Shown here: positions 1 to 64,000 of the stretch, one piece after another
How the letters are laid out: each line of letters starts with the position of its first letter
How positions within the stretch are numbered: position 1 is the stretch's first letter
NCBI RefSeq assembly: GCF_016907755.1
Contig: NZ_JAFBCN010000001.1
Coordinates: 4,092,001-4,156,000 of the forward strand
Reading direction: 5' to 3'
From: Cellulosimicrobium cellulans
GTDB taxonomy: Bacteria; Actinomycetota; Actinomycetes; Actinomycetales; Cellulomonadaceae
Length of the DNA: 64,000 bases
Program-made: the position numbers and the translations under genes
The notes under the pieces: model-generated
Told to the model about the DNA's origin: nothing
Databases searched by the model: none
The model's input: the letters and a program-made list of their open reading frames with translations, nothing else

Positions 1-293
1 TCGCGATGCAGATGCACCTGCAGGGCGCGCACGTCGTCGTCACAGACCCCCGCGCGGTGGAGAACGCGCGGCGTACCGCGCCGGAGCTCAAGTTCGCGGC
101 GACCGTCGAGGAGGCGGCGCAGGAGGCCGACGTCGTCGTCCTGCTCACGGAGTGGCGCGAGTACCGCGACCTCGACCCTCGCGCGCTGGGCGAGCACGTC
201 GCGCACCGGCGCGTGCTGGACGGGCGCAACGCGCTCGACCCGTCGGTCTGGCGCGACGCGGGCTGGACGTACCGCGCGCTCGGCCGGCCCTGA
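1..293 (+). CDS. UDP-glucose/UDP-sugar 6-dehydrogenase, C-terminal part (gene starts before the window)
   Basis: About 97 C-terminal residues are visible, ending at TGA 291-293. The order of motifs (VVVTDP, then VVLLTEWREY, then VLDGRNALDP and W..AGW.YRALGR) is that of the UDP-binding C-terminal domain of the UDP-glucose/GDP-mannose dehydrogenase family. That family oxidises UDP-glucose to UDP-glucuronate in two NAD-dependent steps in the cytosol. The NAD-binding domain and catalytic cysteine lie outside the window, so substrate cannot be decided. The open frame continues to the window edge; the ATG at 6 is internal. Confidence 0.85.
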   Translation, partial: AMQMHLQGAHVVVTDPRAVENARRTAPELKFAATVEEAAQEADVVVLLTEWREYRDLDPRALGEHVAHRRVLDGRNALDPSVWRDAGWTYRALGRP

Positions 294-332
294 CGCGGCG
301 GGAGCCCCGGCGCGGTCGGCCGACCGCACGCC

Positions 333-1061
333 TCAGCTCGTCGCCGCTGCCGTCGCCGCGACCGTGGCGCCGACGAGGATCGCCGCGGTGACCTCCTCGA
401 CGTAGGCGCGCACCGCCTCGCTCGCCCAGCTCTGCCGCGCGATCTCCTTCGCGCGCGCGTCGACGTCCCGGCGGCGCGGTCCGGACAGGTCGGTCCCGCC
501 GTCCACGACTGCCGGCGCGCCTCGACCACCACCCGCCGCGAGCACCCGGCCCGTCTGCCCGGTCGCGGCGAGGATCGCGACGAGGGCAGCCGTCCGCTGG
601 TCCGGCGCGCCGCCGTCGACGAGGACGCGCCACAGGTCGGCGCGCACGCCGTCCTCGTGCCGGGTGTCGGCGGCCGGCCAGCGCGTGGTCGGGAAGATGC
701 CGAGCACACGCCCGTCCTCGCGACGCAGGACCCCCCGCACGGCGAGCGACTCGATCGCGCGCGACGCGGGCCGGAGCTTCGCGAGGGGCGCGACGAGCGC
801 CTTCGGCTTCGACCCCTCGCGCGACCGCACGACGGTCAGGGCCTCGTCGAGCAGCGCGTTGCCGGTCGGGGACGCGTCCCGCACGACGATGCGCCCGATC
901 CTCCCGCCGTCGCCGTCGCCCGCGAGGTCCGCGCGCCCCAGGAGCGCGAGCTCGACCAGGAGCGCCCCGGCGGCGACCTGCTCTCGGTACGACGCGTCGA
1001 CGACGGCCTTCCCGGTCACGTCGTCGAGCGTGAGCAGCAGGTAGTCCTCGAGGATGAGCAT
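333..1061 (-). CDS. GPP34/GOLPH3-family protein
   Basis: A 242-residue soluble protein opening with LILEDYLLLTLDD and a basic, Ala/Leu-rich helical body, the pattern of the GPP34 family. This family is widespread in Actinobacteria, and its eukaryotic members (GOLPH3/Vps74) bind phosphoinositides at the Golgi. Its bacterial role is not settled. The start is supported by a TAGCGT -10 box at 1068-1073 six bases before the ATG, suggesting a leaderless message. The gene is convergent with the UDP-sugar dehydrogenase upstream. No transmembrane segment is visible. Confidence 0.8.
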   Translation of the reverse strand: MLILEDYLLLTLDDVTGKAVVDASYREQVAAGALLVELALLGRADLAGDGDGGRIGRIVVRDASPTGNALLDEALTVVRSREGSKPKALVAPLAKLRPASRAIESLAVRGVLRREDGRVLGIFPTTRWPAADTRHEDGVRADLWRVLVDGGAPDQRTAALVAILAATGQTGRVLAAGGGRGAPAVVDGGTDLSGPRRRDVDARAKEIARQSWASEAVRAYVEEVTAAILVGATVAATAAATS

Positions 1062-1135
1062 GTCCCCACGCTACGGCTGCCGCCGCAGAACGATCAGGTG
1101 CCGAATGTCATGTGCCGGCCGCGCGACCGGGCAAC

Positions 1136-2050
1136 CTACCGGTCGCGGAAGACGAGCACGGCGGACTCCTTCTCGAGATGAAGGATCGCGCGCTCACAAC
1201 CCTCCTCGGTGACCCGGACCACCCACGGTGGCGCCGCCGTGGTGGACACGAGCTCCCCTGAGACGACGCCGGGGCAGTCCTGGCCCAGGAGTGCTGTCGG
1301 GGCCGGGCTGACGGAGTCGAGGAACGTGAAGGTGACGGCGGCGCCCCGGTACTGCTGGGCCGTGACGTCCCGGACCGACGCCACGAGCCCGACGAGGCAG
1401 ACCGCCGCGACGAGCGCCGCGACGGCGCTCCACATCCGGAGGGTCGTGAACCGGCCCCAGGTCAGCGCGTAGAGGCCTGCGCTCTCCAGGCGGTAGGAGA
1501 CCCAGCCGAGGACCGTGAGGTCGCGTTCCACGGCTGCTCTCCGCGCGACGAACGCCTCCCGCTGGTCCGCGGGGACCGCAGGGTCCTTGAGCGTCTCCAT
1601 GACACGCCTCTGGTCGTCGAGGACCCGTTCCCGGCGCTCGAGCAGACCAGGGACGTCGGCCGCCCAGAGCCCGAGAAAGGTCGCCGGCTCCTTGGCGATC
1701 TCCGACCGCAGCTCCGCGAACCGCGCGTGGGTCGCGATCTCCCCCAGGCTGACGACCTGGGGCGCGAGCACCCGGCTCGCGAGCACGACCACCGCGCCGA
1801 GCGACACGAGGACTCCTGTCCCCCACACCAGCGCGACCGGTGTCAACGCCCCGGAGTCGGACACGACGCCCGCGACAGGGAAGGCGGCGGCCAGGAATGC
1901 GACCAGGGCCACCGTCGACGTCGCGAACCACTTCGCGACGTCCCGCAGACGTGCCGTGGAGGCGTCGAAGGAGGAGATGCGCGCGACGGTGAGCGCCGTC
2001 TCGACGGGTGCCGGTCCGGCCACGGCTCCCGGCGGCGGCGAGGCGGTCAT
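1136..2050 (-). CDS. Hypothetical membrane protein with three transmembrane segments
   Basis: 304 residues. Hydrophobic segments lie near residues 42-62, 68-92 and 209-226, with a soluble, charged helical stretch (about 100-185, many E/R) between the second and third. The last ~75 residues are non-membrane and contain two cysteines, probably outside the cell. I do not recognise the family. The ATG is one base after the stop of the 53-residue gene upstream, so the two are almost certainly co-transcribed and translationally coupled. Confidence 0.7.
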   Translation of the reverse strand: MTASPPPGAVAGPAPVETALTVARISSFDASTARLRDVAKWFATSTVALVAFLAAAFPVAGVVSDSGALTPVALVWGTGVLVSLGAVVVLASRVLAPQVVSLGEIATHARFAELRSEIAKEPATFLGLWAADVPGLLERRERVLDDQRRVMETLKDPAVPADQREAFVARRAAVERDLTVLGWVSYRLESAGLYALTWGRFTTLRMWSAVAALVAAVCLVGLVASVRDVTAQQYRGAAVTFTFLDSVSPAPTALLGQDCPGVVSGELVSTTAAPPWVVRVTEEGCERAILHLEKESAVLVFRDR

Positions 2051-2051
2051 G

Positions 2052-2213
2052 TCACTCGTCCGACGGCGTGGCGAGGTCGTCGAGCAGGTCGCCCACGACC
2101 GGGTGCTGGTCGGGTCCCGGACCGTCGAGCGGGACGACCCACCGTTGCCCGTCCCACTGCAGGAGCCGACCGTCGACCCAGCGATACTCTCCGACCTCGG
2201 GCTGGTGGCTCAT
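2052..2213 (-). CDS. Small protein (53 aa) with a YRWVDGRLLQWDGQRW motif
   Basis: A short acidic protein whose core GEYRWVDGRLLQWDGQRWV resembles the WDG.RW motif of DUF2510-type modules found in actinobacterial membrane proteins. The start chosen here has a strong ribosome binding site (GGAGGG, 3 nt before the ATG). A longer frame upstream in the same phase is proline/arginine-rich and unlikely to be translated. It is coupled to the three-TM protein downstream (1-nt gap), so a joint function is plausible but unknown. Confidence 0.6.
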   Translation of the reverse strand: MSHQPEVGEYRWVDGRLLQWDGQRWVVPLDGPGPDQHPVVGDLLDDLATPSDE

Positions 2214-2343
2214 CGTCCCTCCAGGGTCTCCGGGAACGCCCTGGCCACCAGGGTTCCGCGGCGGGACCATGTCTGCAAGAGGACGGCGCCGGGACGCCGG
2301 CAGGACGACGGGCGGCGAGGCTCCGGCGCGCGGAGGCGCGTCC

Positions 2344-2955
2344 TCAGTCCGCGAGCTCCCAGCGCACGGTGACGCTCGCACGGACCTCCTGCGTGCCGGG
2401 CTCGACGACGAGCGCGTCGCTCGCGGCCTTGGCCGCCATCAGGCGCGGCACCGGTCCGGGCCCGCCGACGTCCTCGCGGACCTCCACGACCGGGCCGAGC
2501 GAGCGACCCGCGAGCCGGGCGTACTGCTCGGCGCGCGAGCGGGCGTCGGCGAACGCCGCGTCGCGCGCCGCGACGGCGAGCGGGCCGGGGTCGCCGACGG
2601 CGAGGCTCGTCGAGTCGAGGCGCGCGACGGGCCCCGCCGCGTCGAGCGCGACGCGGACGATCTCGCCGCACGCCGCGACGTCGCGCACGGTCGCGCGCAG
2701 GGTGAGCCGCGCCGTCGTGCGCGGGCCGTCCTCGCGCTGCTCGGTCCACGTCGACGTCTGCGACGTGCGCACGTCCACGGGGTCCACGCCCGCCGCGACG
2801 AGCGCGTCGCGCGCCGCGGCGAGCCCCGTGCTCGCGCGGTCGAGGGCCTCCTGGACGCCGGGCGCGCTGGCCTCCGTGCCCAGCTCGACGACCGCGACGT
2901 CCGGCGCCGCGGTCACCGCCCCCTGACCGGTGGTCGTCACTCCCGAGCCGCCCAC
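2344..2955 (-). CDS. SIMPL-domain (DUF541) protein
   Basis: 203 residues beginning VTTTGQGAVTAAPDVAVV, then alternating beta strands and helices including ARDAAFADARSRAEQYA, the pattern of the SIMPL/DUF541 family. Related proteins are often periplasmic and linked to oxidative stress, but no signal peptide is visible here. GTG at 2955 follows AGGAGG closely; GTG at 2940 is an alternative. It starts 11 nt after the prs stop, so it is probably the last gene of a glmU-prs-SIMPL transcript. Confidence 0.75.
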   Translation of the reverse strand: MGGSGVTTTGQGAVTAAPDVAVVELGTEASAPGVQEALDRASTGLAAARDALVAAGVDPVDVRTSQTSTWTEQREDGPRTTARLTLRATVRDVAACGEIVRVALDAAGPVARLDSTSLAVGDPGPLAVAARDAAFADARSRAEQYARLAGRSLGPVVEVREDVGGPGPVPRLMAAKAASDALVVEPGTQEVRASVTVRWELAD

Positions 2956-2966
2956 GGCCCCTCCTG

Positions 2967-3950
2967 TCAGCTGTTGCCGTCGAAGAGCGAGGTGACCGAC
3001 CCGTCGTCGAACACCTCGCGGATGGCGCGCGCGACGAGCGGCGCGATGGAGAGCACGGTGAGCTGCGGGAACTGCTTCTCCGCGGCGATGGGCAGGGTGT
3101 CCGTGATGACGACCTCGCTCGCCCCGCACTCCGAGAGGCGCTGCGCCGCCGGGTCGGACAGCACGCCGTGCGTCGCGGCCACGATGACCGACCGCGCGCC
3201 CGCGGCGAGGATGACGCGCACCGCCTCGGCGATCGTGCCGCCCGTGTCGATGAGGTCGTCGACGAGCACGCAGTCGCGGCCCTCGACGTCGCCGACGACG
3301 CGGTTGGCGACGGCCTGGTTCGGGCGCGTGACGTCGCGCGTCTTGTGGACGAACGCGAGCGGGCCGCCGCCGAGCTTCGCCGCCCACTGCTCGGCGACGC
3401 GGATGCGGCCGGCGTCGGGCGAGACGACCGTGACGTTCGACGTGTCGACGCGCGTGCGGACGTAGTCCGTGAGGATCGGCATGGCCCACAGGTGGTCGAC
3501 CGGGCCGTCGAAGAAGCCCTGCGTCTGCGCGGCGTGCAGGTCGACGCTCATGAGACGGTCGGCGCCCGCGGCGGTGAACAGGTCGGACATGAGGCGGGCC
3601 GAGATCGGCTCGCGGCCGCGGTGCTTCTTGTCCTGGCGGGCGTAGCCGTAGAACGGCTGGACGACCGTGATGGTGCGGGCCGAGGCGCGCTTCGCGGCGT
3701 CGACCATGAGCAGCTGCTCCATGATCCACTGGTTGATCGGCGCGGTGTGGCTCTGGAGGATGAAGACGTCGGCGCCGCGCACCGACTCGCCGAACCGGAC
3801 GTAGATCTCGCCGTTCGCGAAGTCGTACGCGGTCGTGGGCAGCAGGTCGATGCCCAGCTCCCGCGCGACCTCGTTGGCGAGCTCGGGGTGCGCGCGCCCC
3901 GAGGCGAGGACGAGGGACTTCTCCCCGTTTCCGGCGATGGTGCTGCTCAT
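2967..3950 (-). CDS. prs: Ribose-phosphate pyrophosphokinase (PRPP synthase)
   Basis: 327 residues, the usual length for class I PRPP synthases. Makes PRPP from ribose-5-phosphate and ATP for nucleotide, His and Trp synthesis in the cytosol. Visible motifs: FANGEIYVRFGESVRGADVF near residues 43-62, the flexible loop QPFYGYARQDKKHRGREPI (about 97-115), VDLHAAQTQGFFDGPVDHL, and the PRPP-binding loop VLVDDLIDTGGT. The ATG is preceded by GAAGGAA. It follows glmU by 68 nt in the same direction, the common actinobacterial glmU-prs arrangement, linking UDP-GlcNAc and PRPP supply. Confidence 0.97.
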   Translation of the reverse strand: MSSTIAGNGEKSLVLASGRAHPELANEVARELGIDLLPTTAYDFANGEIYVRFGESVRGADVFILQSHTAPINQWIMEQLLMVDAAKRASARTITVVQPFYGYARQDKKHRGREPISARLMSDLFTAAGADRLMSVDLHAAQTQGFFDGPVDHLWAMPILTDYVRTRVDTSNVTVVSPDAGRIRVAEQWAAKLGGGPLAFVHKTRDVTRPNQAVANRVVGDVEGRDCVLVDDLIDTGGTIAEAVRVILAAGARSVIVAATHGVLSDPAAQRLSECGASEVVITDTLPIAAEKQFPQLTVLSIAPLVARAIREVFDDGSVTSLFDGNS

Positions 3951-4018
3951 ACCAGTGGGTTCCTTCGGTGGTGTTTCCGGGTGCGGGGTGGGTCTGAGGA
4001 GGTCTCGGCCGGACGCGG

Positions 4019-5695
4019 TCAGTCTGCCGTGGTCGCGGGACGACCGCCACGCAGCGCCTCGAGCGTGTGCTCGAGCTCGGGGCCGGGCGGCGGCGGGGTC
4101 GGGCGCTCGGCGGTCGCCGCGGCGCTCTGGTCCGCGAGCTGGGCCTGGGCCTGCGCGCCGAGGGGCGCCGCCTCGGGGTCGCTCGCGCGCGCGGCGGCCG
4201 CGGCGTCGGCCGCCGCGGTGCCGGGGCGGCGGCGCTCGACCCAGCCCTCGATGTTGCGCTGCTGCCCGCCGCTCACGCCGAGCGCGCCCGCGGGCACGTC
4301 GCGGCGGATCACGGAGCCGGCGGCGGTGTACGCACCGTCCCCGACGCTCACCGGGGCGACGAACATGTTGTCCGCGCCCGTGCGCGCGTGCGACCCGATC
4401 ACCGTGCGGTGCTTGTGCACGCCGTCGTAGTTGACGGTGACCGACGCGGCGCCGATGTTCGTGTGCTCGCCGATCGTCGCGTCGCCCACGTAGGACAGGT
4501 GCGGGATCTTGGAACCCTCGCCGATCTCCGCGTTCTTCGTCTCGACGAACGTGCCGATCTTGCCCTGCGCGCCCAGCACGGTGCCGGGCCGCAGGTAGGC
4601 GAACGGGCCGACGGACGTCCCCGCGCCCAGGACCGCGAGGCTGCCGTGCGTGCGGGTCACCGTCGCGCCCGCGCCGACCTCCGTGTCCGTGAGGGTCGTG
4701 TCCGGGCCGATCGTCGAGCCCTCGGCGACGACCGTCGCCCCGTGGAGCTGGGTGCCGGGGAGCAGGGTGACGTCGCGCGCGAGCTCGACGTCGACGTCGA
4801 CCCACGTCGTCGCCGGGTCGACGACGGTCACGCCCGCGCGCATCCAGTCCTCGAGGATCCGGCGGTTGAGCTCCGCGCGCAGCGTCGCGAGCTGCACGCG
4901 GTCGTTGACGCCCTCGACGATCGTCGGGTCCGCGGAGACGAGCGCCCGGACCGAGCCGCCCTCGGCGCGCGCCGCCGCGACGACGTCCGTCAGGTAGACC
5001 TCGCCCTGCGCGTTGTCGCGACCGAGCGTGCCCAGACCGCGGCGCAGGACCGCCGCGTCGAACACGTAGATCGACGCGTTGATCTCGCGGATCGCGCGCT
5101 CGTCGGCCGACGCGTCCTTGTGCTCGACGATCCGCTGCACGTCGCCCGAGCCGTCGCGCACGACACGCCCGTAGCCGGTCGCGTCCTCGAGCTCCGTCGT
5201 CAGCATCGTCACCGCGTTGCCGTCCGCGACGTGCGCGGCGAGGAGCTGGGCGAGCGTGCCGCCGTCGAGCAGCGGGGTGTCGCCCGCGGTGACGACCACG
5301 GGGCCCTCGAGCCCGTCGCCGACGCCACGGCCCTCCTGCCCGTCGGGCACGCCGTGGAGGAGCGCCTGGGCGTGCGCCTTGGCGTCGAGCGCGGCGAGCG
5401 CGCACTGCACCGCGCGCCCGGTCCCGGGGATCTCGTCCTGGTCCACGACGACCGCGTCCGGGTCCACCGAGACGGCGTGCTCGGCGACGCGGTCGCGCTC
5501 GTGCCGCACGACGACGGCGAGCAGCGCCGGGTCGAGCGAGCGCGCCGCGACGAGCACGTGCCCGAGCAGGCTGCGGCCCGCGAGCGTGTGGAGCATCTTG
5601 GGGGTGGACGACTTCATCCGCGTGCCCTCGCCGGCGGCGAGGACGATCACGGCAGCGGGGGCGACGGTGGAGTCGGTTCCCTGCTGAGCTTCCAT
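4019..5695 (-). CDS. glmU: Bifunctional GlmU: GlcNAc-1-P uridyltransferase / glucosamine-1-P acetyltransferase
   Basis: 558 residues. The N-terminal domain carries the pyrophosphorylase signature [18 protein letters not shown] (about 20-37), [10 protein letters not shown], the metal-binding GDTPLL and GYGRVVR. The C-terminal half is a left-handed beta helix of hexapeptide repeats ([36 protein letters not shown]). Together they turn glucosamine-1-P into UDP-GlcNAc for peptidoglycan. The last ~90 residues are an Ala/Pro-rich tail longer than in E. coli GlmU, as is common in actinobacteria. GAGGGG precedes the ATG. A second GlmU-like N-domain occurs at 60957-63203 fused to a mutase; this copy has the intact signature. 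Confidence 0.96.
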
Positions 5696-5725
5696 GGGTG
5701 TTCCCCTCGGGATCGGTGGCACGAG

Positions 5726-5797
5726 CTCCGCCCCCAGGACTCGAACCTGGACCAAGGGCACCAAAAACCCTTGTGCTGCCGATTACACCAAGGCGGA
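5726..5797 (-). tRNA. tRNA-Gln (anticodon TTG)
   Basis: 72 nt folding into a full cloverleaf: acceptor TCCGCCT with GGGCGGA, D stem GTGT/GCAC, anticodon stem AGGGT/GCCCT with loop TTTTGGT (anticodon TTG), T loop TTCGAGT and discriminator G. CCA is not encoded. It lies 30 nt upstream of glmU on the same strand. Confidence 0.95.
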
Positions 5798-5992
5798 TCG
5801 GACCCGGCGACGCTCGCGCCCGGTGCGTTCCCGGGCCACGACGGGCGGGGTGGGTCCGGGAACAGTCTGCCAGGTCGCTCCCCGTGCCCGACGCCGGTCG
5901 TGCCCGTCTCGTCCGGTCCGCACCCTGGTCCTCGCTCACCGCGACAGTTGCCTGCGCCACACCGGTGCGGGGCACGCGAGCGGGTGCACGGC

Positions 5993-6640
5993 ATGATGGA
6001 CCCCGTGGCCGAGTCCAGACGCACCCCCCGATCCCGCATGACCGCGAGCCAGCGGCGCGAGCAGCTGCTCGCCGTGAGCCGCGGGCTGTTCGCCGAGAAG
6101 GGGTTCGAGGGCACGAGCGTCGAGGAGATCGCCGCGCGCGCCGAGGTGTCCAAGCCCGTCGTGTACGAGCACTTCGGCGGCAAGGAGGGCATCTACGCCG
6201 TCGTCGTGGACCGCGAGGTCCAGGCGCTCACGGCGGCGCTCTCGGGCGCGCTCGACGAGGGCGGCCACCCCAAGGTCCTCCTCGAGCGCACCGCGCTCGC
6301 CCTCCTGTCCTACATCGAGGCGTCCGAGGACGGGTTCCGCATCCTCGTGCGCGACTCCCCCGTCGCCCAGGCCACCGGCACGTTCTCCAGCCTCATCGGC
6401 GACGTCGCGACCCAGGTCGAGCACCTGCTCGCCCACCAGTTCAAGACGCGCGGCCTCGACCCGAAGGTCGCGCCCATCTACGCGCAGATGCTCGTCGGCA
6501 TGGTCGCCCTCACCGGGCAGTACTGGCTCGACGTGCGCTCGCCCAAGAAGACGGAGGTCGCGGCGCACCTCGTCAACCTCGCGTGGAACGGCCTCGCGGA
6601 CATGGAGAAGAGGCCGCACCTCATCACGACGAAGTCCTGA
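5993..6640 (+). CDS. TetR/AcrR-family transcriptional regulator
   Basis: 215 residues. The helix-turn-helix spans about residues 22-66 (RREQLLAVSRGLFAEKGFEG, then SVEEIAARAEVSKPVVYEHFGGKEGIY), the classic TetR pattern; the rest is the helical ligand/dimer domain with GQYWLDVRSPKKTEVA. Two ATGs (5993, 5996) and GTG 6005 are possible starts; none has a strong ribosome site. The tyrosine-rich recognition helix and HFGGKEG are well conserved, so it should bind DNA. Target unknown; the neighbouring membrane protein gene is a candidate. Confidence 0.88.
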   Translation: MMDPVAESRRTPRSRMTASQRREQLLAVSRGLFAEKGFEGTSVEEIAARAEVSKPVVYEHFGGKEGIYAVVVDREVQALTAALSGALDEGGHPKVLLERTALALLSYIEASEDGFRILVRDSPVAQATGTFSSLIGDVATQVEHLLAHQFKTRGLDPKVAPIYAQMLVGMVALTGQYWLDVRSPKKTEVAAHLVNLAWNGLADMEKRPHLITTKS

Positions 6641-6750
6641 CGCGTCCGTCCACAGGTCGCCCGGGGAAACTTCTCCGAAACCGCGTCATGGCGCCCGGGC
6701 GAACCCGTCTCTCCTTGCGGAAGCACGAGACCGACGAAGCGGGGCACTTC

Positions 6751-7437
6751 ATGCACGGGCACGACCGGTCCACCGACCGCATGCACGAGGACCACCGGGA
6801 CGAGATCCGTCCCACGGTCTGGGGGTACTCGACCTGGACGACGGCGCGCTGCCTCCAGGGCGCCGTCGCCGGCGCACCGGACCGCATCGTCCAGCGCACC
6901 GACGTGCTGGTCCCCGGCCTGACGCCGCGCGAGCTGGACCGCGTGCGGCGGCACGCCGAGTGGCACGCGTCGGTCGACGGCGTGCGCCTGGGGCTCGTCG
7001 CGGGCGCGGCGACCGCGATCGCCGCGGTCCTCGTCGGCCACGACCTGGCGCCCGTCGCGCTCGTCCTCGTCGCCGCGCTCCTGGGCGTCACCGCCGCGCT
7101 CCTCACGCCGGTCCTCCTGCGGGTGGCCGGCCCCCGGCTCTCCCGGGTCGAGCGCCGGGCCCTGCGCGACGCCGTCGAGATCCGGCGCGTGCGGGTCGCG
7201 CCGCCGACGTCGGCGGGCATGCGCGTGCTCGTCGCGATGAGCGCCGTCGAGTCGATCTCGAGCCGACTCGACGAGCGGGATGCGGCGATCGCCCGCGAGC
7301 TCCTCTGGGCCGCGCTCGACGCCGTCCGGCGCGACGACGTCGCCGACGTCGACCAGGCGACCGCCGCGATGCTCCGCCTCACCGTGCGGGCCGCGCGCAC
7401 CCCGCTGCCGCCCGTGCGCGACGAGCACCGGGGCTGA
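6751..7437 (+). CDS. Hypothetical membrane protein with a two-helix membrane hairpin
   Basis: 228 residues from ATG 6751 (ATG 6688 and 6781 are alternatives; no clear ribosome site). The N-terminal ~75 residues are soluble with several His/Asp, followed by two adjacent hydrophobic helices (about 82-98 and 101-125) and a ~100-residue cytoplasmic helical tail rich in Arg/Asp. The C-terminal part (SAVESISSRLDERDAAIARELLWAAL) is amphipathic. Family not recognised; similar hairpin proteins are common in actinobacteria. Confidence 0.6.
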   Translation: MHGHDRSTDRMHEDHRDEIRPTVWGYSTWTTARCLQGAVAGAPDRIVQRTDVLVPGLTPRELDRVRRHAEWHASVDGVRLGLVAGAATAIAAVLVGHDLAPVALVLVAALLGVTAALLTPVLLRVAGPRLSRVERRALRDAVEIRRVRVAPPTSAGMRVLVAMSAVESISSRLDERDAAIARELLWAALDAVRRDDVADVDQATAAMLRLTVRAARTPLPPVRDEHRG

Positions 7438-7547
7438 GCCCTCGGCCGCGACCCCCGACCTCGGGAGGCTCCTCCCCTCCGTCGGGAGGGTGAGGACATG
7501 ACATCTGTCCCGTGCCGCGCGCGTTCGCCCGTGGTTGTCTGGGGCGC

Positions 7548-8528
7548 ATGGCGACACTCGAGATCGACTCGCTGACCAAGACCTACGGCGACGTGCGCGC
7601 CCTGCGCGGGACGTCCTTCGACGTGCGTGCCGGGGAGATCTTCGGCTTCGTGGGGTCCAACGGGGCGGGCAAGACCACGACGATGCGCATCGTCCTCGGC
7701 GTGCTCGCCGCCGACGGCGGCGAGGTGCGCTGGGACGGCAGGCCGATCGACCTCGCCGCGCGGCGGCGCATCGGCTACATGCCCGAGGAGCGCGGGCTCT
7801 ACCCGCGCATGAAGGTGGGCGAGCAGCTCGTCTACCTCGCCCGGCTGCACGGGCTGTCCGCCGCGGGGGCCAAGGACGCGATGGAACGCTGGACCACTAC
7901 CCTCGGCGTCGACGCGCGTCGCGGCGACGAGGTGCAGAAGCTCTCGCTCGGCAACCAGCAGCGCGTCCAGCTCGCGGCCGCGCTCACGCACGACCCCGAG
8001 CTGCTCGTGCTGGACGAGCCGTTCAGCGGGCTCGACCCCGTGGCCGTCGACGTCATGAGCGGCGTCCTGCGCGACCGCGCCGAGGCAGGCGTCCCCGTCG
8101 TCTTCTCCTCGCACCAGCTCGACCTCGTGGAGCGCCTGTGCGACCGCGTCGGGATCATCAAGGACGGCGCCATGGTGGAGGTCGGCACGATCGACGAGCT
8201 GCGCCGGACCGAGACCGAACGATGGGTCGTGGACGGACCACCGGGAGCGACGTGGATCGGCGCCGTGCCCGACGCGCGGGCCGTCAGCCTCGAGGGGTCG
8301 CGCACCGTCGTCGAGCTCGCGCACGGCGACGGGGCCGCGGGCGACGGTGCCGCCGTCGACGGGACGAGCGGGCGCGAGCAGGCCGTGCTGCGCGCCGCGC
8401 TCGCCGCGGGCCCGGTGCACGAGTTCTCGCTCGTCCGGCCGTCGCTCACCGAGCTGTACCGCGACGTCGTGAGCGCCGAGGAGAAGCCGGCCGGGACGGC
8501 CGCCGAGACCGTGGAGGTGGGGGCATGA
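7548..8528 (+). CDS. ABC-2 type exporter, ATP-binding protein
   Basis: 326 residues. Walker A GSNGAGKTT at 36-44, signature LSLGNQQR near 134, Walker B LLVLDEP near 153 and switch His in SSHQLDLVE. The YMPEERGLYPRMKVGEQL stretch and a C-terminal DUF4162-like tail place it in the NatA/YhaQ branch of exporters. It pairs with the permease that begins inside its stop codon (ATGA overlap), so the two are translationally coupled. Substrate unknown; NatAB-type systems export sodium or small toxic compounds. Confidence 0.93.
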   Translation: MATLEIDSLTKTYGDVRALRGTSFDVRAGEIFGFVGSNGAGKTTTMRIVLGVLAADGGEVRWDGRPIDLAARRRIGYMPEERGLYPRMKVGEQLVYLARLHGLSAAGAKDAMERWTTTLGVDARRGDEVQKLSLGNQQRVQLAAALTHDPELLVLDEPFSGLDPVAVDVMSGVLRDRAEAGVPVVFSSHQLDLVERLCDRVGIIKDGAMVEVGTIDELRRTETERWVVDGPPGATWIGAVPDARAVSLEGSRTVVELAHGDGAAGDGAAVDGTSGREQAVLRAALAAGPVHEFSLVRPSLTELYRDVVSAEEKPAGTAAETVEVGA

Positions 8529-9733
8529 GCACGGGGACCTCGTTGACGTCCTGGGGCGCGATCCGGCTCGTCGCGGGCCGCGAGATCACGACGCGGATCC
8601 GCTCGAAGTCGTTCGTCTGGCTCACCGTGGTCCTCGTCGGCGCGGTCGTGCTCGGCGGTGTGGTGCTGAACCTCGCGAGCTCGTCCGGCCCGACCGCCGA
8701 GCGCGTCGGCGTCACGCCGCAGACCGCGGCGCTCGCGGAGTCGATCCAGGCCACGGGCACCACCCTCGGGACCGAGGTCGAGACCGTCGACGTCGCCGAC
8801 GACGCGGCGGGCGAGACCCAGGTGCAGGACGGCGACCTCGACGCGCTCGTCACCGGGACCGCCGAGTCGCCCACGGTCGTCGTGGACACCGAGCTCTCCC
8901 CCGGTCTCACCGCCGTCTTCACCACCCTCGCCCAGCAGGCCGCGCTGTCCGACGCCGTCGCGAGCCTCGGCGGCGACCCCGCCCAGGTCGCGGGCGACAT
9001 CGCGACCGCCGCGCCGACCGTGCGCACGATCGGCGAGCCCAGCGAGTTCGACCCGACCCGGTACGTGACCGGCCTCGTCACCGGGATCCTGCTCTTCATG
9101 GCCATCATGATCAGCGGCCAGCTCATCGCGCAGGGCGTCGTCGAGGAGAAGACGAGCCGCGTCGTCGAGCTCCTGCTCTCGACCGTCCGGCCCTGGCAGC
9201 TCATGGCGGGCAAGGTGCTCGGCATCGGCCTCGTCGGGCTCGGGCAGGTCGCGCTCGTCGTGCTCGCGGGCGTCGGGACCGCGCTCGGCCTCGGCCTCGT
9301 CGACACGTCGACGATCGACCTCGGCACCGCGGCCGTCTGGGCGCTCGTGTGGTTCGTCGTCGGGTTCGTCAGCTACGCGCTCCTCATGGCCGGCCTCGGC
9401 GCGCTCGTCTCGCGCCAGGAGGACGTCGGCGCCGTCACGACCCCCGTCACGTTCCTCATGATCGTGCCGTACGTCGTCGGCATCTCCGTCGCGCCGTGGG
9501 CTCCCGACAACCCGCTCGTCGTGTGGCTGTCGTTCGTCCCGCTGTGCTCGCCGCTCCTCATGCCCGTGCGCATCGCGCTCGGCAGCGCCGAGACCTGGGA
9601 GGCGCTCCTCGCCCTCGGCCTCTCGCTCGCCGTCATCCCGGTGCTCGTGTGGCTCGCCGCGAAGATCTACTCCAACGCGGTCCTGCGCACCGGTGCCCGC
9701 GTCCGCCTCAAGGACGCCCTCCGCACCACCTGA
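8525..9733 (+). CDS. ABC-2 type exporter, permease (NatB/YhaP-like)
   Basis: 402 residues. One transmembrane helix near 26-50, a large extracytoplasmic domain (about 50-175), then a cluster of about five helices from 178 to 385. The sequence VEEKTSRVVELLLSTVRPWQLMAGKVLGIG is the conserved coupling region of this family (VEEKxxRxxEVLLSSV..). The start codon overlaps the ATPase stop codon. Co-expressed half of an exporter with the upstream gene. Confidence 0.92.
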   Translation: MSTGTSLTSWGAIRLVAGREITTRIRSKSFVWLTVVLVGAVVLGGVVLNLASSSGPTAERVGVTPQTAALAESIQATGTTLGTEVETVDVADDAAGETQVQDGDLDALVTGTAESPTVVVDTELSPGLTAVFTTLAQQAALSDAVASLGGDPAQVAGDIATAAPTVRTIGEPSEFDPTRYVTGLVTGILLFMAIMISGQLIAQGVVEEKTSRVVELLLSTVRPWQLMAGKVLGIGLVGLGQVALVVLAGVGTALGLGLVDTSTIDLGTAAVWALVWFVVGFVSYALLMAGLGALVSRQEDVGAVTTPVTFLMIVPYVVGISVAPWAPDNPLVVWLSFVPLCSPLLMPVRIALGSAETWEALLALGLSLAVIPVLVWLAAKIYSNAVLRTGARVRLKDALRTT

Positions 9734-9763
9734 CCCGGGACCGCGGCGCGGGAGAACCGTCGC

Positions 9764-9780
9764 GCGAGGTAGAGCCGTGG
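9764..9780. repeat. Copy of a dispersed intergenic repeat (inverted relative to 11815-11870)
   Basis: GCGAGGTAGAGCCGTGG on the plus strand matches, in reverse complement, the 21-bp units at 11815-11870 (GGCTCYRCCTC core). The copies lie on either side of the MarR-MFS gene pair in opposite orientation. Confidence 0.55.
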
Positions 9781-9832
9781 TTGTGCTCGACGGCGTGTGG
9801 TTGCGTTGGGTGGGCGAGGTGGATGGCGGGCG

Positions 9833-9868
9833 TCAAGAGTCTTGATGTCGAGACACGTCGAGTACCCT
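9833..9868 (+). promoter_or_regulatory. MarR promoter with operator over the -35 region
   Basis: TCAAGAGTCTTGA (9833-9845) is a perfect 6-1-6 palindrome. It runs into TCTTGATGTCGAGA (9840-9853), a one-mismatch MarR-type inverted repeat. TACCCT at 9863-9868 sits 6 nt before the ATG at 9875, with TCTTGA (9840-9845) 17 bp upstream as a -35. The overlap suggests autorepression of a leaderless message. Confidence 0.6.
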
Positions 9869-9874
9869 CGCGTC

Positions 9875-10375
9875 ATGGAGCAGCAGCACGAGGACGAGGT
9901 CGACCGCATCGTCGCGGCGTGGCAGCGTGAGCGGCCCGACCTCGACGTCGAGCCGCTCACCGTCTTCTCGCGCGTCGACCGCCTCGCGCGGCACCTCGAC
10001 CGCGCGCGCCGCACGGCGTTCGCGCGGGGGCACCTGGAGACGTGGGAGTTCGACGTGCTGTCGGCGCTGCGCAGGGCCGGCGAGCCGTACCGCCTGTCCC
10101 CCGGCGCCCTCGTGACGCAGACGCTCGTGACGAGCGGGACCATGACCAACCGCATCGACCGGCTCGAGGAGCGCGGGCTCGTGCTGCGCCGCCGGTCCCC
10201 CGACGACCGCCGCGGCGTGCTCGTCGAGCTCACGGCCGAGGGCCTGGAGCGGGTCGACACGGCGATGACCGACCTGCTCGCGGTGGAGGCGCGCATCCTC
10301 GACGCGCTGGAGCCGGGCGGCCGCCCTGCGCTCGCGGCGCTCCTGCGTACAGTCGTAGGACAGTTCGACGACTGA
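9875..10375 (+). CDS. MarR-family transcriptional regulator
   Basis: 166 residues with the MarR winged helix: WEFDVLSALRRAGEPYRLSPGAL, LVTSGTMTNRIDRLEERGLV (recognition helix about 90-108), then the wing RRRSPDDRRGVLVELTAEG. The start is set by a -10 box six bases upstream. It is followed by an MFS transporter after 63 nt on the same strand, so the likely role is ligand-responsive control of that efflux or uptake carrier and of itself. Confidence 0.92.
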   Translation: MEQQHEDEVDRIVAAWQRERPDLDVEPLTVFSRVDRLARHLDRARRTAFARGHLETWEFDVLSALRRAGEPYRLSPGALVTQTLVTSGTMTNRIDRLEERGLVLRRRSPDDRRGVLVELTAEGLERVDTAMTDLLAVEARILDALEPGGRPALAALLRTVVGQFDD

Positions 10376-10438
10376 CCGACGGCCCGGCTGACCGGGCGGG
10401 CGGCGTCGCACGCGCCCGCACCTGGAGGTCACCGCCCG

Positions 10439-11806
10439 ATGCCGCCGTCCCGGCCGCCCCGCCCGAGCACCTTTCGGGGCGGGATCGACGGCGTGCTGCT
10501 CGTCGCGGTGCTGCTGGTCGCGGTCAACCTGCGCGCGCCGCTGACGGCGCTGCCGCCGGTCGTCGCGGACGTCGCAGCGGACCTGCACCTCACGGCGGCG
10601 GCCGCGGGCCTGCTCACGGGCATCCCCGTGCTCTGCTTCGCCGTGGCGACGCCCGCGGTCGCGGGGCTGCTGGGGCGGTCGTCGCTGCGGACCGCGATCG
10701 CGGTCGCGCTCGGGCTGATCCTCGCCGGCACCCTGCTGCGCTCGGCCGACGTCGCCGCCCTCGGCGCCGCGGGCACGTTCGCCGGGACGGTGCTGCTCGG
10801 GCTCGGCATCACGACGGCCAACCTCGCCGTCCCGATGATCGCGCAGCGCGACTTCCCCGGGCACGTCGCGACGGTGACCGGCCTGTACACGGCCGCGATC
10901 AACGTGGGGACCGTCGCGACCACGGCGCTCACCGCGCCCCTCGCCGACGCCGTCGGCTGGCGCTGGGCGCTCGCGTCGTGGTCCGTCCTCGCCGTCGTCG
11001 CGCTCGTGTGGTGGCTCCGCGCCGTCCCGCGTGAGGCGAGCCGGACGGGACGGACGACGACGGGCCGGGCGAGCGGGCCGGCGTCGGGCACGACGGCGCC
11101 CGGCGACGGGGCGGAGCACGCGCCGGACGACGCCGGCGGGTCGGGCGGGGACGCGCCCTCCGACCCCGGCGACCTCGCCGCCGCGGTCGCGGAGGGCGTC
11201 ACCGGCACCGACCCGGCCGCCGCCCGCGAGCGCCACGTCCTGGCGACGCCGTTCACCTGGTGGCTGTGCGCGATGTTCGCGCTCCAGTCGTCGAGCTTCT
11301 ACGCGCTCACGGCGTGGCTGCCGCTCATCCTGGAGGACCTCGCGGGGATCCCTCGCGCGGCGTCGGGCGGCGCGGCGTCGCTGTTCCAGGGCTTCGCGAT
11401 CGTCGGCGGGCTCGCCGTGCCGCTGGCGGCGCGACGCTGGTCGCTGCGGCAGAGCTTCGCCGTGATCGCGGTGCTGTGGCTGACGCTGCCCCTGGGTCTG
11501 CTCGTCGCCCCGGGCCTGTGGGCGGTGTGGGCGTCGATGGCGGGTGTCGCCCAGGCGGCGAACTTCGTCGTCATCTTCACGCTCGTCGCGCAGCGCTTCC
11601 CGACCGTCCGCCGGGGGCGTCAGGCCTCGGCGACGGTGCAGTCGGTCGGCTACTGCTTCGCCGCCGTGGCCCCGACGCTCGCCGGCGCCCTGCACACGGC
11701 GACGGGGACGTGGACCACCCCGGTGGCCGTCGTGCTCGGCGCCCTCGTGCTCATGACGGGGATCGGCCTCGCCGTCACGGGCTCCCCCCGCGAGCACACG
11801 AGGTAG
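10439..11806 (+). CDS. MFS transporter, CynX/NimT (cyanate permease-like) family
   Basis: 455 residues with about 12 transmembrane helices. The opening VLLVAVLLVAVNLRAPLTALPPVVADVAADL is the hallmark of the CynX/NimT group (VNLRxxxTSVGPLL..). A hydrophilic, low-complexity Gly/Asp/Pro-rich loop of about 55 residues (about 205-260) separates the two six-helix halves and is longer than usual. GGAGG lies 10 nt before the ATG. Downstream of the MarR gene in the same orientation. Substrates in the family include cyanate and 2-nitroimidazole; the substrate here is unknown. Confidence 0.88.
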   Translation: MPPSRPPRPSTFRGGIDGVLLVAVLLVAVNLRAPLTALPPVVADVAADLHLTAAAAGLLTGIPVLCFAVATPAVAGLLGRSSLRTAIAVALGLILAGTLLRSADVAALGAAGTFAGTVLLGLGITTANLAVPMIAQRDFPGHVATVTGLYTAAINVGTVATTALTAPLADAVGWRWALASWSVLAVVALVWWLRAVPREASRTGRTTTGRASGPASGTTAPGDGAEHAPDDAGGSGGDAPSDPGDLAAAVAEGVTGTDPAAARERHVLATPFTWWLCAMFALQSSSFYALTAWLPLILEDLAGIPRAASGGAASLFQGFAIVGGLAVPLAARRWSLRQSFAVIAVLWLTLPLGLLVAPGLWAVWASMAGVAQAANFVVIFTLVAQRFPTVRRGRQASATVQSVGYCFAAVAPTLAGALHTATGTWTTPVAVVLGALVLMTGIGLAVTGSPREHTR

Positions 11807-11812
11807 CCCACC

Positions 11813-11872
11813 GCGGCTCCACCTCCCGCGACCACGGCTCTGCCTCGGGAGGCCAGGGCTCCACCTCGCGCT
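11813..11872. repeat. Three degenerate 21-bp tandem units (GGCTCYRCCTC core)
   Basis: GGCTCC, GGCTCT and GGCTCC cores start at 11815, 11836 and 11857, an exact 21-bp spacing. Each is followed by CACCTC or TGCCTC and then a GCG-rich tail. A reverse-oriented copy is at 9764-9780 on the other side of the MarR-MFS pair. Confidence 0.55.
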
Positions 11873-11897
11873 CGTTCCCTCGGCAGGCACGACGCCC

Positions 11898-11951
11898 TTG
11901 ACCCGCGCGTCGAGGCGTGTTTATGGTGTACACATAGTTTATGACATACAC
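11898..11951 (+). promoter_or_regulatory. Promoter of the DrrAB-like exporter with TetR-type operator and direct repeats
   Basis: TTGACC (11898-11903), 18 bp, TATGGT (11922-11927) form a promoter. The perfect palindrome GTGTACAC (11926-11933) overlaps the -10. Two direct repeats GTTTATGGTGTACAC (11919-11933) and GTTTATGACATACAC (11937-11951) match at 12 of 15 positions with an 18-bp period. This suits repression by a TetR protein such as the one at 13867. Confidence 0.6.
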
Positions 11952-12003
11952 GTCAGTGTGCGCCGCACACCGGCCAGCACGTCCGACCGAGAAGGAGAAG
12001 GCG

Positions 12004-12951
12004 ATGACCGAACCGATGATCGCCGTGCAGGGGCTCGAGAAGTCCTACGGCGACCACGCCGTGCTGCGCGGCGTCGACCTGACCGTGCGCCGCGGCGAGA
12101 TCTTCGCGCTGCTCGGGCCCAACGGCGCCGGCAAGACCACGACCGTCAACATCCTCACGACCCTCGTCCGGCCCGACGGCGGCACGGCCCGCGTCGCGGG
12201 GGCCGACGTCGCGCACGACGCGGCGCGGGTGCGCGAGACGATCGCCCTCACGGGCCAGTACGCGTCGGTGGACGAGTTCCAGACGGGCCGCGAGAACCTC
12301 GTCATGATGGGCGAGCTCGCCCACCTCCCTCGGCGCGCGGTGCGTCGACGGGCCGACGAGCTCCTGGCCCGCTTCGACCTCACCGACGCCGCCGACCGGC
12401 GCGTCGGGACGTACTCGGGCGGCATGCGCCGCCGCCTCGACCTGGCGATCAGCCTCGTCGCCGACCCCGCCGTCCTCGTCCTCGACGAGCCGACGACGGG
12501 GCTCGACCCCGCCTCGCGCGCCCAGCTCTGGGACGTGGTCCGCGGGCTGGCCGCGGACGGGACGACGGTCCTGCTGACGACCCAGTACCTGGAGGAGGCC
12601 GACCGCCTCGCCGACACGATCGCCGTCCTGCACGACGGCCGCGTCGCCGCGCGCGGCACGGCCGCCGAGCTCAAGGCCCTCGTCGCGGGCGACCACGTGC
12701 GCGTCGCGTTCGACGACCCCGCGAGCCTCGCGGCCGCCGTCGGGCTCGCGCCGACGCTGGGTCTCGCCCGCACGGCCACGGACGAGAAGGACCTGTCCCT
12801 CACCGCGCCGAGCGACGACCCCGTCCGCACGATCCGCGACGTGCTCGCGGCCGCCGACGCCCACGACCTCGCGGTCGTCGGCGTCAGCGTCGTCAAGCCC
12901 ACGCTCGACGACGTCTTCCTCGCGCTGACCCGGAAGGAGGGCGCCCGATGA
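12004..12951 (+). CDS. DrrA-like ABC exporter ATP-binding protein
   Basis: 315 residues. Walker A GPNGAGKTT near 38-46, the DrrA-type LTGQYASVDEFQTGRENLVMMG segment, signature YSGGMRRRLDLA and Walker B VLVLDEPTTGLDP. The C-terminal region ends KPTLDDVFLALT, the GXXXDDVF-type motif of daunorubicin-resistance ATPases. AAGGAGAAGG precedes the ATG, so the upstream in-frame ATG at 11941 is not used. It overlaps its permease by ATGA. Probable role: export of an antibiotic or lipid. Confidence 0.94.
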   Translation: MTEPMIAVQGLEKSYGDHAVLRGVDLTVRRGEIFALLGPNGAGKTTTVNILTTLVRPDGGTARVAGADVAHDAARVRETIALTGQYASVDEFQTGRENLVMMGELAHLPRRAVRRRADELLARFDLTDAADRRVGTYSGGMRRRLDLAISLVADPAVLVLDEPTTGLDPASRAQLWDVVRGLAADGTTVLLTTQYLEEADRLADTIAVLHDGRVAARGTAAELKALVAGDHVRVAFDDPASLAAAVGLAPTLGLARTATDEKDLSLTAPSDDPVRTIRDVLAAADAHDLAVVGVSVVKPTLDDVFLALTRKEGAR

Positions 12952-13775
12952 GCGCCACCACGCCCACGCTCGCCACCGCCCCGACGGGGCCGCCGCGCAC
13001 CGCCGCGCGCGCCCGGCAGACGCCCGCGACGGCCGCGCGCGACGTGCGCACGATGGTCGCGCGCGAGACGCGCCGCCAGCTCCGCAGCGTCGACGGGCTC
13101 ATCACCGCGTTCGCGCTGCCCGTCATGATCATGCTCGTGTTCGTCGTCATCTTCGGCGGCGCGATCGGCGGGGACGACTACATCGACTACGTCGTTCCGG
13201 GCGTGCTCGTCATGTGCCTCGGGTTCGGCTCGGCCACGGCCGCCGTGGGGGTCGCGCAGGACATGACGTCGGGCACGATCGACCGGTTCAAGACGCTGCC
13301 GATCTTCGGACCGTCCGCGCTGTGGGGGCACGTCGTGGCGAGCGTGGTACGCAATCTCGCGTCCGCGGTCGTCGTCGTGGCCGTCGCGCTCGCGCTCGGC
13401 TTCCGGCCCGACGCCGGGCTCGGCGACTGGCTGGGCCTCGTCGCGTTCGCCGTGCTCGCGGTGCTCACGTTCACGTGGCTGAGCGTCGCGCTCGGTCTGG
13501 TGCTGAGCGTCGAGGCGTCGCAGTCGGTGAACTTCCTCTTCCTGTTCGTGCCGTATCTCAGCTCGGGCTTCGTCGAGATCGACACCATGCCCTCGTGGTT
13601 GCACGGGTTCGCCGAGAACCAGCCGTTCACGCCGATCATCGAGACGTTCCGCGGACTCCTGGCCGGAGCACCCGACGCCTCGACGGTCCTCACCGCGATC
13701 GCGTGGCTGGTCGGCTTCCTCGCGGTGAGCTGCGCCGCCGGCTCCGTCCTCTACCGCCGGCGGACCGCCCGCTGA
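12948..13775 (+). CDS. DrrB-like ABC exporter permease
   Basis: 275 residues with six hydrophobic segments (about 48-68, 77-97, 125-150, 160-185, 190-205, 245-265) after a ~40-residue Ala/Thr/Pro-rich cytoplasmic start. DMTSGTIDRFKTLPIFGPSALWGHVV is the conserved ABC-2 coupling stretch of the DrrB branch. Start codon overlaps the ATPase stop. Forms the exporter with the preceding gene; the TetR gene that follows 91 nt later likely controls both. Confidence 0.93.
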   Translation: MSATTPTLATAPTGPPRTAARARQTPATAARDVRTMVARETRRQLRSVDGLITAFALPVMIMLVFVVIFGGAIGGDDYIDYVVPGVLVMCLGFGSATAAVGVAQDMTSGTIDRFKTLPIFGPSALWGHVVASVVRNLASAVVVVAVALALGFRPDAGLGDWLGLVAFAVLAVLTFTWLSVALGLVLSVEASQSVNFLFLFVPYLSSGFVEIDTMPSWLHGFAENQPFTPIIETFRGLLAGAPDASTVLTAIAWLVGFLAVSCAAGSVLYRRRTAR

Positions 13776-13866
13776 CCCCGGTCGCCGAGCGTGCGGCCGT
13801 CGTCCGTCCTGGGCCCAGGGCGGGCGACGGCCGCATGCTCGACCGGATACCAGACATGATGTGGGC

Positions 13867-14901
13867 ATGACGGACGCACCCGACCTCCCGCCCCGGCTCG
13901 CGCTCGCGTGGGGCGTCGCCGAACGTCCCGAGCGCACGCCGAAGCGCGAGCTGAGCATCGAGCGGATCGTCGAGGCCGCCATCGAGATCGCCGACGCCGA
14001 CGGGCTGGCCGCCGTCTCCATGGCGAAGGTCGCGCAGAGCCTCGGCTTCACGACGATGTCGCTCTACCGGTACGTGACGAGCAAGGACGACCTGCTGCTC
14101 CTCATGCAGGAGGCCGCGCTCGACGTCGAGTACCCGCCCGCGCACGAGCCAGCGGACTGGCGCGCGGAGCTGCGCGAGTGGGCGCAGTTCACCATGGCGG
14201 TGTTCGCGTCCCACCCGTGGTTCCTCGACATCCCGGTGACCGGCGCGCCCCTCACGCCGAACAACCTGCGCGGGGCCGACAGCGCGCTGCGCGCCCTGCG
14301 CTCCACCCCGCTCGACGACGAGGAGAAGATGTCGGTCATCCTCCTCGTGAGCGGCTACGCGCGGAACGCCGCCCGCCTGCAGAGCGACCTGGCCCGCGCG
14401 GTCACCGCGGCCGGCGGCGACGAGACCGTCCTGGGCGGCGGCTGGGGCGGTGCGTTGCGCGACCTCGTCGACGAGGTGCGCTTCCCCTACCTGCGGCCGC
14501 TCGTGGAGGCGGGGACGTACGCGGAGGAGGGCGAGATCGACGACACCGCGTGGGGTCTCGAGCGCGTCCTCGACGGGATCGCGGTGTACGTCGACGCGCG
14601 GGCCGCCGGCGCCCCGGGCGCGGGACGGGACTCCTCCGCCCCGGACGGGACGTCCGACGCGGGCGGCCCTGCCCACGGCGCCGGGGCGGAGCCCGACCCG
14701 CGCGACGCCGTCGCACCGGTCGAGATGGCCGTGCACGTCAAGGACCCGAAGGTCAAGAAGGCCACGCTCAAGCGGCGCGACGCCGAGCGCCGGGTGCGGG
14801 AGGCGCAGAAGAAGGTGCGCGAGCTCGAGAAGGCGCTGCGCGAGGCGGAGAAGGCCGAGCGCGAGACCGCGCGGGCTGCCGTGGAGAAGGCACGCGGCTG
14901 A
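13867..14901 (+). CDS. TetR-family regulator with a C-terminal coiled-coil extension
   Basis: 344 residues, well over the ~220 usual for TetR. DNA-binding domain about 25-75 (LSIERIVEAAIEIADADGLA, then VSMAKVAQSLGFTTMSLYRYVTSKDDLL), then a TetR_C_1-type ligand domain to about 245. A disordered Gly/Asp/Ala linker leads to a final ~60 residues rich in Lys/Arg/Glu (KKATLKRRDAERRVREAQKK and on) that should form a coiled coil. It follows the DrrAB-like pair on the same strand and probably represses it. ATG 13867 is preferred; GTG 13861 is possible. Ends at a strong bidirectional hairpin. Confidence 0.88.
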   Translation: MTDAPDLPPRLALAWGVAERPERTPKRELSIERIVEAAIEIADADGLAAVSMAKVAQSLGFTTMSLYRYVTSKDDLLLLMQEAALDVEYPPAHEPADWRAELREWAQFTMAVFASHPWFLDIPVTGAPLTPNNLRGADSALRALRSTPLDDEEKMSVILLVSGYARNAARLQSDLARAVTAAGGDETVLGGGWGGALRDLVDEVRFPYLRPLVEAGTYAEEGEIDDTAWGLERVLDGIAVYVDARAAGAPGAGRDSSAPDGTSDAGGPAHGAGAEPDPRDAVAPVEMAVHVKDPKVKKATLKRRDAERRVREAQKKVRELEKALREAEKAERETARAAVEKARG

Positions 14902-14913
14902 CTCCCCGGCGGC

Positions 14914-14955
14914 ACGACGGCGGCCGGTCACCCGAGGGTGGCCGGCCGCCGTCGT
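14914..14955. terminator. Bidirectional terminator between convergent genes
   Basis: ACGACGGCGGCCGG (14914-14927) pairs perfectly with CCGGCCGCCGTCGT (14942-14955), and the intervening CACCC/GGGTG extends the stem. It lies between the TetR gene (+) and the oxidoreductase (-). Confidence 0.8.
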
Positions 14956-14971
14956 TCCTCCGGGAGACGCG

Positions 14972-15574
14972 TCACTCGGCGAGCGCGAAGCCCGTCGTCC
15001 AGGACGTCTTCTCGCCGGCGGCGAGGGTGAGCTGGAGGAAGCCGAGCGCCTCGAGCTCGTGCGCGCGCTTCAGCGAGCCCGCGTCGACCACGCGGACCCC
15101 GGACACGGCGCCGGCGAGCGCCGCCTTGGCCTCCGCGTCGTCGCCCGCGACGAGGACCGTCGTCGGGAGCGGGCCGACCTGCCCGGAGGCGAGCGTCGCG
15201 GCGAAGTTCGTGTTGAACGCCTTGAGCACGCGCGCGCCGGGGACGCGAGCCTGGAGCTGCGCCGCGGCCGACGAGCCGTCGGGCACGACGAGGGCGTCGA
15301 ACGTCGCGAAGTCGAGCGGGTTGGTGATGTCGACGACGACCTTGCCGTCGAGGCGGTCGGCGTAGAGGTCGACGACCTCCGCGAGGGCCCCGTACGGGAG
15401 GGCGAGGACGACGACGTCGCCCTTGAGCTCGTCGCCGACGGTCCCGGCCGCGACCCGGGGGTCGAGGTCGGTCGCCTCGCGCGTGAGGACCTGCACCTCG
15501 CTGCCCGCGGCGAGCGCGAGGCCGGCGATCGCGGTGCCCATGTTGCCTGCGCCGATGATGGTGATGCTGCTCAT
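14972..15574 (-). CDS. NADPH-dependent F420 reductase-like oxidoreductase
   Basis: 200 residues. Rossmann fold start ITIIGAGNMGTAIAGLALAAG (GxGxxG), then VVLALPYGA, VVVDITNPLDF, RVLKAFNTNFAATL and LVAGDDAEAKA. These are the motifs of the NADP oxidoreductase, coenzyme-F420-dependent family (NpdG-like). Many such short members act on other substrates, so F420 use is not proven. GAAGGGAAG precedes the ATG. Divergent from a MarR gene across 119 nt holding two MarR-type palindromes, so probably a target of that regulator, perhaps in response to electrophiles or quinones. Confidence 0.85.
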   Translation of the reverse strand: MSSITIIGAGNMGTAIAGLALAAGSEVQVLTREATDLDPRVAAGTVGDELKGDVVVLALPYGALAEVVDLYADRLDGKVVVDITNPLDFATFDALVVPDGSSAAAQLQARVPGARVLKAFNTNFAATLASGQVGPLPTTVLVAGDDAEAKAALAGAVSGVRVVDAGSLKRAHELEALGFLQLTLAAGEKTSWTTGFALAE

Positions 15575-15614
15575 GGTGGCTTCCCTTCGTGCGCCGGCCG
15601 CACGGTCGGCAATT

Positions 15615-15664
15615 GGTTGTTGCTACAACCCAGACGATACGGCGCTAAACTTGTAGCGTCAACT
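15615..15664. promoter_or_regulatory. Two related MarR-type operators in a divergent intergenic region
   Basis: GGTTGTTGCTACAACC (15615-15630) is a perfect 6-4-6 inverted repeat. ACTTGTAGCGTCAACT (15649-15664) read on the minus strand repeats its GTTG..GCTACAA core. The pair lies between the starts of the F420-reductase-like gene (15574) and the MarR gene (15694). Confidence 0.65.
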
Positions 15665-15693
15665 ATTACGATGGTCACACCGGAGGAGGCCCG

Positions 15694-16179
15694 ATGACGA
15701 CAGAACCCCGCTGGCTCGACGACCAGCAGCTCGACGCGTGGAAGCGGCTCGTGGCAGTGGTCGAGCTGCTCCCGGGCGTCCTGGACTCCCAGCTCCGGCG
15801 CGACGCCGACCTCAGCCACTTCGAGTACTACGTGCTCGCCATGCTCTCCGAGGCCCGCGACCGCACCCTGCGCATGACCGACCTCGCGGGCGCCACCAAC
15901 GCGACGCTCCCCCGCCTCTCCCACGTCGTGGCCCGGCTCGAGAAGCGCGGCCTCGTCGAGCGCGTCCCGTGCCCCGAGGACCGGCGCGCCACCAACGCGC
16001 ACCTCACCGACGCCGGGTGGGACAAGGTCGTCGCGACGGCCCCCGGCCACGTCGCCACCGTCCGGGACCACGTGATCGACGTGCTCACCCCCGAGCAGGT
16101 CGGCCAGCTCGACGAGATCGCGGGCGCGATCCTCGAGCGCGTGGACCCCGACGACCGGATGGGCTTCCTGCGGCGCTGA
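15694..16179 (+). CDS. MarR-family transcriptional regulator
   Basis: 161 residues with a winged helix: LSHFEYYVLAMLSEARDRTL, RMTDLAGATNATLPRLSHVVARLEKRGLVERV (about 62-93), then wing CPEDRRATNAHLTDAGW. A single Cys in the wing could sense oxidants. GGAGGAGG lies just before the ATG. Divergently transcribed from the oxidoreductase, with two palindromes between them, so autoregulation and control of that gene are likely. Confidence 0.92.
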   Translation: MTTEPRWLDDQQLDAWKRLVAVVELLPGVLDSQLRRDADLSHFEYYVLAMLSEARDRTLRMTDLAGATNATLPRLSHVVARLEKRGLVERVPCPEDRRATNAHLTDAGWDKVVATAPGHVATVRDHVIDVLTPEQVGQLDEIAGAILERVDPDDRMGFLRR

Positions 16180-16201
16180 AACGCCTCACCGCGCGGGCTC
16201 G

Positions 16202-18076
16202 TCAGCCGGCGACCTCGGCCGCCTCGAGCCACGCCGCCTCCAGCTCGTCCTTCTCCGCCGCGAGCGTGCGCAGCTCGGCGTCGAGCCCCGCGACCGCCGT
16301 GAAGTCCGTCGCGTTCGCGGCGATCTTGTCGTGGAGCCGGCCCTCCAGCTCGGCGATCTTCGACAGCCGCCGCTCGATGCGGTTGATCTCCTTCTTCGCG
16401 GCCCGGACCTCGGCAGCGCTCGGACCGGCCGGGGCGACCGCGTCCGGCGTGCCCTCCGCACCACGGTCGACCCCGGCTGCCGCCGCGGGTGCGTAGCCGC
16501 TCGACGACGACCCGGCCCCCGCGAGCGCCGCGCGCCGCAGCTCGAGGTACTGCTCGACGCCGCCCGGCAGGTCGCGCACCTGGCCGTCCCCGAGCAGCGC
16601 GACCTGGCGGTCCGCGACGCGCTCCAGCAGGTAGCGGTCGTGCGAGACGACGATGAGCGTCCCCGGCCAGCCGTCGAGCAGGTCCTCGAGCGCGGCGAGC
16701 GTGTCGGTGTCGAGGTCGTTCGTCGGCTCGTCGAGCAGGAGCACGTTGGGCTCGGCGACGAGCAGGCGCAGGAGCTGGAGGCGGCGCCGCTCGCCGCCCG
16801 AGAGGTCGCGCACGAGGGTCTGCGACCGCTCGCGCGTGAACCCGAGCCGCTCGACGAGCTGCGAGGCCGTGAGCTCCTTGCCGTCGACGACGACCGAACG
16901 CTTCTCGTCCTCGATCACCTGGATGACGCGCGACCCGGCGATGTCGTCGAGCTCGCCGACGTCCTGGGACAGCTCGGCGACGTGCACGGTCTTGCCGCGC
17001 TTGACGCGGCCTGCGTCGGGCTCGCGGCGCCCGGCGAGCAGGGCGAGCAGCGTCGTCTTCCCGGCGCCGTTGACCCCGACGACGCCGTACCGGTCGCCCG
17101 GCCCGAGGCGCCACGTGACGTCGTCGAGCAGCACGCGCCGGGCCCCGTCCGCACCGGCCGCGCCGCGCACGGGGACGGCGACCGTCACGTCCTCGAGGTC
17201 GAGCACGTCCTTGCCGAGCCGCTTGGTCGCGGTGCGTGTGAGCTCGAGCGTGTCGCGCGGGGGCGGGACGTCGGCGATGAGCGCCGCGGCGGCGTCGAGG
17301 CGGAACTTGGGCTTGGACGTGCGCGCGGGTGCCCCGCGGCGCAGCCACGCGAGCTCCTTGCGCAGCAGGTTGTCGCGCTTCTCCGCGGCGACGGCCGCGG
17401 TCCGCTGGCGCTCGGCGCGCGCGAGCACGTAGGCGGCGTACCCGCCCTCGTACCCCTCGACCGCGCCGGAGCCGTCGCCGCGCACCTCCCACATGCGCGA
17501 GCAGACGGCGTCGAGGAACCAGCGGTCGTGCGTCACCACGACGAGCGCACCCTTCGCGCCCGGGCGCGCGAACCGGTCGCCCAGGTGCGCGGCGAGCCAC
17601 GCGACGCCCTCGACGTCGAGGTGGTTGGTCGGCTCGTCGAGGAACAGGACGTCGTGGTCGGCGACCAGGAGTGCGGCCAGCGCCACACGGCGCCGCTGCC
17701 CGCCCGACAGCGTGTCCGCGGGGGCGTCGAGGTCGAGGTCGGCCAGCAGGCCGGCGTGCACGGTGCGGATGCTCGCGTCCGACGCCCACGCGTGCGTCGC
17801 GGCGTCGCCGTGCACGAGGTCGCGGATCGTCGCGCCGGTGCCGACGTCGTCGCGCTGGTCGAGCAGGCCGACCCGCAGCCCGCCCACCCGGGTGACCCGG
17901 CCGCCGTCGGGCTGCTGCGTGCCCGCGAGCAGCCGCAGGAGCGTCGACTTGCCGGCCCCGTTGGGGCCGACGATGCCGACGCGGTCGCCGTCGTCGAGAC
18001 CGAGCGAGACGTCGTCGAGCAGGGTGCGGGTACCGACGGTCAGCGAGATGCCGTCGGCGCCGAGAAGATGAGCCAC
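16202..18076 (-). CDS. ABC-F family ATPase (Uup/EttA-like)
   Basis: 624 residues with two ABC domains and no membrane segments. Walker A GPNGAGKST (about 40) and GVNGAGKTT (about 345), signatures LSGGQRRRVALA and LSGGERRRLQLL, and Walker B LFLDEPTNHLD and LLLDEPTNDLD. The C terminus (EINRIERRLSKIAELEGRLHD) is a coiled coil as in Uup. ABC-F proteins act at the ribosomal E site or at DNA rather than in transport; antibiotic protection cannot be excluded. GTG 18076 follows a TAGGCT -10 box (18084-18089) by 7 nt, suggesting a leaderless message. Confidence 0.92.
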   Translation of the reverse strand: MAHLLGADGISLTVGTRTLLDDVSLGLDDGDRVGIVGPNGAGKSTLLRLLAGTQQPDGGRVTRVGGLRVGLLDQRDDVGTGATIRDLVHGDAATHAWASDASIRTVHAGLLADLDLDAPADTLSGGQRRRVALAALLVADHDVLFLDEPTNHLDVEGVAWLAAHLGDRFARPGAKGALVVVTHDRWFLDAVCSRMWEVRGDGSGAVEGYEGGYAAYVLARAERQRTAAVAAEKRDNLLRKELAWLRRGAPARTSKPKFRLDAAAALIADVPPPRDTLELTRTATKRLGKDVLDLEDVTVAVPVRGAAGADGARRVLLDDVTWRLGPGDRYGVVGVNGAGKTTLLALLAGRREPDAGRVKRGKTVHVAELSQDVGELDDIAGSRVIQVIEDEKRSVVVDGKELTASQLVERLGFTRERSQTLVRDLSGGERRRLQLLRLLVAEPNVLLLDEPTNDLDTDTLAALEDLLDGWPGTLIVVSHDRYLLERVADRQVALLGDGQVRDLPGGVEQYLELRRAALAGAGSSSSGYAPAAAAGVDRGAEGTPDAVAPAGPSAAEVRAAKKEINRIERRLSKIAELEGRLHDKIAANATDFTAVAGLDAELRTLAAEKDELEAAWLEAAEVAG

Positions 18077-18097
18077 GCCGTCGAGCCTAGGCCGCAC

Positions 18098-18162
18098 CCC
18101 GTGAGTGCAGGAAATGGTCGCGGATCCGCGAGGAGCTCGCGGCTGTCTCCTGCACTCACGGG
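18098..18162. repeat. 65-bp imperfect palindrome, possible REP-like element or terminator
   Basis: CCCGTGAGTGCAGGA (18098-18112) and TCCTGCACTCACGGG (18148-18162) are perfect 15-bp inverted arms. Inside lie two smaller palindromes, TCGCGGATCCGCGA (18118-18131) and CGCGAG/CTCGCG. It sits between the sugar permease stop and the ABC-F promoter with no T tract. It may end the sugar operon transcript or be a dispersed repeat. Confidence 0.6.
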
Positions 18163-18170
18163 AGGGGCGG

Positions 18171-19142
18171 TCAGCCCTTGAGGCCCGAGTGGGCGAGGCC
18201 CTGGACGAACTGCTTCTGCGCGACGAGGAACACCGCGAGGACCGGCAGCACCGTGAGCGTCGTCGCGGCGAGCTGCACGTTCCACATCGGGCCCCCGTAG
18301 GCGTCGACGTACTGCGTGAGCGCCTGCGGCAGCGTGAACCGGTCCTTGCTGGACAGGTACACGATCGGCTCGAGGTAGAGGTTCCACGACTTGAGGAACG
18401 TGAAGATCGCGACGGCCGAGATCGCCGAGCGCGACAGCGGGAACGCGATGCGCCAGAAGATCCCCCAGCGCCCGAGGCCGTCCATGCGCCCCGCCTCCTC
18501 GAGCTCGCCCGGCAGGCCGAGGAAGAACTGCCGCATGATGAACGTCGCGAGGACGCTCGGCGCCCCGAGGATCGGGATGATCACGAGCGGCCAGTGCGTG
18601 TCGATGAGCCCGAGCGAGTTGACCATCCGGAACAGCGGGACGATCGTCACCTCGGACGGCACGAGCAGGCCGACGAGCACGAGCAGGAACAGCGCGTTCG
18701 CCCCCGGGAACCGGATGCGCGCGAACGCGTACCCGGCCATCGAGGACACGAGGATGGTCCCGACGGTCACCAGCGCCGCGACGTAGAGGCTGTTCCAGTA
18801 CTGCTGCGCGAACGGCTGCAGCCGGAACACCTCCCCGTACGCCGCGAACGACGGGTCCTGCGGCCACAGCGTCGGCACGGCCCGCAGGATCTCGCTCATG
18901 GGCTTGAGGCTCGACGTCGCCATCCACCACGTGGGGAACACGAACGGGACGCTCAGCACGACGAGCAGCGCCACGAGCGCCCAGCGACCCCAGCGACGCC
19001 GCGAGCGCGCGGCCCGGTCCCGGCGGGCGGGTGCGTGCCGCGGCCCGTCGGTGCCGTCGCCCGGGCCCGACGGCGCGGGCCGAGCCGGTACGCCGTCCGC
19101 GCCCGGGAGCGTGGCCGGGCCGGGCATCACGTCAGACTTCAT
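18171..19142 (-). CDS. Carbohydrate ABC transporter permease (MalG/CUT1 type)
   Basis: 323 residues. A ~50-residue Pro/Arg-rich cytoplasmic start, then six transmembrane helices. The EAA loop EEAGRMDGLGRWGIFWRIAFP and the ending AQKQFVQGLAHSGLKG are typical of CUT1 inner permeases. The start overlaps the MalF-type gene by 11 nt. With the binding protein and second permease it imports an oligosaccharide. No ATPase is encoded nearby, so a shared MsiK-type ATPase elsewhere is likely, as known in actinobacteria. Confidence 0.95.
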   Translation of the reverse strand: MKSDVMPGPATLPGADGVPARPAPSGPGDGTDGPRHAPARRDRAARSRRRWGRWALVALLVVLSVPFVFPTWWMATSSLKPMSEILRAVPTLWPQDPSFAAYGEVFRLQPFAQQYWNSLYVAALVTVGTILVSSMAGYAFARIRFPGANALFLLVLVGLLVPSEVTIVPLFRMVNSLGLIDTHWPLVIIPILGAPSVLATFIMRQFFLGLPGELEEAGRMDGLGRWGIFWRIAFPLSRSAISAVAIFTFLKSWNLYLEPIVYLSSKDRFTLPQALTQYVDAYGGPMWNVQLAATTLTVLPVLAVFLVAQKQFVQGLAHSGLKG

Positions 19143-20019
19143 GGAAGACCCACCTCTTGCGCGTCTGCCACTGCACGAGTGTCAGGACGAGGACGATGAC
19201 GAACAGCAGGACGGAGATCGCGCTCGCGTAGCCGAAGTCGTTGAACCGGAACGCCTGCTGGTACAGGTAGTAGACGAGCACGGTCGTCGAGCTCCCCGGA
19301 CCGCCGCCCGTCAGCACGGCGATCTGCGCGAAGACCTCGAGCGAGCCGACGATCGTGAGGATCGACACGAGCAGGAGGGTCGGGCTGATGAGCGGGAGCG
19401 TGATCGAGCGGAAACGTCGCCACGCCCCCGCGCCGTCGATGCGCGCGGCCTCCTGGATCTCCTCCGGCACCCCCTGCAGCGCCGCGAGGAACAGGATCAT
19501 GTTGAGGCCGACGTTCTTGAAGACCTGGACGACGATCACCGAGATCATGGCCGTCGTCTCGCCGCGCAGCCAGTTCGGGCCCTCGATGCCGAGCAGCGAC
19601 AGGAACCCGTTGATCCCGCCGTCGGCCTGGAGCAGGAAGCTCCACACGATCGTCCAGGCGACGAGCGACACCACGACCGGCGAGAAGAAGAACGTGCGGA
19701 ACGTCGTCGTGCCCGGGAGCTTCTGGTTGAGCAGCACCGCGAGCAGCAGGGCGAGCGAGATGTTGAGGACCACGAGGCCGACCGAGAACCACAGGCTCGC
19801 GAGCAGCGAGTCGTGCAGACCGGGGTCGGAGAGCATGCGCTCGTAGTTGTCGGCACCCGCGAACGTGAACGTGTTCGCGAGGACGTTCCACTCGTGCAGG
19901 GAGTACCAGACTACGGCGACCAGCGGCGCGACGACGAACGCGAGCGCGCCGAGCACGGCGGGCGCGACCATGGTGTACCCCACGGCCGCGTCCCGTCGTG
20001 CGAGTGCGGAGGAGGCCAC
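19132..20019 (-). CDS. Carbohydrate ABC transporter permease (MalF/CUT1 type)
   Basis: 295 residues with six transmembrane helices beginning YTMVAPAVLGALAFVVAPLV. EAA loop QEAARIDGAGAWRRFRSITLP. GTG 20019 is 2 nt after the stop of the binding-protein gene, so translation is coupled. It pairs with the MalG-type permease downstream to form the membrane channel. Confidence 0.94.
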   Translation of the reverse strand: MASSALARRDAAVGYTMVAPAVLGALAFVVAPLVAVVWYSLHEWNVLANTFTFAGADNYERMLSDPGLHDSLLASLWFSVGLVVLNISLALLLAVLLNQKLPGTTTFRTFFFSPVVVSLVAWTIVWSFLLQADGGINGFLSLLGIEGPNWLRGETTAMISVIVVQVFKNVGLNMILFLAALQGVPEEIQEAARIDGAGAWRRFRSITLPLISPTLLLVSILTIVGSLEVFAQIAVLTGGGPGSSTTVLVYYLYQQAFRFNDFGYASAISVLLFVIVLVLTLVQWQTRKRWVFHEV

Positions 20020-20021
20020 GC

Positions 20022-21356
20022 TCAGTCCCCGAGCAAGGGCTGGATCGCCGCGCAGGTGTCGGCGAGGACGCCCTCGACGTCGGCGTCCGCGGTCCACAGC
20101 GCGTCGAGCTGGGCGCGCACCGTGTCCTGGAGCTTCGCGAAGTTCTGGTGCGACGGCTTGGTCACCGCGCCCTGGATGCCGTCCACGACGACCGCCTGGA
20201 GCTGGTCCTCGCTGAGCTTCGGGTTGGCCGCGCCGAGCGTCTCCGCGTTCAGGAGCGACTCGCGCGGCGGCGGGAAGTAGGCCGCGAGCGTCTCGGCGTT
20301 CTCCGGGTTGGTGAACCACGCGAGGAAGTCGGCTGCGACGTCCGGGTGCTCGCCCGCGGCGAAGACGCCGATGCCGGCCTGGCCGATGACGTTCTGCTGG
20401 CCCGCCGGTCCTGCGGGCAGCGGCACCACGTCCCACGCGAACGAGTCGTCGAGCGACGACGCGCGGCTGATCTGCGTGATCGTCATGGCGGAGTCACCGG
20501 CGAAGAAGTCGGCCGTCGTGCCCGGGCCGGGCATCGCCTTGTCCACGAACGTCGCGTCGTGGACCCACGTGAGCGCGTCGACCATCTCCGGGTCGGTGAA
20601 CGTGCACTGCGTGCCGTCCTCGCTCCACGGCGCCGCGTCCCAGCCGTCCCAGATCGTCGACAGGTTCTCCCACACCTTGAAGTCGAAGTCGCGCACCACG
20701 AGGCCCTGCTTGCCCGACGTCGCGGCGGCAGCGGCCGAGATGTCGCGGGCCTGGTCGTAGGTCCAGTCGCCCGACGCGACGAGGTCGGCCGGGTTCGGCT
20801 GGCCCGCGGCGGCGACCTGGTCGGTGTTGACGAACATCGCGAACGGCGAGTTGGAGAACGGATAGGCGTAGAGCCCGCCGTCCTTCTCCCACAGCGCGAG
20901 CGAGGAGTCGAGGAGGTCGTCGAACTCGTACCCCTCGGTCTCCTGGAGCTTGGGGGCGACGTCCACGAGCGCGCCGCTCGCGACGAACTCTGGCGCGTAG
21001 CTCTCGAGGATCCACGCGAGGTCGGGGGCGTTGCCGCCCGCGAGCTGCGTGGTGAGCGACGTCGTGTAGTCCTCGAACGGGATCGTCTCGAACGTCACGC
21101 CCGAGACGAGGTCGGGGTTCTCCGCGACGTACGCGTCGGCGATCTCCTGGAACTGGGCGAGCTGCGTCTCGTCCGCCGTCCAGACGGTCATGCGGAGCTC
21201 GACGGGCTCGCTCGGTGTGCTGGGTTCGCCGGCGACGTCGTCGCCGCCGCCGGAGCACGCGGTGAGGACGAGTGCGAGCGCGACGCCGCCTGCGGCCAGG
21301 GGTGCGCTCACGAGGCGCCGCCGGGTCGGGTTCCGGCGCGGGGTCAGGGGGGTCAT
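20022..21356 (-). CDS. Sugar-binding lipoprotein of the ABC importer
   Basis: 444 residues. Basic start, hydrophobic helix and lipobox LTAC give lipidation at about Cys34, followed by a Gly/Asp linker. The mature part has the extracellular solute-binding family 1 pattern (AELRMTVWTADE-like start, FETIPFEDYTTSLTTQLAGGNAPDLAWI, AAGEHPDVAADFLAWFTNPENAE). GAAGGAGAA precedes the ATG. Captures an oligosaccharide outside the membrane for the two permeases that follow. Member of the LacI-led operon. Confidence 0.94.
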   Translation of the reverse strand: MTPLTPRRNPTRRRLVSAPLAAGGVALALVLTACSGGGDDVAGEPSTPSEPVELRMTVWTADETQLAQFQEIADAYVAENPDLVSGVTFETIPFEDYTTSLTTQLAGGNAPDLAWILESYAPEFVASGALVDVAPKLQETEGYEFDDLLDSSLALWEKDGGLYAYPFSNSPFAMFVNTDQVAAAGQPNPADLVASGDWTYDQARDISAAAAATSGKQGLVVRDFDFKVWENLSTIWDGWDAAPWSEDGTQCTFTDPEMVDALTWVHDATFVDKAMPGPGTTADFFAGDSAMTITQISRASSLDDSFAWDVVPLPAGPAGQQNVIGQAGIGVFAAGEHPDVAADFLAWFTNPENAETLAAYFPPPRESLLNAETLGAANPKLSEDQLQAVVVDGIQGAVTKPSHQNFAKLQDTVRAQLDALWTADADVEGVLADTCAAIQPLLGD

Positions 21357-21408
21357 CAGTTCTCCTTCGGACTGAGGGTGGCCGTGTCGGTGCGGGCGGG
21401 GGCCCGCG

Positions 21409-23067
21409 TCAGTAGGGGTGTGCCTCGGCGGGCCAGCGCAGCTCGACGCCGGCCCGGACGAGCTCGTCCTGGTAGTCGGCGAGCAGGTCGGCCTTGGACT
21501 GGACGGCGTGCGGCGTGCGCCCCGTCGCGAGGCAGTGGGCCGCGAGGTGGCCGGCGGCCTCGCCGATGTTCCACTCGACCGGGTGCAGGCGGTAGCAGCC
21601 GTTGGTGATGTGCGTCGTGCCGATGTTCTTGTTGGCCGCGATCAGGTTGGTCACGCGCTGCGGGAGGAGCGCGCCGAGCGGGATCTCGAACGGGTTCGAC
21701 GCGACGTCGATGTACGTGTCGCCGCCCGTCGAGGGATGCAGGTCGATCCGGTACATACCGAGCCCGACGGAGTCGTCGTAGCGTGTCGCGCCCCGGTCCC
21801 CGCGCACGGCGTACGAGACGTCGTTCTCCGTCACCGTCGTCACCGCGCGCAGGCGGCGCGACTCGCGGTGGTAGGCCGCCTGGGCGAGACCGTCGGCCGA
21901 GCCCATGACGTCGGGCCGCAGCCGCAGGCCCGGGAAGCCGGTCCCGCCGTCGGGGCGGGGAGCCTCCGTCTGCATCCAGTAGAGCATCGAGAGGCTGAGC
22001 TGGCGGGCGTCCGCGATCCGCGCCTCCTCGACGTCGCGCGGCACGTCGAGCACCGGCGCGAGGAAGTAGTCGATGCTCGGCCAGTTCACGAGGCACAGGT
22101 CGCTCGTGTAGTGGCCGGGCGCGAACAGGTCGCGCGCGGCGATGCGCCGGAACGTCCACAGGTTGCCGTCGCCGGGGTTCTTCGACTGGTCGGCGTCGAC
22201 CGCGCGCGCGTCGTCGCCCGGGTTCGGCGTGAACGACCGCACGTCCATCGCGAGCGTGCGCGGGTTGGGTGCCTCCCACGAGAGCATCCGTCGCCCGTTC
22301 CAGGGGCCCGGGGTGTAGGTGCTCCAGAAGTCGTACCGCTCCGGGCGGTCGATCGTGTGGTCCCCGTCCACGTGCTCGACGGCGAAGCACACGCTGAGCG
22401 CCTGCACGTTGTCCGGCTGCGCCTCGTCCGGCGCGCTCGGCTCGCCGGTCTCGCGGTTCGACTCGAACCCGGTGACGTACTCCGTGCCCGTCAGGGGCAG
22501 GAGCTCACCGGTCTCCGTCGCGTCCACGACGAACGCGGCGTGGACGGTGACGCGCTCGCCGACCGTGCTGGCAGCGCTGTCGCCGCTCTCGACGCTCCCC
22601 GTGACCCGCTCGAGCGTCACCGAGGTGACGCGGTCGCCGTCGGTCGTGGCCGCCGTCGGGCGCACGCGCTCGAGCAGGCGGATCCGACCCGCGGACCGCC
22701 ACGGCGCGAGCATCTCCTCGAGCACCCCGACCGCGACGCGCGGCTCGTGGCACAGCTTGGAGACCCAGCCGGCGCCGGGGTTGAGGGCGTCCCACGTGCG
22801 CGCGGCGTCGGTGAGCGGGTACGACCGGCGGTACACGTCCCGGATGCCGTCGCGCAGGGCGCGGTAGCGCGCGGTGACGCCGAACCGCTCGACCCACGCG
22901 CTCTCGTCCGGCGGTACCGCCTGCGACGTGAGCTGCCCGCCGATCCACGGGTGCTCCTCGGTGAGGACGACGCGGGCGCCCCGCTCGGCCGCCGCGAGCG
23001 CCGCGGCGACGCCGCCGAGCCCGGCACCGACGACGAGGACGTCTGCCTGGAGGTCTGGATGGGTCAC
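21409..23067 (-). CDS. FAD-dependent oxidoreductase (PF12831-like)
   Basis: 552 residues. N-terminal FAD dinucleotide fold VLVVGAGLGGVAAALAAAERG (about 10-30) and EEHPWIGGQLTSQAVP, then VVDATETGELLPLTG. The last third holds NKNIGTTHITNGCYRLHPVEWNIGEAAGHLAA, the closing FAD-binding segment. This family occurs in polysaccharide loci, but substrates are mostly uncharacterised. GTG 23067 is the start. Located between the regulator and the binding protein, so it probably oxidises an imported sugar or a released aglycone; inference only. Confidence 0.85.
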   Translation of the reverse strand: MTHPDLQADVLVVGAGLGGVAAALAAAERGARVVLTEEHPWIGGQLTSQAVPPDESAWVERFGVTARYRALRDGIRDVYRRSYPLTDAARTWDALNPGAGWVSKLCHEPRVAVGVLEEMLAPWRSAGRIRLLERVRPTAATTDGDRVTSVTLERVTGSVESGDSAASTVGERVTVHAAFVVDATETGELLPLTGTEYVTGFESNRETGEPSAPDEAQPDNVQALSVCFAVEHVDGDHTIDRPERYDFWSTYTPGPWNGRRMLSWEAPNPRTLAMDVRSFTPNPGDDARAVDADQSKNPGDGNLWTFRRIAARDLFAPGHYTSDLCLVNWPSIDYFLAPVLDVPRDVEEARIADARQLSLSMLYWMQTEAPRPDGGTGFPGLRLRPDVMGSADGLAQAAYHRESRRLRAVTTVTENDVSYAVRGDRGATRYDDSVGLGMYRIDLHPSTGGDTYIDVASNPFEIPLGALLPQRVTNLIAANKNIGTTHITNGCYRLHPVEWNIGEAAGHLAAHCLATGRTPHAVQSKADLLADYQDELVRAGVELRWPAEAHPY

Positions 23068-23119
23068 GCTGGGTTTCCGTTTCTCTGGTGCTCTGGTGCT
23101 CTGAGGTCTGGACGGGGGG

Positions 23120-24259
23120 TCAGGCGCCCGGGGCGGGCACGCTGCGGGACGGGTGGTCCGGGCGGGTGCGGGCGTCGCTCGGCGCGGCGGACGACGGCCG
23201 GGCGACCGTCTCGCCGTCCACCTCGACGCACTCGAGGAGCTGGTGCAGCTCGTCCTCCGGCACCCGCGCGGCGCGCGCCGACCGGCGGTCGGACCGCGCC
23301 GGACCGGACTCGGCGGCGACGAGGCGCGAGAGCAGGACGAGGGCGCGCGCGCCCATCTCCTCGCGCGGGATCGAGAAGCCGGACCACCGGCGCCCGCCCG
23401 GGCGTCCGTGGTGGGGCTGGCCCAGGAGGAGGAACGACACGTCGTCGGGTACCCGGACGCCGCGCCCCTCGAGCTCGTCGACCAGCTCCTCGGGGTAGTT
23501 CTCCGGCGCGACGACGACCGCCGTGAGCCGCTGGTCGACGATCTCTGCGGCCGTCGCGGGGACGCCGTCCAGCTCGACGAACCGCACCGTCAGCCCGTGC
23601 GCCTTCATCGTCGCGCGGTAGGCGTCCACGCGGTCGAGCGTCGGCTGGTCGGTGCCGCGCGGCCCCACGTACCCGATGCGCTCGTGCCCGAGCTCCACGA
23701 GTCGCTCCACCTGGCGCGCGGTCGCGGCGACGTAGTCGGCCCCCACGTAGGGCAGGCGCCCGCCGTCGCTGCCGCGCTTGCCGATGAAGACGAACGGGTA
23801 GTTCGTGTCGAGCAGGTGCTGGAGCTCCCCACGGTCCTCGTGCTGGCCGAGCAGCAGGCAGCCGTCGGCGATCCCGAGTCGCTGCCACCCGTCGCGCGTG
23901 AGCTGGCGGCGCCCGTCGACGACGCGCGCGCTCGTGAAGAGCAGGATGTCGATGCCCAGCTTCTCGGCCGCGTGCTCGATCCCGACGAGGAAGGGGCCGT
24001 AGAAGTCACGACCCGCGCGCGGGAACGTCGCCTCGTAGGTGAAGACGCCGAGGATCTGGTTGTGCCCGCCCGCGAGGCGCTGGGCCACGGGGTTCGCCGA
24101 GTAGCCGGTGATCCGGATCGCGTCGAGGACGCGCTGCCGAGTCTCCTCGCTGATCCGCACGCCGGCGGGCGTGCTGTCGTTCAGCACGAACGAGACCGTC
24201 GCCTGGCTGACGCCGGCCATGGCGGCGACGTCGGCCTGGGTGATGCGGTGCCTCGGCAT
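23120..24259 (-). CDS. LacI-family transcriptional regulator of the carbohydrate locus
   Basis: 379 residues. N-terminal helix-turn-helix ITQADVAAMAGVSQATVSFVLN and hinge NPVAQRLAGG, then a periplasmic-binding-like effector domain (ILGVFTYEATFPRAGRDFYGPFLVGIEHAAE). GAGGAGG precedes the ATG. First gene of the operon LacI, FAD oxidoreductase, binding protein and two permeases. Operator-like palindromes sharing CGCAT occur just upstream (24331-24347, 24387-24403) and before the glycosidase (26670-26686), so it likely controls both units, with a sugar as inducer. Confidence 0.93.
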   Translation of the reverse strand: MPRHRITQADVAAMAGVSQATVSFVLNDSTPAGVRISEETRQRVLDAIRITGYSANPVAQRLAGGHNQILGVFTYEATFPRAGRDFYGPFLVGIEHAAEKLGIDILLFTSARVVDGRRQLTRDGWQRLGIADGCLLLGQHEDRGELQHLLDTNYPFVFIGKRGSDGGRLPYVGADYVAATARQVERLVELGHERIGYVGPRGTDQPTLDRVDAYRATMKAHGLTVRFVELDGVPATAAEIVDQRLTAVVVAPENYPEELVDELEGRGVRVPDDVSFLLLGQPHHGRPGGRRWSGFSIPREEMGARALVLLSRLVAAESGPARSDRRSARAARVPEDELHQLLECVEVDGETVARPSSAAPSDARTRPDHPSRSVPAPGA

Positions 24260-24330
24260 GGATCCTCCTCGATCACGTCGTCGATGACGTGCCAGGAGTC
24301 TCGCCAGCGCGACGCCCGTGGGTCAACGCG

Positions 24331-24347
24331 GTAATACGCATTATTAC
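24331..24347. promoter_or_regulatory. LacI-type operator 1
   Basis: GTAATACGCATTATTAC is a perfect inverted repeat with 6-bp arms (GTAATA/TATTAC) around CGCAT. It lies 72 bp upstream of the lacI start codon. Confidence 0.7.
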
Positions 24348-24386
24348 GTCGAGAGCGGTGAGACTCGGGCCCTCGGTGAGCCACCG

Positions 24387-24403
24387 GTGATCCGCATAAT
24401 CGC
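24387..24403. promoter_or_regulatory. LacI-type operator 2 (degenerate)
   Basis: GTGATCCGCATAATCGC matches operator 1, read on the opposite strand, at 12 of 17 positions and keeps the central CGCAT. It is 56 bp (centre to centre) from operator 1, a spacing that could allow looping. Confidence 0.45.
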
Positions 24404-24455
24404 CCGGTGCGCGACCGCGCTCGGGTCTCGGGCAGACCCGCCGGGAGAGGCACGA

Positions 24456-24495
24456 CGGGCCCAGGGACGCACTCCGAGGTGCGTCCCTGGGCCCG
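24456..24495 (-). terminator. Terminator of the GH43-like gene
   Basis: A perfect 17-bp stem (24456-24472 with 24479-24495; arm GGGCCCAGGGACGCAC) with loop TCCGAG. It starts 24 nt past the stop codon of the glycosidase gene. Confidence 0.85.
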
Positions 24496-24518
24496 CTGTT
24501 CGGCGCTCGCCGGCGGGG

Positions 24519-26558
24519 CTACCCGCAGGTCAGCGCGTCGTAGGGCACCGAGGTCGAGCCGTGGGCGACGCCGTCGGCGTCGACGGCCTCGACCGTCGCC
24601 GCCCCGGCCGCGACCGACGTCGCGCGCGTGGCGAACGACTGGTAGGCGCTGCGGCCGGGCACGACGTCGGCGACGGTGCGCTCGCCCGCCGGGGTCGCGA
24701 GCCGGATCGAGACCGGCGCCGTGCCGTCGTTGCGCGCCGTCACCGCCACGTACGCGCGGCCCGCGAGGCACCGCGACACCGCCTGCGCCTCGACGGCGGG
24801 CTCGTCGTCGTCGCACGCTGCCGCCTCGTCGGCGGTCGGGGTCCACCGGAACCAGTCGAACGACGCGACGATCTCCGGCGGCGTCGCGGACCCGCGCATC
24901 GCGAACGGCCCGACGCCCGTCGCGCCGAGCGCGGCGACGTCCACCGTGCGGCCCCAGGGAGCGAACTCGACCCCGTCGACCGACACCGACGCCTGCACGG
25001 CGCTCCCGTCGCTCGCGAGACGCAGCCAGAACGTGTCGCCGAGGCCGGCCGGCGGGACCACCGAGTCGAACCCGGTGTTGCGGTCGGTGCCGTTCTGGCG
25101 CCAGATGAACTCGACCCGCGGCCCGAGCGAGCCGTGCACGAGGTCGAGCTTCGCGTAGTTCGCGTCGTCGCGGTACAGCAGCAGGCCGCCCTGCTGGAAG
25201 CGTTCGGCCGGGGAGACGGAGACCGCGGTCGTGACCTCCCACGACCCGTCCGGGACCGCCTGGAGCGGCAGCGACGCCCCCGCGACACCGGTGGCGTACG
25301 TCGGGACGCGGAGCGCGCCGTCCACGAGCTCGTGCCGGGCCGTGTCCCCCCGGACGACGGACCACAGCGCCGGGTCGAGGGCGGCGCCGTCGAACTCGTC
25401 GGAGGCCGCACCGCTGCACTGCTCGCGCAACGGGTCGGTGTCCTCGCCGGGCTCGGGCGGCCGGACGGCGTCGGGGTCGCGCTGCGCCCACGCGATCGTC
25501 GCGCCCAGGCGGTCCCCGGACTCGTAGAACAGGTAGGTCTCGTCACCGTCGGTCACGATCTCCGGCGCGGCCACCCGGCCGGTGTCGTCCCCGACCCCGG
25601 TGGCCCGGTGCAGCTCCCACCTCGGCCCGACCTGGGTCATCGTCGGGTCGAGCGTGCGGGCGAAGGTGATGCCCGTGGAGCCGTGGTAGATCACGTAGAG
25701 CTGGCCGTCCCACTCCCACAGGTTGCCGCCGGACACGTTCGTCCCGGTCGCGGCGTCGGGCACGACGAGCGGGTCGGGGCGCACGACCCAGGCCTTGCCG
25801 TCGACCGACTCGGCCACCTTGATGCGCCGGATGTTGTCGGTCCGGTTCTGCATGTACGTCATCGCGAAGCGGTACCCGGACGCCGGGTCCGGGTGCTCGA
25901 CGACGCGCGCGTACGACGTCTCGGTGGTCCCCGCACCGCCGTCGGCGTTGGTCACGGCGACCCCGGAGTCGTCGAACGCGACGCCGTCGGGCGACGTCGC
26001 CCAGCGGGTCGTGGAGTTCTCGCCGTGGAAGTAGAGGAGCACCTGGCCTGCCGCGTCGTCCCACAGCACGTCGGGCGACGAGACGTGCGAGACGCGCTCG
26101 TAGAAGGGCAACCACTCGTTCGCGACGATCGGGTTGTGGGCGTACTCCGTCCACGGGCCCTCGAGCGAGTCGGCATACATCAGCGAGATGCCGCCCGGGG
26201 AGTCGTGCGGGGCGTAGTACAGGTACCACTCCCCCAGCGGGTCGTCGAGGTAGGCGCCCGCGTGGAAGACGCTCGGGAAGATGAACTCGTCCGTCGGGTT
26301 GTAGGTCATCGACTCCTTGTCGGTGATCACGCCGCGGTACTCGAACACGGGGAGGTCGGACGCGGACGGCCCGTCGTCCGGGTTGGTGCGCGCCACCGCG
26401 GGGGCCGTGGCGGGCGCGCTCGCGCCGAACGTCGTGGGCGCTCCGGTCTGAGCGCCGGCGGGGGCGACCGCACCGGCCGTCAGCATCGCCGTCAGGGCGG
26501 CGACCGTCGTCGCGACGACGCCGGGTCTGCGGCGCGGTGCTGCTGCTCGGGTTCTCAC
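24519..26558 (-). CDS. Secreted GH43-like beta-propeller glycosidase with accessory domains
   Basis: 679 residues. Signal peptide about 1-36 with an Arg-rich start and cleavage near AGA-QTG. Residues ~65-375 form a five-bladed propeller-like run of Trp/Tyr-rich strands (SPDVLWDDAAGQVLLYFHG, GNLWEWDGQLYVIYHGSTG, APEIVTDGDETYLFYESG) typical of GH43/GH117-type folds. About 395-580 is a concanavalin-like domain (DEFDGAALDPALWSVV, GGLLLYRDDANYAKLDL) as in GH43 C2/DUF1349 modules; the last ~85 residues look Ig-like. GTG start with GGAGG. Probably trims arabinose- or xylose-type side chains; family and substrate are uncertain. A LacI-type operator lies 112-128 bp upstream. Confidence 0.8.
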   Translation of the reverse strand: MRTRAAAPRRRPGVVATTVAALTAMLTAGAVAPAGAQTGAPTTFGASAPATAPAVARTNPDDGPSASDLPVFEYRGVITDKESMTYNPTDEFIFPSVFHAGAYLDDPLGEWYLYYAPHDSPGGISLMYADSLEGPWTEYAHNPIVANEWLPFYERVSHVSSPDVLWDDAAGQVLLYFHGENSTTRWATSPDGVAFDDSGVAVTNADGGAGTTETSYARVVEHPDPASGYRFAMTYMQNRTDNIRRIKVAESVDGKAWVVRPDPLVVPDAATGTNVSGGNLWEWDGQLYVIYHGSTGITFARTLDPTMTQVGPRWELHRATGVGDDTGRVAAPEIVTDGDETYLFYESGDRLGATIAWAQRDPDAVRPPEPGEDTDPLREQCSGAASDEFDGAALDPALWSVVRGDTARHELVDGALRVPTYATGVAGASLPLQAVPDGSWEVTTAVSVSPAERFQQGGLLLYRDDANYAKLDLVHGSLGPRVEFIWRQNGTDRNTGFDSVVPPAGLGDTFWLRLASDGSAVQASVSVDGVEFAPWGRTVDVAALGATGVGPFAMRGSATPPEIVASFDWFRWTPTADEAAACDDDEPAVEAQAVSRCLAGRAYVAVTARNDGTAPVSIRLATPAGERTVADVVPGRSAYQSFATRATSVAAGAATVEAVDADGVAHGSTSVPYDALTCG

Positions 26559-26669
26559 AGGGGGACCTCCATCGGTTCCTCACCGGCGGCCTCGTCGCCG
26601 ACCGGGCGCCGCGCGCGCGGCGGCGGCTGGTGGCAGTCTCGCCGCAACGACCCCGCAGGGGTCAAAGGG

Positions 26670-26686
26670 ATGATGCGCATTATTAG
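26670..26686. promoter_or_regulatory. LacI-type operator 3, upstream of the GH43-like gene
   Basis: ATGATGCGCATTATTAG matches operator 1 at 13 of 17 positions with identical CGCATTATTA. It is 28 bp from the left end of the mobile element, which now separates it from the CE7 esterase gene. Confidence 0.6.
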
Positions 26687-26713
26687 TGCGGCCATGGGCC
26701 CGCGACGACGGCG

Positions 26714-26728
26714 CTAAAGCCTGTCGAA
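26714..26728 (+). repeat. Left terminal inverted repeat of the element
   Basis: CTAAAGCCTGTCGAA, identical to the reverse complement of 29086-29100. The transposase stop codon (26732-26734) is just inside it. Confidence 0.85.
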
Positions 26729-26731
26729 GAA

Positions 26732-27511
26732 CTACCTGGGTTCGAGGCGGCGTAGCAGGAGCCTGATCTGGGAGAGCATCACGAATGCTTCGTGAGCGCC
26801 GAGGGTGCTCTCATACTGCCGGACGAGTCGTCGGTGGCGGTTGATCCATCCGTTGGTGCGTTCGACGACCCATCGGCGTGGTTGGACGACGAAGGCGTCG
26901 GCGGGCTTGGGGCCCGACACGATCTCCAGCTCGATCCCGGCGCTGGCGGCGGCCTGGGCGGGCGCCTGGCCGATGTAGCCCTTGTCGGCCCACACCCGGC
27001 GCACGGTGCGGCATCGGTTGCGCGTGAGCAGCTGCGCGAACGCGGCCCTGTCCTGGACATTGGCGGCGGTGGCGTGCACGGCCAGGAGTCATCCGGCCGT
27101 GTCGACGAGGATGTGCCGCTTGATGCCGTCGATCTTCTTGGCTCCGTCGAAGCCGCGCGGCCCGGGCACGGGCGTGCTCTTGACCGAGGATGAGTCCACG
27201 ACGGCCGCCGTTGGCGCCTTGTCGCGGCCGGCGTGAACGCGGTCCTCGGCGCGCAGGCCGGCGAGCATCTGCTCCCACAGCCTCGTGTTCGTCCACTTGG
27301 TGAAGTGCTTGTGCGTCGCGGACCAGGTCACGGTGAAGTCGTGCGGGAGCGAGCGCCACGGGATGCCGGTGGTCACGATGAACAGCAGTGCGTTCACGTA
27401 CTCGCGCCATCGATGCTCGCAGCACGGTCGCCCACCGCGGTCGCCGCGGACCGGCATGACGAGGTGCCGGATGCGCCACCATGCGGCTTCGGTCAGGTCG
27501 GACGGGTATCG
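26732..27511 (-). pseudogene. IS5-family DDE transposase interrupted by one in-frame TGA
   Basis: Reading right to left, RYPSDLTEAAWWRI (27511 on) is the usual IS5-family N-terminal motif. The first part contains the first catalytic Asp in AVVDSSSVKS and ends GIKRHILVDTAG at TGA 27089-27091. The frame resumes in the same phase as LLAVHATAANVQDR and includes the second Asp (WADKGYIG) and Glu (VVERTNGWINRHRRL), ending TAG 26732. All three catalytic residues survive, and one base change, for example TGG to TGA, explains the break. No good start codon is seen upstream of ATG 27457 in this frame. Confidence 0.88.
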
Positions 27512-27608
27512 GCGGCGCGGGCCGGCTGGACAGTCACACGGACGCGATCGTGCAGGTCGGCGCTGACATCCCGGGTCGTGTCAGTGCTGGTCGGTAGCGT
27601 GCTCGGCG

Positions 27609-29045
27609 ATGGCTCGGCACACGACGTTCCAGCTGGTGGCTGACCCCACCGTGGAGCAGGCACGCGCCCTGGCCCGTCATGAGGGGGCCGCCCGGTTCGC
27701 GTTCAACCAGGGCCTGCGACTGCACCTGAACGCCCGCCACGTTGCCAAGAGCACCGTCGACGTCGACGCCGTGCCGGTGCCGTGGACCGGGTTCGACCTG
27801 ATCAACGCGTTCAACGCGTGGAAGCGCAGCGAGGCCGCCGGCCGCCGGTTCGTCGTCGACGCCGCTGGGCAGACGGACGTCGAGGTGACCGGCCTAGCAT
27901 GGCGGGCCGAGGTCTGCGCGCAGGTCTTCGAGGAAGCCGTCGTCGACCTCGGCAAAGCCCTCAAGGCGTGGACCGACTCCCGGCGCGGCAAACGTGCCGG
28001 CAGGCCGGTCGGGCACCCACGGTTCAAGAAGAAGAACCACGAACGCGGTTCGTTCCGCATGCGCAACAAGGTCTCCACGACCAAGGCCGGCCAGCGGGCC
28101 ACGATCCGTCTCGGCGAGGCTGGACCCCGCTCGGTCACGCTGCCCGGCATCGGCGCGATCAAGGTCCACGACGACACCCGCCGACTGCGCCGCATGCTCG
28201 CCAGCGGGCGTGCGCGGATCCTGTTCGCCACCATCTCGCGCCGTGGCGGCCGGTGGTGGATCAGCCTGAACGTCGAGGCAGCCGACCTGCACCCCGCCGC
28301 CCGCCATGTCGAGCGCATCGACGCCGACCACGGCGGCTGGGCCGGGGTTGACCGCGGACTGCACGCACCCGTCGTCGTCGCCCTGACCGACGGCACCCAG
28401 ACCCTGCGGATCACAGCGGCACCCAAGGCGCTACGGGCAGCGCAACCGGTCACCCGCCGGTTGCAGAAGTCCGTGTCCCGCAAGGTCAAGGGCTCGGCGA
28501 ACAGGCGGGCCGCCGTCGCACGCCTGGCCCGTCATCACGAACGGGTCCGTGCCCGCCGTCACCACTTCCTGCACCAGGTCTCCAACCTGCTGGTCCAGAC
28601 CCACGACCGGCTCGTCCTCGAAGACCTGAACATCACCGGCATGCTCACCAACCACCGGCTCGCCGCAGCCATCTCGGACGCGGCCTGGGGTGAGCTCGCC
28701 CGCCAGATCACCTACAAGCAAACCTGGCACGGCGGGCAAATCCTGACCGCTGACCGGTGGTTCCCGTCCTCGAAGACCTGCTCCAACTGCGAGGACGTCA
28801 CCACAACGCTCACCCTCGCAGACCGTGTCTTCGTCTGCGAGAACTGCGGGCTCACGATCGACCGCGACCTGAACGCCGCGGTCAACCTCGCCACCTGGGG
28901 CGAACAGCACTTCTCCCAGGTCCTGGACCCCGAAGCGCGAGGCCAGGTCACCAACGCCCACCGACGGGACGGCTCTGGCCGACGCACGCGCGCCGACGAA
29001 ACCAGCCCGGACGACGTGGGAACCCGCACCGCCACCGCGGCATAG
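27609..29045 (+). CDS. tnpB: TnpB, RNA-guided DNA endonuclease (IS605 OrfB family)
   Basis: 478 residues, full length. RuvC motifs are complete: Asp248 in WAGVDRG, Glu338 in LVLEDLNITGM, Asp418/420 in IDRDLNAAVN. The zinc ribbon is C391-x2-C394 and C410-x2-C413. The N-terminal beta-barrel/helical region has the usual basic patch GRPVGHPRFKKK. TnpB proteins use an omega RNA from the element end to cut DNA and favour retention of the transposon. No Y1 or serine TnpA is present; the partner here is an IS5-type transposase. A short hairpin follows the stop codon. Base composition looks less GC-rich than the neighbours, fitting transfer. Confidence 0.93.
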   Translation: MARHTTFQLVADPTVEQARALARHEGAARFAFNQGLRLHLNARHVAKSTVDVDAVPVPWTGFDLINAFNAWKRSEAAGRRFVVDAAGQTDVEVTGLAWRAEVCAQVFEEAVVDLGKALKAWTDSRRGKRAGRPVGHPRFKKKNHERGSFRMRNKVSTTKAGQRATIRLGEAGPRSVTLPGIGAIKVHDDTRRLRRMLASGRARILFATISRRGGRWWISLNVEAADLHPAARHVERIDADHGGWAGVDRGLHAPVVVALTDGTQTLRITAAPKALRAAQPVTRRLQKSVSRKVKGSANRRAAVARLARHHERVRARRHHFLHQVSNLLVQTHDRLVLEDLNITGMLTNHRLAAAISDAAWGELARQITYKQTWHGGQILTADRWFPSSKTCSNCEDVTTTLTLADRVFVCENCGLTIDRDLNAAVNLATWGEQHFSQVLDPEARGQVTNAHRRDGSGRRTRADETSPDDVGTRTATAA

Positions 29046-29085
29046 GGACGTCCGAGAAGGACGCTGCCGAACGCCCCAGAGGTTG
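29046..29085 (+). ncRNA. Possible 3' part of a TnpB guide (omega) RNA
   Basis: Directly after tnpB, CGTCC (29049-29053) and GGACG (29059-29063) form a hairpin with loop GAGAA. In known elements the omega RNA overlaps the tnpB 3' end and finishes at the element end, with the guide taken from flanking DNA. That location is all that supports the call; the full RNA would start inside tnpB. Confidence 0.25.
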
Positions 29086-29100
29086 TTCGACAGGCTTTAG
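29086..29100 (-). repeat. Right terminal inverted repeat of the element
   Basis: TTCGACAGGCTTTAG, exact complement of the left repeat at 26714-26728. Confidence 0.85.
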
Positions 29101-29162
29101 AGTCGTCACGGCCCGACATCGATGCCCGACGTCAGACCTTTGCGCCCCCCGGAGGATCCCCC

Positions 29163-30182
29163 GTGCCGCTCTTCGACCTGCCCCTCGCCGAGCTGGAGGC
29201 CTACGCCCCCGCGCTCGACGAGCCCGCCGACCTCGACGCGTTCTGGGCGACGACGCTCACAGACTCCCGTGCGGCGGGCGGTGACCTCGCCGAGACCGTC
29301 CGCCTCGACCGCGTCGACGCCGGCCTGGAGACGGTCGTGGTCGACGACGTCACGTTCCCGGGCTTCGGCGGCCAGCCCGTCCGGGCCTGGCTCGTGCGGC
29401 CCGCGGCGGCCGCTCGCGCGGCTGCCGCCGGGGACGCCGCGCCGCTCCCGGCCGTCGTCGAGTACCTCGGGTACGGGGGCGGTCGCGGCCTGCCGCACGA
29501 GCACCTGCTGTGGGCGAGCGCGGGGTACGCGCACCTCGTCGTCGACACGCGCGGTCAGGGCAGCGGCTGGGGCACCGGGGGCGACACGCCCGACCCGGTC
29601 GGGTCCGGCCCGGCCGTCCCGGGGTTCCTCACGCGCGGCATCCTCGACCCGCACGAGCACTACTACCGTCGCGTGATCACCGACGCGGTGCGCGCGGTCG
29701 ACGCCGTCCGGACCATCGCGGGGATCGACCCCGCGCAGGTCGCCGTCACCGGGGTGAGCCAGGGCGGCGGCCTGACGATCGCCGTCGCCGGTCTGAGCGA
29801 CGGTCTCGTCGCCGCGATGCCCGACGTCCCGTTCCTCACGCACTACCGCCGCGCCGTCGAGATCACCGACAGGGCGCCCTACTCCGAGATCACGCGCTAC
29901 CTCGCCGTCCACCGCGAGCACGAGGAGGCCGTCTTCCGCACGCTCTCCTACCTCGACGGCGCGAGCCTCGCCCGCCGCGCGACCGCCCCCGGCTTGTTCT
30001 CGGTCGCCCTCATGGACCCGGTCTGCCCGCCCTCGACGGTGTACGCGGCGTACAACGGCTGGGCCGCGGACGCGGGCGCCGGGGACGTCGCGCGCGCGAT
30101 CGACGTCTACCGCTTCAACGAGCACGAGGGCGGTCAGGCCTACCGCTTCGCCCGCCAGCTCGCCTGGCTCCGCGAGAGCTAG
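29163..30182 (+). CDS. Carbohydrate esterase family 7 (acetylxylan esterase / cephalosporin C deacetylase)
   Basis: 339 residues, the family length. CE7 motifs are clear: DTRGQGSGWG (about 128-137), nucleophile Ser199 in GVSQGG, Asp285 in LMDPVCPPST and His321 in NEHEGG. No signal peptide, so it deacetylates imported oligosaccharides in the cytosol. GGAGG precedes GTG 29163. It was probably divergent from the GH43-like gene before the mobile element inserted; the LacI-type operator now lies 2.4 kb away, so its regulation may be altered. Confidence 0.93.
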   Translation: MPLFDLPLAELEAYAPALDEPADLDAFWATTLTDSRAAGGDLAETVRLDRVDAGLETVVVDDVTFPGFGGQPVRAWLVRPAAAARAAAAGDAAPLPAVVEYLGYGGGRGLPHEHLLWASAGYAHLVVDTRGQGSGWGTGGDTPDPVGSGPAVPGFLTRGILDPHEHYYRRVITDAVRAVDAVRTIAGIDPAQVAVTGVSQGGGLTIAVAGLSDGLVAAMPDVPFLTHYRRAVEITDRAPYSEITRYLAVHREHEEAVFRTLSYLDGASLARRATAPGLFSVALMDPVCPPSTVYAAYNGWAADAGAGDVARAIDVYRFNEHEGGQAYRFARQLAWLRES

Positions 30183-30209
30183 TGAGAGTTTTGGCAGGGG
30201 AGAACGCCC

Positions 30210-30345
30210 AAGATCACCTCGTGGGGATCGGCGGTTCGTTGCACGCGCGCAACACGGGTGCCTAAGATTGAGCCAGCTCGCCGCACTAGCGGCGGGAAGT
30301 GAGCCCGAGACCCTTCCGGACGGTTGTGGCGCTCGGGTTTCGCGC
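30210..30345 (-). ncRNA. Candidate structured RNA next to the DUF3800 gene
   Basis: The region after the DUF3800 stop is packed with inverted repeats: CGCCGC/GCGGCG around ACTA (30279-30294), an 8-bp stem 30302-30309 with 30332-30339 (CCCGAG/CTCGGG core), and GTTGC/GCAAC (30238-30253). Comparative surveys have described DUF3800-associated RNA motifs beside such genes. Whether this belongs to one of them, and which strand is the RNA, cannot be shown here. Alternatively it is only a terminator. Confidence 0.4.
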
Positions 30346-30348
30346 TGT

Positions 30349-30909
30349 CTAGAGCCGGACGACGTCGGCGACCAGCGGTTCGGCGCGACGACGCACATCA
30401 CCACCACGAGCCCACGCCCACGCGATCGCGTCCGGGATCGCCAGCAGCGGCTCGGCGGCCGCGGTCGCGTGGGCGTAGGTCAACGAGTCCCGGCACCCAC
30501 GCCGGCCCGTCTCGCGATACAGCAGACGCCGGTCGCGCTCTTCCTCTCCCTGCTCACTCTCAAGCATCAACCGAGCGCAGCCCGCCGTGGCGATGTCCTC
30601 GACGAGCCTCTCGAGGCATGCTCCGCGCCGCTCGATGTTCGTGCGGTACCCCACCCCGGCCTGGTAGATCGTGACCCGCGCGCCCAGCGTGCCGAGCGTC
30701 GACAAGATCGTGTGCTGACGCGCCGGGGACTCCTTGACCATGTGCAGCCGGCGCTGGCCTGGCTTCTGCAGCCCACGCACCATCTTGCGCGCGAGCGCGA
30801 GCTCGCCGGGGATGATCACCGCGGCGACGAGCAGGTAGTCCTGCTTCTTGCTCTCGTCGACGAACACGTGACCGCCTCGCAGGGAGCGGTCCGACACGCT
30901 GGTTGGCAC
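30349..30909 (-). CDS. DUF3800-family protein
   Basis: 186 residues. HVFVDESKKQDYLLVAAVIIP near the N terminus is the DUF3800 signature (an acidic DES start to an RNase H-like fold). Later acidic positions include LMLESEQGEEERDRRL and IPDAIAWAWARG. Function is unknown; members cluster with structured RNAs and mobile or defence genes. GTG 30909 is chosen because TACCCT (30916-30921) lies 6 nt before it, giving a leaderless start; GTG 30936 is in frame too. Flanked by a hairpin-rich region downstream and a broken small gene upstream. Confidence 0.75.
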   Translation of the reverse strand: MPTSVSDRSLRGGHVFVDESKKQDYLLVAAVIIPGELALARKMVRGLQKPGQRRLHMVKESPARQHTILSTLGTLGARVTIYQAGVGYRTNIERRGACLERLVEDIATAGCARLMLESEQGEEERDRRLLYRETGRRGCRDSLTYAHATAAAEPLLAIPDAIAWAWARGGDVRRRAEPLVADVVRL

Positions 30910-30929
30910 GACGCAAGGGTACGGACGCC

Positions 30930-31197
30930 GAGCCACACCGCGGGCGAGCGCGAGCTCAGCGACTGAGACTTCTCGCGAAGCTCGGCCTCGTTGACGTTCT
31001 CGACCCCGTACTTGCGCAGGACCCGCGCGAAGGCTCGGGCCCTGGCCTCAGGCGTCGACTCCCGTGCAGCCGCCCTGTTCGCCTCGGCCTCAGCCTTCTT
31101 CAGCTGCTGCTCCGTGTGCTTCTGCAGGTCGGCTTGGCCATTGCTGTCGAACGTGAAGCTCGCCGTGGTGCACCACCTTCGACCGTGGAGTCGTCAT
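30930..31197 (-). pseudogene. Frameshifted remnant of a small charged helical protein
   Basis: One frame encodes DSNGQADLQKHTEQQLKKAE, then EANRAAARESTPEARARAFA and RVLRKYGVENVNEAELREK, a convincing hydrophilic helical protein, but it has no start codon and follows a stop. An ATG at 31197 (MTTPRSKVVHHG) lies in another phase and stops after 35 codons. A one-base shift near 31160 would join them. The 3' end also runs on without a natural stop. The family is not recognised; its place beside DUF3800 may be meaningful. Confidence 0.45.
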
Positions 31198-31267
31198 CCT
31201 CGGCACGTCACGCTCTGCCTGCTCTTGGGTGGCCGACGAAGGAGACCGATGGCTGACGAGACCCGTC

Positions 31268-31660
31268 CTAGGTCACGAGGCCCGGGGTCGCGGTCCGCAG
31301 CCGGCGGAGCGCGACGGCCTGGCTGCCGGCGAACAGGCCGACGTCGGCGGCGACCGCCAGGACCGCGAGCAGCACGAGGGCGCCGGCCGTCGTCGCCGAG
31401 AAGGCGGCGACGGCAGCGGCGGCGACGACGTTCGCGACCATGACCGTGCGGAGGGCGACGCGCAGCCGCAGCCGCGCCGTCATCCAGGCGACGACCGCCG
31501 CCCAGAGCACCACCGCGACCCCGATCCCCGCGACGACCGGCACCGGCACCCCCAGCGCGGGCGCCCACGACGGCGCGAGGGCGGCGACCACGGCGCCGAG
31601 CACCAGGCAGTACGCGGCGTCGAGCCGCAGGCTGAGCAGTCCGAGCCGGTCTCCTGACAT
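31268..31660 (-). CDS. Hypothetical four-helix membrane protein
   Basis: 130 residues with hydrophobic helices near 12-30, 35-55, 63-85 and 88-112 and a basic C terminus (ALRRLRTATPG). Family not recognised. ATG 31660 follows a TAGGGT -10 box (31668-31673) by 7 nt, so a leaderless transcript is likely and the longer upstream frame is not used. It lies just downstream of ispE. Confidence 0.6.
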   Translation of the reverse strand: MSGDRLGLLSLRLDAAYCLVLGAVVAALAPSWAPALGVPVPVVAGIGVAVVLWAAVVAWMTARLRLRVALRTVMVANVVAAAAVAAFSATTAGALVLLAVLAVAADVGLFAGSQAVALRRLRTATPGLVT

Positions 31661-31721
31661 GACGGCGACCCTACGCGCAGGCCCTGTCGGGCGCGTGGCG
31701 AGCCACACACCCGGCTGGCGG

Positions 31722-32672
31722 TCAGTGCGCGACGACGCGGGCCCCCGACGCGGGGGCGGTGGTGCACCAGACGGTGTCGCACGCGTCGTTCGCCGTCCAC
31801 GACGCGGCGATCGCGAGCGCGTGCTGTCGGCTGCGCGCGAGGGCGGCGACCGTCGGGCCGGAGCCGGAGACGATCGCGCCGAGCGCCCCGGCCTCGGTCG
31901 CGACGTCGATCGTCCGCTGGAGCTCGGGGCGCAGGGCGAGCGCGGGGCCCTGGAGGTCGTTGCGCAGCACCTGCCCGAGGCCGACCGCGTCCCCGGCGCG
32001 CAGCGCCTGCATGAGCGCGGTGTCCTCGGCGAGGTCGAGCTCGGCCGGGCCGCCGACGGTCTCGTCGAACGTGCGGTACACCTCCGGCGTGGAGAGGCCG
32101 TCGGCCTGGACGGCGAAGACCCAGTGGAACTCGCCGCGCGTCATCGCGGGCGTGAGCACGTCCCCCCGCCCCGTCCCGACGGCGGTGTGCCCCACGAGCC
32201 CGAACGCGACGTCGGCCCCGAGCCCCGCGGCGAGCCGGACGAGGTCGGCGCGGGGCACGCCGGCCTCCCAGAGCGCGTCGCACGCGACGAGCGTGGCAGC
32301 GGCGTCCGCGGACCCGCCCGCCATGCCGCCCGCGACGGGGACCTCCTTGTGGATCTCGAGCCGCACGTCGGGGTCGACGCCCACGTGCTCCGCGAGCGCG
32401 ACGGCGGCCCGCCACGCGAGGTTCGTCTCGTCGGTCGGCACGACGTCGGCCTGGAGCCCGGTCACGCTGAGCGAGACGCCCGAGCCCGGCGGCACCTGGT
32501 GGGCGACGACGTCCTCGCTCAGCCCGACGGCCTGGAAGATCGTCACGAGCGGGTGATAGCCGTCGTCCTGCAGCGCCCCGACCCGCAGCGAGAGGTTGAC
32601 CTTGCCGGGTGCGCGCACGCGGACGGACGGGGGTGGCGCGAGGGCGATGCTCGGCGGTCGCGGGGGTGTCAC
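31722..32672 (-). CDS. ispE: 4-diphosphocytidyl-2-C-methyl-D-erythritol kinase
   Basis: 316 residues. GHMP kinase: [12 protein letters not shown] (about 20-31), the ATP loop [19 protein letters not shown] (about 112-130), LGADVAFGL and the C-terminal [10 protein letters not shown]. Phosphorylates CDP-ME in the MEP isoprenoid pathway. Its ATG overlaps the ksgA stop (ATGA), matching the ksgA-ispE coupling seen across actinobacteria. Confidence 0.96.
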
Positions 32673-33607
32673 GCGTCCACTGTGCCAGGTCGTCCGGTGC
32701 GACGCTCCGCGGGTGCGGCACCACGGGCGGGGCGCTCGTCGAGGCCGCCGCGCAGGACGAGCTGTTCGGCGACGCGCGCGAAGGCTGCGACGTCCAGCAC
32801 CTCGCCGCGCGCCTGCGGATCGACGTCGGCAGCCACGAGCACCTCGGCGGCCACGCTCGCGGAGCCGGCGAGGCCGGACAGCGCGGAGCGGAGCATCTTG
32901 CGCCGCTGCGCGAAGGCCGCGTCGACGACGGCGAACACCTGCTCGCGCGTGGCGGTCGTGGTCGGCGGCTCGCGGCGGTCGAGCGCGACGAGCGCGGAGT
33001 CGACGTTCGGCACCGGCCAGAACACGCTGCGGCCGATCGTCCCGGCGCGGCGGGCGTCGGCGTACCAGGCGGCCTTGACCGACGGGACGCCGTACGTCCG
33101 CGACCCGGGCGGGGCGGCTAGCCGGTCCGCGACCTCGGCCTGCACCATGACGAGCACGCGCTCGAGCGAGTCGAACCGTTCGAGGAACGTGAGCAGCACG
33201 GGCACCGCCACGTTGTACGGCAGGTTGGCGACGAGCGCCGTCGGGGGCTCCCCGGGCAGGGTCGTCACCTCCAGGGCGTCCGCGCCGACGACCTCGAGTC
33301 GGTCGCCGAGGTCGGGGACGTGCGCGGCGACCGTCGTGGGGAGCTGCTTCGCGAGGACCGGGTCGATCTCGACCGCGACGACGCTCGCGCCCGCCTCGAG
33401 CAGCCCCAGGGTGAGCGAGCCGAGCCCCGGCCCGACCTCCACGACGCGCTCCCCCGCGCGCACGTCCGCGGCCCGCACGATCTTGCGGACGGTGCCGCCG
33501 TCGTGCACGAAGTTCTGGCCGAGGGTCTTGGTGGGGCGGACGCCGAGGCGGCCCGCCAGGTCACGGATCTCGGCCGGACCCAGCAGGGCACCGCGGGTGT
33601 CGCTCAT
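32669..33607 (-). CDS. rsmA: 16S rRNA dimethyladenosine transferase (KsgA/RsmA)
   Basis: 312 residues. [18 protein letters not shown] (about 32-49), SAM motif [19 protein letters not shown], acidic VAVEIDP and catalytic [11 protein letters not shown]. Dimethylates two adjacent adenosines near the 3' end of 16S rRNA during 30S maturation. TAGGCT lies 8 nt before ATG 33607, so it may have its own leaderless promoter after the rpf terminator. Followed by the overlapping ispE. Confidence 0.96.
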
Positions 33608-33660
33608 GACAGCCAAGCCTACCGACCGGGGCAGGCACGGGTCGGACGTCGCGGGGACGA

Positions 33661-33693
33661 CGGAGGGCGGGGCGCCGTGCGCCCCGCCCTCCG
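33661..33693 (-). terminator. Terminator of the Rpf gene
   Basis: Perfect 15-bp stem, CGGAGGGCGGGGCGC (33661-33675) with 33679-33693, and a 3-nt loop. It lies between the rpf stop (33733) and the ksgA promoter. Confidence 0.8.
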
Positions 33694-33732
33694 CGGTGCG
33701 GCCGTCGGGCGGCCGCGGGTCCTGCTAGCGGG

Positions 33733-35145
33733 TCAGAGGAGACCCAGCTTGCGCGCGCACGCGGGCCACTGGCCCCAGCCCGAGCGGGCCTGGAGCGCCT
33801 GGGCGCGCTGCGTCTGCTCGGCGGCCGAGGCCTCCGACGGGAGGCCGGAGCCGCCCATCGCGCGCCACGTGGACGCCGAGAACTGGTAGAGGCCGTAGTA
33901 GCCGTTGCCCGTGTTCGTCGCGGGGTTGCCACCCGACTCGCACTGCGCGAGCGCACCCCAGACGCCGCCCGGGGCGGACCCGAGGTCGGCGGCCGGCGCG
34001 GACGAACCGCCGGACGACGACGGGGCCGACGAGCGCTGCTGCGTCGTGGGCTTCGGCTCGGGCTTGGGACGCTCCTTGGTGCCCTGCACGAGGATCTTGT
34101 TCACCGGGGGCGTGGTGACGCCCTCGGAGACGAGCTCGCGCGACTCCTCGACGCCGTCGACCGTCGTGACGCGGTGCACGGTCGTGTGGACGCCCTCGAC
34201 GCCCTCCTGCTTGACGACCGGGTCGAGGTCCTTGAAGCGGTTCGCGTCCTCCTCGGTGACCGTCTCGAACGGCACGGCCGCCGCGGTCGGCACCTCCTCG
34301 ACCTTCACGCGCTGCACGACGAGCGAGACCGGCGCGGCGTCGGCCGCAGCCTCGGCGTCCTCGGTCGCGGCGGCGTCGGCGTCCTCGGTCGCGGCGGCGT
34401 CGGCGGCAGGTGCCGCCTCGGCAGCGGCGTCCGCCTGGGCCGCGGCGATCTGGTCCGACTTCTCCACGTGGACGCGGTCGAGCTCGCCGAGCTGCACGCC
34501 CTGCTGGTCGAGGATCGCGTCGATGCCGATGCTGCCGTCGGGCGCGACCTTGGTCTCGCCGTCCACGACGACGTTCACGGGGCCGTCCGCGTCGAGGCGG
34601 ATCGGGAGCGACACGCGCTCGCCGGAGCGCGACGCCACGAGGCGCACGTCGCTGCCGCGCGAGGCGAGGGTCGTCAGGGCCTCGTCCGCGTCGAGCGCGG
34701 TCAGCCAGACGGAGGACTGGGAGCCGTCCACCTGGACGGGCACCTCGCGCCCGTACCGCACGACGACGTCACCGCCGCCGCGCAGGGCGGAGTCGACGTC
34801 GGGCACGACGAGGTCGCGGTCGCCCACGGCGACGTCCTGCTCCGCGAGCAGGCCCTCCACGGACCCGGCGAAGGTCGTGACGGAGGTGATCTGGCCGTCG
34901 ACGTCGAGCTGGACGGTCTTGCGCGCGCTGCCGTAGGCGACGGCGCCGGTCGCGAGCAGGACGACGGCGGTGGCGCCGGCCACGAGGGGCCAGCGGCGAC
35001 GACGGCGGGCGGTGGTCGCGGGGCCCTGGGGGCTCTCCGCGAGGCCGTCGGTGGTCTCGAAGGGGGTCAGGGGGTCCTGCAGGTTCGTGTCGGCGCTCTC
35101 GGGGGCGCCGGCCGCGTCAGCGGTCCGGTGGAAGGGGTTCTTCAC
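33733..35145 (-). CDS. Resuscitation-promoting factor (RpfB-like: DUF348-G5-Rpf domain)
   Basis: 470 residues. Single transmembrane/signal helix about 52-72 (WPLVAGATAVVLLATGAVAYG), DUF348 repeats about 75-200, an Ala/Asp/Glu low-complexity insert (about 240-285), a G5 domain to about 365, a Ser/Pro linker, and a C-terminal Rpf transglycosylase-like domain GVWGALAQCESGGNPATNTG with its catalytic Glu. Rpf proteins cleave peptidoglycan and wake dormant cells. GTG 35145 is the likely start, but the frame stays open upstream. The gene keeps the RpfB position before ksgA and ispE. An MtrA-like promoter lies about 265 bp upstream. Confidence 0.93.
   Translation of the reverse strand: MKNPFHRTADAAGAPESADTNLQDPLTPFETTDGLAESPQGPATTARRRRRWPLVAGATAVVLLATGAVAYGSARKTVQLDVDGQITSVTTFAGSVEGLLAEQDVAVGDRDLVVPDVDSALRGGGDVVVRYGREVPVQVDGSQSSVWLTALDADEALTTLASRGSDVRLVASRSGERVSLPIRLDADGPVNVVVDGETKVAPDGSIGIDAILDQQGVQLGELDRVHVEKSDQIAAAQADAAAEAAPAADAAATEDADAAATEDAEAAADAAPVSLVVQRVKVEEVPTAAAVPFETVTEEDANRFKDLDPVVKQEGVEGVHTTVHRVTTVDGVEESRELVSEGVTTPPVNKILVQGTKERPKPEPKPTTQQRSSAPSSSGGSSAPAADLGSAPGGVWGALAQCESGGNPATNTGNGYYGLYQFSASTWRAMGGSGLPSEASAAEQTQRAQALQARSGWGQWPACARKLGLL
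34352..34399. repeat. 24-bp tandem repeat (two exact copies) inside the Rpf gene
   Basis: Two identical 24-bp units at 34352-34375 and 34376-34399 encode the Ala/Glu/Asp-rich segments ATEDADAA and ATEDAEAA between the DUF348 and G5 parts. Such a repeat could change copy number by slippage. Confidence 0.7.
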
Positions 35146-35399
35146 TCGGGTCCAGTCGTCGGGGGTCCCGGGCACGGAGGCTCGACGGCGCGTGCGCACC
35201 ACCCGCGGCCCGTGGCGGACAGACGTCCTCCACGGCGGGCGCACACGTGCGTCCGCGGGTCTCGAGCGGCCGATCCGGCTGCCGGCGCCAACCCCGGCGC
35301 CCCTTCCCCAGGGCCCGACGACGGCGCACCGCCCGCGAGGTCCGGGCACGCCTCCCGTGGTCCGGAAGGACCCCGAGGCACGCCGTTCGCACGCGAGCG
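35146..35399 (-). other. Long 5' leader of the Rpf gene
   Basis: About 255 nt separate the predicted transcription start from GTG 35145. The last ~29 nt before the start region (CCGTGCCCGGGACCCCCG, then ACGACTGGACC) are identical to the leader of the paralogue at 41525-42808. The reading frame is open across the leader. No ydaO-type riboswitch signature (GGGGTGAA) was found. Confidence 0.5.
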
Positions 35400-35406
35400 A
35401 CGTTCG

Positions 35407-35435
35407 ACCGTAACCGATCCGTTATCGAAGTCCAA
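35407..35435 (-). promoter_or_regulatory. Rpf gene promoter with MtrA-like box
   Basis: On the minus strand: TTGGAC (35430-35435), 17 bp, TACGGT (35407-35412). On the plus strand the spacer holds GTAACC-GATCC-GTTATC (35410-35426), which fits the actinobacterial MtrA consensus RTMAYC-N5-RTMAYC at 11 of 12 positions. Confidence 0.65.
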
Positions 35436-35584
35436 CCCTCGCGCCGCTAGACTGGGAGGTTCTGTCCGGTTTTCTGCGCGTATGTCGCGGGCCTCTCCAC
35501 GCACTTCTCACCCCTGCGTCACCGCCCACGTCGCCCCGACGTCGCCCCGACGCGACGCTGGGGCGTCGCCCGCACCGTGCCGCG

Positions 35585-36550
35585 TCACGCGTGTCCGGCA
35601 CGCACGGCCCGCGCCCCGACCCGTGCCAGCGATGCCGTCAGCTCGGGCGGTTCCAGCACCGTCAGGTCGACGTCGAGGCCCAGCAGGAAGCCCGCGAGCT
35701 GGGCGAGGGACGTCCCCCCGGTCTCCAGCACGCACGCGTCCGGGCCGTCGTCGACGAGCACCCCCGCCTCCGGCGCGAGCCGCTCCGCCACGACGCTCGC
35801 CGGCGCGTGCAGGCGCACGCGGGCGGGGTGCGCCCACGCGATCGACCCCACTCCGCGGACCACGTAGGCGACCGCGTCTCCGCCCGGCACGGGGCGAGGC
35901 GTGTAACGGGGCCCGCCCGGCGTGCGCAGGCGCAGCCGGTCGAGGCGGAAGGTCCGCCAGTCGTCGCGGCCCAGGTCGAACGCCAGGAGGTACCACCGCC
36001 GCCCCAGGTGCACGAGCCGGTACGGCTCGACCGCCCGGTCCGTCGTCGTCCCGTCGTGGGCCCGGTACTCGAGGCGCAGCCCGGTCCGCGCCGCGACCGC
36101 ACCGGCGATCTCGGAGAGCACCCGCGCGTCGACCGGCGACCCCGCCACCGGCGCGCTCGCGACCGCGGCGCGCAGCGCGTCCGCCCGGGCGCGCAGCCGC
36201 GCGGGCAGCACGGTGTCGAGCTTGACGAGAGCGCGTCGCGCGGCGTCCTCGACCCCGGTGATCGACCCCGTGGCCGCGGCCCGCAGCGACACCGCGACGA
36301 CGGCCGCCTCCTCGTCGTCGAGGAGCAGCGGGGGCAGCGCCGTCCCGGACCCGAGCCGGTAGCCGCCCGCGGTCCCCGGAGCCGACCGCACCTCGTACCC
36401 GAGGAGCCGCAGCCGCTCGACGTCGTTGCGGACCGTGCGGGTCGTGACGCCGAGCCGCTCCGCCAGGTCGGGGCCGGACCACGTGGGGCGCGACGGGAGG
36501 AGCGCGAGGAGGCGGAGGAGTCGCACGGAGGTGTCGAGCACGGATCCCAT
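35585..36550 (-). CDS. WYL-domain transcriptional regulator (YafY-like)
   Basis: 321 residues. N-terminal winged helix (VRLLRLLALLPSRPTWSGPD, LAERLGVTTRTVRNDVERLR), WYL domain about 130-205 (LRLEYRAHDGTTTDRAVEPY, RLVHLGRRWYLLAFDLGRDD) and a C-terminal WCX region. WYL domains sense small ligands or nucleic acids. Divergent from a VOC-family gene with a perfect 14-bp-armed palindrome between them, just 8 nt before this ATG, suggesting autorepression. The pair appears inserted within the conserved rpf-metG block. Confidence 0.92.
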   Translation of the reverse strand: MGSVLDTSVRLLRLLALLPSRPTWSGPDLAERLGVTTRTVRNDVERLRLLGYEVRSAPGTAGGYRLGSGTALPPLLLDDEEAAVVAVSLRAAATGSITGVEDAARRALVKLDTVLPARLRARADALRAAVASAPVAGSPVDARVLSEIAGAVAARTGLRLEYRAHDGTTTDRAVEPYRLVHLGRRWYLLAFDLGRDDWRTFRLDRLRLRTPGGPRYTPRPVPGGDAVAYVVRGVGSIAWAHPARVRLHAPASVVAERLAPEAGVLVDDGPDACVLETGGTSLAQLAGFLLGLDVDLTVLEPPELTASLARVGARAVRAGHA

Positions 36551-36557
36551 CCTGGCA

Positions 36558-36588
36558 CCCCATGCGGAACCGCAGGTTCCGCATGGGG
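36558..36588. promoter_or_regulatory. Perfect 31-bp palindromic operator between WYL regulator and VOC gene
   Basis: CCCCATGCGGAACC (36558-36571) and GGTTCCGCATGGGG (36575-36588) around GCA. Perfect 14-bp arms immediately upstream of the WYL gene. A possible -10 for the VOC gene, TACTGT, is at 36592-36597. Confidence 0.8.
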
Positions 36589-36673
36589 TCCTACTGTCGT
36601 GGTGTCGGTCCCGCCGGGGTCGACGACCGCGGTCCCCGGGCCGGATCCGGGGACGACGACGAGGGAGACGAGC

Positions 36674-37072
36674 ATGCTGCGTGGGATGGCGACGCTGAAC
36701 CTGTGGGCCGACGACCTGGAGGCCGCGGCCGCGTGGTACGCGGAGGTCCTCGGGACGGACCCCTACTACGTGGTCCCGGGCGGGTACGTGGAGTTCCGCG
36801 TCGGCGACCGCCAGGACGAGCTCGGCATCATCGCCCGGTCCTGGTCCCCGCGCCCGCAGCCGGAGACCCCCGGGGGCGCGATCGTGAACTGGCACGTCGA
36901 CGACGTGCGCGACGCGTTCGCCCGGCTGCTCGCGCTCGGGGCGACCGAGTACGAGGGCGTCGTCGAGCGTGGTGAGGGCACCGGCTTCGTCACGGCGTCC
37001 GTGGTCGACCCGTTCGGCAACGTGCTCGGGATCATGCAGAACCCGCACTACCTGGAGATGCTCGAGGCCTAG
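36674..37072 (+). CDS. VOC-family (glyoxalase/bleomycin resistance-like) protein
   Basis: 132 residues, one VOC domain of two beta-alpha-beta-beta-beta halves: MATLNLWADDLEAAAAWYAE, VLGTDPYYVVPGGYVEFRVG, then WHVDDVRDAFARLLALGATE and VVDPFGNVLGIMQNPHY. GGGAG precedes the ATG. VOC proteins may be metal-dependent enzymes or binding proteins. Divergent WYL-VOC pairs are common in actinobacteria, and the WYL protein is presumably its regulator. Substrate unknown. Confidence 0.9.
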   Translation: MLRGMATLNLWADDLEAAAAWYAEVLGTDPYYVVPGGYVEFRVGDRQDELGIIARSWSPRPQPETPGGAIVNWHVDDVRDAFARLLALGATEYEGVVERGEGTGFVTASVVDPFGNVLGIMQNPHYLEMLEA

Positions 37073-37078
37073 CGCGCC

Positions 37079-37105
37079 GCGGCGCTCGCGGACCGCGGGC
37101 GCCGC
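37079..37105. terminator. GC-rich hairpin between convergent genes
   Basis: The arms GCGGCGCTCGCGG and CCGCGGGCGCCGC pair with one mismatch between the VOC gene (+) and the Rpf-like gene (-). No T tract is visible. Confidence 0.5.
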
Positions 37106-37112
37106 GCCGGTC

Positions 37113-38279
37113 TCAGTACCAGCCCTTGGCGACCGAGTGCGACCACGCCGAGCACGGCGTGCCGTACCGGCCCTCGATGTAGCCGAGGCCCCACGTGATC
37201 TGCGTCGCCGGGTTGGTGCGCCAGTCGGCGCCCGCGCTCGACATCTTCGACCCCGGCAGCGCCTGCGGGATCCCGTACGCGCTCGAGCTCGGGTTGTCGG
37301 CGTCGACGCGCCAGTTGCTCTCCTTGGTCCACAGCTTGTCGAGGCACGTGAACTCGTCGTCGCCCCAGCCGCGCTGGGCCGCGAGCGACCGGCCGATCGC
37401 CCGGGCCGAGCCCGGGTCCACCGAGACGGAGATGTCCATCGTCCCGACCTTGATGACCTCGTTCCGCGGCTCCGTCGTGACGGTGCGCGTGAGGACCGTG
37501 CGCGACACCTCGGCGCCGCCGAGGGTCTGGACGGCGTACGTCGTGGTCGCCTCGCCCACGCGGCCGGACTGGACGACGACCCGGTGCCCCTTCGGCAGGT
37601 TCGGGTCCTCGACCTCCTCCGTGGCGAAGGGCAGCACCTCGGTGACGGTCGTCGCCGACGCTGCGGCCCGGCTCACGAGGACGAGCATGCCGTCCACCGC
37701 GGCGGCGTCGAGCGGCGCCGACGTCCCGTCGCCCTCGGCCAGCACGATGCCGGCCGTCGCGAGGACGCCGCGCACCGTGGGCTCCGCCGTCGTGATGGGC
37801 ATGACCGCGCCGTCCACGGCGACGTGCACGGTCTTGAGGGTGGAGACCCGGATCGGGTCGCGGCCGAGCGCCTGGGTACGGGACACCTCGGTCACGGCCC
37901 CCTCGGCGCGCGGGCCGAGGTAGGTGAGGAGCTCTCCGACGGTGCGCGCCGTCGTCGAGATCGTCTGGACCTGGCCGTCGATCTCGATCGTCACGTCGTG
38001 GCTCGTCCGGACGACGATCGTGCCGCCGTCGTGCGCGGAGTCCGTCAGGCCCGGCTCGACGAGGTCCTCCGCGCCGACCGCGACGTCCTGGTAGTCGAGC
38101 ACCTCGGCGACCGTGCGCCCGTACGCGGAGACGTCGTACAGCTCGCCGTCCACGTCGAGCGTGACGCTCTTCTGGAGCGAGGCGAACGCGCCCGTGACGA
38201 CCACGAGGCTCGCGACGACGACGCCCCGGGCCGCCAGCCGTTGCAGGCGCCGGCGACCGGTTCCGTCAGGTGCGAGCAC
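37113..38279 (-). CDS. Rpf-like cell-wall hydrolase (DUF348 repeats, G5, lytic transglycosylase-type domain)
   Basis: 388 residues. Signal/anchor helix about 18-37, three DUF348-type repeats (ITLDVDGELYDVSAYGRTVAEVL-like, about 38-190), G5 about 215-290, and a C-terminal lysozyme-like domain with Glu in LDKLWTKESNWRVDADN and YGIPQALPGSKM. This catalytic domain is of the SLT-like type rather than the true Rpf domain of the 33733 gene. GTG start with AAGGGA. It sits between tatD and the WYL/VOC pair. Likely cleaves peptidoglycan glycan strands outside the cell. Confidence 0.9.
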   Translation of the reverse strand: MLAPDGTGRRRLQRLAARGVVVASLVVVTGAFASLQKSVTLDVDGELYDVSAYGRTVAEVLDYQDVAVGAEDLVEPGLTDSAHDGGTIVVRTSHDVTIEIDGQVQTISTTARTVGELLTYLGPRAEGAVTEVSRTQALGRDPIRVSTLKTVHVAVDGAVMPITTAEPTVRGVLATAGIVLAEGDGTSAPLDAAAVDGMLVLVSRAAASATTVTEVLPFATEEVEDPNLPKGHRVVVQSGRVGEATTTYAVQTLGGAEVSRTVLTRTVTTEPRNEVIKVGTMDISVSVDPGSARAIGRSLAAQRGWGDDEFTCLDKLWTKESNWRVDADNPSSSAYGIPQALPGSKMSSAGADWRTNPATQITWGLGYIEGRYGTPCSAWSHSVAKGWY

Positions 38280-38371
38280 GCGCGCGGTCCCTTCTGGGAA
38301 GCGGCCCTCGGCGACCGCCGAGGGCGAGGTGGGGCACGTCGTCGGCGCACGGCGCGCGACGCACGGACCTG

Positions 38372-38391
38372 ACCGTAGCCGAAACGTGACC
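38372..38391 (-). promoter_or_regulatory. Promoter element with MtrA-like box for the second Rpf-like gene
   Basis: The -10 TACGGT (38372-38377, minus strand) is the same as in the other two Rpf-type promoters. GTAGCC-GAAAC-GTGACC (38375-38391, plus strand) fits RTMAYC-N5-RTMAYC at 10 of 12 positions. No strong -35. Confidence 0.5.
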
Positions 38392-38465
38392 CCGGACGAA
38401 ACCTCCGGTTCGCCCCGGAACGGGCGGCGACGCGCGGCGACGGGTCTGCCTCCGCCGTGCCTGCG

Positions 38466-39485
38466 TCACCAGGGCCCGTAGACCGCGACCGACGTCGCGG
38501 CGAGCCGCGCGCAGACGTCCGCGAGCGGCAGGTCCACCACCTCGGCGACCGTACGCACGGTCGTCGGCAGCACGTACGGGGCGTTGGGACGACCCCGGTA
38601 CGGGTGCGGCGTGAGGTACGGCGCGTCCGTCTCGACCAGGACCTGCCCGAGCGGCACCTCCCGCAGCGCGGCCCGGAGCTCGTCGTTGGCGCGGAACGTC
38701 ACCGGTCCCGCGAAGGACAGGAACCAGCCCTGCTCCGCGCAGAACCGGGCCATCGCCGCGTCGCCCGAGTAGCAGTGGAAGACTGTCCGCTCCGGGGCAC
38801 CGTCCCGCGCGAGCACGTCGAGCACCTCGGCGTGGGCGTCGCGGTCGTGGATCTGCAGCGCGAGCCCCAGCTCCTTGGCGAGCGCGACGTGCGCGCGGAA
38901 CGCCTCACGCTGTACAGCCTCGCCCTGCGACCCTGTACGGAACAGGTCCATCCCCGTCTCGCCGATCGCCCGCACGCGGTCGTTGCCGCGCGCGATCGCC
39001 GCGATCTCGGCGACGGCGTCGTCGAGCGCGACGTCGTGGTGCGCCTGCGGGTCGGGCAAGAGCCCGTCCGGCCCCACCTCCCGCACCCCGCCGTGCAGCA
39101 CCGCCTCGTTCGGATGGACGGCGACGGCCCCGAGCAGCCGCCCACGGTCGGCCGCCGCCTCGCCGAGCGTGGGGTCGTCGCCCGTCACCACCCCCGGACG
39201 GGCAGGAACCCCCTGCTCAGCCGGGGCGTCCGCCTGTTTCCAGGCCGCGGGGACACCGCGCAGGAGGGCGTCGGTCCAGCGGGCCGACGGCAGGTCGCAG
39301 CCGACCTGCACCAGGCGGTCCACCCCCGCGGCGGCCGCGCGCGCGAGGTGGTCCGCGACGCTCGGTGCAGGGACGTCGTCGGGCAGGACGTGAGGGATCG
39401 AGTCGAGGTGCGTGTGGTTGTCGACCACCGGGACCGGCAGCGGCTCCGGGTCGGGCGGCCACCCGCGCTCGCGCTGCTTCGCCAC
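38466..39485 (-). CDS. tatD: TatD-family DNase
   Basis: 339 residues. Metal-binding motifs DNHTHLDSI (about 22-30), GETGMDLFR, HDRDAH, FHCYSG and LVETDAPYLTPHPYRGRPN. TatD enzymes are metal-dependent 3'-5' exonucleases implicated in oxidative DNA damage processing. GTG 39485 lies 2 nt after the metG stop. The family is usually ~260 residues; extra length lies in a variable segment about 75-125. Part of metG-tatD-rpf-ksgA-ispE, a block conserved in actinobacteria. Confidence 0.93.
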   Translation of the reverse strand: MAKQRERGWPPDPEPLPVPVVDNHTHLDSIPHVLPDDVPAPSVADHLARAAAAGVDRLVQVGCDLPSARWTDALLRGVPAAWKQADAPAEQGVPARPGVVTGDDPTLGEAAADRGRLLGAVAVHPNEAVLHGGVREVGPDGLLPDPQAHHDVALDDAVAEIAAIARGNDRVRAIGETGMDLFRTGSQGEAVQREAFRAHVALAKELGLALQIHDRDAHAEVLDVLARDGAPERTVFHCYSGDAAMARFCAEQGWFLSFAGPVTFRANDELRAALREVPLGQVLVETDAPYLTPHPYRGRPNAPYVLPTTVRTVAEVVDLPLADVCARLAATSVAVYGPW

Positions 39486-39487
39486 GG

Positions 39488-41281
39488 TCAGGCGGTCTCG
39501 CGCAGGCGGTCCAGCTCCTCCTCGACGATCGAGTCGTCGAGCTTGGTGAACACCGGCGTCGGCTTGCCCACCGGTGTGCCCGGCACGACGGCCTTCGGCT
39601 CCCACGTCGCCAGGCCCTCGGCCCGGTAGTCGCCCGTGATGACCGGGTAGTGCCGCGAGTCGTCGTCGAGGTCCGTCACCTCGTCGATGCGCGGCTGCGG
39701 CGTGATCGTGCCCGTCCCGCCGAACGCCTCGTGCACCTGCTGCGCCGAGTGCGGGAGGAACGGGGACAGGATCGTGTTGAGGTCGCTGACCGCCTGGGTC
39801 ACGGTGTGCAGCACGGTCGCGAGGCGGTCCGGGTCCGTCTTGAGCTTCCAGGGCTCGGTGTCGGACACGTACTTGTTCACCTCGCCGACCGTCTTCATCG
39901 CCTCCGCGACGGCCGCGCGCTGGCGGTGCGTCGCGATGAGCTCGCCCACCCGGCCGAACGCGGTCGTCGTCGTGGCGAGGACGCCCTCGTCGATCGGCTG
40001 GCGCTGTCCCGGCTCCGGGATCGCCCCGAAGTTCTTGTGGACCAGGTTCGCCGTGCGGTTCACGAGGTTGCCCCAGCCCGCGACGAGCTCGTCGTTCGTG
40101 CGGCGCTGGAAGTCCGCCCACGTGAAGTCGACGTCCTGCGTCTCCGGACCCGCCGACGCGACGTAGTACCGGAACGCGTCCGGCTGGTAGCGGGCCAGCA
40201 TGTCGCGCACGTAGATCACGAGACCGCGCGACGACGAGAACTTCTGCCCCTCGACGTTGAGGAACTCGCTCGAGACGACCTCGGTCGGCAGCTGCAGGTT
40301 CCCGTACGCCCCCGGTGCCCCGCCCTTGTTCCCCCGGCCGTCGTAGCCGAGCAGCTCGGCCGGCCAGATCTGGGAGTGGAACGTGATGTTGTCCTTGCCC
40401 ATGAAGTAGTACGACCGCGCCTCGGGGTCGTTCCAGAACGCGCGCCACGCGTCCGGGTCGCCGCTGCGCCGCGCCCACTCGATCGAGGCCGACAGGTAGC
40501 CGATTACCGCGTCGAACCACACGTAGAGGCGCTTGCTCGGGTTGGACTCCCAGCCTTCCAGCGGGACGGGGATCCCCCAGTCGATGTCGCGCGTCATGGC
40601 GCGCGGGCGCACGTCGTCGAGCAGGTTGAGCGAGAACTTCAGGACGTTCGGGCGCCACTCGGTACGCGTGCGCAGCCAGTCCCCCAGCGCGTCGACGAAC
40701 GCCGGCAGGTCGAGGAAGAAGTGGTTCGACTCGACGAACTTGGGCGTCTCGCCGTTGATCCGGCTGTGCGGGTTGATCAGGTCGATCGCGTCGAGCTGGT
40801 TGCCGCAGTTGTCGCACTGGTCGCCGCGCGCGCCGTCGTAGCCGCAGATGGGGCACGTGCCCTCGATGTAGCGGTCCGGCAGCGTGCGGCCCGTCGACGG
40901 CGAGATCGCGCCCATGGTCGTCTGCTCGACCATGTACCCGTTCTTGTGGACCGTGCGGAACATCTCCTGCACGACGGCGTAGTGGTTGCGCGTCGTGGTG
41001 CGCGTGAACAGGTCGTACGACAGCCCGAGCTGGTGCAGGTCCTCGACGATGACGCGGTTGTACCGGTCCGCGAGCTCCTGGGGCGTCACGCCCTCCTTGT
41101 CCGCCTGCACGAGGATGGGCGTCCCGTGCTCGTCGGTGCCCGAGACCATGAGGACGTCGTGACCCGCCATGCGCATGTGCCGGCTGAAGACGTCCGACGG
41201 GACACCGAAACCTGCGACGTGGCCGATGTGGCGCGGCCCGTTGGCATACGGCCACGCCACGGCCGAGAGGATGTGGGTCAT
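39488..41281 (-). CDS. metG: Methionyl-tRNA synthetase
   Basis: 597 residues. HIGH motif in [14 protein letters not shown] (about 12-25), the zinc knuckle [18 protein letters not shown] (two CxxC pairs, about 138-155), and KFSSSRG in place of KMSKS. The anticodon-binding helical domain follows ([17 protein letters not shown] on). No C-terminal EMAP dimer domain. The -10 box TAGGAT (41290-41295) is 8 nt before the ATG, so the mRNA may be leaderless. First gene of the metG-tatD pair. Confidence 0.97.
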
Positions 41282-41348
41282 GGTGCCCGATCCTAGTCGG
41301 CCGACGCACCCGCCTGCGGGGCGTCTCGTGCGGGAAGCGCGGCTCCGG

Positions 41349-41450
41349 GTGCGCCACGGGGAGGATGCGGCGGGTCTACCATCCGCCGCTCGTGCCTCGC
41401 GGCTCCCGCCAGGCCCGCCACGACCCGCCGCATCCTCCCCGCGCCGCACC
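41349..41450. repeat. Large inverted repeat between the Rpf-like gene and metG
   Basis: GGGGAGGATGCGGCGGGT (41358-41375) and its exact complement (41423-41440) are 18-bp arms 47 nt apart. Outer GGTGCG (41349-41354) and CGCACC (41445-41450) extend the structure. It may terminate the Rpf-like transcript or be a repeat element; no T tract. Confidence 0.65.
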
Positions 41451-41524
41451 CTCGGCGTTCGACTCACCGTCGACGCTGGTCCCGCTCGCCCCGACAAGAG
41501 CGGACGGGACCGGAGCCGGGCGGC

Positions 41525-42808
41525 TCAGTACCAGTTGGTGGCTTGCGAGTGGGACCACGCGCCGCACGGCGAGCCGTACGAGCCGGCGATGTAGTCCAGG
41601 CCCCAGGCGATCTGCGTCGCGGGGTTGGTCGCCCAGTCGGCGCCCTTGCTCGCCATCTTCGAGCCGGGGAGCGACTGCGGGATGCCGTAGGCGCTCGACG
41701 TCGGGTTGTCCGCCGTCGGGTTCCAGTTGGACTCCTTGGTCCACAGCTTCTCGAGGCACGTCCACTGCGACCCGGTCCAGCCGCGCGCGGCGGCCATGGC
41801 CTGCCCGATCGCGCGCGGGTCCTTCGGGCGCTCCTGCGTGCCGGTGACGACGACCTCGTCCACGGGCGCGGTCGTGACCTCCTGCGAGAGCTGCTCGCGC
41901 GACTCCTCGACGCCGTCCACGAGGGTGACCTCGAACGTCGTCGTGGTCACGCCGTCGGCCCCGGCCTGGGCGACGGCGGACTCGTCGGTGTACCTCGAGC
42001 CGTCGGGCTGCTGGACCGTCCCGTGCGGGACGGGCGTCGCCATCTGCTGCTGCTCGACGACGACGCGCTGGACGACGAGCGAGACCGTCGGCGCGCCCGG
42101 CTCGGCCGCGTCGACGCGCTGGACGCTCACGCGGTCGAGCTCGCCGAGCGCGATGCCCTGCTGCTCGAGGATCGCGGGGATGCCGATGCTGCCGTCGGGG
42201 GCGACCGTGGTCTCGCCGTCCGCGACGACGTTCACCGGGCCGTCGGTGTCGAGGCGCAGGTCGAGCGACGCGCGCTCACCGGACCGCGACGCGACGAGGC
42301 GCACGTCGCCGCCGCGCTCGGCGAGCGTCTCGAGCGCCTCGTCCGCGTCGAGCGCGGTGAGCCAGACGTCGGACTGCTCGCCGTCGGTCTGGACGGTGAC
42401 CTGCTTGCCGAGGCGCACCACGACCTCGTCGCCGTCGTCGAGGGCCGACGCGGGGTCGGGTGCGACCTGGTCGCGCGCGCCGACCTCGACGCCGGCCGCG
42501 TCGAGCGCGCCGGACACCGAGCCGGCGAGCGTGCTGACGGTCGTCAGCTCGCCGTCGACGTCGATGGTCACGGTCTTGCTGGCCTCGCCGTACGCGACGG
42601 CGCCCGAGCCGACGAGCACGACGGCGGTGGCCGCTCCGACGACGGACCAGCGGCGTCGACGCGTCGTGCGCAGGGTCCGCGCGGAGCGGGCGGCGCGACG
42701 GCTGGGCGTCTCGGCGGTCTCGAGAGCGGTCTCGGTGAGGGTGGCGTCCGAGGCGTCGGTCTCGACGTCACGGTTCTGGGGCGCGCGGGAGCGGAAGGGG
42801 TTGTGCAC
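41525..42808 (-). CDS. Rpf-like cell-wall hydrolase (DUF348, G5, lytic transglycosylase-type domain), third paralogue
   Basis: 427 residues. Transmembrane/signal helix about 48-66 (WSVVGAATAVVLVGSGAVAYG), DUF348 repeats about 68-195, G5 about 220-330, then the same C-terminal domain as the 37113 gene (LEKLWTKESNWNPTADNP, YGIPQSLPGSKM, WSHSQATNWY). The N-terminal two thirds are closest to the true Rpf gene at 33733, so this looks like a domain-swapped paralogue. GTG 42808 shares its upstream block with that gene. Located just before metG. Confidence 0.9.
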   Translation of the reverse strand: MHNPFRSRAPQNRDVETDASDATLTETALETAETPSRRAARSARTLRTTRRRRWSVVGAATAVVLVGSGAVAYGEASKTVTIDVDGELTTVSTLAGSVSGALDAAGVEVGARDQVAPDPASALDDGDEVVVRLGKQVTVQTDGEQSDVWLTALDADEALETLAERGGDVRLVASRSGERASLDLRLDTDGPVNVVADGETTVAPDGSIGIPAILEQQGIALGELDRVSVQRVDAAEPGAPTVSLVVQRVVVEQQQMATPVPHGTVQQPDGSRYTDESAVAQAGADGVTTTTFEVTLVDGVEESREQLSQEVTTAPVDEVVVTGTQERPKDPRAIGQAMAAARGWTGSQWTCLEKLWTKESNWNPTADNPTSSAYGIPQSLPGSKMASKGADWATNPATQIAWGLDYIAGSYGSPCGAWSHSQATNWY

Positions 42809-43010
42809 TCTGGTCCAGTCGTCGGGGGTCCCGGGCACGGGGGTCGACGGCGCACGCGCGCCCCGGGGCGCTCCGCACCGCGGCGCGGGCGTCACCCGGT
42901 TCGACCAGCCGATCCGGCCGTCCTGCGGACCCCCGGCACCCTGGGTGCCCTGTGGAGACCGCGTCCCACGGCCGGCCATTACACCTGTCCCCGGTGAGCG
43001 GCAACGCGAG
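42809..43010 (-). other. Long 5' leader of the third Rpf-like gene
   Basis: About 200 nt from predicted transcription start to GTG 42808. The final block before the start is the same as in the 35146-35399 leader (29 identical bases ending GGACC, then one difference, then GAGTG). The frame is open through the leader and would encode VPGTPDDWTRV in both genes, so an N-terminally extended protein is possible. Confidence 0.5.
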
Positions 43011-43017
43011 ACACTCG

Positions 43018-43046
43018 ACCGTAACCGATTCGTTATCACGCTCCAA
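43018..43046 (-). promoter_or_regulatory. Promoter of the third Rpf-like gene with MtrA-like box
   Basis: Minus strand: TTGGAG (43041-43046), 17 bp, TACGGT (43018-43023). Plus-strand box GTAACC-GATTC-GTTATC (43021-43037) fits RTMAYC-N5-RTMAYC at 11 of 12 positions and is nearly identical to 35410-35426. Confidence 0.65.
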
Positions 43047-43179
43047 ACCGACTGGTCAGCCCGCACGTCCACCCACATCGACCCGTCCGTCTCAGATCGG
43101 CCTCCCGAGGGTCGATCTCAGTCGCTCGGGCGGACCTGCGACAGCGATCCCCCCGGCACCTTGCAGGCTCGCGACGGCG

Positions 43180-44445
43180 TCATCCCGCGGGAGCCACCAC
43201 GACCCGCAGCAGCCGGTCGTCGCCGGCGCGCGGGTCCCCGCGTCCGTCGGTGTTGTTGGTCAGCACGTACAGCACGGAGCTCCCGTCGTCCCCGAGCGGC
43301 GTCGCCGGGTCGACGAGGACGGCGCGCAACCGACCCCGGTCCGTGAGCAACGCCTGGGGCGGGCCGAACGCGTCGGCCGACCCCCCGGCGTCAGGAGTCG
43401 CGAACGGCACACGCCACAGGGTCTGGCCTCGCAGCCCCGCCAGGTACGCGCCCTCGCGGGTCACGGCCAGCCCGCTGGGCGAGGCGTCCGACGTCGACCA
43501 CGTCGCCACCGGGTCCACGAACCCCGACACGGCGCCGCCCACCCCCTCGACCTCCGGCCAGCCGTAGTTCCCGCCGGGCACGACGACGTTGAGCTCGTCG
43601 AACGTGTCCTGGCCGAACTCCGACGCGAGCATCCGGCCCGTCACGTCCCACGCGACGCCCTGGACGTTGCGGTGCCCCAGGCTCCACACGGGCGACGCCG
43701 GGTCCGGGTTCCCCGGCGCCGGCGCGCCGTCCACCGTCAGACGCAGGATCTTGCCGTTGAGCGCGCCCGCGACCTGCGCCGCGCCGCGCTGCTGCGCGTC
43801 CCCCGTCGTCACGTAGAGGTAGCCGTCGGGCCCGAACGCGAGCCGGCCGCCGTCGTGCGTGGACGCCGCGGGGACGCCCTGCAGGATCGGGGCGAGGGCC
43901 GACAGCTCGCGGCCGGCGAGCGTCCCCCGCAGGACCTCGTTGCCGCCGTCAGCGGTCCGGTAGACGAACACCTCCCCCGGCGCCGCGCTGCCCTCGGGCC
44001 CGACCGCGACCCCGAGCAGGCCCGACTCGCCCGTCGCGACCGTGCCGTCGCGCAGGTCGTCCGCGCCCGCTCCCGTGACGGGCTCGGCAGCGCCCGACGC
44101 CGGGTCCACGACGACGAGGCCGCGCTCGTCGCGCAGCGAGACGAGCAGCGTCCCGTCCGCGAGCGCCGCGAGCCCCCACGGCGCGGGGAGCCCGGTCGCC
44201 ACCTCGGTCACGTCCACCCGCACCTCGGGCACGACGACGAGGCCGGGACCGGGCGCCGGCGTGGTCGTCTCGACGGACCCGCCGGTCGCGGTGGGCTCGC
44301 CGGTCCCGGGGGCGGCCGTCGTGACCGACGGCCCCGGGGCGGGTTCCGGGCCGTCGTCGGGCGTGCACGCCGCGAGCAGCACGACGGCGGCCCCCACCAC
44401 GACCGCGGGCCACCACCGACGCGCGGTCGACGGGTGGGCAGGCAT
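43180..44445 (-). CDS. PQQ-dependent sugar (glucose/sorbosone) dehydrogenase-like lipoprotein
   Basis: 421 residues. Signal peptide with lipobox LAAC (about Cys27), a Gly/Thr/Pro-rich linker, then a six-bladed propeller: ATGLPAPWGLAALADGTLLV, RLAFGPDGYLYVTTGDA, VWSLGHRNVQGVAWD, ASEFGQDTFDELNVVVPGGN. These are the GSDH-family motifs including the conserved His in GHRN. The enzymes oxidise aldoses at the cell surface with PQQ, but many actinobacterial members lack PQQ biosynthesis. No pqq genes are seen here. Confidence 0.88.
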   Translation of the reverse strand: MPAHPSTARRWWPAVVVGAAVVLLAACTPDDGPEPAPGPSVTTAAPGTGEPTATGGSVETTTPAPGPGLVVVPEVRVDVTEVATGLPAPWGLAALADGTLLVSLRDERGLVVVDPASGAAEPVTGAGADDLRDGTVATGESGLLGVAVGPEGSAAPGEVFVYRTADGGNEVLRGTLAGRELSALAPILQGVPAASTHDGGRLAFGPDGYLYVTTGDAQQRGAAQVAGALNGKILRLTVDGAPAPGNPDPASPVWSLGHRNVQGVAWDVTGRMLASEFGQDTFDELNVVVPGGNYGWPEVEGVGGAVSGFVDPVATWSTSDASPSGLAVTREGAYLAGLRGQTLWRVPFATPDAGGSADAFGPPQALLTDRGRLRAVLVDPATPLGDDGSSVLYVLTNNTDGRGDPRAGDDRLLRVVVAPAG

Positions 44446-44574
44446 GGGGCCATCGTCGCGCGCCGCGGGCGCCGTCGCACGGGCCGCGCTCCCCGCGCAC
44501 GACGGCGGATCCGCGCCACACTGGAGACAAGGAGGCGGGTCCTCCCGCCTCACCGGCCCCAAGGGAGGGGCGCC

Positions 44575-45009
44575 ATGAACCCGAAGGTGCTCAGCTTCGT
44601 CGTCGCCGCGGTCGCGTACGGGGTGACGCTCGTCATCGCCAACCTGGTGCTCGAGGGGATGACCATGAGCTGGCTGTGGGGGCTGGTCGCGGTCGCGCTC
44701 TTCACCGTGACGATCACCCTGCTGCGGCCGCTCGTGGTGCGGCTGCTCGGCAAGCACGTCCACGGCTGGACGTGGACGCTGGGGATCGTCACCGTGCTCG
44801 GCTCGCTCGTCGTCACCACGTTGCTGTCCCCGTCGAGCGGCTTCGACATCGACGGCTTCTGGACCTGGGTGTGGGCGACGCTCATCGTCTGGGTCGGCAC
44901 GGTCGTGTACGACCTCGTCGACGACCGCGCCGTCGCCGCGGCGGGGCGTCAGGTCGACAGGTACCAGGGCCGGCACGGGCGGACGCCGCCCACGGCGGCG
45001 CCCGCCTGA
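44575..45009 (+). CDS. Small membrane protein, phage-holin-family-like (PF04020 type)
   Basis: 144 residues with four hydrophobic helices (about 5-25, 30-52, 62-82, 98-118) and a basic C-terminal tail. The spacing ANLVLEGMTMSWLWGLVAVA, then a TLLRPLV turn, resembles the four-helix phage-holin family membrane proteins common in bacteria; a lytic role is unlikely without phage genes. A strong site, AAGGGAGGGG, precedes the ATG. A hairpin GAGGCGGG/CCCGCCTC (44532-44551) lies in its 5' leader. Ends 3 nt from the convergent aminotransferase. Confidence 0.7.
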   Translation: MNPKVLSFVVAAVAYGVTLVIANLVLEGMTMSWLWGLVAVALFTVTITLLRPLVVRLLGKHVHGWTWTLGIVTVLGSLVVTTLLSPSSGFDIDGFWTWVWATLIVWVGTVVYDLVDDRAVAAAGRQVDRYQGRHGRTPPTAAPA

Positions 45010-45012
45010 CCG

Positions 45013-46194
45013 TCAGAGGCGGGTCAGGCCGCGCTTGAGGCCGCGGATCGCCTGGCCGATGCGGTGCTCGTTCTCGATGAGCGCGAACCGCACGAACTCG
45101 TCGCCCCCCGGGCCGAACCCGACGCCCGGGGAGACGGCGACGTCGCACTCCTCGACGAGGTGCGTCGCGAACTCGATCGAGCCCATGTCGCGGTACGGCT
45201 CGGGGATCCGGGCCCACGCGAACATCGTGCCGCCGGGCTTGTGGATGTCCCAGCCGATGCGCTGCAGGCCGTCGTACAGGGCGTCGCGACGCGACGCGTA
45301 GACGGACGAGATCTCCTGCGGGAACTCCGTCGCCTCGTTGAGCGTGACGGTCGCGGCGATCTGGATGGGCTGGAACGTGCCGTAGTCGAGGTAGCTCTTG
45401 AGCTTCGCGAGCGCCCCGACGACGTCGCGGCGCCCCACGAGGAACGCGACGCGCCAGCCCGCCATGGAGAACGACTTCGTCATGGAGTACAGCTCGACCG
45501 CGACCTCGCGCGCGCCCTCGCACTGCATGATCGACGGCGGCTCGAACCCGTCGAACGTCATGTCCGCGTACGCGAGGTCGTGCACGAGCACGACGTCCTT
45601 GTCCCGCGCCCAGTCGACGAGGCGCTGCAGGTCCTCCTTGGTCGCGACCGTCGTCGTCGGGTTGTGCGGGAACGACAGGACCACGACGCGCGGCTTGGGC
45701 CAGCCGAGCTCCCACGCCTCGATGATCCGGTCGATGTACCCCGCGGCGTCGGTCCCGTCGCCGATGGGGACCTGGCGCGCGTCGGCGCCCGCGAAGTAGG
45801 GACCCCAGATGTGGATGGGGTAGCTCGGCGTGGGGACGAGCGCGACGTCGCCCGGCTGCAGCAGCACCCACATGAGGTGGCTGAAGCCCTCCTTGGCGCC
45901 GATGGTCGAGATGATCTCGGTGTCCGGGTCGAGGCTCACGCCGAACCGGCGCTGGTACAGGCCCGCGACGGCCTCGCGGAGCTTGGGGATGCCGCGCGAC
46001 GCGGAGTAGCGGTGGTTGCGCGAGTTCTGGGCGGCCTCGGCGAGCTTGTCGACCGCGATCTGCGGGCTGGGCAGGTCGGGGTTGCCGAACCCGAGGTCGA
46101 CGACGTCGCGGCCCGCTCGGCGTGCCTCGATCTTGAGCCCGTCGATGATGGTGAAGACGTAGGGCGGCAGACCGGGGATCCGGCGGAACTCCAT
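45013..46194 (-). CDS. Class I/II PLP aminotransferase (AlaC-like)
   Basis: 393 residues. PLP fold type I: LGFGNPDLPSPQ (about 34-45), YSASRGIPKLREAVAG, SFPHNPTTTVAT, the Schiff-base lysine in YSMTKSFSMAGWRVAF, and RFALIENEHRI with the carboxylate-binding Arg near the end. The opening RIPGLPPYVFTIIDGLK is typical of the AlaC/YfdZ group that makes alanine from pyruvate and glutamate. LL-DAP or methionine aminotransferase cannot be excluded. GGAG precedes the ATG. Confidence 0.9.
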   Translation of the reverse strand: MEFRRIPGLPPYVFTIIDGLKIEARRAGRDVVDLGFGNPDLPSPQIAVDKLAEAAQNSRNHRYSASRGIPKLREAVAGLYQRRFGVSLDPDTEIISTIGAKEGFSHLMWVLLQPGDVALVPTPSYPIHIWGPYFAGADARQVPIGDGTDAAGYIDRIIEAWELGWPKPRVVVLSFPHNPTTTVATKEDLQRLVDWARDKDVVLVHDLAYADMTFDGFEPPSIMQCEGAREVAVELYSMTKSFSMAGWRVAFLVGRRDVVGALAKLKSYLDYGTFQPIQIAATVTLNEATEFPQEISSVYASRRDALYDGLQRIGWDIHKPGGTMFAWARIPEPYRDMGSIEFATHLVEECDVAVSPGVGFGPGGDEFVRFALIENEHRIGQAIRGLKRGLTRL

Positions 46195-46336
46195 CGCAGT
46201 GCTCCAGCTCTGTGCGGCGCGCCCGGGCGCGGAGGTGCGCGCGGGTCGCGGGTCTCGCAGGGTACGCCTGCTGCCGGACGCCGCGCGTCGTGTCTCGTCG
46301 CGGCGACGTCCCGGCCGCCCGTCGTGGGAGCGGAGC

Positions 46337-46801
46337 TCAGCCGTCCCAGCCGAGGTTGCGCGCCATGCGCTCGAGCGTCGCGACAGTCTGGGCGTACTCC
46401 GCGCGGCTGATGCCGTCGGCGACCCGCTCGCGCGAGACCGACACGGCGTCGAGGAGGTCGTGGTACGCGTGGTTCCCGGCGACGGTCACCGACAGGCCGC
46501 CCGAGGCGTCGCGCGCGACCCAGCCGCGGCGCACGAGGTCGTCGATCTCCGCCGTCACGGCGCTCGCCCCGTGCCCGGCCACCGGGGCCGCCCCGGTGAA
46601 CGGGGACAGCACGCCGTCGACGCTCGTCTCCTGGCTCACGCCGTCCCGGATCGTGTTGAGCACCTGCCAGTGCCGGCGCGTGAGCCCCGAGTGCTGGAAC
46701 ACGCCGTCGAAGCTCTCGTCGATGAGCCGGTCCACGAGCTTGAGCCAGTACCCGATCGGGCGCTCCGGCGGGCCGGTCGGCGGGGTCGCGGCGTCGCTCA
46801 T
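46337..46801 (-). CDS. MarR-like winged-helix regulator
   Basis: 154 residues. PIGYWLKLVDRLIDESFDGV, then LTRRHWQVLNTI and a helix-turn-helix where the recognition region is VTAEIDDLVRRGWVARDASG, a MarR-like layout with an unusual loop (SPFTGAAPVAGHGAS). GGGAGG precedes the ATG. Divergent from the nicotinamidase gene across 130 nt, which is a plausible target. Function otherwise unknown. Confidence 0.75.
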   Translation of the reverse strand: MSDAATPPTGPPERPIGYWLKLVDRLIDESFDGVFQHSGLTRRHWQVLNTIRDGVSQETSVDGVLSPFTGAAPVAGHGASAVTAEIDDLVRRGWVARDASGGLSVTVAGNHAYHDLLDAVSVSRERVADGISRAEYAQTVATLERMARNLGWDG

Positions 46802-46931
46802 CGGGTACCTCCCGGGTGCTCGGGTCACGGCTGCTCCCACTCTCGCACCCGCGCGGGGGACGCGCCCGGCGGGCCCGGCGCTCCGTCCGGGCGCTCCCCC
46901 GCTGCCCGGTCCCGGGTGGCAGAGTGGGCGC

Positions 46932-47531
46932 ATGAGCGAGCACACCCCCGCGCCACGCCGGGCCCTCATCGTCGTCGACGTCCAGCCCACGTTCTGCGAG
47001 GGCGGCGAGCTGGGGGTCGAGGGCGGGAACGCCGTCGCGCAGCGCATCGCCGACCACGCGCGCGAGCACCGCGACGCCTACGACCTCGTCGTCACGACCC
47101 AGGACTGGCACGTGGACCCGGGCGAGCACTGGAGCCCGCAGCCCGACTTCGTCGACACGTGGCCCCCGCACGGCATCGCGGGCACCCCGAACGCCGAGCT
47201 CCACCCCGCGCTGGCCGACCTCGCGCCCGACGCCGGGGTCAAGAAGGGCGAGTACCAGGCCGCGTACTCCGGGTTCGAGGGGGTCGACGTCGGCGGCCGG
47301 CCGCTCGTGGACGTCCTGCGCGACGCCGGGATCGACGCGGTCGACGTCGTCGGCATCGCCGAGTCGCACTGCGTGCGCGCGACGGCGCTCGACGCCCACG
47401 CGCTCGGCCTCGCCACCCGGGTCCTCACCGACCTCACGGTGCCGGTCACGCCCGAGCTCGGCGCCGCGGCGCGCGAGGAGCTCGCCGCGGCGGGCGTCGC
47501 GCTCGAGCCGAGCACCGCCGTCGGGCGCTGA
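46932..47531 (+). CDS. pncA: Nicotinamidase (isochorismatase-like hydrolase)
   Basis: 199 residues. Catalytic Asp in ALIVVDVQPTF (Asp16), metal-site motif TQDWHVDPGEHW, catalytic Lys in GVKKGEYQAAYSGF and nucleophile Cys in GIAESHCVRATA. Converts nicotinamide to nicotinate for NAD salvage. The DxH and lysine context match PncA rather than isochorismatase. Divergent from a MarR-like regulator and convergent with rsmI. Confidence 0.93.
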   Translation: MSEHTPAPRRALIVVDVQPTFCEGGELGVEGGNAVAQRIADHAREHRDAYDLVVTTQDWHVDPGEHWSPQPDFVDTWPPHGIAGTPNAELHPALADLAPDAGVKKGEYQAAYSGFEGVDVGGRPLVDVLRDAGIDAVDVVGIAESHCVRATALDAHALGLATRVLTDLTVPVTPELGAAAREELAAAGVALEPSTAVGR

Positions 47532-47556
47532 CGGCGCTGGGGGCGCTGGAGGTCGG

Positions 47557-48447
47557 TCAGCGGCGCCGTGCCTCCAGGGCCGCAGCGTAGAGGTCGCGCT
47601 TGGGCACGCCGGCGTCCTGCGCGACGTCCGCGACGACGTCCTTGAGCCGCTCCCCGCCATCGACGCGCGCGAGGACGTCCGGCACGAGCTCGGCGAGCGG
47701 GACCGGGCCGCGGGGCGGCGCCCCGCCGACGACGACGCAGATCTCCCCCCGGAGCTGCTCCTCGGCGGCGCGCTCCGCGAGCGCGGCGAGGGGTCCGCGC
47801 AGCACCTCCTCGTAGGTCTTGGTGAGCTCGCGCGCGACGGCGGCCGAACGGTCCGCGCCGAACGCCTCGGCCATCGCGGCGAGCGTCTCCGCCACCCGGT
47901 GCGGCGCCTCGAAGAACACGAGCGTGCGCGGCTCGTCGGCGAGCGCGGCGAGCGCGCGCGACCGGTCGCCCGCCTTGCGCGGCAGGAACCCCTCGAAGCA
48001 GAAGCGGTCCGTCGGGAGCCCCGACAGCGCGAGGGCCGTGAGCACCGCGCTCGGCCCGGGCGCCGTCGTCACCGGGACCCCGCGCTCCACCGCGCGCGCG
48101 ACGACGCGGAACCCCGGGTCCGACACGCTCGGCATCCCCGCGTCGGAGACGACGAGCACCGTCCCGCCGCCGTCGACGACGTCGAGCAGGTCGTCCGCAC
48201 GGTCGGACTCGTTGTGCTCGTGAAAGCTGACGACGCGCCCGCCGACCTGCACGCCCAGCCGGCCTGCGAGCGCGTGCAGCCGGCGCGTGTCCTCCGCCGC
48301 GACGACGTCGGCCTCCGCGAGCAGGCGCCGCAGCCGCGGGCTCGCGTCCTCCGCGTTGCCGATCGGGGTGCCGCCCAGCACCAGGTGCCCGGCCTCCCGC
48401 GAGGTCGTGGGCCGGTCGGCGTCGGGCGCGTCGGTCGAGGAGGACAT
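47557..48447 (-). CDS. rsmI: 16S rRNA (cytidine1402-2'-O)-methyltransferase RsmI
   Basis: 296 residues. Tetrapyrrole-methylase fold: LGGTPIGNAEDASPRLRRLL (about 24-43), AAEDTRRLHAL, VVSFHEHNE, VVSDAGMPSVSDPGFRVV and TAPGPSAVLTAL. Methylates C1402 in the 30S decoding centre. Divergent from the protein mannosyltransferase gene, the same pairing as Rv1003c/Rv1002c in mycobacteria, and on the same side of metG. Confidence 0.95.
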   Translation of the reverse strand: MSSSTDAPDADRPTTSREAGHLVLGGTPIGNAEDASPRLRRLLAEADVVAAEDTRRLHALAGRLGVQVGGRVVSFHEHNESDRADDLLDVVDGGGTVLVVSDAGMPSVSDPGFRVVARAVERGVPVTTAPGPSAVLTALALSGLPTDRFCFEGFLPRKAGDRSRALAALADEPRTLVFFEAPHRVAETLAAMAEAFGADRSAAVARELTKTYEEVLRGPLAALAERAAEEQLRGEICVVVGGAPPRGPVPLAELVPDVLARVDGGERLKDVVADVAQDAGVPKRDLYAAALEARRR

Positions 48448-48490
48448 GGTTCCCAGGGTTCCACACCCGTGTGCCCCTACGATGGCCAGC

Positions 48491-50272
48491 GTGTCCCAGC
48501 CGCCCGCCGACGCGCACCCCGGGCCCCGGCCCGCGTCCGACGCCCCCGACGACCGCTCGGACGACGCCGGGACCCGACCGCCGCCCGACGCCGAGGCGTC
48601 CGACCTGTCGGAGGACTCGGCCGCCGAGTCGCCGGGCGAGACGGCGAGCGAGCGAGCCGACGAGACAGCGGGCTCCGAGCCCGACGCCGCGTCCGACCTG
48701 ACGCACCGCGAGCGCCTCCTGCTCGCCCTCCTCGGGCCGCGGCGTCTGGCCCTGGGGGCGACCGCGCACGACCGCCTGTGGGGGTGGCTCGGGGTCGCGA
48801 TCGTCGCCGCCGTCGCGGCGGTGCTGCGGCTGTGGAACCTCGGCCGACCGGGCACGCTCGTGTTCGACGAGACGTACTACGTCAAGCAGGCGTGGACGCT
48901 GCTGCAGGTCGGGTACGAGGCCGACTGGCCCGACGAGCCGAACCCGGCGTTCGAGGCCGGGGACGTGAGCTCGTTCCTCCCGACCGCCGACTACGTGGTC
49001 CACCCGCCGCTCGGCAAGTGGATGATCGCGCTCGGCATGAAGGCGTTCGGCGGTGCCGAGAACCCGTGGTCGTGGCGCATCGCGTCCGCCGTCGTCGGGG
49101 TGGTCGCCGTCGTGCTCGTGGCGCGGATCGCACGGCGCCTGTTCGCCTCGACGGCGATGGGGATCGTCGCGGGCGCGCTCATGGCCGTGGACGGCGAGGC
49201 GATCGTGCACTCCCGCACCGGCCTGCTCGACAACATGCTCATGGTCTGGGTGCTCGTCGCGTTCGGGTGCCTGCTCCTCGACCGCGAGCAGGCGCGGCGT
49301 CGCCTCGCCGACCGCTGCGGCGCGATCCTCGACGCCGGCGGGAAGATCGGTCGCTACGGGCCCGGGCTCGGGTGGCGGTGGTGGCGCTTCACGGCGGCGG
49401 TCGCGCTCGGACTCGCGTGCGGGGTCAAGTGGTCGGGGCTGTACTTCCTCGCCGTCTTCGCCGTCGTGTCCGTGCTCTGGGACGCGACGGCGCGGCGCAC
49501 GGCGGGCGTCGGGCGCTGGTGGGAGGACGCGCTCGTGCGCGACGCGATCCCCGCCGCGCTCGTCATGCTCCCGACGGCGGCGCTCGCCTACCTCGGTGCG
49601 TGGACGTCGTGGTTCCGCACCCCCGGGGCGTACATGCGCCAGTGGGCGCTCGACCATCCCGGCGAGGGCGTGCAGTGGCTGCCGCCCGCGCTGCGGTCCC
49701 TGTGGGAGTACCACCTCAAGATGTGGGACTTCCACAACGGGCTCACGTCCGAGCACACGTACGAGGCGCACCCGCTCGGGTGGATCCTCCAGTGGCGCCC
49801 GACGTCGTTCTACTGGCGCTCCTACGACCCCGGCGAGGCCGGGTGCGAGGTCGAGCGGTGCGCTCGCGCGATCACGTCCCTCGGCAACCCCGTGCTGTGG
49901 TGGACGGCGGCGCTCGCGATCCTCGTCGCGCTCTGGGCGCTCGTCCGCCTCAAGGACTGGCGGGCGCTCACCGTCCTCAGCGGGATCGTCGCCGGGTGGG
50001 CCCCGTGGTTCCTCTACGCCGAGCGGACCATCTTCACGTTCTACTCGATCGTGTTCACCCCGTGGGTCGTGCTCACGCTCGTGTACGCGATGACGCTCGC
50101 GCTCGAACGCACCGAGCACCGCCCGGTCGCGCGGGCGCGCGTGAAGGTGGGGCTCACGGTCCTGCTCACGACGATCGGCGCCGTCAGCGTCTTCTTCTAC
50201 CCGATCTGGACGGCGTGGCAGGTGCCGTACTGGTTCTGGCGCCTGCACATGTGGCTGCCCACCTGGATCTGA
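48491..50272 (+). CDS. Protein O-mannosyltransferase (Pmt, dolichyl/polyprenyl-phosphate-mannose dependent)
   Basis: About 593 residues. An ~75-residue acidic Pro/Asp/Glu-rich cytoplasmic start, then about 11 transmembrane helices. The first extracytoplasmic loop has the PMT catalytic motif FDETYYVKQAW (Asp-Glu), followed by VVHPPLGKWMIALG and RTGLLDNMLM. Transfers mannose from a polyprenyl carrier to exported proteins. GTG 48491 is preferred because TACGAT (48478-48483) is 7 nt upstream; ATG 48482 would overlap that -10 box. Stop codon lies 4 nt from the convergent GH20 gene. Confidence 0.93.
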   Translation: MSQPPADAHPGPRPASDAPDDRSDDAGTRPPPDAEASDLSEDSAAESPGETASERADETAGSEPDAASDLTHRERLLLALLGPRRLALGATAHDRLWGWLGVAIVAAVAAVLRLWNLGRPGTLVFDETYYVKQAWTLLQVGYEADWPDEPNPAFEAGDVSSFLPTADYVVHPPLGKWMIALGMKAFGGAENPWSWRIASAVVGVVAVVLVARIARRLFASTAMGIVAGALMAVDGEAIVHSRTGLLDNMLMVWVLVAFGCLLLDREQARRRLADRCGAILDAGGKIGRYGPGLGWRWWRFTAAVALGLACGVKWSGLYFLAVFAVVSVLWDATARRTAGVGRWWEDALVRDAIPAALVMLPTAALAYLGAWTSWFRTPGAYMRQWALDHPGEGVQWLPPALRSLWEYHLKMWDFHNGLTSEHTYEAHPLGWILQWRPTSFYWRSYDPGEAGCEVERCARAITSLGNPVLWWTAALAILVALWALVRLKDWRALTVLSGIVAGWAPWFLYAERTIFTFYSIVFTPWVVLTLVYAMTLALERTEHRPVARARVKVGLTVLLTTIGAVSVFFYPIWTAWQVPYWFWRLHMWLPTWI

Positions 50273-50276
50273 CGCG

Positions 50277-51773
50277 TCACCAGTCGACCTGCGCCGACTC
50301 GTGGAACGCGATCCCCGCGCGGCGCCAGGCGTCCGCCTCGCGCGCCACACGACGGCGGTAGTCGTCCCAGTCCTTGCGGTCCGGGGCGGTCCAGCCCACC
50401 TCCGCGACGGCGCTCAGGCGCGGCAGGAGCATGGTGAACAGGGCGTCGAGCGTCGGGATCCGCTCGGTCCACACGGCCGCCTCGACGCCCTCGATCGTCT
50501 CGGCCGGCAGACCCGGCACGACCTCCTCCGGCTCCCAGTCGTAGGAGTCGCGCACCTCGACGAGGCCCGCCCAGTCCTGCCCCAGGGCAGGGTCGAACTC
50601 GGCCGTGTAGCGCATGTCGAGGTAGACGCGGTTCGCCGGCGACAAGATGATGCGCGCCCCGCCCTTCGCGGCGTCGACCAGGTACGTGAGGTCCATGGGG
50701 TGCGTGTCCCAGTACTGCACGATCGTGCCCGCGCGCAGCGGGGCCTTCGCGGCCTCCTGCCACGCGACCGGCTTCTTGCCGGCCTCGAGGATCACCCGCT
50801 CGCACAGCTCGACGAACCGCGCGTACTCGGCGGGCTCCATCTTCAGCACCTCGTCGCCGCCCAGGTGCACGTGCTCGCCGTCCGTCGCGTGGGCGAGGTC
50901 GGTGAAGACGTCGCGCAGGAACGACTCGGTGGCGGGCAGGTCGAACGTGAGGCGCGAGAACCCGACCTCGATGCCGGAGTAGGCGTCGGTCGCGACGCCG
51001 TCGGGCATGAGGTCCCCGTAGACGTGCGTCGCCGCGTTGATGTGGCCCGGGACGTCGATCTCCGGCACGACGCGCACGAAGCGCTCCGCCGCGTGGTCCT
51101 GCAGCGCGCGGAAGTCCGCGAGCGAGAGGTGCCCGCCCTTCCCGCCGGACGTGTCGCTCCCCGAGGAGAGCTTGGCGAGCTCGGGCCGGGACGGCGACTC
51201 GATGCGCCAGCCCTGGTCGTCCGTGAGGTGCAGGTGGAGCACGTTGAGCTTGTACGCCGCCGCGACGTCGATCACCGCACGCAGCGCGTCGAGACCGAAG
51301 AACGTCCGCGCGAGGTCCACGGACAGGCCGCGCCAGGGGTAGCGGGGCGCGTCGTGCACGACGACGTGGGGCACCCGTGCGGGCTCGTCGCCGGGACCGG
51401 GGGCTTCGACGAGCTGCCGCAGCGTCTGCACCGCGTGGAGCAGACCGGCGGGCTCGGCGGCGGTCGCGGTGACACCGCCCTGGTCGACGACCAGGCTGTA
51501 CCGCTCCGGGCTCGTGGAGCCGTCCGGACCGGCCGCATCGTCGATCCGGAGCACGAGCGCGGTGGGGGTCGCGACGCCCGCCGCGGCACCGCCGGACGCC
51601 GGGTCGTCGTGCGTCGCGACGACGCCGTCGACGCCGCTCAGGAGCGTCGCGGCCAGGTCCCCGAGCCACGGGGCGGTCCGCTCGAGACCGAGCGCGTGGA
51701 CCTCCAGCGTGGTGGCGGGGACGTGTCCCCCACGGGGCTCGACCTGCAGGGGCTGGGGGATGACCGAGACCAT
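50277..51773 (-). CDS. GH20 beta-N-acetylhexosaminidase
   Basis: 498 residues. N-terminal GH20b domain (about 1-135), then the catalytic barrel: YPWRGLSVDLARTFFGLDAL, NVLHLHLTDDQGWRIE, VVPEIDVPGHINAATHVYG and the catalytic Asp-Glu in HVHLGGDEVLKM. Ends with WTERIPTLDALFTMLLPRL. No signal peptide, so it cleaves GlcNAc or GalNAc from imported saccharides in the cytosol. GAGG precedes ATG 51773. A CGAATCGATTCG palindrome 29 bp upstream suggests LacI-type control. It may feed the same amino-sugar pool as the GH94 operon 7 kb away. Confidence 0.94.
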   Translation of the reverse strand: MVSVIPQPLQVEPRGGHVPATTLEVHALGLERTAPWLGDLAATLLSGVDGVVATHDDPASGGAAAGVATPTALVLRIDDAAGPDGSTSPERYSLVVDQGGVTATAAEPAGLLHAVQTLRQLVEAPGPGDEPARVPHVVVHDAPRYPWRGLSVDLARTFFGLDALRAVIDVAAAYKLNVLHLHLTDDQGWRIESPSRPELAKLSSGSDTSGGKGGHLSLADFRALQDHAAERFVRVVPEIDVPGHINAATHVYGDLMPDGVATDAYSGIEVGFSRLTFDLPATESFLRDVFTDLAHATDGEHVHLGGDEVLKMEPAEYARFVELCERVILEAGKKPVAWQEAAKAPLRAGTIVQYWDTHPMDLTYLVDAAKGGARIILSPANRVYLDMRYTAEFDPALGQDWAGLVEVRDSYDWEPEEVVPGLPAETIEGVEAAVWTERIPTLDALFTMLLPRLSAVAEVGWTAPDRKDWDDYRRRVAREADAWRRAGIAFHESAQVDW

Positions 51774-51801
51774 CGGGTACCTCGTCGTCTGGGGCTGGGA
51801 T

Positions 51802-51813
51802 CGAATCGATTCG
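51802..51813. promoter_or_regulatory. LacI-type operator-like palindrome before GH20 gene
   Basis: CGAATCGATTCG, perfect 12-bp palindrome, 29 bp upstream of the GH20 ATG. It differs from the CGCAT-centred operators at 24-27 kb, so a different regulator is implied. Confidence 0.5.
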
Positions 51814-51870
51814 GCTTTTGCGAGCGCCACACCCTAACCCGCGTCAGCAGGGACGGCCAAGCGCCTCGGG

Positions 51871-53499
51871 TCAGTGCGAGGGCGCGACGTAGCGCGGACT
51901 CGGGTCCAGGCCGAGCACGCCCTCGACGTCGCGGGCCGGGTCCGAGGAACCGGTGGTCCACCCGCCGACCAACCCCTGCGGCAGGCCGTCGAGCAGCACG
52001 CCCCACTCGCGGACGCGCGCGCCGTAACCGTCGCCGGACGTGGGCTGCAGCACGACCGCCGTCTCGCCGGCCCCCAGGTCGAGGCCTGCCACGTCGCGGA
52101 TCGCGTCCGCGTCGGAGCGCTGCAGCACGACGAGCTTCTGCGGGAGCCCGGACGTGCGCACGACCTCCCCCACCGCGCCGATCGCGGCACCCAGCTCGTC
52201 CGCGTCCACGGTGCCGTTCGGGACGTCCTCGCCGCGACGGGCATCGACGTCCAGGACGACCCCCACGGTCGGGCGGGCGAGCACGTCCGCGTACTCGGCC
52301 ACCTGCTCGTCGAAGGTCGCGCGCCCCGGCTCGAACCGCAGGACGACCAGCACCCCCGCCGCCGCGGCGGCGTCCACCAGCGGCAACAGCTCGTCGGCAG
52401 GGATCTCCGTCGAGTAGTCGCGGTCCGTCCCCGCGCTCGACGACGCCCGGGTCGCGGGGACCTCGAGAACCGGCACCACGACCTCGTCCGGGGCCGCCTC
52501 CACGTACGCGGCCGCCGCGTCCTGCGCGCGCGTGACGGCGTCGGACACGGACCGCTCCCCCACCGCCACGAGCCCGGACGTCACCGCGTCCGCCTCGACC
52601 GCCACGTACCGCACCCCGTCGGCGAGCACGAGCTGCGACCCGCTCGGGAGCAGGGCGCCGGCCTCGGCCGTGCGCAGCCGCCACGCGAGGTCGTCCGCGG
52701 ACCCGAAGCTCGCCCCGATGCCCACGACCGCGAGCGCCTTCGCGGCCGCGAGCGCGTCGACGACCTCCGCCGAGGACCGCGGGTCGCCCTGTGGCACCTC
52801 GAGCGGCACCGCCCCGGCCGCGCGGGCCGTCGCGATGGCCGCGGACTGCGGGCCGCCGGGCGCGTCGAGGCTCCCCGGCTCCGTGAGCGCGAGGACCTCC
52901 GTGAGCGTCTCCGGCTCGCCGCGCTCGGGGAGCGCGGCGCGGACGTCGTCGAGGTCGTGCTCGTCGAGCGTCCCGTCCGCGCGGAGCGCGCCGACGTCGA
53001 GCAGGACCTGCTCGACGCCCTCGACGTCACCCACCGTCGCACGCTGGGGCGCCTCGTCGGCGTCCTCCTCCTGCCCGGGCGGGGCGTCGGCCTCACCGAC
53101 CTCGACGACGGCGGCCGTGCCGAGCCGGGCGAGCTCCGTGCGCAGCCCGCCGTCGGAGATCCCCCCACCGACCAGGAGGACGGGGGCGGCGAGCTCGACC
53201 GCCGCGGCGGCCGCCACGGCCCGCGCGGCCTCGTCGTCGACGACGGCGAGGACGACCACGGGCGCGGACGTGAAGAAGGCCTGGCTGCTCGTCAGCGCGA
53301 GCTCCGCCGGGTCGGTCGAGTCCAGCACGAGGACGCCGTCGCCGGGCTCCGCGGCACGCGCGACGAGCCCCGTCTCGCCCGAGGAAGGTCCGTCGGCCTT
53401 CGCCGTCTCCGCGGCACAGCCACCGAGCACCGCAACGGTGCCGAGGCTGAGGACGACGGGGAGGGCGACAGGGACGAATCGGACCTTCCGAGAGTTCAC
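51871..53499 (-). CDS. Large secreted lipoprotein, possible cell-wall-binding-repeat-like domain
   Basis: 542 residues. Signal peptide with lipobox LGGC (about Cys28). The first half alternates Val/Ala-rich strands and helices (ALTSSQAFFTSAPVVVLAVV, APVLLVGGGISDGGLRTELA, AVVEVG), which resembles the cell-wall-binding repeat 2 pattern. The second half, with VVVPVLEVPATR, GVLVVLRFEPGR, VGVVLDVDARRGEDV and KLVVLQRSDADAI, looks like a TIM-barrel-like domain. Specific function is not recognised. Starts at GTG 53499 with GATGAT six bases upstream. Confidence 0.65.
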   Translation of the reverse strand: MNSRKVRFVPVALPVVLSLGTVAVLGGCAAETAKADGPSSGETGLVARAAEPGDGVLVLDSTDPAELALTSSQAFFTSAPVVVLAVVDDEAARAVAAAAAVELAAPVLLVGGGISDGGLRTELARLGTAAVVEVGEADAPPGQEEDADEAPQRATVGDVEGVEQVLLDVGALRADGTLDEHDLDDVRAALPERGEPETLTEVLALTEPGSLDAPGGPQSAAIATARAAGAVPLEVPQGDPRSSAEVVDALAAAKALAVVGIGASFGSADDLAWRLRTAEAGALLPSGSQLVLADGVRYVAVEADAVTSGLVAVGERSVSDAVTRAQDAAAAYVEAAPDEVVVPVLEVPATRASSSAGTDRDYSTEIPADELLPLVDAAAAAGVLVVLRFEPGRATFDEQVAEYADVLARPTVGVVLDVDARRGEDVPNGTVDADELGAAIGAVGEVVRTSGLPQKLVVLQRSDADAIRDVAGLDLGAGETAVVLQPTSGDGYGARVREWGVLLDGLPQGLVGGWTTGSSDPARDVEGVLGLDPSPRYVAPSH

Positions 53500-53688
53500 G
53501 CCCCCATCATCGCGTACGCCGCGCGCCCCGCAGAACGGGGGATGTGGAGGAGTCGTGACGGTCGGCCCGTCGGGTGGACGCCCGCCGGTGGGGTGACCCG
53601 TGTTCGGGACGCGCCGCGGGCGCACGGGACGCCCGGCGTCACCGACCGGCATACTGGCCGGGCCCGAACCCACCGCCGAGGAGATCGC

Positions 53689-54207
53689 ATGTCGACCCCC
53701 GACCAGCCCGACCAGAACCCGCAGCAGCCCGGCGGGACGCCCTCCGGACCGCCCGCGTACGGCGCGCCGCAGCCCGGTCAGCCGCAGCAGCCGCCGCAGG
53801 CCCCGCAGTACGGCGCCCCGCAGGCACCCCAGTACGGCGCGCCGCAGGCGCCGCAGTACAACGCCCCGCAGGCCGGACCCGTCCCGGGCGGGACGCCCGG
53901 GTACCAGGCCCCGGCCCAGGACCCCGGCAAGACGATGGGCATCGTCGGCCTCGTGCTGTCGTTCCTCGGCTGCCTGTCGATCGTGGGCCTGATCCTCAGC
54001 ATCATCGCCTTCAACAAGTCGAAGAAGGCCGGCTACAAGAACGGCGTCGCCCTCGCGGGCATCATCGTCGGCGCCATCGTGCTCGTGATCTCGATCGTCG
54101 TCGGCATCATCCTCGGCGTCACCACGTCCGCACTCCTCGAGAAGTGCGAGGATCTCGGCCCTGGCACGCACTACGAGAACGGCATCGAGTACACCTGCCC
54201 GGGCTGA
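53689..54207 (+). CDS. DUF4190-type membrane protein with Pro/Gln/Tyr-rich repeats
   Basis: 172 residues. The N-terminal ~75 residues are low-complexity with PQAPQYGA-type repeats (three tandem copies of about 8 residues). Two transmembrane helices follow (about 84-106 and 117-142) with a basic KSKKAGYKNG loop between, the DUF4190 layout, and a short Cys-containing exterior tail. GAGGAG precedes the ATG. Likely a small membrane organiser or sensor; function unknown. Confidence 0.75.
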   Translation: MSTPDQPDQNPQQPGGTPSGPPAYGAPQPGQPQQPPQAPQYGAPQAPQYGAPQAPQYNAPQAGPVPGGTPGYQAPAQDPGKTMGIVGLVLSFLGCLSIVGLILSIIAFNKSKKAGYKNGVALAGIIVGAIVLVISIVVGIILGVTTSALLEKCEDLGPGTHYENGIEYTCPG

Positions 54208-54246
54208 CGGGCGACTCGCACGCTCCGCGCGATCCGAGCACGCGCC

Positions 54247-54280
54247 ACGAAGGCCCCCGCCGACCGACGGGGGCCTTCGT
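54247..54280. terminator. Bidirectional terminator
   Basis: Perfect 13-bp arms ACGAAGGCCCCCG (54247-54259) and CGGGGGCCTTCGT (54268-54280), loop of 8 nt, between convergent genes. Confidence 0.88.
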
Positions 54281-54286
54281 CGTCCG

Positions 54287-55195
54287 TCAGCCCGCGTCCG
54301 CGGCGCAGCGGAACCCGAGGTGCGTCGTCGCGCTGTCGTCCGACTGCGGGGACCGGGCCGCGGGCCGGTACCGGCGGCAGTACTCGGGCGCGCACAGGTG
54401 CGAGCCGCCCTTCGTGACGCGCACGACCTGCGGTGACGTCGTCGGCGCCAGGAGATTGGGCCGCGCCCCGGCGTCCGGCCCGCGCGTGCCGGGGACGACG
54501 TGGCGGGGCGTGAACGTGTCGACCGTCCACTCCCAGGTGTTTCCGACGAGGTCGACCAGCCCGTACGCGTTCGCCGCGTAGGAGCCGACGGGCGACGTCC
54601 CGCCCCAGCCCTCGTCGAGGTACGGGAACCGGCCCTGCCAGGTGTTCGCCATCTGCCGCCCGCCCGGCGCGAGCTCGTCGCCCCACGCGTACTCGGCATC
54701 CGCCAACCCGCCGCGCGCGGCGCGCTCCCACTCGGCCTCCGTCGGGAGTCGGCGCCCCGCCCACGTCGCGTAGGCCGACGCGTCCTCGAACGCGACGAGC
54801 ACCACCGGGTGGTCCGGGCGGTCGTCGACGTCGGTCCCCGGTCCCTGCGGCGAGCGCCAGGACGCCCCGGGCTGCCACCGCCACCACTGCCGCCAGTCGC
54901 GCAGGTCGACCGGACCCGCCGTCGGGGTGAACACGAGGCCCCCGGGCACCAGGTCCGCCGGGTCGGCCCCCGGGAAGTCGGCCGGGTCGAGCGCGCGCTC
55001 CGCGACCGTGACGTACCCCGTGTCCGCGACGAACGCCGCGTACTGCGCGTTCGTCACCGCGTGCCGCTCCAGCAGGAACGGCGCGACCTCCCGGTCGTGC
55101 GCCGGCCCCTCCTCGGGGTAGTGGCGGTCGGAACCCATGCGGAACGTCCCGCCGGGGACGGGGACGAGCTCGGTGAGGGCCACGCTGGCCAGCAT
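54287..55195 (-). CDS. Formylglycine-generating enzyme (sulfatase-modifying factor)
   Basis: 302 residues, family length. Motifs: VPGGTFRMGSDRHYPEEGPA (about 13-32), HAVTNAQYAAFV, LPTEAEWERAARGG, GNTWEWTVD and GGSHLCAPEYCRRYRPAARS. The two copper-binding cysteines (Cys268, Cys273) are present, so it should be an active FGE that converts a sulfatase Cys to formylglycine, rather than an ergothioneine- or kinase-type relative. No sulfatase or CxPxR substrate was noticed in the window, so its partner is elsewhere. No signal peptide. Confidence 0.92.
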   Translation of the reverse strand: MLASVALTELVPVPGGTFRMGSDRHYPEEGPAHDREVAPFLLERHAVTNAQYAAFVADTGYVTVAERALDPADFPGADPADLVPGGLVFTPTAGPVDLRDWRQWWRWQPGASWRSPQGPGTDVDDRPDHPVVLVAFEDASAYATWAGRRLPTEAEWERAARGGLADAEYAWGDELAPGGRQMANTWQGRFPYLDEGWGGTSPVGSYAANAYGLVDLVGNTWEWTVDTFTPRHVVPGTRGPDAGARPNLLAPTTSPQVVRVTKGGSHLCAPEYCRRYRPAARSPQSDDSATTHLGFRCAADAG

Positions 55196-55237
55196 AAGAG
55201 CGCCACCCTGTCGGTGGGACGTCGTACGTTGCGCGTC

Positions 55238-56062
55238 ATGACACCTCACTTTCCCACCCTGCCCGACGACCTCCCGCCCGGGCGCCTCGTGCTCGCCGAC
55301 GAGAGCGACTGGGCACCGCCCGAGCTCCACGGCACGGCGCTGCTCTGGGTCTCGGACGCACCCGCCCAGGACGCGGGCGAGGTCTGGGCGCGCCTGCGCG
55401 GCGCGCACGCGCAGACCGGCCTCGTCCCTCTCCTCCTGGAGCACGACGACGACCACCCGGACGCCTGGGTCGGACGGTGGTCGTTCCCCGAGCCCGCCGA
55501 GGTGCTCGACGCCGTCGATCCCGAGACGGCCCTCCGGTCGCTCTGGGACGACCTCCAGGACGACGCGGGATCCGACGCGGACGAGGTGCCCGGGGCGGGA
55601 GAACCGAGCGGGCCCTGGCCCGGCCTGGCTCGGCCCGGGCAGGCCGGGGAGGACCCGGAGGCGCTCGCCGACGCCTTCGCCCGCCATCTCCAGGACGACG
55701 TCGACCCCTACGGCCGACCGCGACCGTGGAGGCTCGGCCTGGTTCCCGCGCCCGACGGCGCAGGTGCCCTGACCCTCGCCGGCTGGGACGGGCCCTGCAA
55801 CCACACGAACGACACGGAGCTGGTCTCGGCGGTCCTGCGCTCCTGGGCCGATCGCTTCGGCGCCCGGGTCGTCGGCGTCGGGACGGACACGTTGCTGGTC
55901 TCCGTCGCGCGACCGCCCCAGGACCTCGAGCACGCCCGCGCTCTCGCCGTCGAGCACTTCGCCGTCTGCCCCGACAACGTCTGGCAGGGTGCCCACGACA
56001 CGTTCGACGGGTACGCCCACGCACTCGTCGGGACCCACGCCTGGTCGTTCTGGTGGGACTGA
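55238..56062 (+). CDS. DUF4253-domain protein
   Basis: 274 residues, acidic and soluble. Trp-rich ends (DESDWAPPELHGTALLWVS, then AHALVGTHAWSFWWD) and the C-terminal segment HFAVCPDNVWQG match the DUF4253 pattern. Function unknown. TACGTT (55225-55230) sits 7 nt before the ATG, so the message is probably leaderless. Divergent from the FGE gene. Confidence 0.75.
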   Translation: MTPHFPTLPDDLPPGRLVLADESDWAPPELHGTALLWVSDAPAQDAGEVWARLRGAHAQTGLVPLLLEHDDDHPDAWVGRWSFPEPAEVLDAVDPETALRSLWDDLQDDAGSDADEVPGAGEPSGPWPGLARPGQAGEDPEALADAFARHLQDDVDPYGRPRPWRLGLVPAPDGAGALTLAGWDGPCNHTNDTELVSAVLRSWADRFGARVVGVGTDTLLVSVARPPQDLEHARALAVEHFAVCPDNVWQGAHDTFDGYAHALVGTHAWSFWWD

Positions 56063-56083
56063 GACGCGCCCTGAGCAGCAGAA

Positions 56084-56110
56084 AGGGCCGCTGACCGTGT
56101 CAGCGGCCCT
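56084..56110. terminator. Bidirectional terminator between DUF4253 gene and tRNA-Ala
   Basis: AGGGCCGCTGAC (56084-56095) pairs with GTCAGCGGCCCT (56099-56110). On the minus strand it is followed by TTTC, fitting the tRNA transcript. Confidence 0.82.
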
Positions 56111-56119
56111 CTCAGAGGG

Positions 56120-56192
56120 TGGAGCTAGGGGGATTCGAACCCCCGACCTTCTCATTGCGAACGAGACGCGCTACCAACTGCGCCATAGCCCC
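56120..56192 (-). tRNA. tRNA-Ala (anticodon CGC)
   Basis: 73 nt. Acceptor GGGGCTA/TAGCTCC, D stem GCGC/GCGC, anticodon stem TCTCG/TGAGA with loop TTCGCAA (anticodon CGC), T arm GGGGG-TTCGAAT-CCCCC, discriminator A. CCA is not encoded. Confidence 0.96.
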
Positions 56193-56256
56193 TCAAGCGA
56201 GGAACAGACTAGCACCCCGGGGGTGGGGTCTACCAAACCGGCCACCCCCGGGGGAG

Positions 56257-57525
56257 CTACTGCCCCGCGGCCCGACGCCGAGCGAGGATCTCGTTGAGGT
56301 CGAGCCCCAGCGTCTCGGTCGACGGCTTGCGCTCGTCCCCGACGGCGGGCTCGGGCGCGCCCGAGGGCACGTCCACGGCGACCTCCACCGCGGCGACCGG
56401 GGCAGGGACTGCGCCCGCCCGGGCGGGCGAGACCACGTCGTCGTCCGTGAGCGGGGCGGGCTCGCGCCGCGGGGCCGTCGGCTTCATCGTGTAGGTCGGC
56501 GGCGGCACCGGCACGGGGTCCCAGGCGCGACCCGACGGCACGCGGTCCGCGTCGACGGCCTCGACCTCGACGACCGGCGCGGCCTCGTCCGCCACGTCCG
56601 TCGCGACCGCCGGAGCCTCGGACGACCCGGCGCGCGCAGACGCAGGCTCCTCGGAGCCGGAGTCCTCGGCCGTCGTCGTGCTCGGCGCCGTGACCCGCTC
56701 GCGCGGCGACGACCCGACGGGGCCACCTCCGGAGAGTGCGGCCGCGGTGGCGTTCGCCCGCGCGAGGTCCTGGGGCGTGACGCGCGGGATCATCTGCGTG
56801 CTCACCTGCGACCCGTGCACGGCGCGGCCGGTGACGCGCGGACGCGCACCCCGGGGCGCGGGCGGCGCGCCGAGGACGGTCCCGCGTGCGGCACGGGCGG
56901 CGGCGCGGCGCTCGGCCAGCCACGCGGCGTCGGACCGCTGCGCGGCGAGCACCGCACGACGGCCCAGCACGAGGACGAGGCCGAGGACCGCCGTCGGGAC
57001 CGCGCCGGACCACCACGGGAGATACCCGAGCGCGACGACGGCCCACACGGCGACGCTCGCGAGCAGCAGCACGACCGTGAGCGCGAGACGGCGGCGCGCC
57101 GCGGCGGCGCGCCGCTCGAGGAGGGCGAGGCGGGACTGCTCGGACGCCGGCTGACGGCGCGGCGGTGCCCCGCGCGAGGGTGACGCGCTGTCGGTGCTCC
57201 CCATGGCGTGCGTTCCCTCCTCCTCGTGCGTCCGGCCGTCCGGCCGGTCCTGCGTCGCCGCTCCCCCGAGGAGGGCGCGACCCCCGTCCGCGGACTGACC
57301 CGGGCCGATCGACGCGACGGCGGCGACGCCGTCGAGCCGCGCGTCCCAGCCGCCCGAGCCCCCGCCACCCGGGCCGGCGACGGCCAGGACACGCAGGGAA
57401 CCGGAGAAGCGGTCGTCCGTGCGCGCCTCCAGCAGCTGCTGCCGGTGGCGCACCCGGTGCGGGACGTAGAACCCGACCCACAGCAGGAACACCGCGAGCG
57501 CGACGATCCCCGAGGCCGATTCCAC
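56257..57525 (-). CDS. Hypothetical membrane protein with N-terminal anchor and disordered C-terminal half
   Basis: 422 residues. One N-terminal helix (SGIVALAVFLLWVGFYVPH, about 5-23), then a soluble segment and two further helices at about 152-190 (LALTVVLLLASVAVWAVVAL, AVPTAVLGLVLVLG). The last ~200 residues are Ala/Pro/Glu-rich and probably disordered, ending in the conserved-looking LGLDLNEILARRRA. GTG 57525 is preceded by TACGGT (57532-57537) at 6 nt, so leaderless. Similar proteins occur across actinobacteria next to an acetyltransferase; function unknown. Confidence 0.72.
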   Translation of the reverse strand: MESASGIVALAVFLLWVGFYVPHRVRHRQQLLEARTDDRFSGSLRVLAVAGPGGGGSGGWDARLDGVAAVASIGPGQSADGGRALLGGAATQDRPDGRTHEEEGTHAMGSTDSASPSRGAPPRRQPASEQSRLALLERRAAAARRRLALTVVLLLASVAVWAVVALGYLPWWSGAVPTAVLGLVLVLGRRAVLAAQRSDAAWLAERRAAARAARGTVLGAPPAPRGARPRVTGRAVHGSQVSTQMIPRVTPQDLARANATAAALSGGGPVGSSPRERVTAPSTTTAEDSGSEEPASARAGSSEAPAVATDVADEAAPVVEVEAVDADRVPSGRAWDPVPVPPPTYTMKPTAPRREPAPLTDDDVVSPARAGAVPAPVAAVEVAVDVPSGAPEPAVGDERKPSTETLGLDLNEILARRRAAGQ

Positions 57526-57586
57526 ATCCCGACCGTAGGCGAGGCGCGCGGCCACGGTCCGCACGCGCTCCGGCGTGTCGGTGGGC

Positions 57587-58237
57587 TCAGATGCTCTCGC
57601 GGCGCGTGGCCTGCCAGCGCGCGAGGAGCCCGTCGGGGACCTCCTCGCTCGTGATCGCGAACGTGCGGTGGTCGCGCCAGGCCCCCTGGATGTGCAGGAA
57701 CCGCTCGCGCACGCCCTCGTCGCGCAGGCCCAGCTTCTCCACGACGCGCAGGCTCGGGCCGTTCTCCGGACGGATGTTGATCTCGATGCGGTGCAGCCCG
57801 AGGACCGCGAAGCAGTAGTCCGTCGCCATGGCCACGGAGGTGGGGATGACGCCCCGGCCCGCGACGTGCTCGCTCACCCAGTAGCCGATGCTCGCGCCGC
57901 ACAGCGACCCGTAGGTGATCGAGGAGACCGTGAGCTGCCCCACGAGCTCGCCGTCGAGCTCGACGGCGAACGGCAGCGACGACCCGGCGCGCGCCTGCGC
58001 GGACAGGACGCGGACGTACTCCGCGAACGTCGGCGGCCCTCCCCCGGTGCCCGGGCGCGGCGAGGTGCCCTCCCAGCGCTCCAGCCAATCGGCGTTGTGC
58101 GCGCGCAGGCGCATCCACGCGTTCGCGTCCCGACGGCGCAGCGGCCGCAGGACGATCGACCCGCCCAGCGTGTCGTCCCGCAGGGTCACGGGCCACGGCT
58201 TGGTGACGGTCCAGCCGCGCGTGATCTTGTGCGTCAT
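57587..58237 (-). CDS. GNAT-family N-acetyltransferase (RimJ-like)
   Basis: 216 residues. GNAT fold: SIVLRPLRRRDANAWMRLRA (about 26-45), GELVGQLTVSSITYG, the acetyl-CoA loop region SEHVAGRGVIPTSVAMATDY, LHRIEINIRPENGPSLRVVE and KLGLRDEGVRERFLHIQG. The pattern fits the RimJ/RimL group that acetylates protein N termini. ATG 58237 with GAGGACGG upstream. Located directly upstream of, and co-directional with, the membrane protein gene. Confidence 0.9.
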   Translation of the reverse strand: MTHKITRGWTVTKPWPVTLRDDTLGGSIVLRPLRRRDANAWMRLRAHNADWLERWEGTSPRPGTGGGPPTFAEYVRVLSAQARAGSSLPFAVELDGELVGQLTVSSITYGSLCGASIGYWVSEHVAGRGVIPTSVAMATDYCFAVLGLHRIEINIRPENGPSLRVVEKLGLRDEGVRERFLHIQGAWRDHRTFAITSEEVPDGLLARWQATRRESI

Positions 58238-58312
58238 GCGGCGGTGACCGTCCTCGGGAGCTGTCGGCGGGCGCGGGCGGTCGCCCGGTCCTCGGTGCAC
58301 AGGGTGGCACCA

Positions 58313-58356
58313 CCGACGGCCCGCGCGCCACCGCGTGGTGGTGCACGGACCGTCGG
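58313..58356 (-). terminator. Terminator of the GH94 operon
   Basis: CCGACGG (58313-58319) and CCGTCGG (58350-58356) close a long imperfect stem that continues through GCGC and CCACC/GGTGG. It lies 75 nt after the GH94 stop. Confidence 0.65.
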
Positions 58357-58430
58357 GTCGTGTCCTGGTCGACGCGCGGGTGCCCGGGGACCGTGGATCC
58401 CGGGCGTCCGCGTCGTCGGCGGTCCGTGGG

Positions 58431-60887
58431 TCAGCCCAGCGTGACGACGACCTTCGCCTCGGTGCCCTCGGGCAGCGGCGGGATCGGGGCCGCCGGGTCG
58501 TGCGCGACGCCGTCGACCGTCACCGAGCGCACGCCCTTCGACACGTGGTCCGGGTTGCGGACCTCGATGTCGTAGACGGCGCCGCGCCACTCGCGGCGCA
58601 CCTCGAACCCGTCCCAGTCCGTCGGGATCGACGGGTCGACGACCAGGCCGTCGAGCGCGAGGCGCACGCCGAGGACGTACTTGGTGACCGCGGTGTACAT
58701 CCAGCCGGCCGTGCCCGTGAGCCACGGGTTCTGCGCCTTGCCGAACCACTCGTGGTCGCGGCCGTAGAGGAACTGGACGTACGCGTACGGCTCCGCGCCG
58801 CGCACCTCGATGTTGTCGTTCTGGTGGTACGGCAGGATCGCGTCGTAGAACTGCACGGCCTCGTCGCCGCGCCCGAGCATCGCCTCGGCGATGATCGGCC
58901 ACGCGTTGGGGTGCGAGAAGATCGCGGCGTTCTCCTTGATGCCCGGGTAGACGCGCGTGACGAACCCGACCGTGTCGTCGACCTTGGTGAACGCGGGCCA
59001 GTTGAGGTGGTTGCCGTACTCGGAGCCGAGCAGCTCGCGCACCGCGTCCATCGACGCCTCGCCGCGCTCCTGGCTCGTGATGCCCGCGATGACGGGCCAC
59101 GCCTGGTGCTCGAGGAAGATCTTGCCCTCCTCGTTCTCGGCCGAGCCGATCTTCACGCCGTCGCGCGTGTAGCCGCGGATCCACCAGCGGCCGTCCCAGA
59201 GCTGGGCGTCCGCGACCTTGGCGATGCGCTCGCGCTCCGCCGTGAAGCGCGCGACGTCCGCCTCGGCCCGCTCGTCGCCCGCCGCCGCGAGCGGCTCCGC
59301 GATCTCGAGGAACGCGCCGATCGCCCATGCGTGCAGGAACGTCACGAGCGACGTCTCGCCGCCGCCGAGGTTGAGGCAGTCGTTCCAGTCGGCACGCAGG
59401 CCGAGGGCGACGCCGTTCTGGCCCACCTGCTCGGCGGAGAACTCGAGCGCCTTGACCAGGTGGTCGTAGACCGTGGCCGGCGTGCCCTCCGCGAACGGGA
59501 TCTCCAGGTCGAGGAACGAGCGGTCACCCGTCTCCTTGACGTACTCGACGACCGAGGGAACGAGCCACAGGTGGTCGTCCGAGCACGTGTCCTCGAGCCC
59601 GTGGATGAGGTCCTTCGGGTCCACGGTCGGGACGATCGTCGGCGACGGGACGTCGGGCAGCTTCTCGGCGTCGGGGTCGAACGCCTTCGGGTCGAACAGG
59701 TGCAGGCCGTACCCGGCCTCCGTCTGCGCCCGCAGGAGCTCGACGATGCGCTGGCGCGTCTTCGTCGGGTTCGAGTGGATGACGCTCATGACGTCCTGCG
59801 CGGTGTCGCGGTAGCCGAGGCCCGCGCGACCGCCCACCTCGACGAACGACGCGAAGCGCGACCACTGCACGCAGGTCTCCGCCTGGAGGAGGGTCCACGA
59901 GTTGATCATCGTGTTCATGCCCTCGTGGGGCGTGCGGATCCGCAGCTTGTCCTGCTTGGCGCGCCAGAACGCGCGGAGCCGTGCGCGCTCGGCGTCGACC
60001 GTCGCGACGTCCGAGTACTTCGCCTGGATCGCGCGACCGGCCGCGTCGCGCGAGCCGTAGCCGAGCATGTAGACGAGGCGCTTGGTCTCGCCCGGCGCGA
60101 GCGTGATCTTGTGCTGGAGCGAGCCGCAGTGGTTCTGCGTCGTCGCGGACTCGTTCGACCCGTGCCCGCGCTCGATCGCGATCGGGTTCGCCTCGGAGCG
60201 GTACGGGCCGATGAAGTTGTCGCGCAGCGAGTCGTACGACGACGGCGTCTCGCTCGACGCGAAGAAGTGGTACGTCCACGGCTCGTAGTAGAAGTCGTAC
60301 TCGATGATCCCGTCCTCGTAGGAGGACCCGGACGCGTAGAGCGACATCTGCAGGTTCTGGTTGTCGATCGTGATCGTGTGGAAGCTGAACTCCACGTACG
60401 ACCCGACGGTGAGCTCGCGCACCTCGTCCGTCGTGTTCGTCAGCCGGACGTCCCAGACCTCGACGTCGTCGTCCACGGGGATGAAGACCGTCTGCTCGGC
60501 GTCCACGCCCTTGTACTCGGCGCGGAACGTCGAGTAGCCGAGCCCGTGCCGGGTCGTCCACCGGCCCGCGCCGCCCGCCGGGTCGAGCTCCTCACCGGGG
60601 CCGACGAACGGCTTGCCGACCGGCTGCCACGACACCGACCAGAAGTCGCCGTCCGCGTCGTCGCGCAGGTACACGTAGTGGCCCGGCCGGTCGACCGGGA
60701 CGCCGTTCTGCCGGAAGCGCGTGATCCGGCCGTACTGCGAGCTCTTGTAGTACGAGTACCCCCCGCCGGTGTGCGACAGCACGGTGCACAGGTTCTTGCT
60801 GCCGAGGTAGTTCGTCCACGAGACGGGGACGTCGGGGCGCTCGACGACGTACTCGTCGTGCGCGGTGTCGAAGTGGCCGTAGCGCAT
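58431..60887 (-). CDS. GH94 phosphorylase, resembling N,N'-diacetylchitobiose phosphorylase
   Basis: 818 residues, full GH94 length. N-terminal beta-sandwich (MRYGHFDTAHDEYVV, SHTGGGYSYYKSSQYGRITR), helical linker and (alpha/alpha)6 barrel with general acid in GLRADWNDCLNLGGGE (Asp500/503) and C-terminal NPWLTGTAGWMYTAVTKYVL. Segments such as TIDNQNLQMSLY, NHCGSLQHKITLAPGE and SRFASFVEVGGRAGLGYRDT recall chitobiose phosphorylase more than cellobiose phosphorylase, an inference from memory of both families. It would split the disaccharide with phosphate into GlcNAc-1-P and GlcNAc. Second gene after the mutase fusion, 69 nt downstream. Cytosolic. Confidence 0.88.
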   Translation of the reverse strand: MRYGHFDTAHDEYVVERPDVPVSWTNYLGSKNLCTVLSHTGGGYSYYKSSQYGRITRFRQNGVPVDRPGHYVYLRDDADGDFWSVSWQPVGKPFVGPGEELDPAGGAGRWTTRHGLGYSTFRAEYKGVDAEQTVFIPVDDDVEVWDVRLTNTTDEVRELTVGSYVEFSFHTITIDNQNLQMSLYASGSSYEDGIIEYDFYYEPWTYHFFASSETPSSYDSLRDNFIGPYRSEANPIAIERGHGSNESATTQNHCGSLQHKITLAPGETKRLVYMLGYGSRDAAGRAIQAKYSDVATVDAERARLRAFWRAKQDKLRIRTPHEGMNTMINSWTLLQAETCVQWSRFASFVEVGGRAGLGYRDTAQDVMSVIHSNPTKTRQRIVELLRAQTEAGYGLHLFDPKAFDPDAEKLPDVPSPTIVPTVDPKDLIHGLEDTCSDDHLWLVPSVVEYVKETGDRSFLDLEIPFAEGTPATVYDHLVKALEFSAEQVGQNGVALGLRADWNDCLNLGGGETSLVTFLHAWAIGAFLEIAEPLAAAGDERAEADVARFTAERERIAKVADAQLWDGRWWIRGYTRDGVKIGSAENEEGKIFLEHQAWPVIAGITSQERGEASMDAVRELLGSEYGNHLNWPAFTKVDDTVGFVTRVYPGIKENAAIFSHPNAWPIIAEAMLGRGDEAVQFYDAILPYHQNDNIEVRGAEPYAYVQFLYGRDHEWFGKAQNPWLTGTAGWMYTAVTKYVLGVRLALDGLVVDPSIPTDWDGFEVRREWRGAVYDIEVRNPDHVSKGVRSVTVDGVAHDPAAPIPPLPEGTEAKVVVTLG

Positions 60888-60908
60888 CGTTGCTCTGGTT
60901 CCTGTCGT

Positions 60909-60946
60909 GGGGGGGGTGGGGCTGGGTGGGGCGGGGGCGGGAAGGG
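60909..60946 (+). other. Potential G-quadruplex tract between the operon genes
   Basis: Seven G runs of 3-8 bases occur within 38 nt on the plus strand (60909-60916, 60918-60921, 60924-60926, 60928-60931, 60933-60937, 60939-60941, 60944-60946), separated by 1-2 bases. The transcript of the flanking genes carries the C-rich strand; the G-rich strand is the template. Confidence 0.6.
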
Positions 60947-60956
60947 TTCGGCGCCG

Positions 60957-63203
60957 TCAGACGCCGGCGGTGACGAACCCCTGGAGCCACTCGAGGAGCT
61001 CGGCGGCCTTCTCGGGAGAGTCCGCCTCGACGAACATGCGCAGGACGGGCTCGGTGCCGGAGAACCGCAGGAGCGCCCAGTTGTCGTTCTCGAGGAGGAT
61101 CTTGGTGCCGTCGAGGTGGGAGACCGAGACGACGGGGTACGGGCCGACGTGCGTGAGCGGCTCCGCCTCGAGGCGTCGGGGCACCTCGACGCGCATCTCC
61201 GGCGTCGCCGGCACGCCCGCCTCGAGCGTGTACAGGCGGCCCGTGATCTCGTAGACCATCGCGCGCAGCTCCGAGATCCGCTTGCCCGTGCGGGCCAGCA
61301 TCTCGGCCACCAGGGCGCACGCGAAGATGCCGTCCTTGCCGAGGATCCAGCCGCGGATCGTCAGACCGCCCGACGACTCGCCGCCGAGCACGGCGCCGAT
61401 CTCCTCCATGCCCGCCGTGACGTGCTTGAAGCCGACCTTGACCTCGCGCGACTCCTCGCCGAAGTGGGCGGCGAGCCGGTCGAGCAGGTGCGTCGTCGCG
61501 AGGTTGCGCACGACGCCGCCCTTCTCGCCGCGGACCTCGTGCAGGTACCAGTAGAGGAGGAGGAGGAGGTCGTTCGTCGAGATGTACTCGCCGGTCTCGT
61601 CGACGATGCCGATGCGGTCGGAGTCGCCGTCGGTGGCCATGCCGAGGTCGTAGCGCCCCCCGCCCTGCTGGATCATCGTCACGAGCGTGCTCAGGCGCTG
61701 CAGGTCCGGCGCGGGGGCGACCCCGCCGAACAGCGGGTTGTGCGCCGCGTGGATGAACTCCGAGCGCACCCGCATGTCGGACAGGATCGTGCCGAGCGTG
61801 AGCTGGCTCGTGCCGTACATCGGGTCGACGATCACCTGCAGGTCCGAGCCGCGCACCGCGTCCACGTCGATGATCTTCTCGATCGCGTCGACGTAGGGGT
61901 CGGTGAGCGACCGGTCGACCACGACGCCCGTGCGGCGCGCCACGTCGATGTCGAGCGTGATGACGTCGTCGACCGACAGCGCGTTGGCCTCGTCCTGGTA
62001 GCGGTCCGTCTCGTCGTCGAGCGGCAGCGAGCCGTCCTGGCGGAACACCTTCATGCCGTTCCACTCGGGCGGGTTGTGGCTCGACGTGACGATGATGCCG
62101 TAGGCCGCCCCGAGGTAGGGCGCGGCGAACGTCACGAGCGGGGTCGGGACGTCGTCGGGCAGGAGCGTGACCGCGATGTTGTTGCCCGCGAAGACCTCGG
62201 CCGCCGCGATGGCCGACTCGCGCGAGAGGAAACGACGGTCGCCCCCGATCACGACGCCCTTGCCGTCGAGGCCGCGGCGGATCGTCTCGTTCGCGATCGC
62301 CTGGCACAGCCGGCGCACGTTCGCGAGCGTGTACCCCTCGCCGATGACGGCGCGCCAGCCACCCGTGCCGAACACGATCTTGGTGTCCGTGTTCTTCTTC
62401 GGGACGAACAGGCGCTTGAGCACGATGTCCGCCGCCTGCGCGAGCTCGTCCGGCGTGTTGATGCCGCGCACCTCGTCGACGTCGACGATCCGGTACGACG
62501 AGATCCGCTTCCCCGCGCCGATGACGCGGCGAGCGAGCTCCGTGAGCCGGTGCTCGCCGTCGGACGCCATGCGCTCGAGCTCGCCGAACAGCAGGCCCGG
62601 CGCCGCGACGTAGGCGCCGACGTTGATCTCCGTGCGCGGCTCGGCGACGCCGCCCGCCTCGGACGACTCGAGGATCGCCGCGATCTCGCCCTCGGCGCGG
62701 ACCACGCGGCCGTAGCCGTCCGGGTCGTCCACGACGGCCGAGAGGAGCGACAGGTCGGCGCCCGTGAGCGTGTGGCGCGTGAGCAGGCCCAGGAGCGACT
62801 CCGAGCGCAGCAACGGCGTGTCCGCGTACGCGACGAGCACCGGCTCGTCGACCCCGAGCCCCAGCACCGACGCGACCGCGCCGCGCGCGGCGAGGACCGC
62901 GTCGCCCGTGCCGAGCGGCGCCTCCTGCTCCACGTAGACGACGTCCTCGCCGAGCAGCTCGCGCACGGTCGGGTCGTCCGGCGCCACGACGACGACGATG
63001 CGGCTCGCGTCGACCACGCGACGCACGTTCGCCACGGCCAGCTCGACGACCGTCGCGCTGCCCAGCGGCCGGGACAGGAGCTCGCGCGACGCGGCGTCGT
63101 GCCCCGCGGCGAGCACGACGGCGGCCCTCGCGGTCCGGCTGTGCGCGCCCCCTCGCGGTCGCGGGGTCGTGGCGCTGGGCTTCGCGGGCGTCGTCGCGGT
63201 CAT
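60957..63203 (-). CDS. Fusion of a GlmU-like nucleotidyltransferase domain to a phosphohexomutase
   Basis: 748 residues. Residues ~25-265 follow GlmU's N-domain: APLGTGDAVLAA (95-106), metal Asp128 in YADTPLL, DPDGYGRVVR (160-169), EINVG (192-196), VRGIN (245-249). The nucleotide-loop signature LAAGxGTRM is replaced by LAAGHDAASRE. Residues ~275-748 are an alpha-D-phosphohexomutase: catalytic Ser375 in VTSSHNPPEWNG, DGDSDR (525-530), GGESSGG (608-614), RFSGTEP (713-719). GAGGACG precedes the ATG. Transcribed just before the GH94 gene, so it probably converts the phosphorolysis product (GlcNAc-1-P or Glc-1-P) to the 6-phosphate; whether the first domain makes a nucleotide sugar is uncertain. 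Confidence 0.9.
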   Translation of the reverse strand: MTATTPAKPSATTPRPRGGAHSRTARAAVVLAAGHDAASRELLSRPLGSATVVELAVANVRRVVDASRIVVVVAPDDPTVRELLGEDVVYVEQEAPLGTGDAVLAARGAVASVLGLGVDEPVLVAYADTPLLRSESLLGLLTRHTLTGADLSLLSAVVDDPDGYGRVVRAEGEIAAILESSEAGGVAEPRTEINVGAYVAAPGLLFGELERMASDGEHRLTELARRVIGAGKRISSYRIVDVDEVRGINTPDELAQAADIVLKRLFVPKKNTDTKIVFGTGGWRAVIGEGYTLANVRRLCQAIANETIRRGLDGKGVVIGGDRRFLSRESAIAAAEVFAGNNIAVTLLPDDVPTPLVTFAAPYLGAAYGIIVTSSHNPPEWNGMKVFRQDGSLPLDDETDRYQDEANALSVDDVITLDIDVARRTGVVVDRSLTDPYVDAIEKIIDVDAVRGSDLQVIVDPMYGTSQLTLGTILSDMRVRSEFIHAAHNPLFGGVAPAPDLQRLSTLVTMIQQGGGRYDLGMATDGDSDRIGIVDETGEYISTNDLLLLLYWYLHEVRGEKGGVVRNLATTHLLDRLAAHFGEESREVKVGFKHVTAGMEEIGAVLGGESSGGLTIRGWILGKDGIFACALVAEMLARTGKRISELRAMVYEITGRLYTLEAGVPATPEMRVEVPRRLEAEPLTHVGPYPVVSVSHLDGTKILLENDNWALLRFSGTEPVLRMFVEADSPEKAAELLEWLQGFVTAGV

Positions 63204-63382
63204 GGCGTCCTCACTGGTCGACCTCTGCCGGACAACGACTCATTTGTCAGGAGTCCGAACTACTGGCTCTCCCCGATCATAGGCACCCCGGGCCCGTCCA
63301 CGGAACCCGATCCGACCCACCAGGGCCGAAGGTCACCCGCGCCGTGTCCGCACGGAACCGCGAGCCGGGTGACAATAGGGAC

Positions 63383-64000
63383 ATGAGTGGCCCGGTCCAG
63401 CCGTACCCCCTGCACGGAAGCATCGAAGCCGAGGACGCGAAGGAGATCCTCCGCAAGGCCATCCGCACCAACCGCCAGGCGCGGTCCGAGCGGCTCCGCA
63501 AGGAAGCGGCCGCCGCCATCGCCGACGTCGTCGCGACCATCCCCGAGGTCGCGACCGCCACGTGCGTCGCGACCTACGCCGCCCGCCCCGCGGAGCCCGG
63601 CACCGCGGAGATGCTCGAACGCCTCTCCGCGCGCGGCGTACGCGTCCTGCTCCCGGTGCTCGGCGCCGGCCTGCAGCGCGACTGGGCCGTGTACGACGGC
63701 CCGGCCGACCTCCAGGTCCGCGCCCCCGGCCGACCGCCCGAACCCGGCACGCCGCCGCTCGGCGCCGAGGCGATCGCCCAGGCCGACGTCGTCGTCGCCC
63801 CCGCGCTCGCCGTCGACTCGCGCGGCGTCCGGCTCGGCCAGGGCGGCGGCTGGTACGACCGCGCCCTCGAGCACCTGAGCCCCGGGACCAAGGTCGTCGC
63901 CGTCGTCTTCCCCGAGGAGGTCTACGACGCCTCCGACCGCCCGCTCCCGGTCGAGTCCCACGACAAGACCGTCGACGCCGTCGCGACCCCCCTCGGCTGG
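63383..64000 (+). CDS. 5-formyltetrahydrofolate cyclo-ligase (partial at window end)
   Basis: 206 residues to the window edge, nearly complete. KAIRTNRQARSERLRKEAAA at the N terminus, basic and helical, and LGQGGGWYDRALEHL near the C terminus are the family's substrate and ATP motifs, with VVVAPALAVDSRGVR preceding. Converts 5-formyl-THF to 5,10-methenyl-THF in the folate cycle. GACAAT lies 6 nt before ATG 63383, so the mRNA is probably leaderless. Divergent from the mutase fusion across 179 nt, which holds a TATGAT (63276-63281) that may serve the minus-strand operon. Confidence 0.93.
   Translation, partial: MSGPVQPYPLHGSIEAEDAKEILRKAIRTNRQARSERLRKEAAAAIADVVATIPEVATATCVATYAARPAEPGTAEMLERLSARGVRVLLPVLGAGLQRDWAVYDGPADLQVRAPGRPPEPGTPPLGAEAIAQADVVVAPALAVDSRGVRLGQGGGWYDRALEHLSPGTKVVAVVFPEEVYDASDRPLPVESHDKTVDAVATPLGW

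What the first reader, a model, noticed from the sequence alone, without database searches (positions are those of the whole stretch)
26714..29100. TnpB carried inside an IS5-like DDE transposon rather than an IS605/IS607 element
The sequence shows one unit with matching terminal inverted repeats (15 perfect bases, then partial), holding an IS5-family transposase and a TnpB with complete RuvC and zinc motifs. TnpB is normally paired with a Y1 (IS605) or serine (IS607) transposase, or found alone. No inner copy of the repeat separates the two genes, so TnpB appears to be cargo of the DDE element. If general, a guide-directed nuclease helping a cut-and-paste DDE transposon persist would be a distinct arrangement.
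Basis: partly seen in the sequence, partly recalled or inferred. Interest (0 to 1): 0.75.

Follow-up and report, generated by a model that had tools for sequence, protein, structure and literature searches.

The report
IS5 transposon carrying TnpB nuclease
A cut-and-paste jumping gene of soil actinobacteria carries its own RNA-guided DNA cutter, and one end of the element seems to serve both as the site its transposase grips and as part of the cutter's guide RNA.

Summary
Confirmed and extended. Window 26717-29097 is one 2,381-bp insertion with inverted ends, holding an IS5-family DDE transposase gene (one in-frame stop in this copy) and an intact TnpB. Three same-genus genomes have the uninterrupted site, CTAG. 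A second copy in the same genome is 84% identical; two other genomes hold copies 99.4% identical at different sites.

The arrangement is general. This TnpB clade also sits between IS5-type ends in Mycobacteriaceae and, without a transposase gene, in a further genus whose tnpB elements share outer ends with a separate IS5. Four mycobacterial tnpB-only forms keep the composite's transposase-side end: tnpA was lost, tnpB kept.

New point: the RNA after tnpB folds into two hairpins, the second closed by the terminal repeat itself. Where the repeat reads CAG instead of CAC, the opposite arm reads CTG instead of GTG. I infer that the end doubles as guide-RNA scaffold, the flank is the guide, and TnpB cuts empty CTAG sites to retain the element. 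RNA and cleavage are untested. DDE transposons carrying Fanzor are known in eukaryotes and their viruses; nine library searches showed no bacterial report.

The parts
26715..26716 (.). TA, first copy of the 2-bp target duplication; with C at 26714 and G at 29100 the empty site is CTAG
   Evidence: CTAG at this site in three same-genus genomes
26717..29097 (.). the whole IS5-TnpB element, 2,381 bp
   Evidence: uninterrupted site in three genomes; second copy in the own genome; further copies in the family
26717..26732 (+). left (transposase-side) terminal inverted repeat, AAGCCTGTCGAA then partial
26732..27541 (-). IS5-family DDE transposase gene (tnpA), interrupted by an in-frame TGA at 27089-27091; start codon not settled
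   Evidence: the two halves match NCBIfam transpos_IS5_3 and Pfam DDE_Tnp_1 / DUF4096; the intact homologue in L061 scores 180 bits against a cut-off of 110
27609..29045 (+). tnpB, 478 aa, read away from tnpA; RuvC D248, E338, D420 by alignment
   Evidence: NCBIfam guided_TnpB 227 bits, cut-off 100; Pfam OrfB_IS605 and Cas12f1-like_TNB; alignment to solved TnpB-like nucleases
29049..29063 (+). hairpin 1 of the predicted guide RNA (CGTCC-GAGAA-GGACG), right after the tnpB stop
   Evidence: fold; C-G or T-A at its middle pair in 23 and 18 of 41 relatives
29064..29093 (+). hairpin 2 of the predicted guide RNA; its 3' arm is the right terminal inverted repeat
   Evidence: folds; the outer pair is a standard pair in 39 of 41 by a rule blind to the partner
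29082..29097 (-). right (tnpB-side) terminal inverted repeat
29098..29099 (.). TA, second copy of the target duplication
29098..29121 (+). predicted guide segment (flanking DNA); exact first base uncertain by about 3 nt
   Evidence: inference from the position of the scaffold end relative to the element end

Best explanation
This is an IS5-family cut-and-paste insertion sequence that carries an RNA-guided nuclease, TnpB, as a standing part of the element. SHOWN: tnpA and tnpB lie back to back between one pair of inverted ends and moved together into CTAG sites, duplicating TA; the same organisation recurs in other genera and families; tnpB stays intact and under purifying selection while tnpA often decays or is deleted. 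SHOWN BY COMPARISON: the sequence after the tnpB stop forms two abutting hairpins in this TnpB clade, and in the IS5-borne members the 3' arm of the second hairpin is the terminal inverted repeat. INFERRED: the tnpB transcript is trimmed to a guide RNA whose scaffold ends at the element's right end, so that the guide is the flanking DNA of the present site; TnpB recognises a motif at or within CTA(G), the transposase's own target; when the element leaves, or a sister or incoming copy lacks it, CTAG next to the guide match is restored and TnpB cuts it, so that repair copies the element back. One DNA end is thus read twice, by the DDE transposase as DNA and by TnpB as RNA.
For: One unit: uninterrupted CTAG site for the window copy in 3 genomes; over the three sites tested (window copy, L051, L052), CTAG at the junction in 7 of 9 alignments, CTAC in 1 and left side not aligned in 1. 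Copies 99.4% identical at different sites in G209 and in G219; a third G209 copy (L204), with other DNA inside tnpA. In the 221 family genomes, 14 end pairs: 12 at 2.2-2.41 kb with both genes, one at 3.93 kb (L204), one of 70 bp, none of transposase-only size. Ends: in 27 elements with both ends placed, CTA on the tnpA side in 26 and TAG on the tnpB side in 23. Conserved scaffold: alignment and folds; outer pair of hairpin 2 is CTG/CAG in 18, GTG/CAC in 17 of 41; 39 of 41 standard pairs, 0 of 10,000 shuffles as high, best shuffle 32. Two elements (L164, L145) whose left end reads CCTGTC have a right end reading GACACGC, which matches their GTG arm and not their own left end. tnpB stop-free in 25 of 26 elements tested; tnpA in one stop-free frame in 8 of 26, five of them clean; tnpB dN/dS 0.18-0.33 in nine pairs. 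L145, L146, L165, L167 keep the composite's tnpA-side end without the gene. That the TAM equals the transposase's insertion motif and that TnpB recuts the excision junction is stated for IS200/IS605 in PMC11870625 (passages).
Against: No RNA data, no cleavage data, no TAM test. The fold of the 54 nt is only modestly better than shuffles (z -1.74, 9 of 200 as good), the last 160 nt not at all (z -0.07), and Rfam has no match. The shuffles ignore relatedness: the CTG/CAG state reflects few changes (at least the Cellulomonadaceae group and L150). My first site rule gave 37 of 40, three rows being mis-picked. The stem is imperfect in the IS5-borne members; two of 41 (L058, L147) have the right letters but do not pair there in the predicted fold. 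The transposase-side end also folds, almost as well in L051 and L061. The exact first base of the guide is unsettled: relatives without IS5 ends stay conserved 2-3 nt further. The TAM of a member without IS5 ends could not be read because its empty sites are too diverged. This copy's own transposase is interrupted.
Confidence: 0.72

Rival explanations
1. TnpB is a passive passenger: an RNA-guided nuclease that rides on IS5 elements and does nothing for their transposition or retention.
For: Relatives of the same clade occur without detectable IS5 ends (10 of 42 tree rows), so TnpB can live apart; no functional link has been measured.
Against: tnpB is kept where tnpA is lost, dN/dS is 0.18-0.33, and the scaffold and the terminal repeat change together. 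No transposase-only element with these ends was seen among the pairs.
Confidence: 0.13
2. TnpB has become a regulator or inhibitor of the IS5 transposase, for example by binding the shared end as an RNA-protein complex, rather than cutting empty sites.
For: Its RNA would be complementary to, and its scaffold overlaps, the very end the transposase must bind; tnpB and tnpA are divergently placed.
Against: The RuvC residues D248, E338 and D420 are kept and are invariant or in invariant columns across the alignments used, which points to a working nuclease.
Confidence: 0.08
3. Chance nesting: a separate tnpB element inserted into, or beside, an IS5 copy and the ends pair by accident.
For: None found; TnpB elements without a transposase are common in general (recalled).
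Against: Uninterrupted sites lack the whole unit; 12 end pairs enclose both genes in the family; 99.4% identical pairs of copies at different sites.
Confidence: 0.01

Closest known systems
IS200/IS605 and IS607 elements with TnpB
   Same: TnpB with RuvC and zinc motifs, predicted guide RNA overlapping the 3' end of tnpB and ending at the element's right end, guide taken from the flank, TAM expected to equal the transposase's target (PMC11870625 and PMC10711439, passages).
   Different: The transposase is a DDE enzyme with inverted ends and a TA duplication, not Y1 or serine; the right end of the guide RNA is a terminal inverted repeat that must also suit the transposase.
Eukaryotic and viral DDE transposons with Fanzor (Mariner, IS4-like, Sola, MuDr; Bao and Jurka 2013, PMC3627910; Yoon et al. 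2023, PMC10711439; passages of both)
   Same: A TnpB homologue carried between the inverted ends of a DDE transposon, with both transposase-bearing and transposase-less forms.
   Different: Bacterial host, IS5-family transposase, bona fide bacterial TnpB; coordinated change of terminal repeat and guide-RNA arm, which the passages I saw do not describe.
IS5-family insertion sequences with a CTAG target (IS427-like group by recall)
   Same: Transposase family (NCBIfam transpos_IS5_3), inverted ends, insertion at CTAG with TA duplicated.
   Different: Twice the usual length (usual length recalled), because tnpB is part of the element.

Membership tests
IS5 family | DDE transposase of the family | tested here: met
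   L061 TnpA 180 bits and L147 127 bits against cut-off 110 for NF033580; the window's two interrupted halves 89 and 76 bits
IS5 family | terminal inverted repeats and short target duplication | tested here: met
   that CTAG/TA is typical of one IS5 subgroup is recalled
IS5 family | transposition by the element's own transposase | not testable with these tools
   near-identical copies at different sites fit, but no assay was possible
TnpB family of RNA-guided nucleases | sequence membership | tested here: met
   NF040570 227 bits, cut-off 100
TnpB family of RNA-guided nucleases | RuvC D-E-D and C4 zinc motif | tested here: met
   alignment to solved relatives; columns kept
TnpB family of RNA-guided nucleases | guide RNA from the element's right end and guided cleavage at a TAM | tested here: inconclusive
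   conserved hairpins ending at the right end; no RNA or cleavage data
IS607 element | serine recombinase gene beside tnpB | tested here: not met
   the only other gene between the ends is the IS5 transposase; NF038280 IS607_TnpB 311 bits is below its cut-off of 350
IS200/IS605 element | Y1 transposase, no inverted terminal repeats | tested here: not met
   no Y1 gene between the ends; inverted repeats present; NF038281 198 bits, cut-off 425

The most novel reading that the evidence does not exclude
TnpB has been captured more than once by bacterial IS5 elements because its TAM coincides with their CTAG target, and each capture welded the terminal inverted repeat to the guide-RNA scaffold, so that one DNA end is under double selection: as transposase site and as RNA helix. 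The element is then a cut-and-paste transposon with a built-in, self-reprogramming homing drive.
Probability: 0.5. Interest if true: 0.83.

Novelty: new variant of a known kind. Interest (0 to 1): 0.72.

Why it matters
TnpB, the presumed ancestor of Cas12, is described in prokaryotes with Y1 or serine transposases or alone; Yoon et al. [quoted passage not shown] A bacterial TnpB standing inside DDE elements closes that gap, makes 'why do transposons keep guided nucleases' testable in a cut-and-paste element, and gives a natural case in which transposase specificity and guide-RNA structure constrain the same bases. It also yields TnpBs with a predicted CTA(G)-type TAM, which would be easy to test.

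Tried and rejected
Nested insertion of tnpB into an IS5: rejected, the uninterrupted sites lack the whole unit. A serine or Y1 partner in the element: none among its genes. Phage or plasmid carriage: the end pattern gave 0 matches and the protein no relative in viral contigs; 97 plasmid records match in part, 0 cover 80%; 1 phage record matches a 230-base TnpB stretch.

Led nowhere: reading the TAM from members without IS5 ends (intergenic sites too diverged); finding uninterrupted sites for the L060, L061 and L062 insertions (searches gave only one-sided matches to other genomes); an Rfam match (none). The uninterrupted site of the second own copy (L002, after lipA) was put to the loci already fetched only (no match) and not searched further. 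My first automatic choice of the 3' pairing site mis-picked three unpaired rows and two others; the second rule misses two, by comparison L070 and L071, whose hairpin is shorter. The automatic right-end finder overshot in L061, L064, L058, L145, L149, L173 and L071; those ends were read instead. Rows left out: L064, L152 and L173 from the tree (frameshift or partial), L074 from the pairing count, L067 from alignment A3 (internal stop), L054 from both.

Papers: passages only of PMC9956272, PMC10711439, PMC3627910 and PMC11870625; all others were search listings. Searches behind 'no bacterial report': in an open-licence library that lacks most subscription papers; two papers I looked for by DOI are not held.

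Full report
WHAT IS THERE. Between C 26714 and G 29100 lies a unit whose two ends are inverted copies: with the target bases CTAAAGCCTGTCGAA matches for 15 bases, then partly. The element proper is 26717-29097 (2,381 bp) with TA on both sides. On the minus strand is an IS5-family transposase gene; its two halves match NCBIfam transpos_IS5_3 (89 and 76 bits), but an in-frame TGA at 27089-27091 splits it. On the plus strand, heading the other way, is a 478-aa TnpB, 27609-29045 (NCBIfam guided_TnpB, 227 bits, cut-off 100) with D248, E338 and D420 aligned to the RuvC residues of a solved relative and a C4 zinc motif.

IT IS ONE MOBILE UNIT. Three same-genus genomes (L006, L007, L008) carry both flanks joined at GGCGCTAGAGTC, so the whole unit went into CTAG and TA was duplicated. 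The own genome has a second copy, 84% identical over its length, right after the lipoyl synthase gene. Full-length matches occur at 9 places in 6 genomes of the 221 in the family. Two genomes hold pairs of copies 99.4% identical at different sites (L051/L061 in G209, L052/L062 in G219), and G209 has a third whose tnpA is split by other DNA (L204). For the L051 and L052 sites, other genomes of that genus show the joined flanks; over the three sites tested, 7 of 9 alignments read CTAG at the junction, one reads CTAC, and one does not align on the left. A pattern search for the end repeat in the 221 genomes gave 14 inverted pairs: 12 at 2.2-2.41 kb with matches to both genes, one at 3.93 kb (L204), one of 70 bp, and none of transposase-only size.

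WHO ELSE HAS IT. Named carriers from one scan of 84,980 species genomes: Isoptericola cucumis, Luteimicrobium album and L. xylanilyticum, Xylanimicrobium pachnodae (three loci), Oerskovia flava, Demequina soli, a Promicromonosporaceae MAG and a Mycobacteriaceae MAG (ten loci, records near the window's own may be left out). A profile search found the clade in 10 of 394 genomes of the class, the own genome included, and in 15 of 401 of Mycobacteriaceae (the family's name follows from one contig shared with the named MAG). Mycobacterial composites L164, L144, L147 and L166 have both genes or their remains between ends reading CTAAAGC[G or C]TGTCGAAC or close variants, with transposases only 37-67% identical to the one in L061. 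L145, L146, L165 and L167 are about 1.7 kb, carry tnpB alone, and start with the composite's transposase-side end; L145 and L146 also match the composite next to tnpB. In another genus of the window's family, tnpB-only elements start CTA-nGGCGTGTTTCGGAA (L069, L072; L066 and L068 are weaker), the end of a separate 1.3-kb IS5 element (L126, 240 bits for the same IS5 model) that also sits at CTAG. Movement in trans by that element is inference.

THE TREE. In a 42-row TnpB tree the rows with IS5 ends fall into three groups: Cellulomonadaceae plus Demequina and L164; the other mycobacterial rows; and the further genus. Rows without detected ends need 4 changes of state, at least 3 forced by well-supported branches. 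This fits repeated capture or repeated loss; undetected, decayed ends would lower the count.

THE DOUBLE-USE END. Directly after the tnpB stop all aligned members have a hairpin (CG[T/C]CC-GAGAA-GG[A/G]CG), then a second, then about two to five conserved bases to the end. In members without IS5 ends the second hairpin is a free stem of varied sequence. In IS5-borne members its 3' arm is the terminal repeat (GTTGTTCGACA[G/C]GCTTTAG). The outer pair covaries: CTG/CAG in 18 and GTG/CAC in 17 of 41; with a rule blind to the partner 39 of 41 are standard pairs, and 0 of 10,000 shuffles reach that, the best being 32 (relatedness is not removed). The state changed at least twice, in the Cellulomonadaceae group and in L150. 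In L164 and L145 the left end reads CCTGTC while the right end reads GACACGC: the right end follows the RNA arm, not its sister end. Against it: the 54-nt fold is only modestly better than shuffles (z -1.74) and the 160-nt fold not at all; the transposase-side end folds less well in 10 of 10 full-length copies, but only slightly in L051 and L061.

SELECTION. In 26 elements tested tnpB has no stop in 25, whereas tnpA lies in one stop-free frame in 8, five of them clean (L051, L061, L052, L062, L063); 5 of the 26 are tnpB-only forms. tnpB dN/dS is 0.18-0.33 in nine pairs.

HOW IT LIKELY WORKS. In IS200/IS605 elements TnpB takes its guide from the flank, its TAM is the transposase's preferred site, and it recuts the junction left by excision (PMC11870625, passages). 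Here the transposase's site is CTAG: in 27 elements with both ends placed, CTA precedes the element on the tnpA side in 26 and TAG follows on the tnpB side in 23 (left ends of L059, L066, L068 and L072 are weak by score). An empty site would therefore show CTA(G) beside the guide match. The guide's first base is uncertain by about 3 nt.

NOVELTY. Fanzor, the eukaryotic relative, is known inside DDE transposons, including an IS4-type element of an algal virus (PMC3627910, passages), and Fanzor2 inside two cut-and-paste families (PMC10711439, passages). [quoted passage not shown] I found no report of a bacterial TnpB in an IS5 element in nine searches of an open-licence library; a key survey of TnpB diversity was not held. 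I class it as a new variant of a known kind.

Noticed in passing
L076, about 2032-2104 (G169:C20): A roughly 70-bp palindrome made of two tnpB-side ends of this element facing each other: a miniature element with no gene.
   Followed up: partly
L070, L071, L074: Three TnpB relatives without detected IS5 ends sit directly beside a tRNA gene; in L070 and L071 the downstream gene is also the same, which suggests vertical inheritance.
   Followed up: partly
L126, 1500-2780 (G194:C13): An IS5-family element whose ends match those of tnpB-only elements in the same genus; possible transposase donor in trans.
   Followed up: partly
L204 (G209:C1:1337000-1344000): A third, nearly identical copy whose tnpA is split by about 1.5 kb of other DNA; the insert was not identified.
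   Followed up: no
L150 (G907): A TnpB relative without detected IS5 ends that also has the CTG/CAG state of the hairpin, outside the main CTG/CAG group.
   Followed up: partly
L062, left flank; L060, right flank: Both copies lie directly beside stretches that look like another IS5-type transposase, so these elements may cluster.
   Followed up: no
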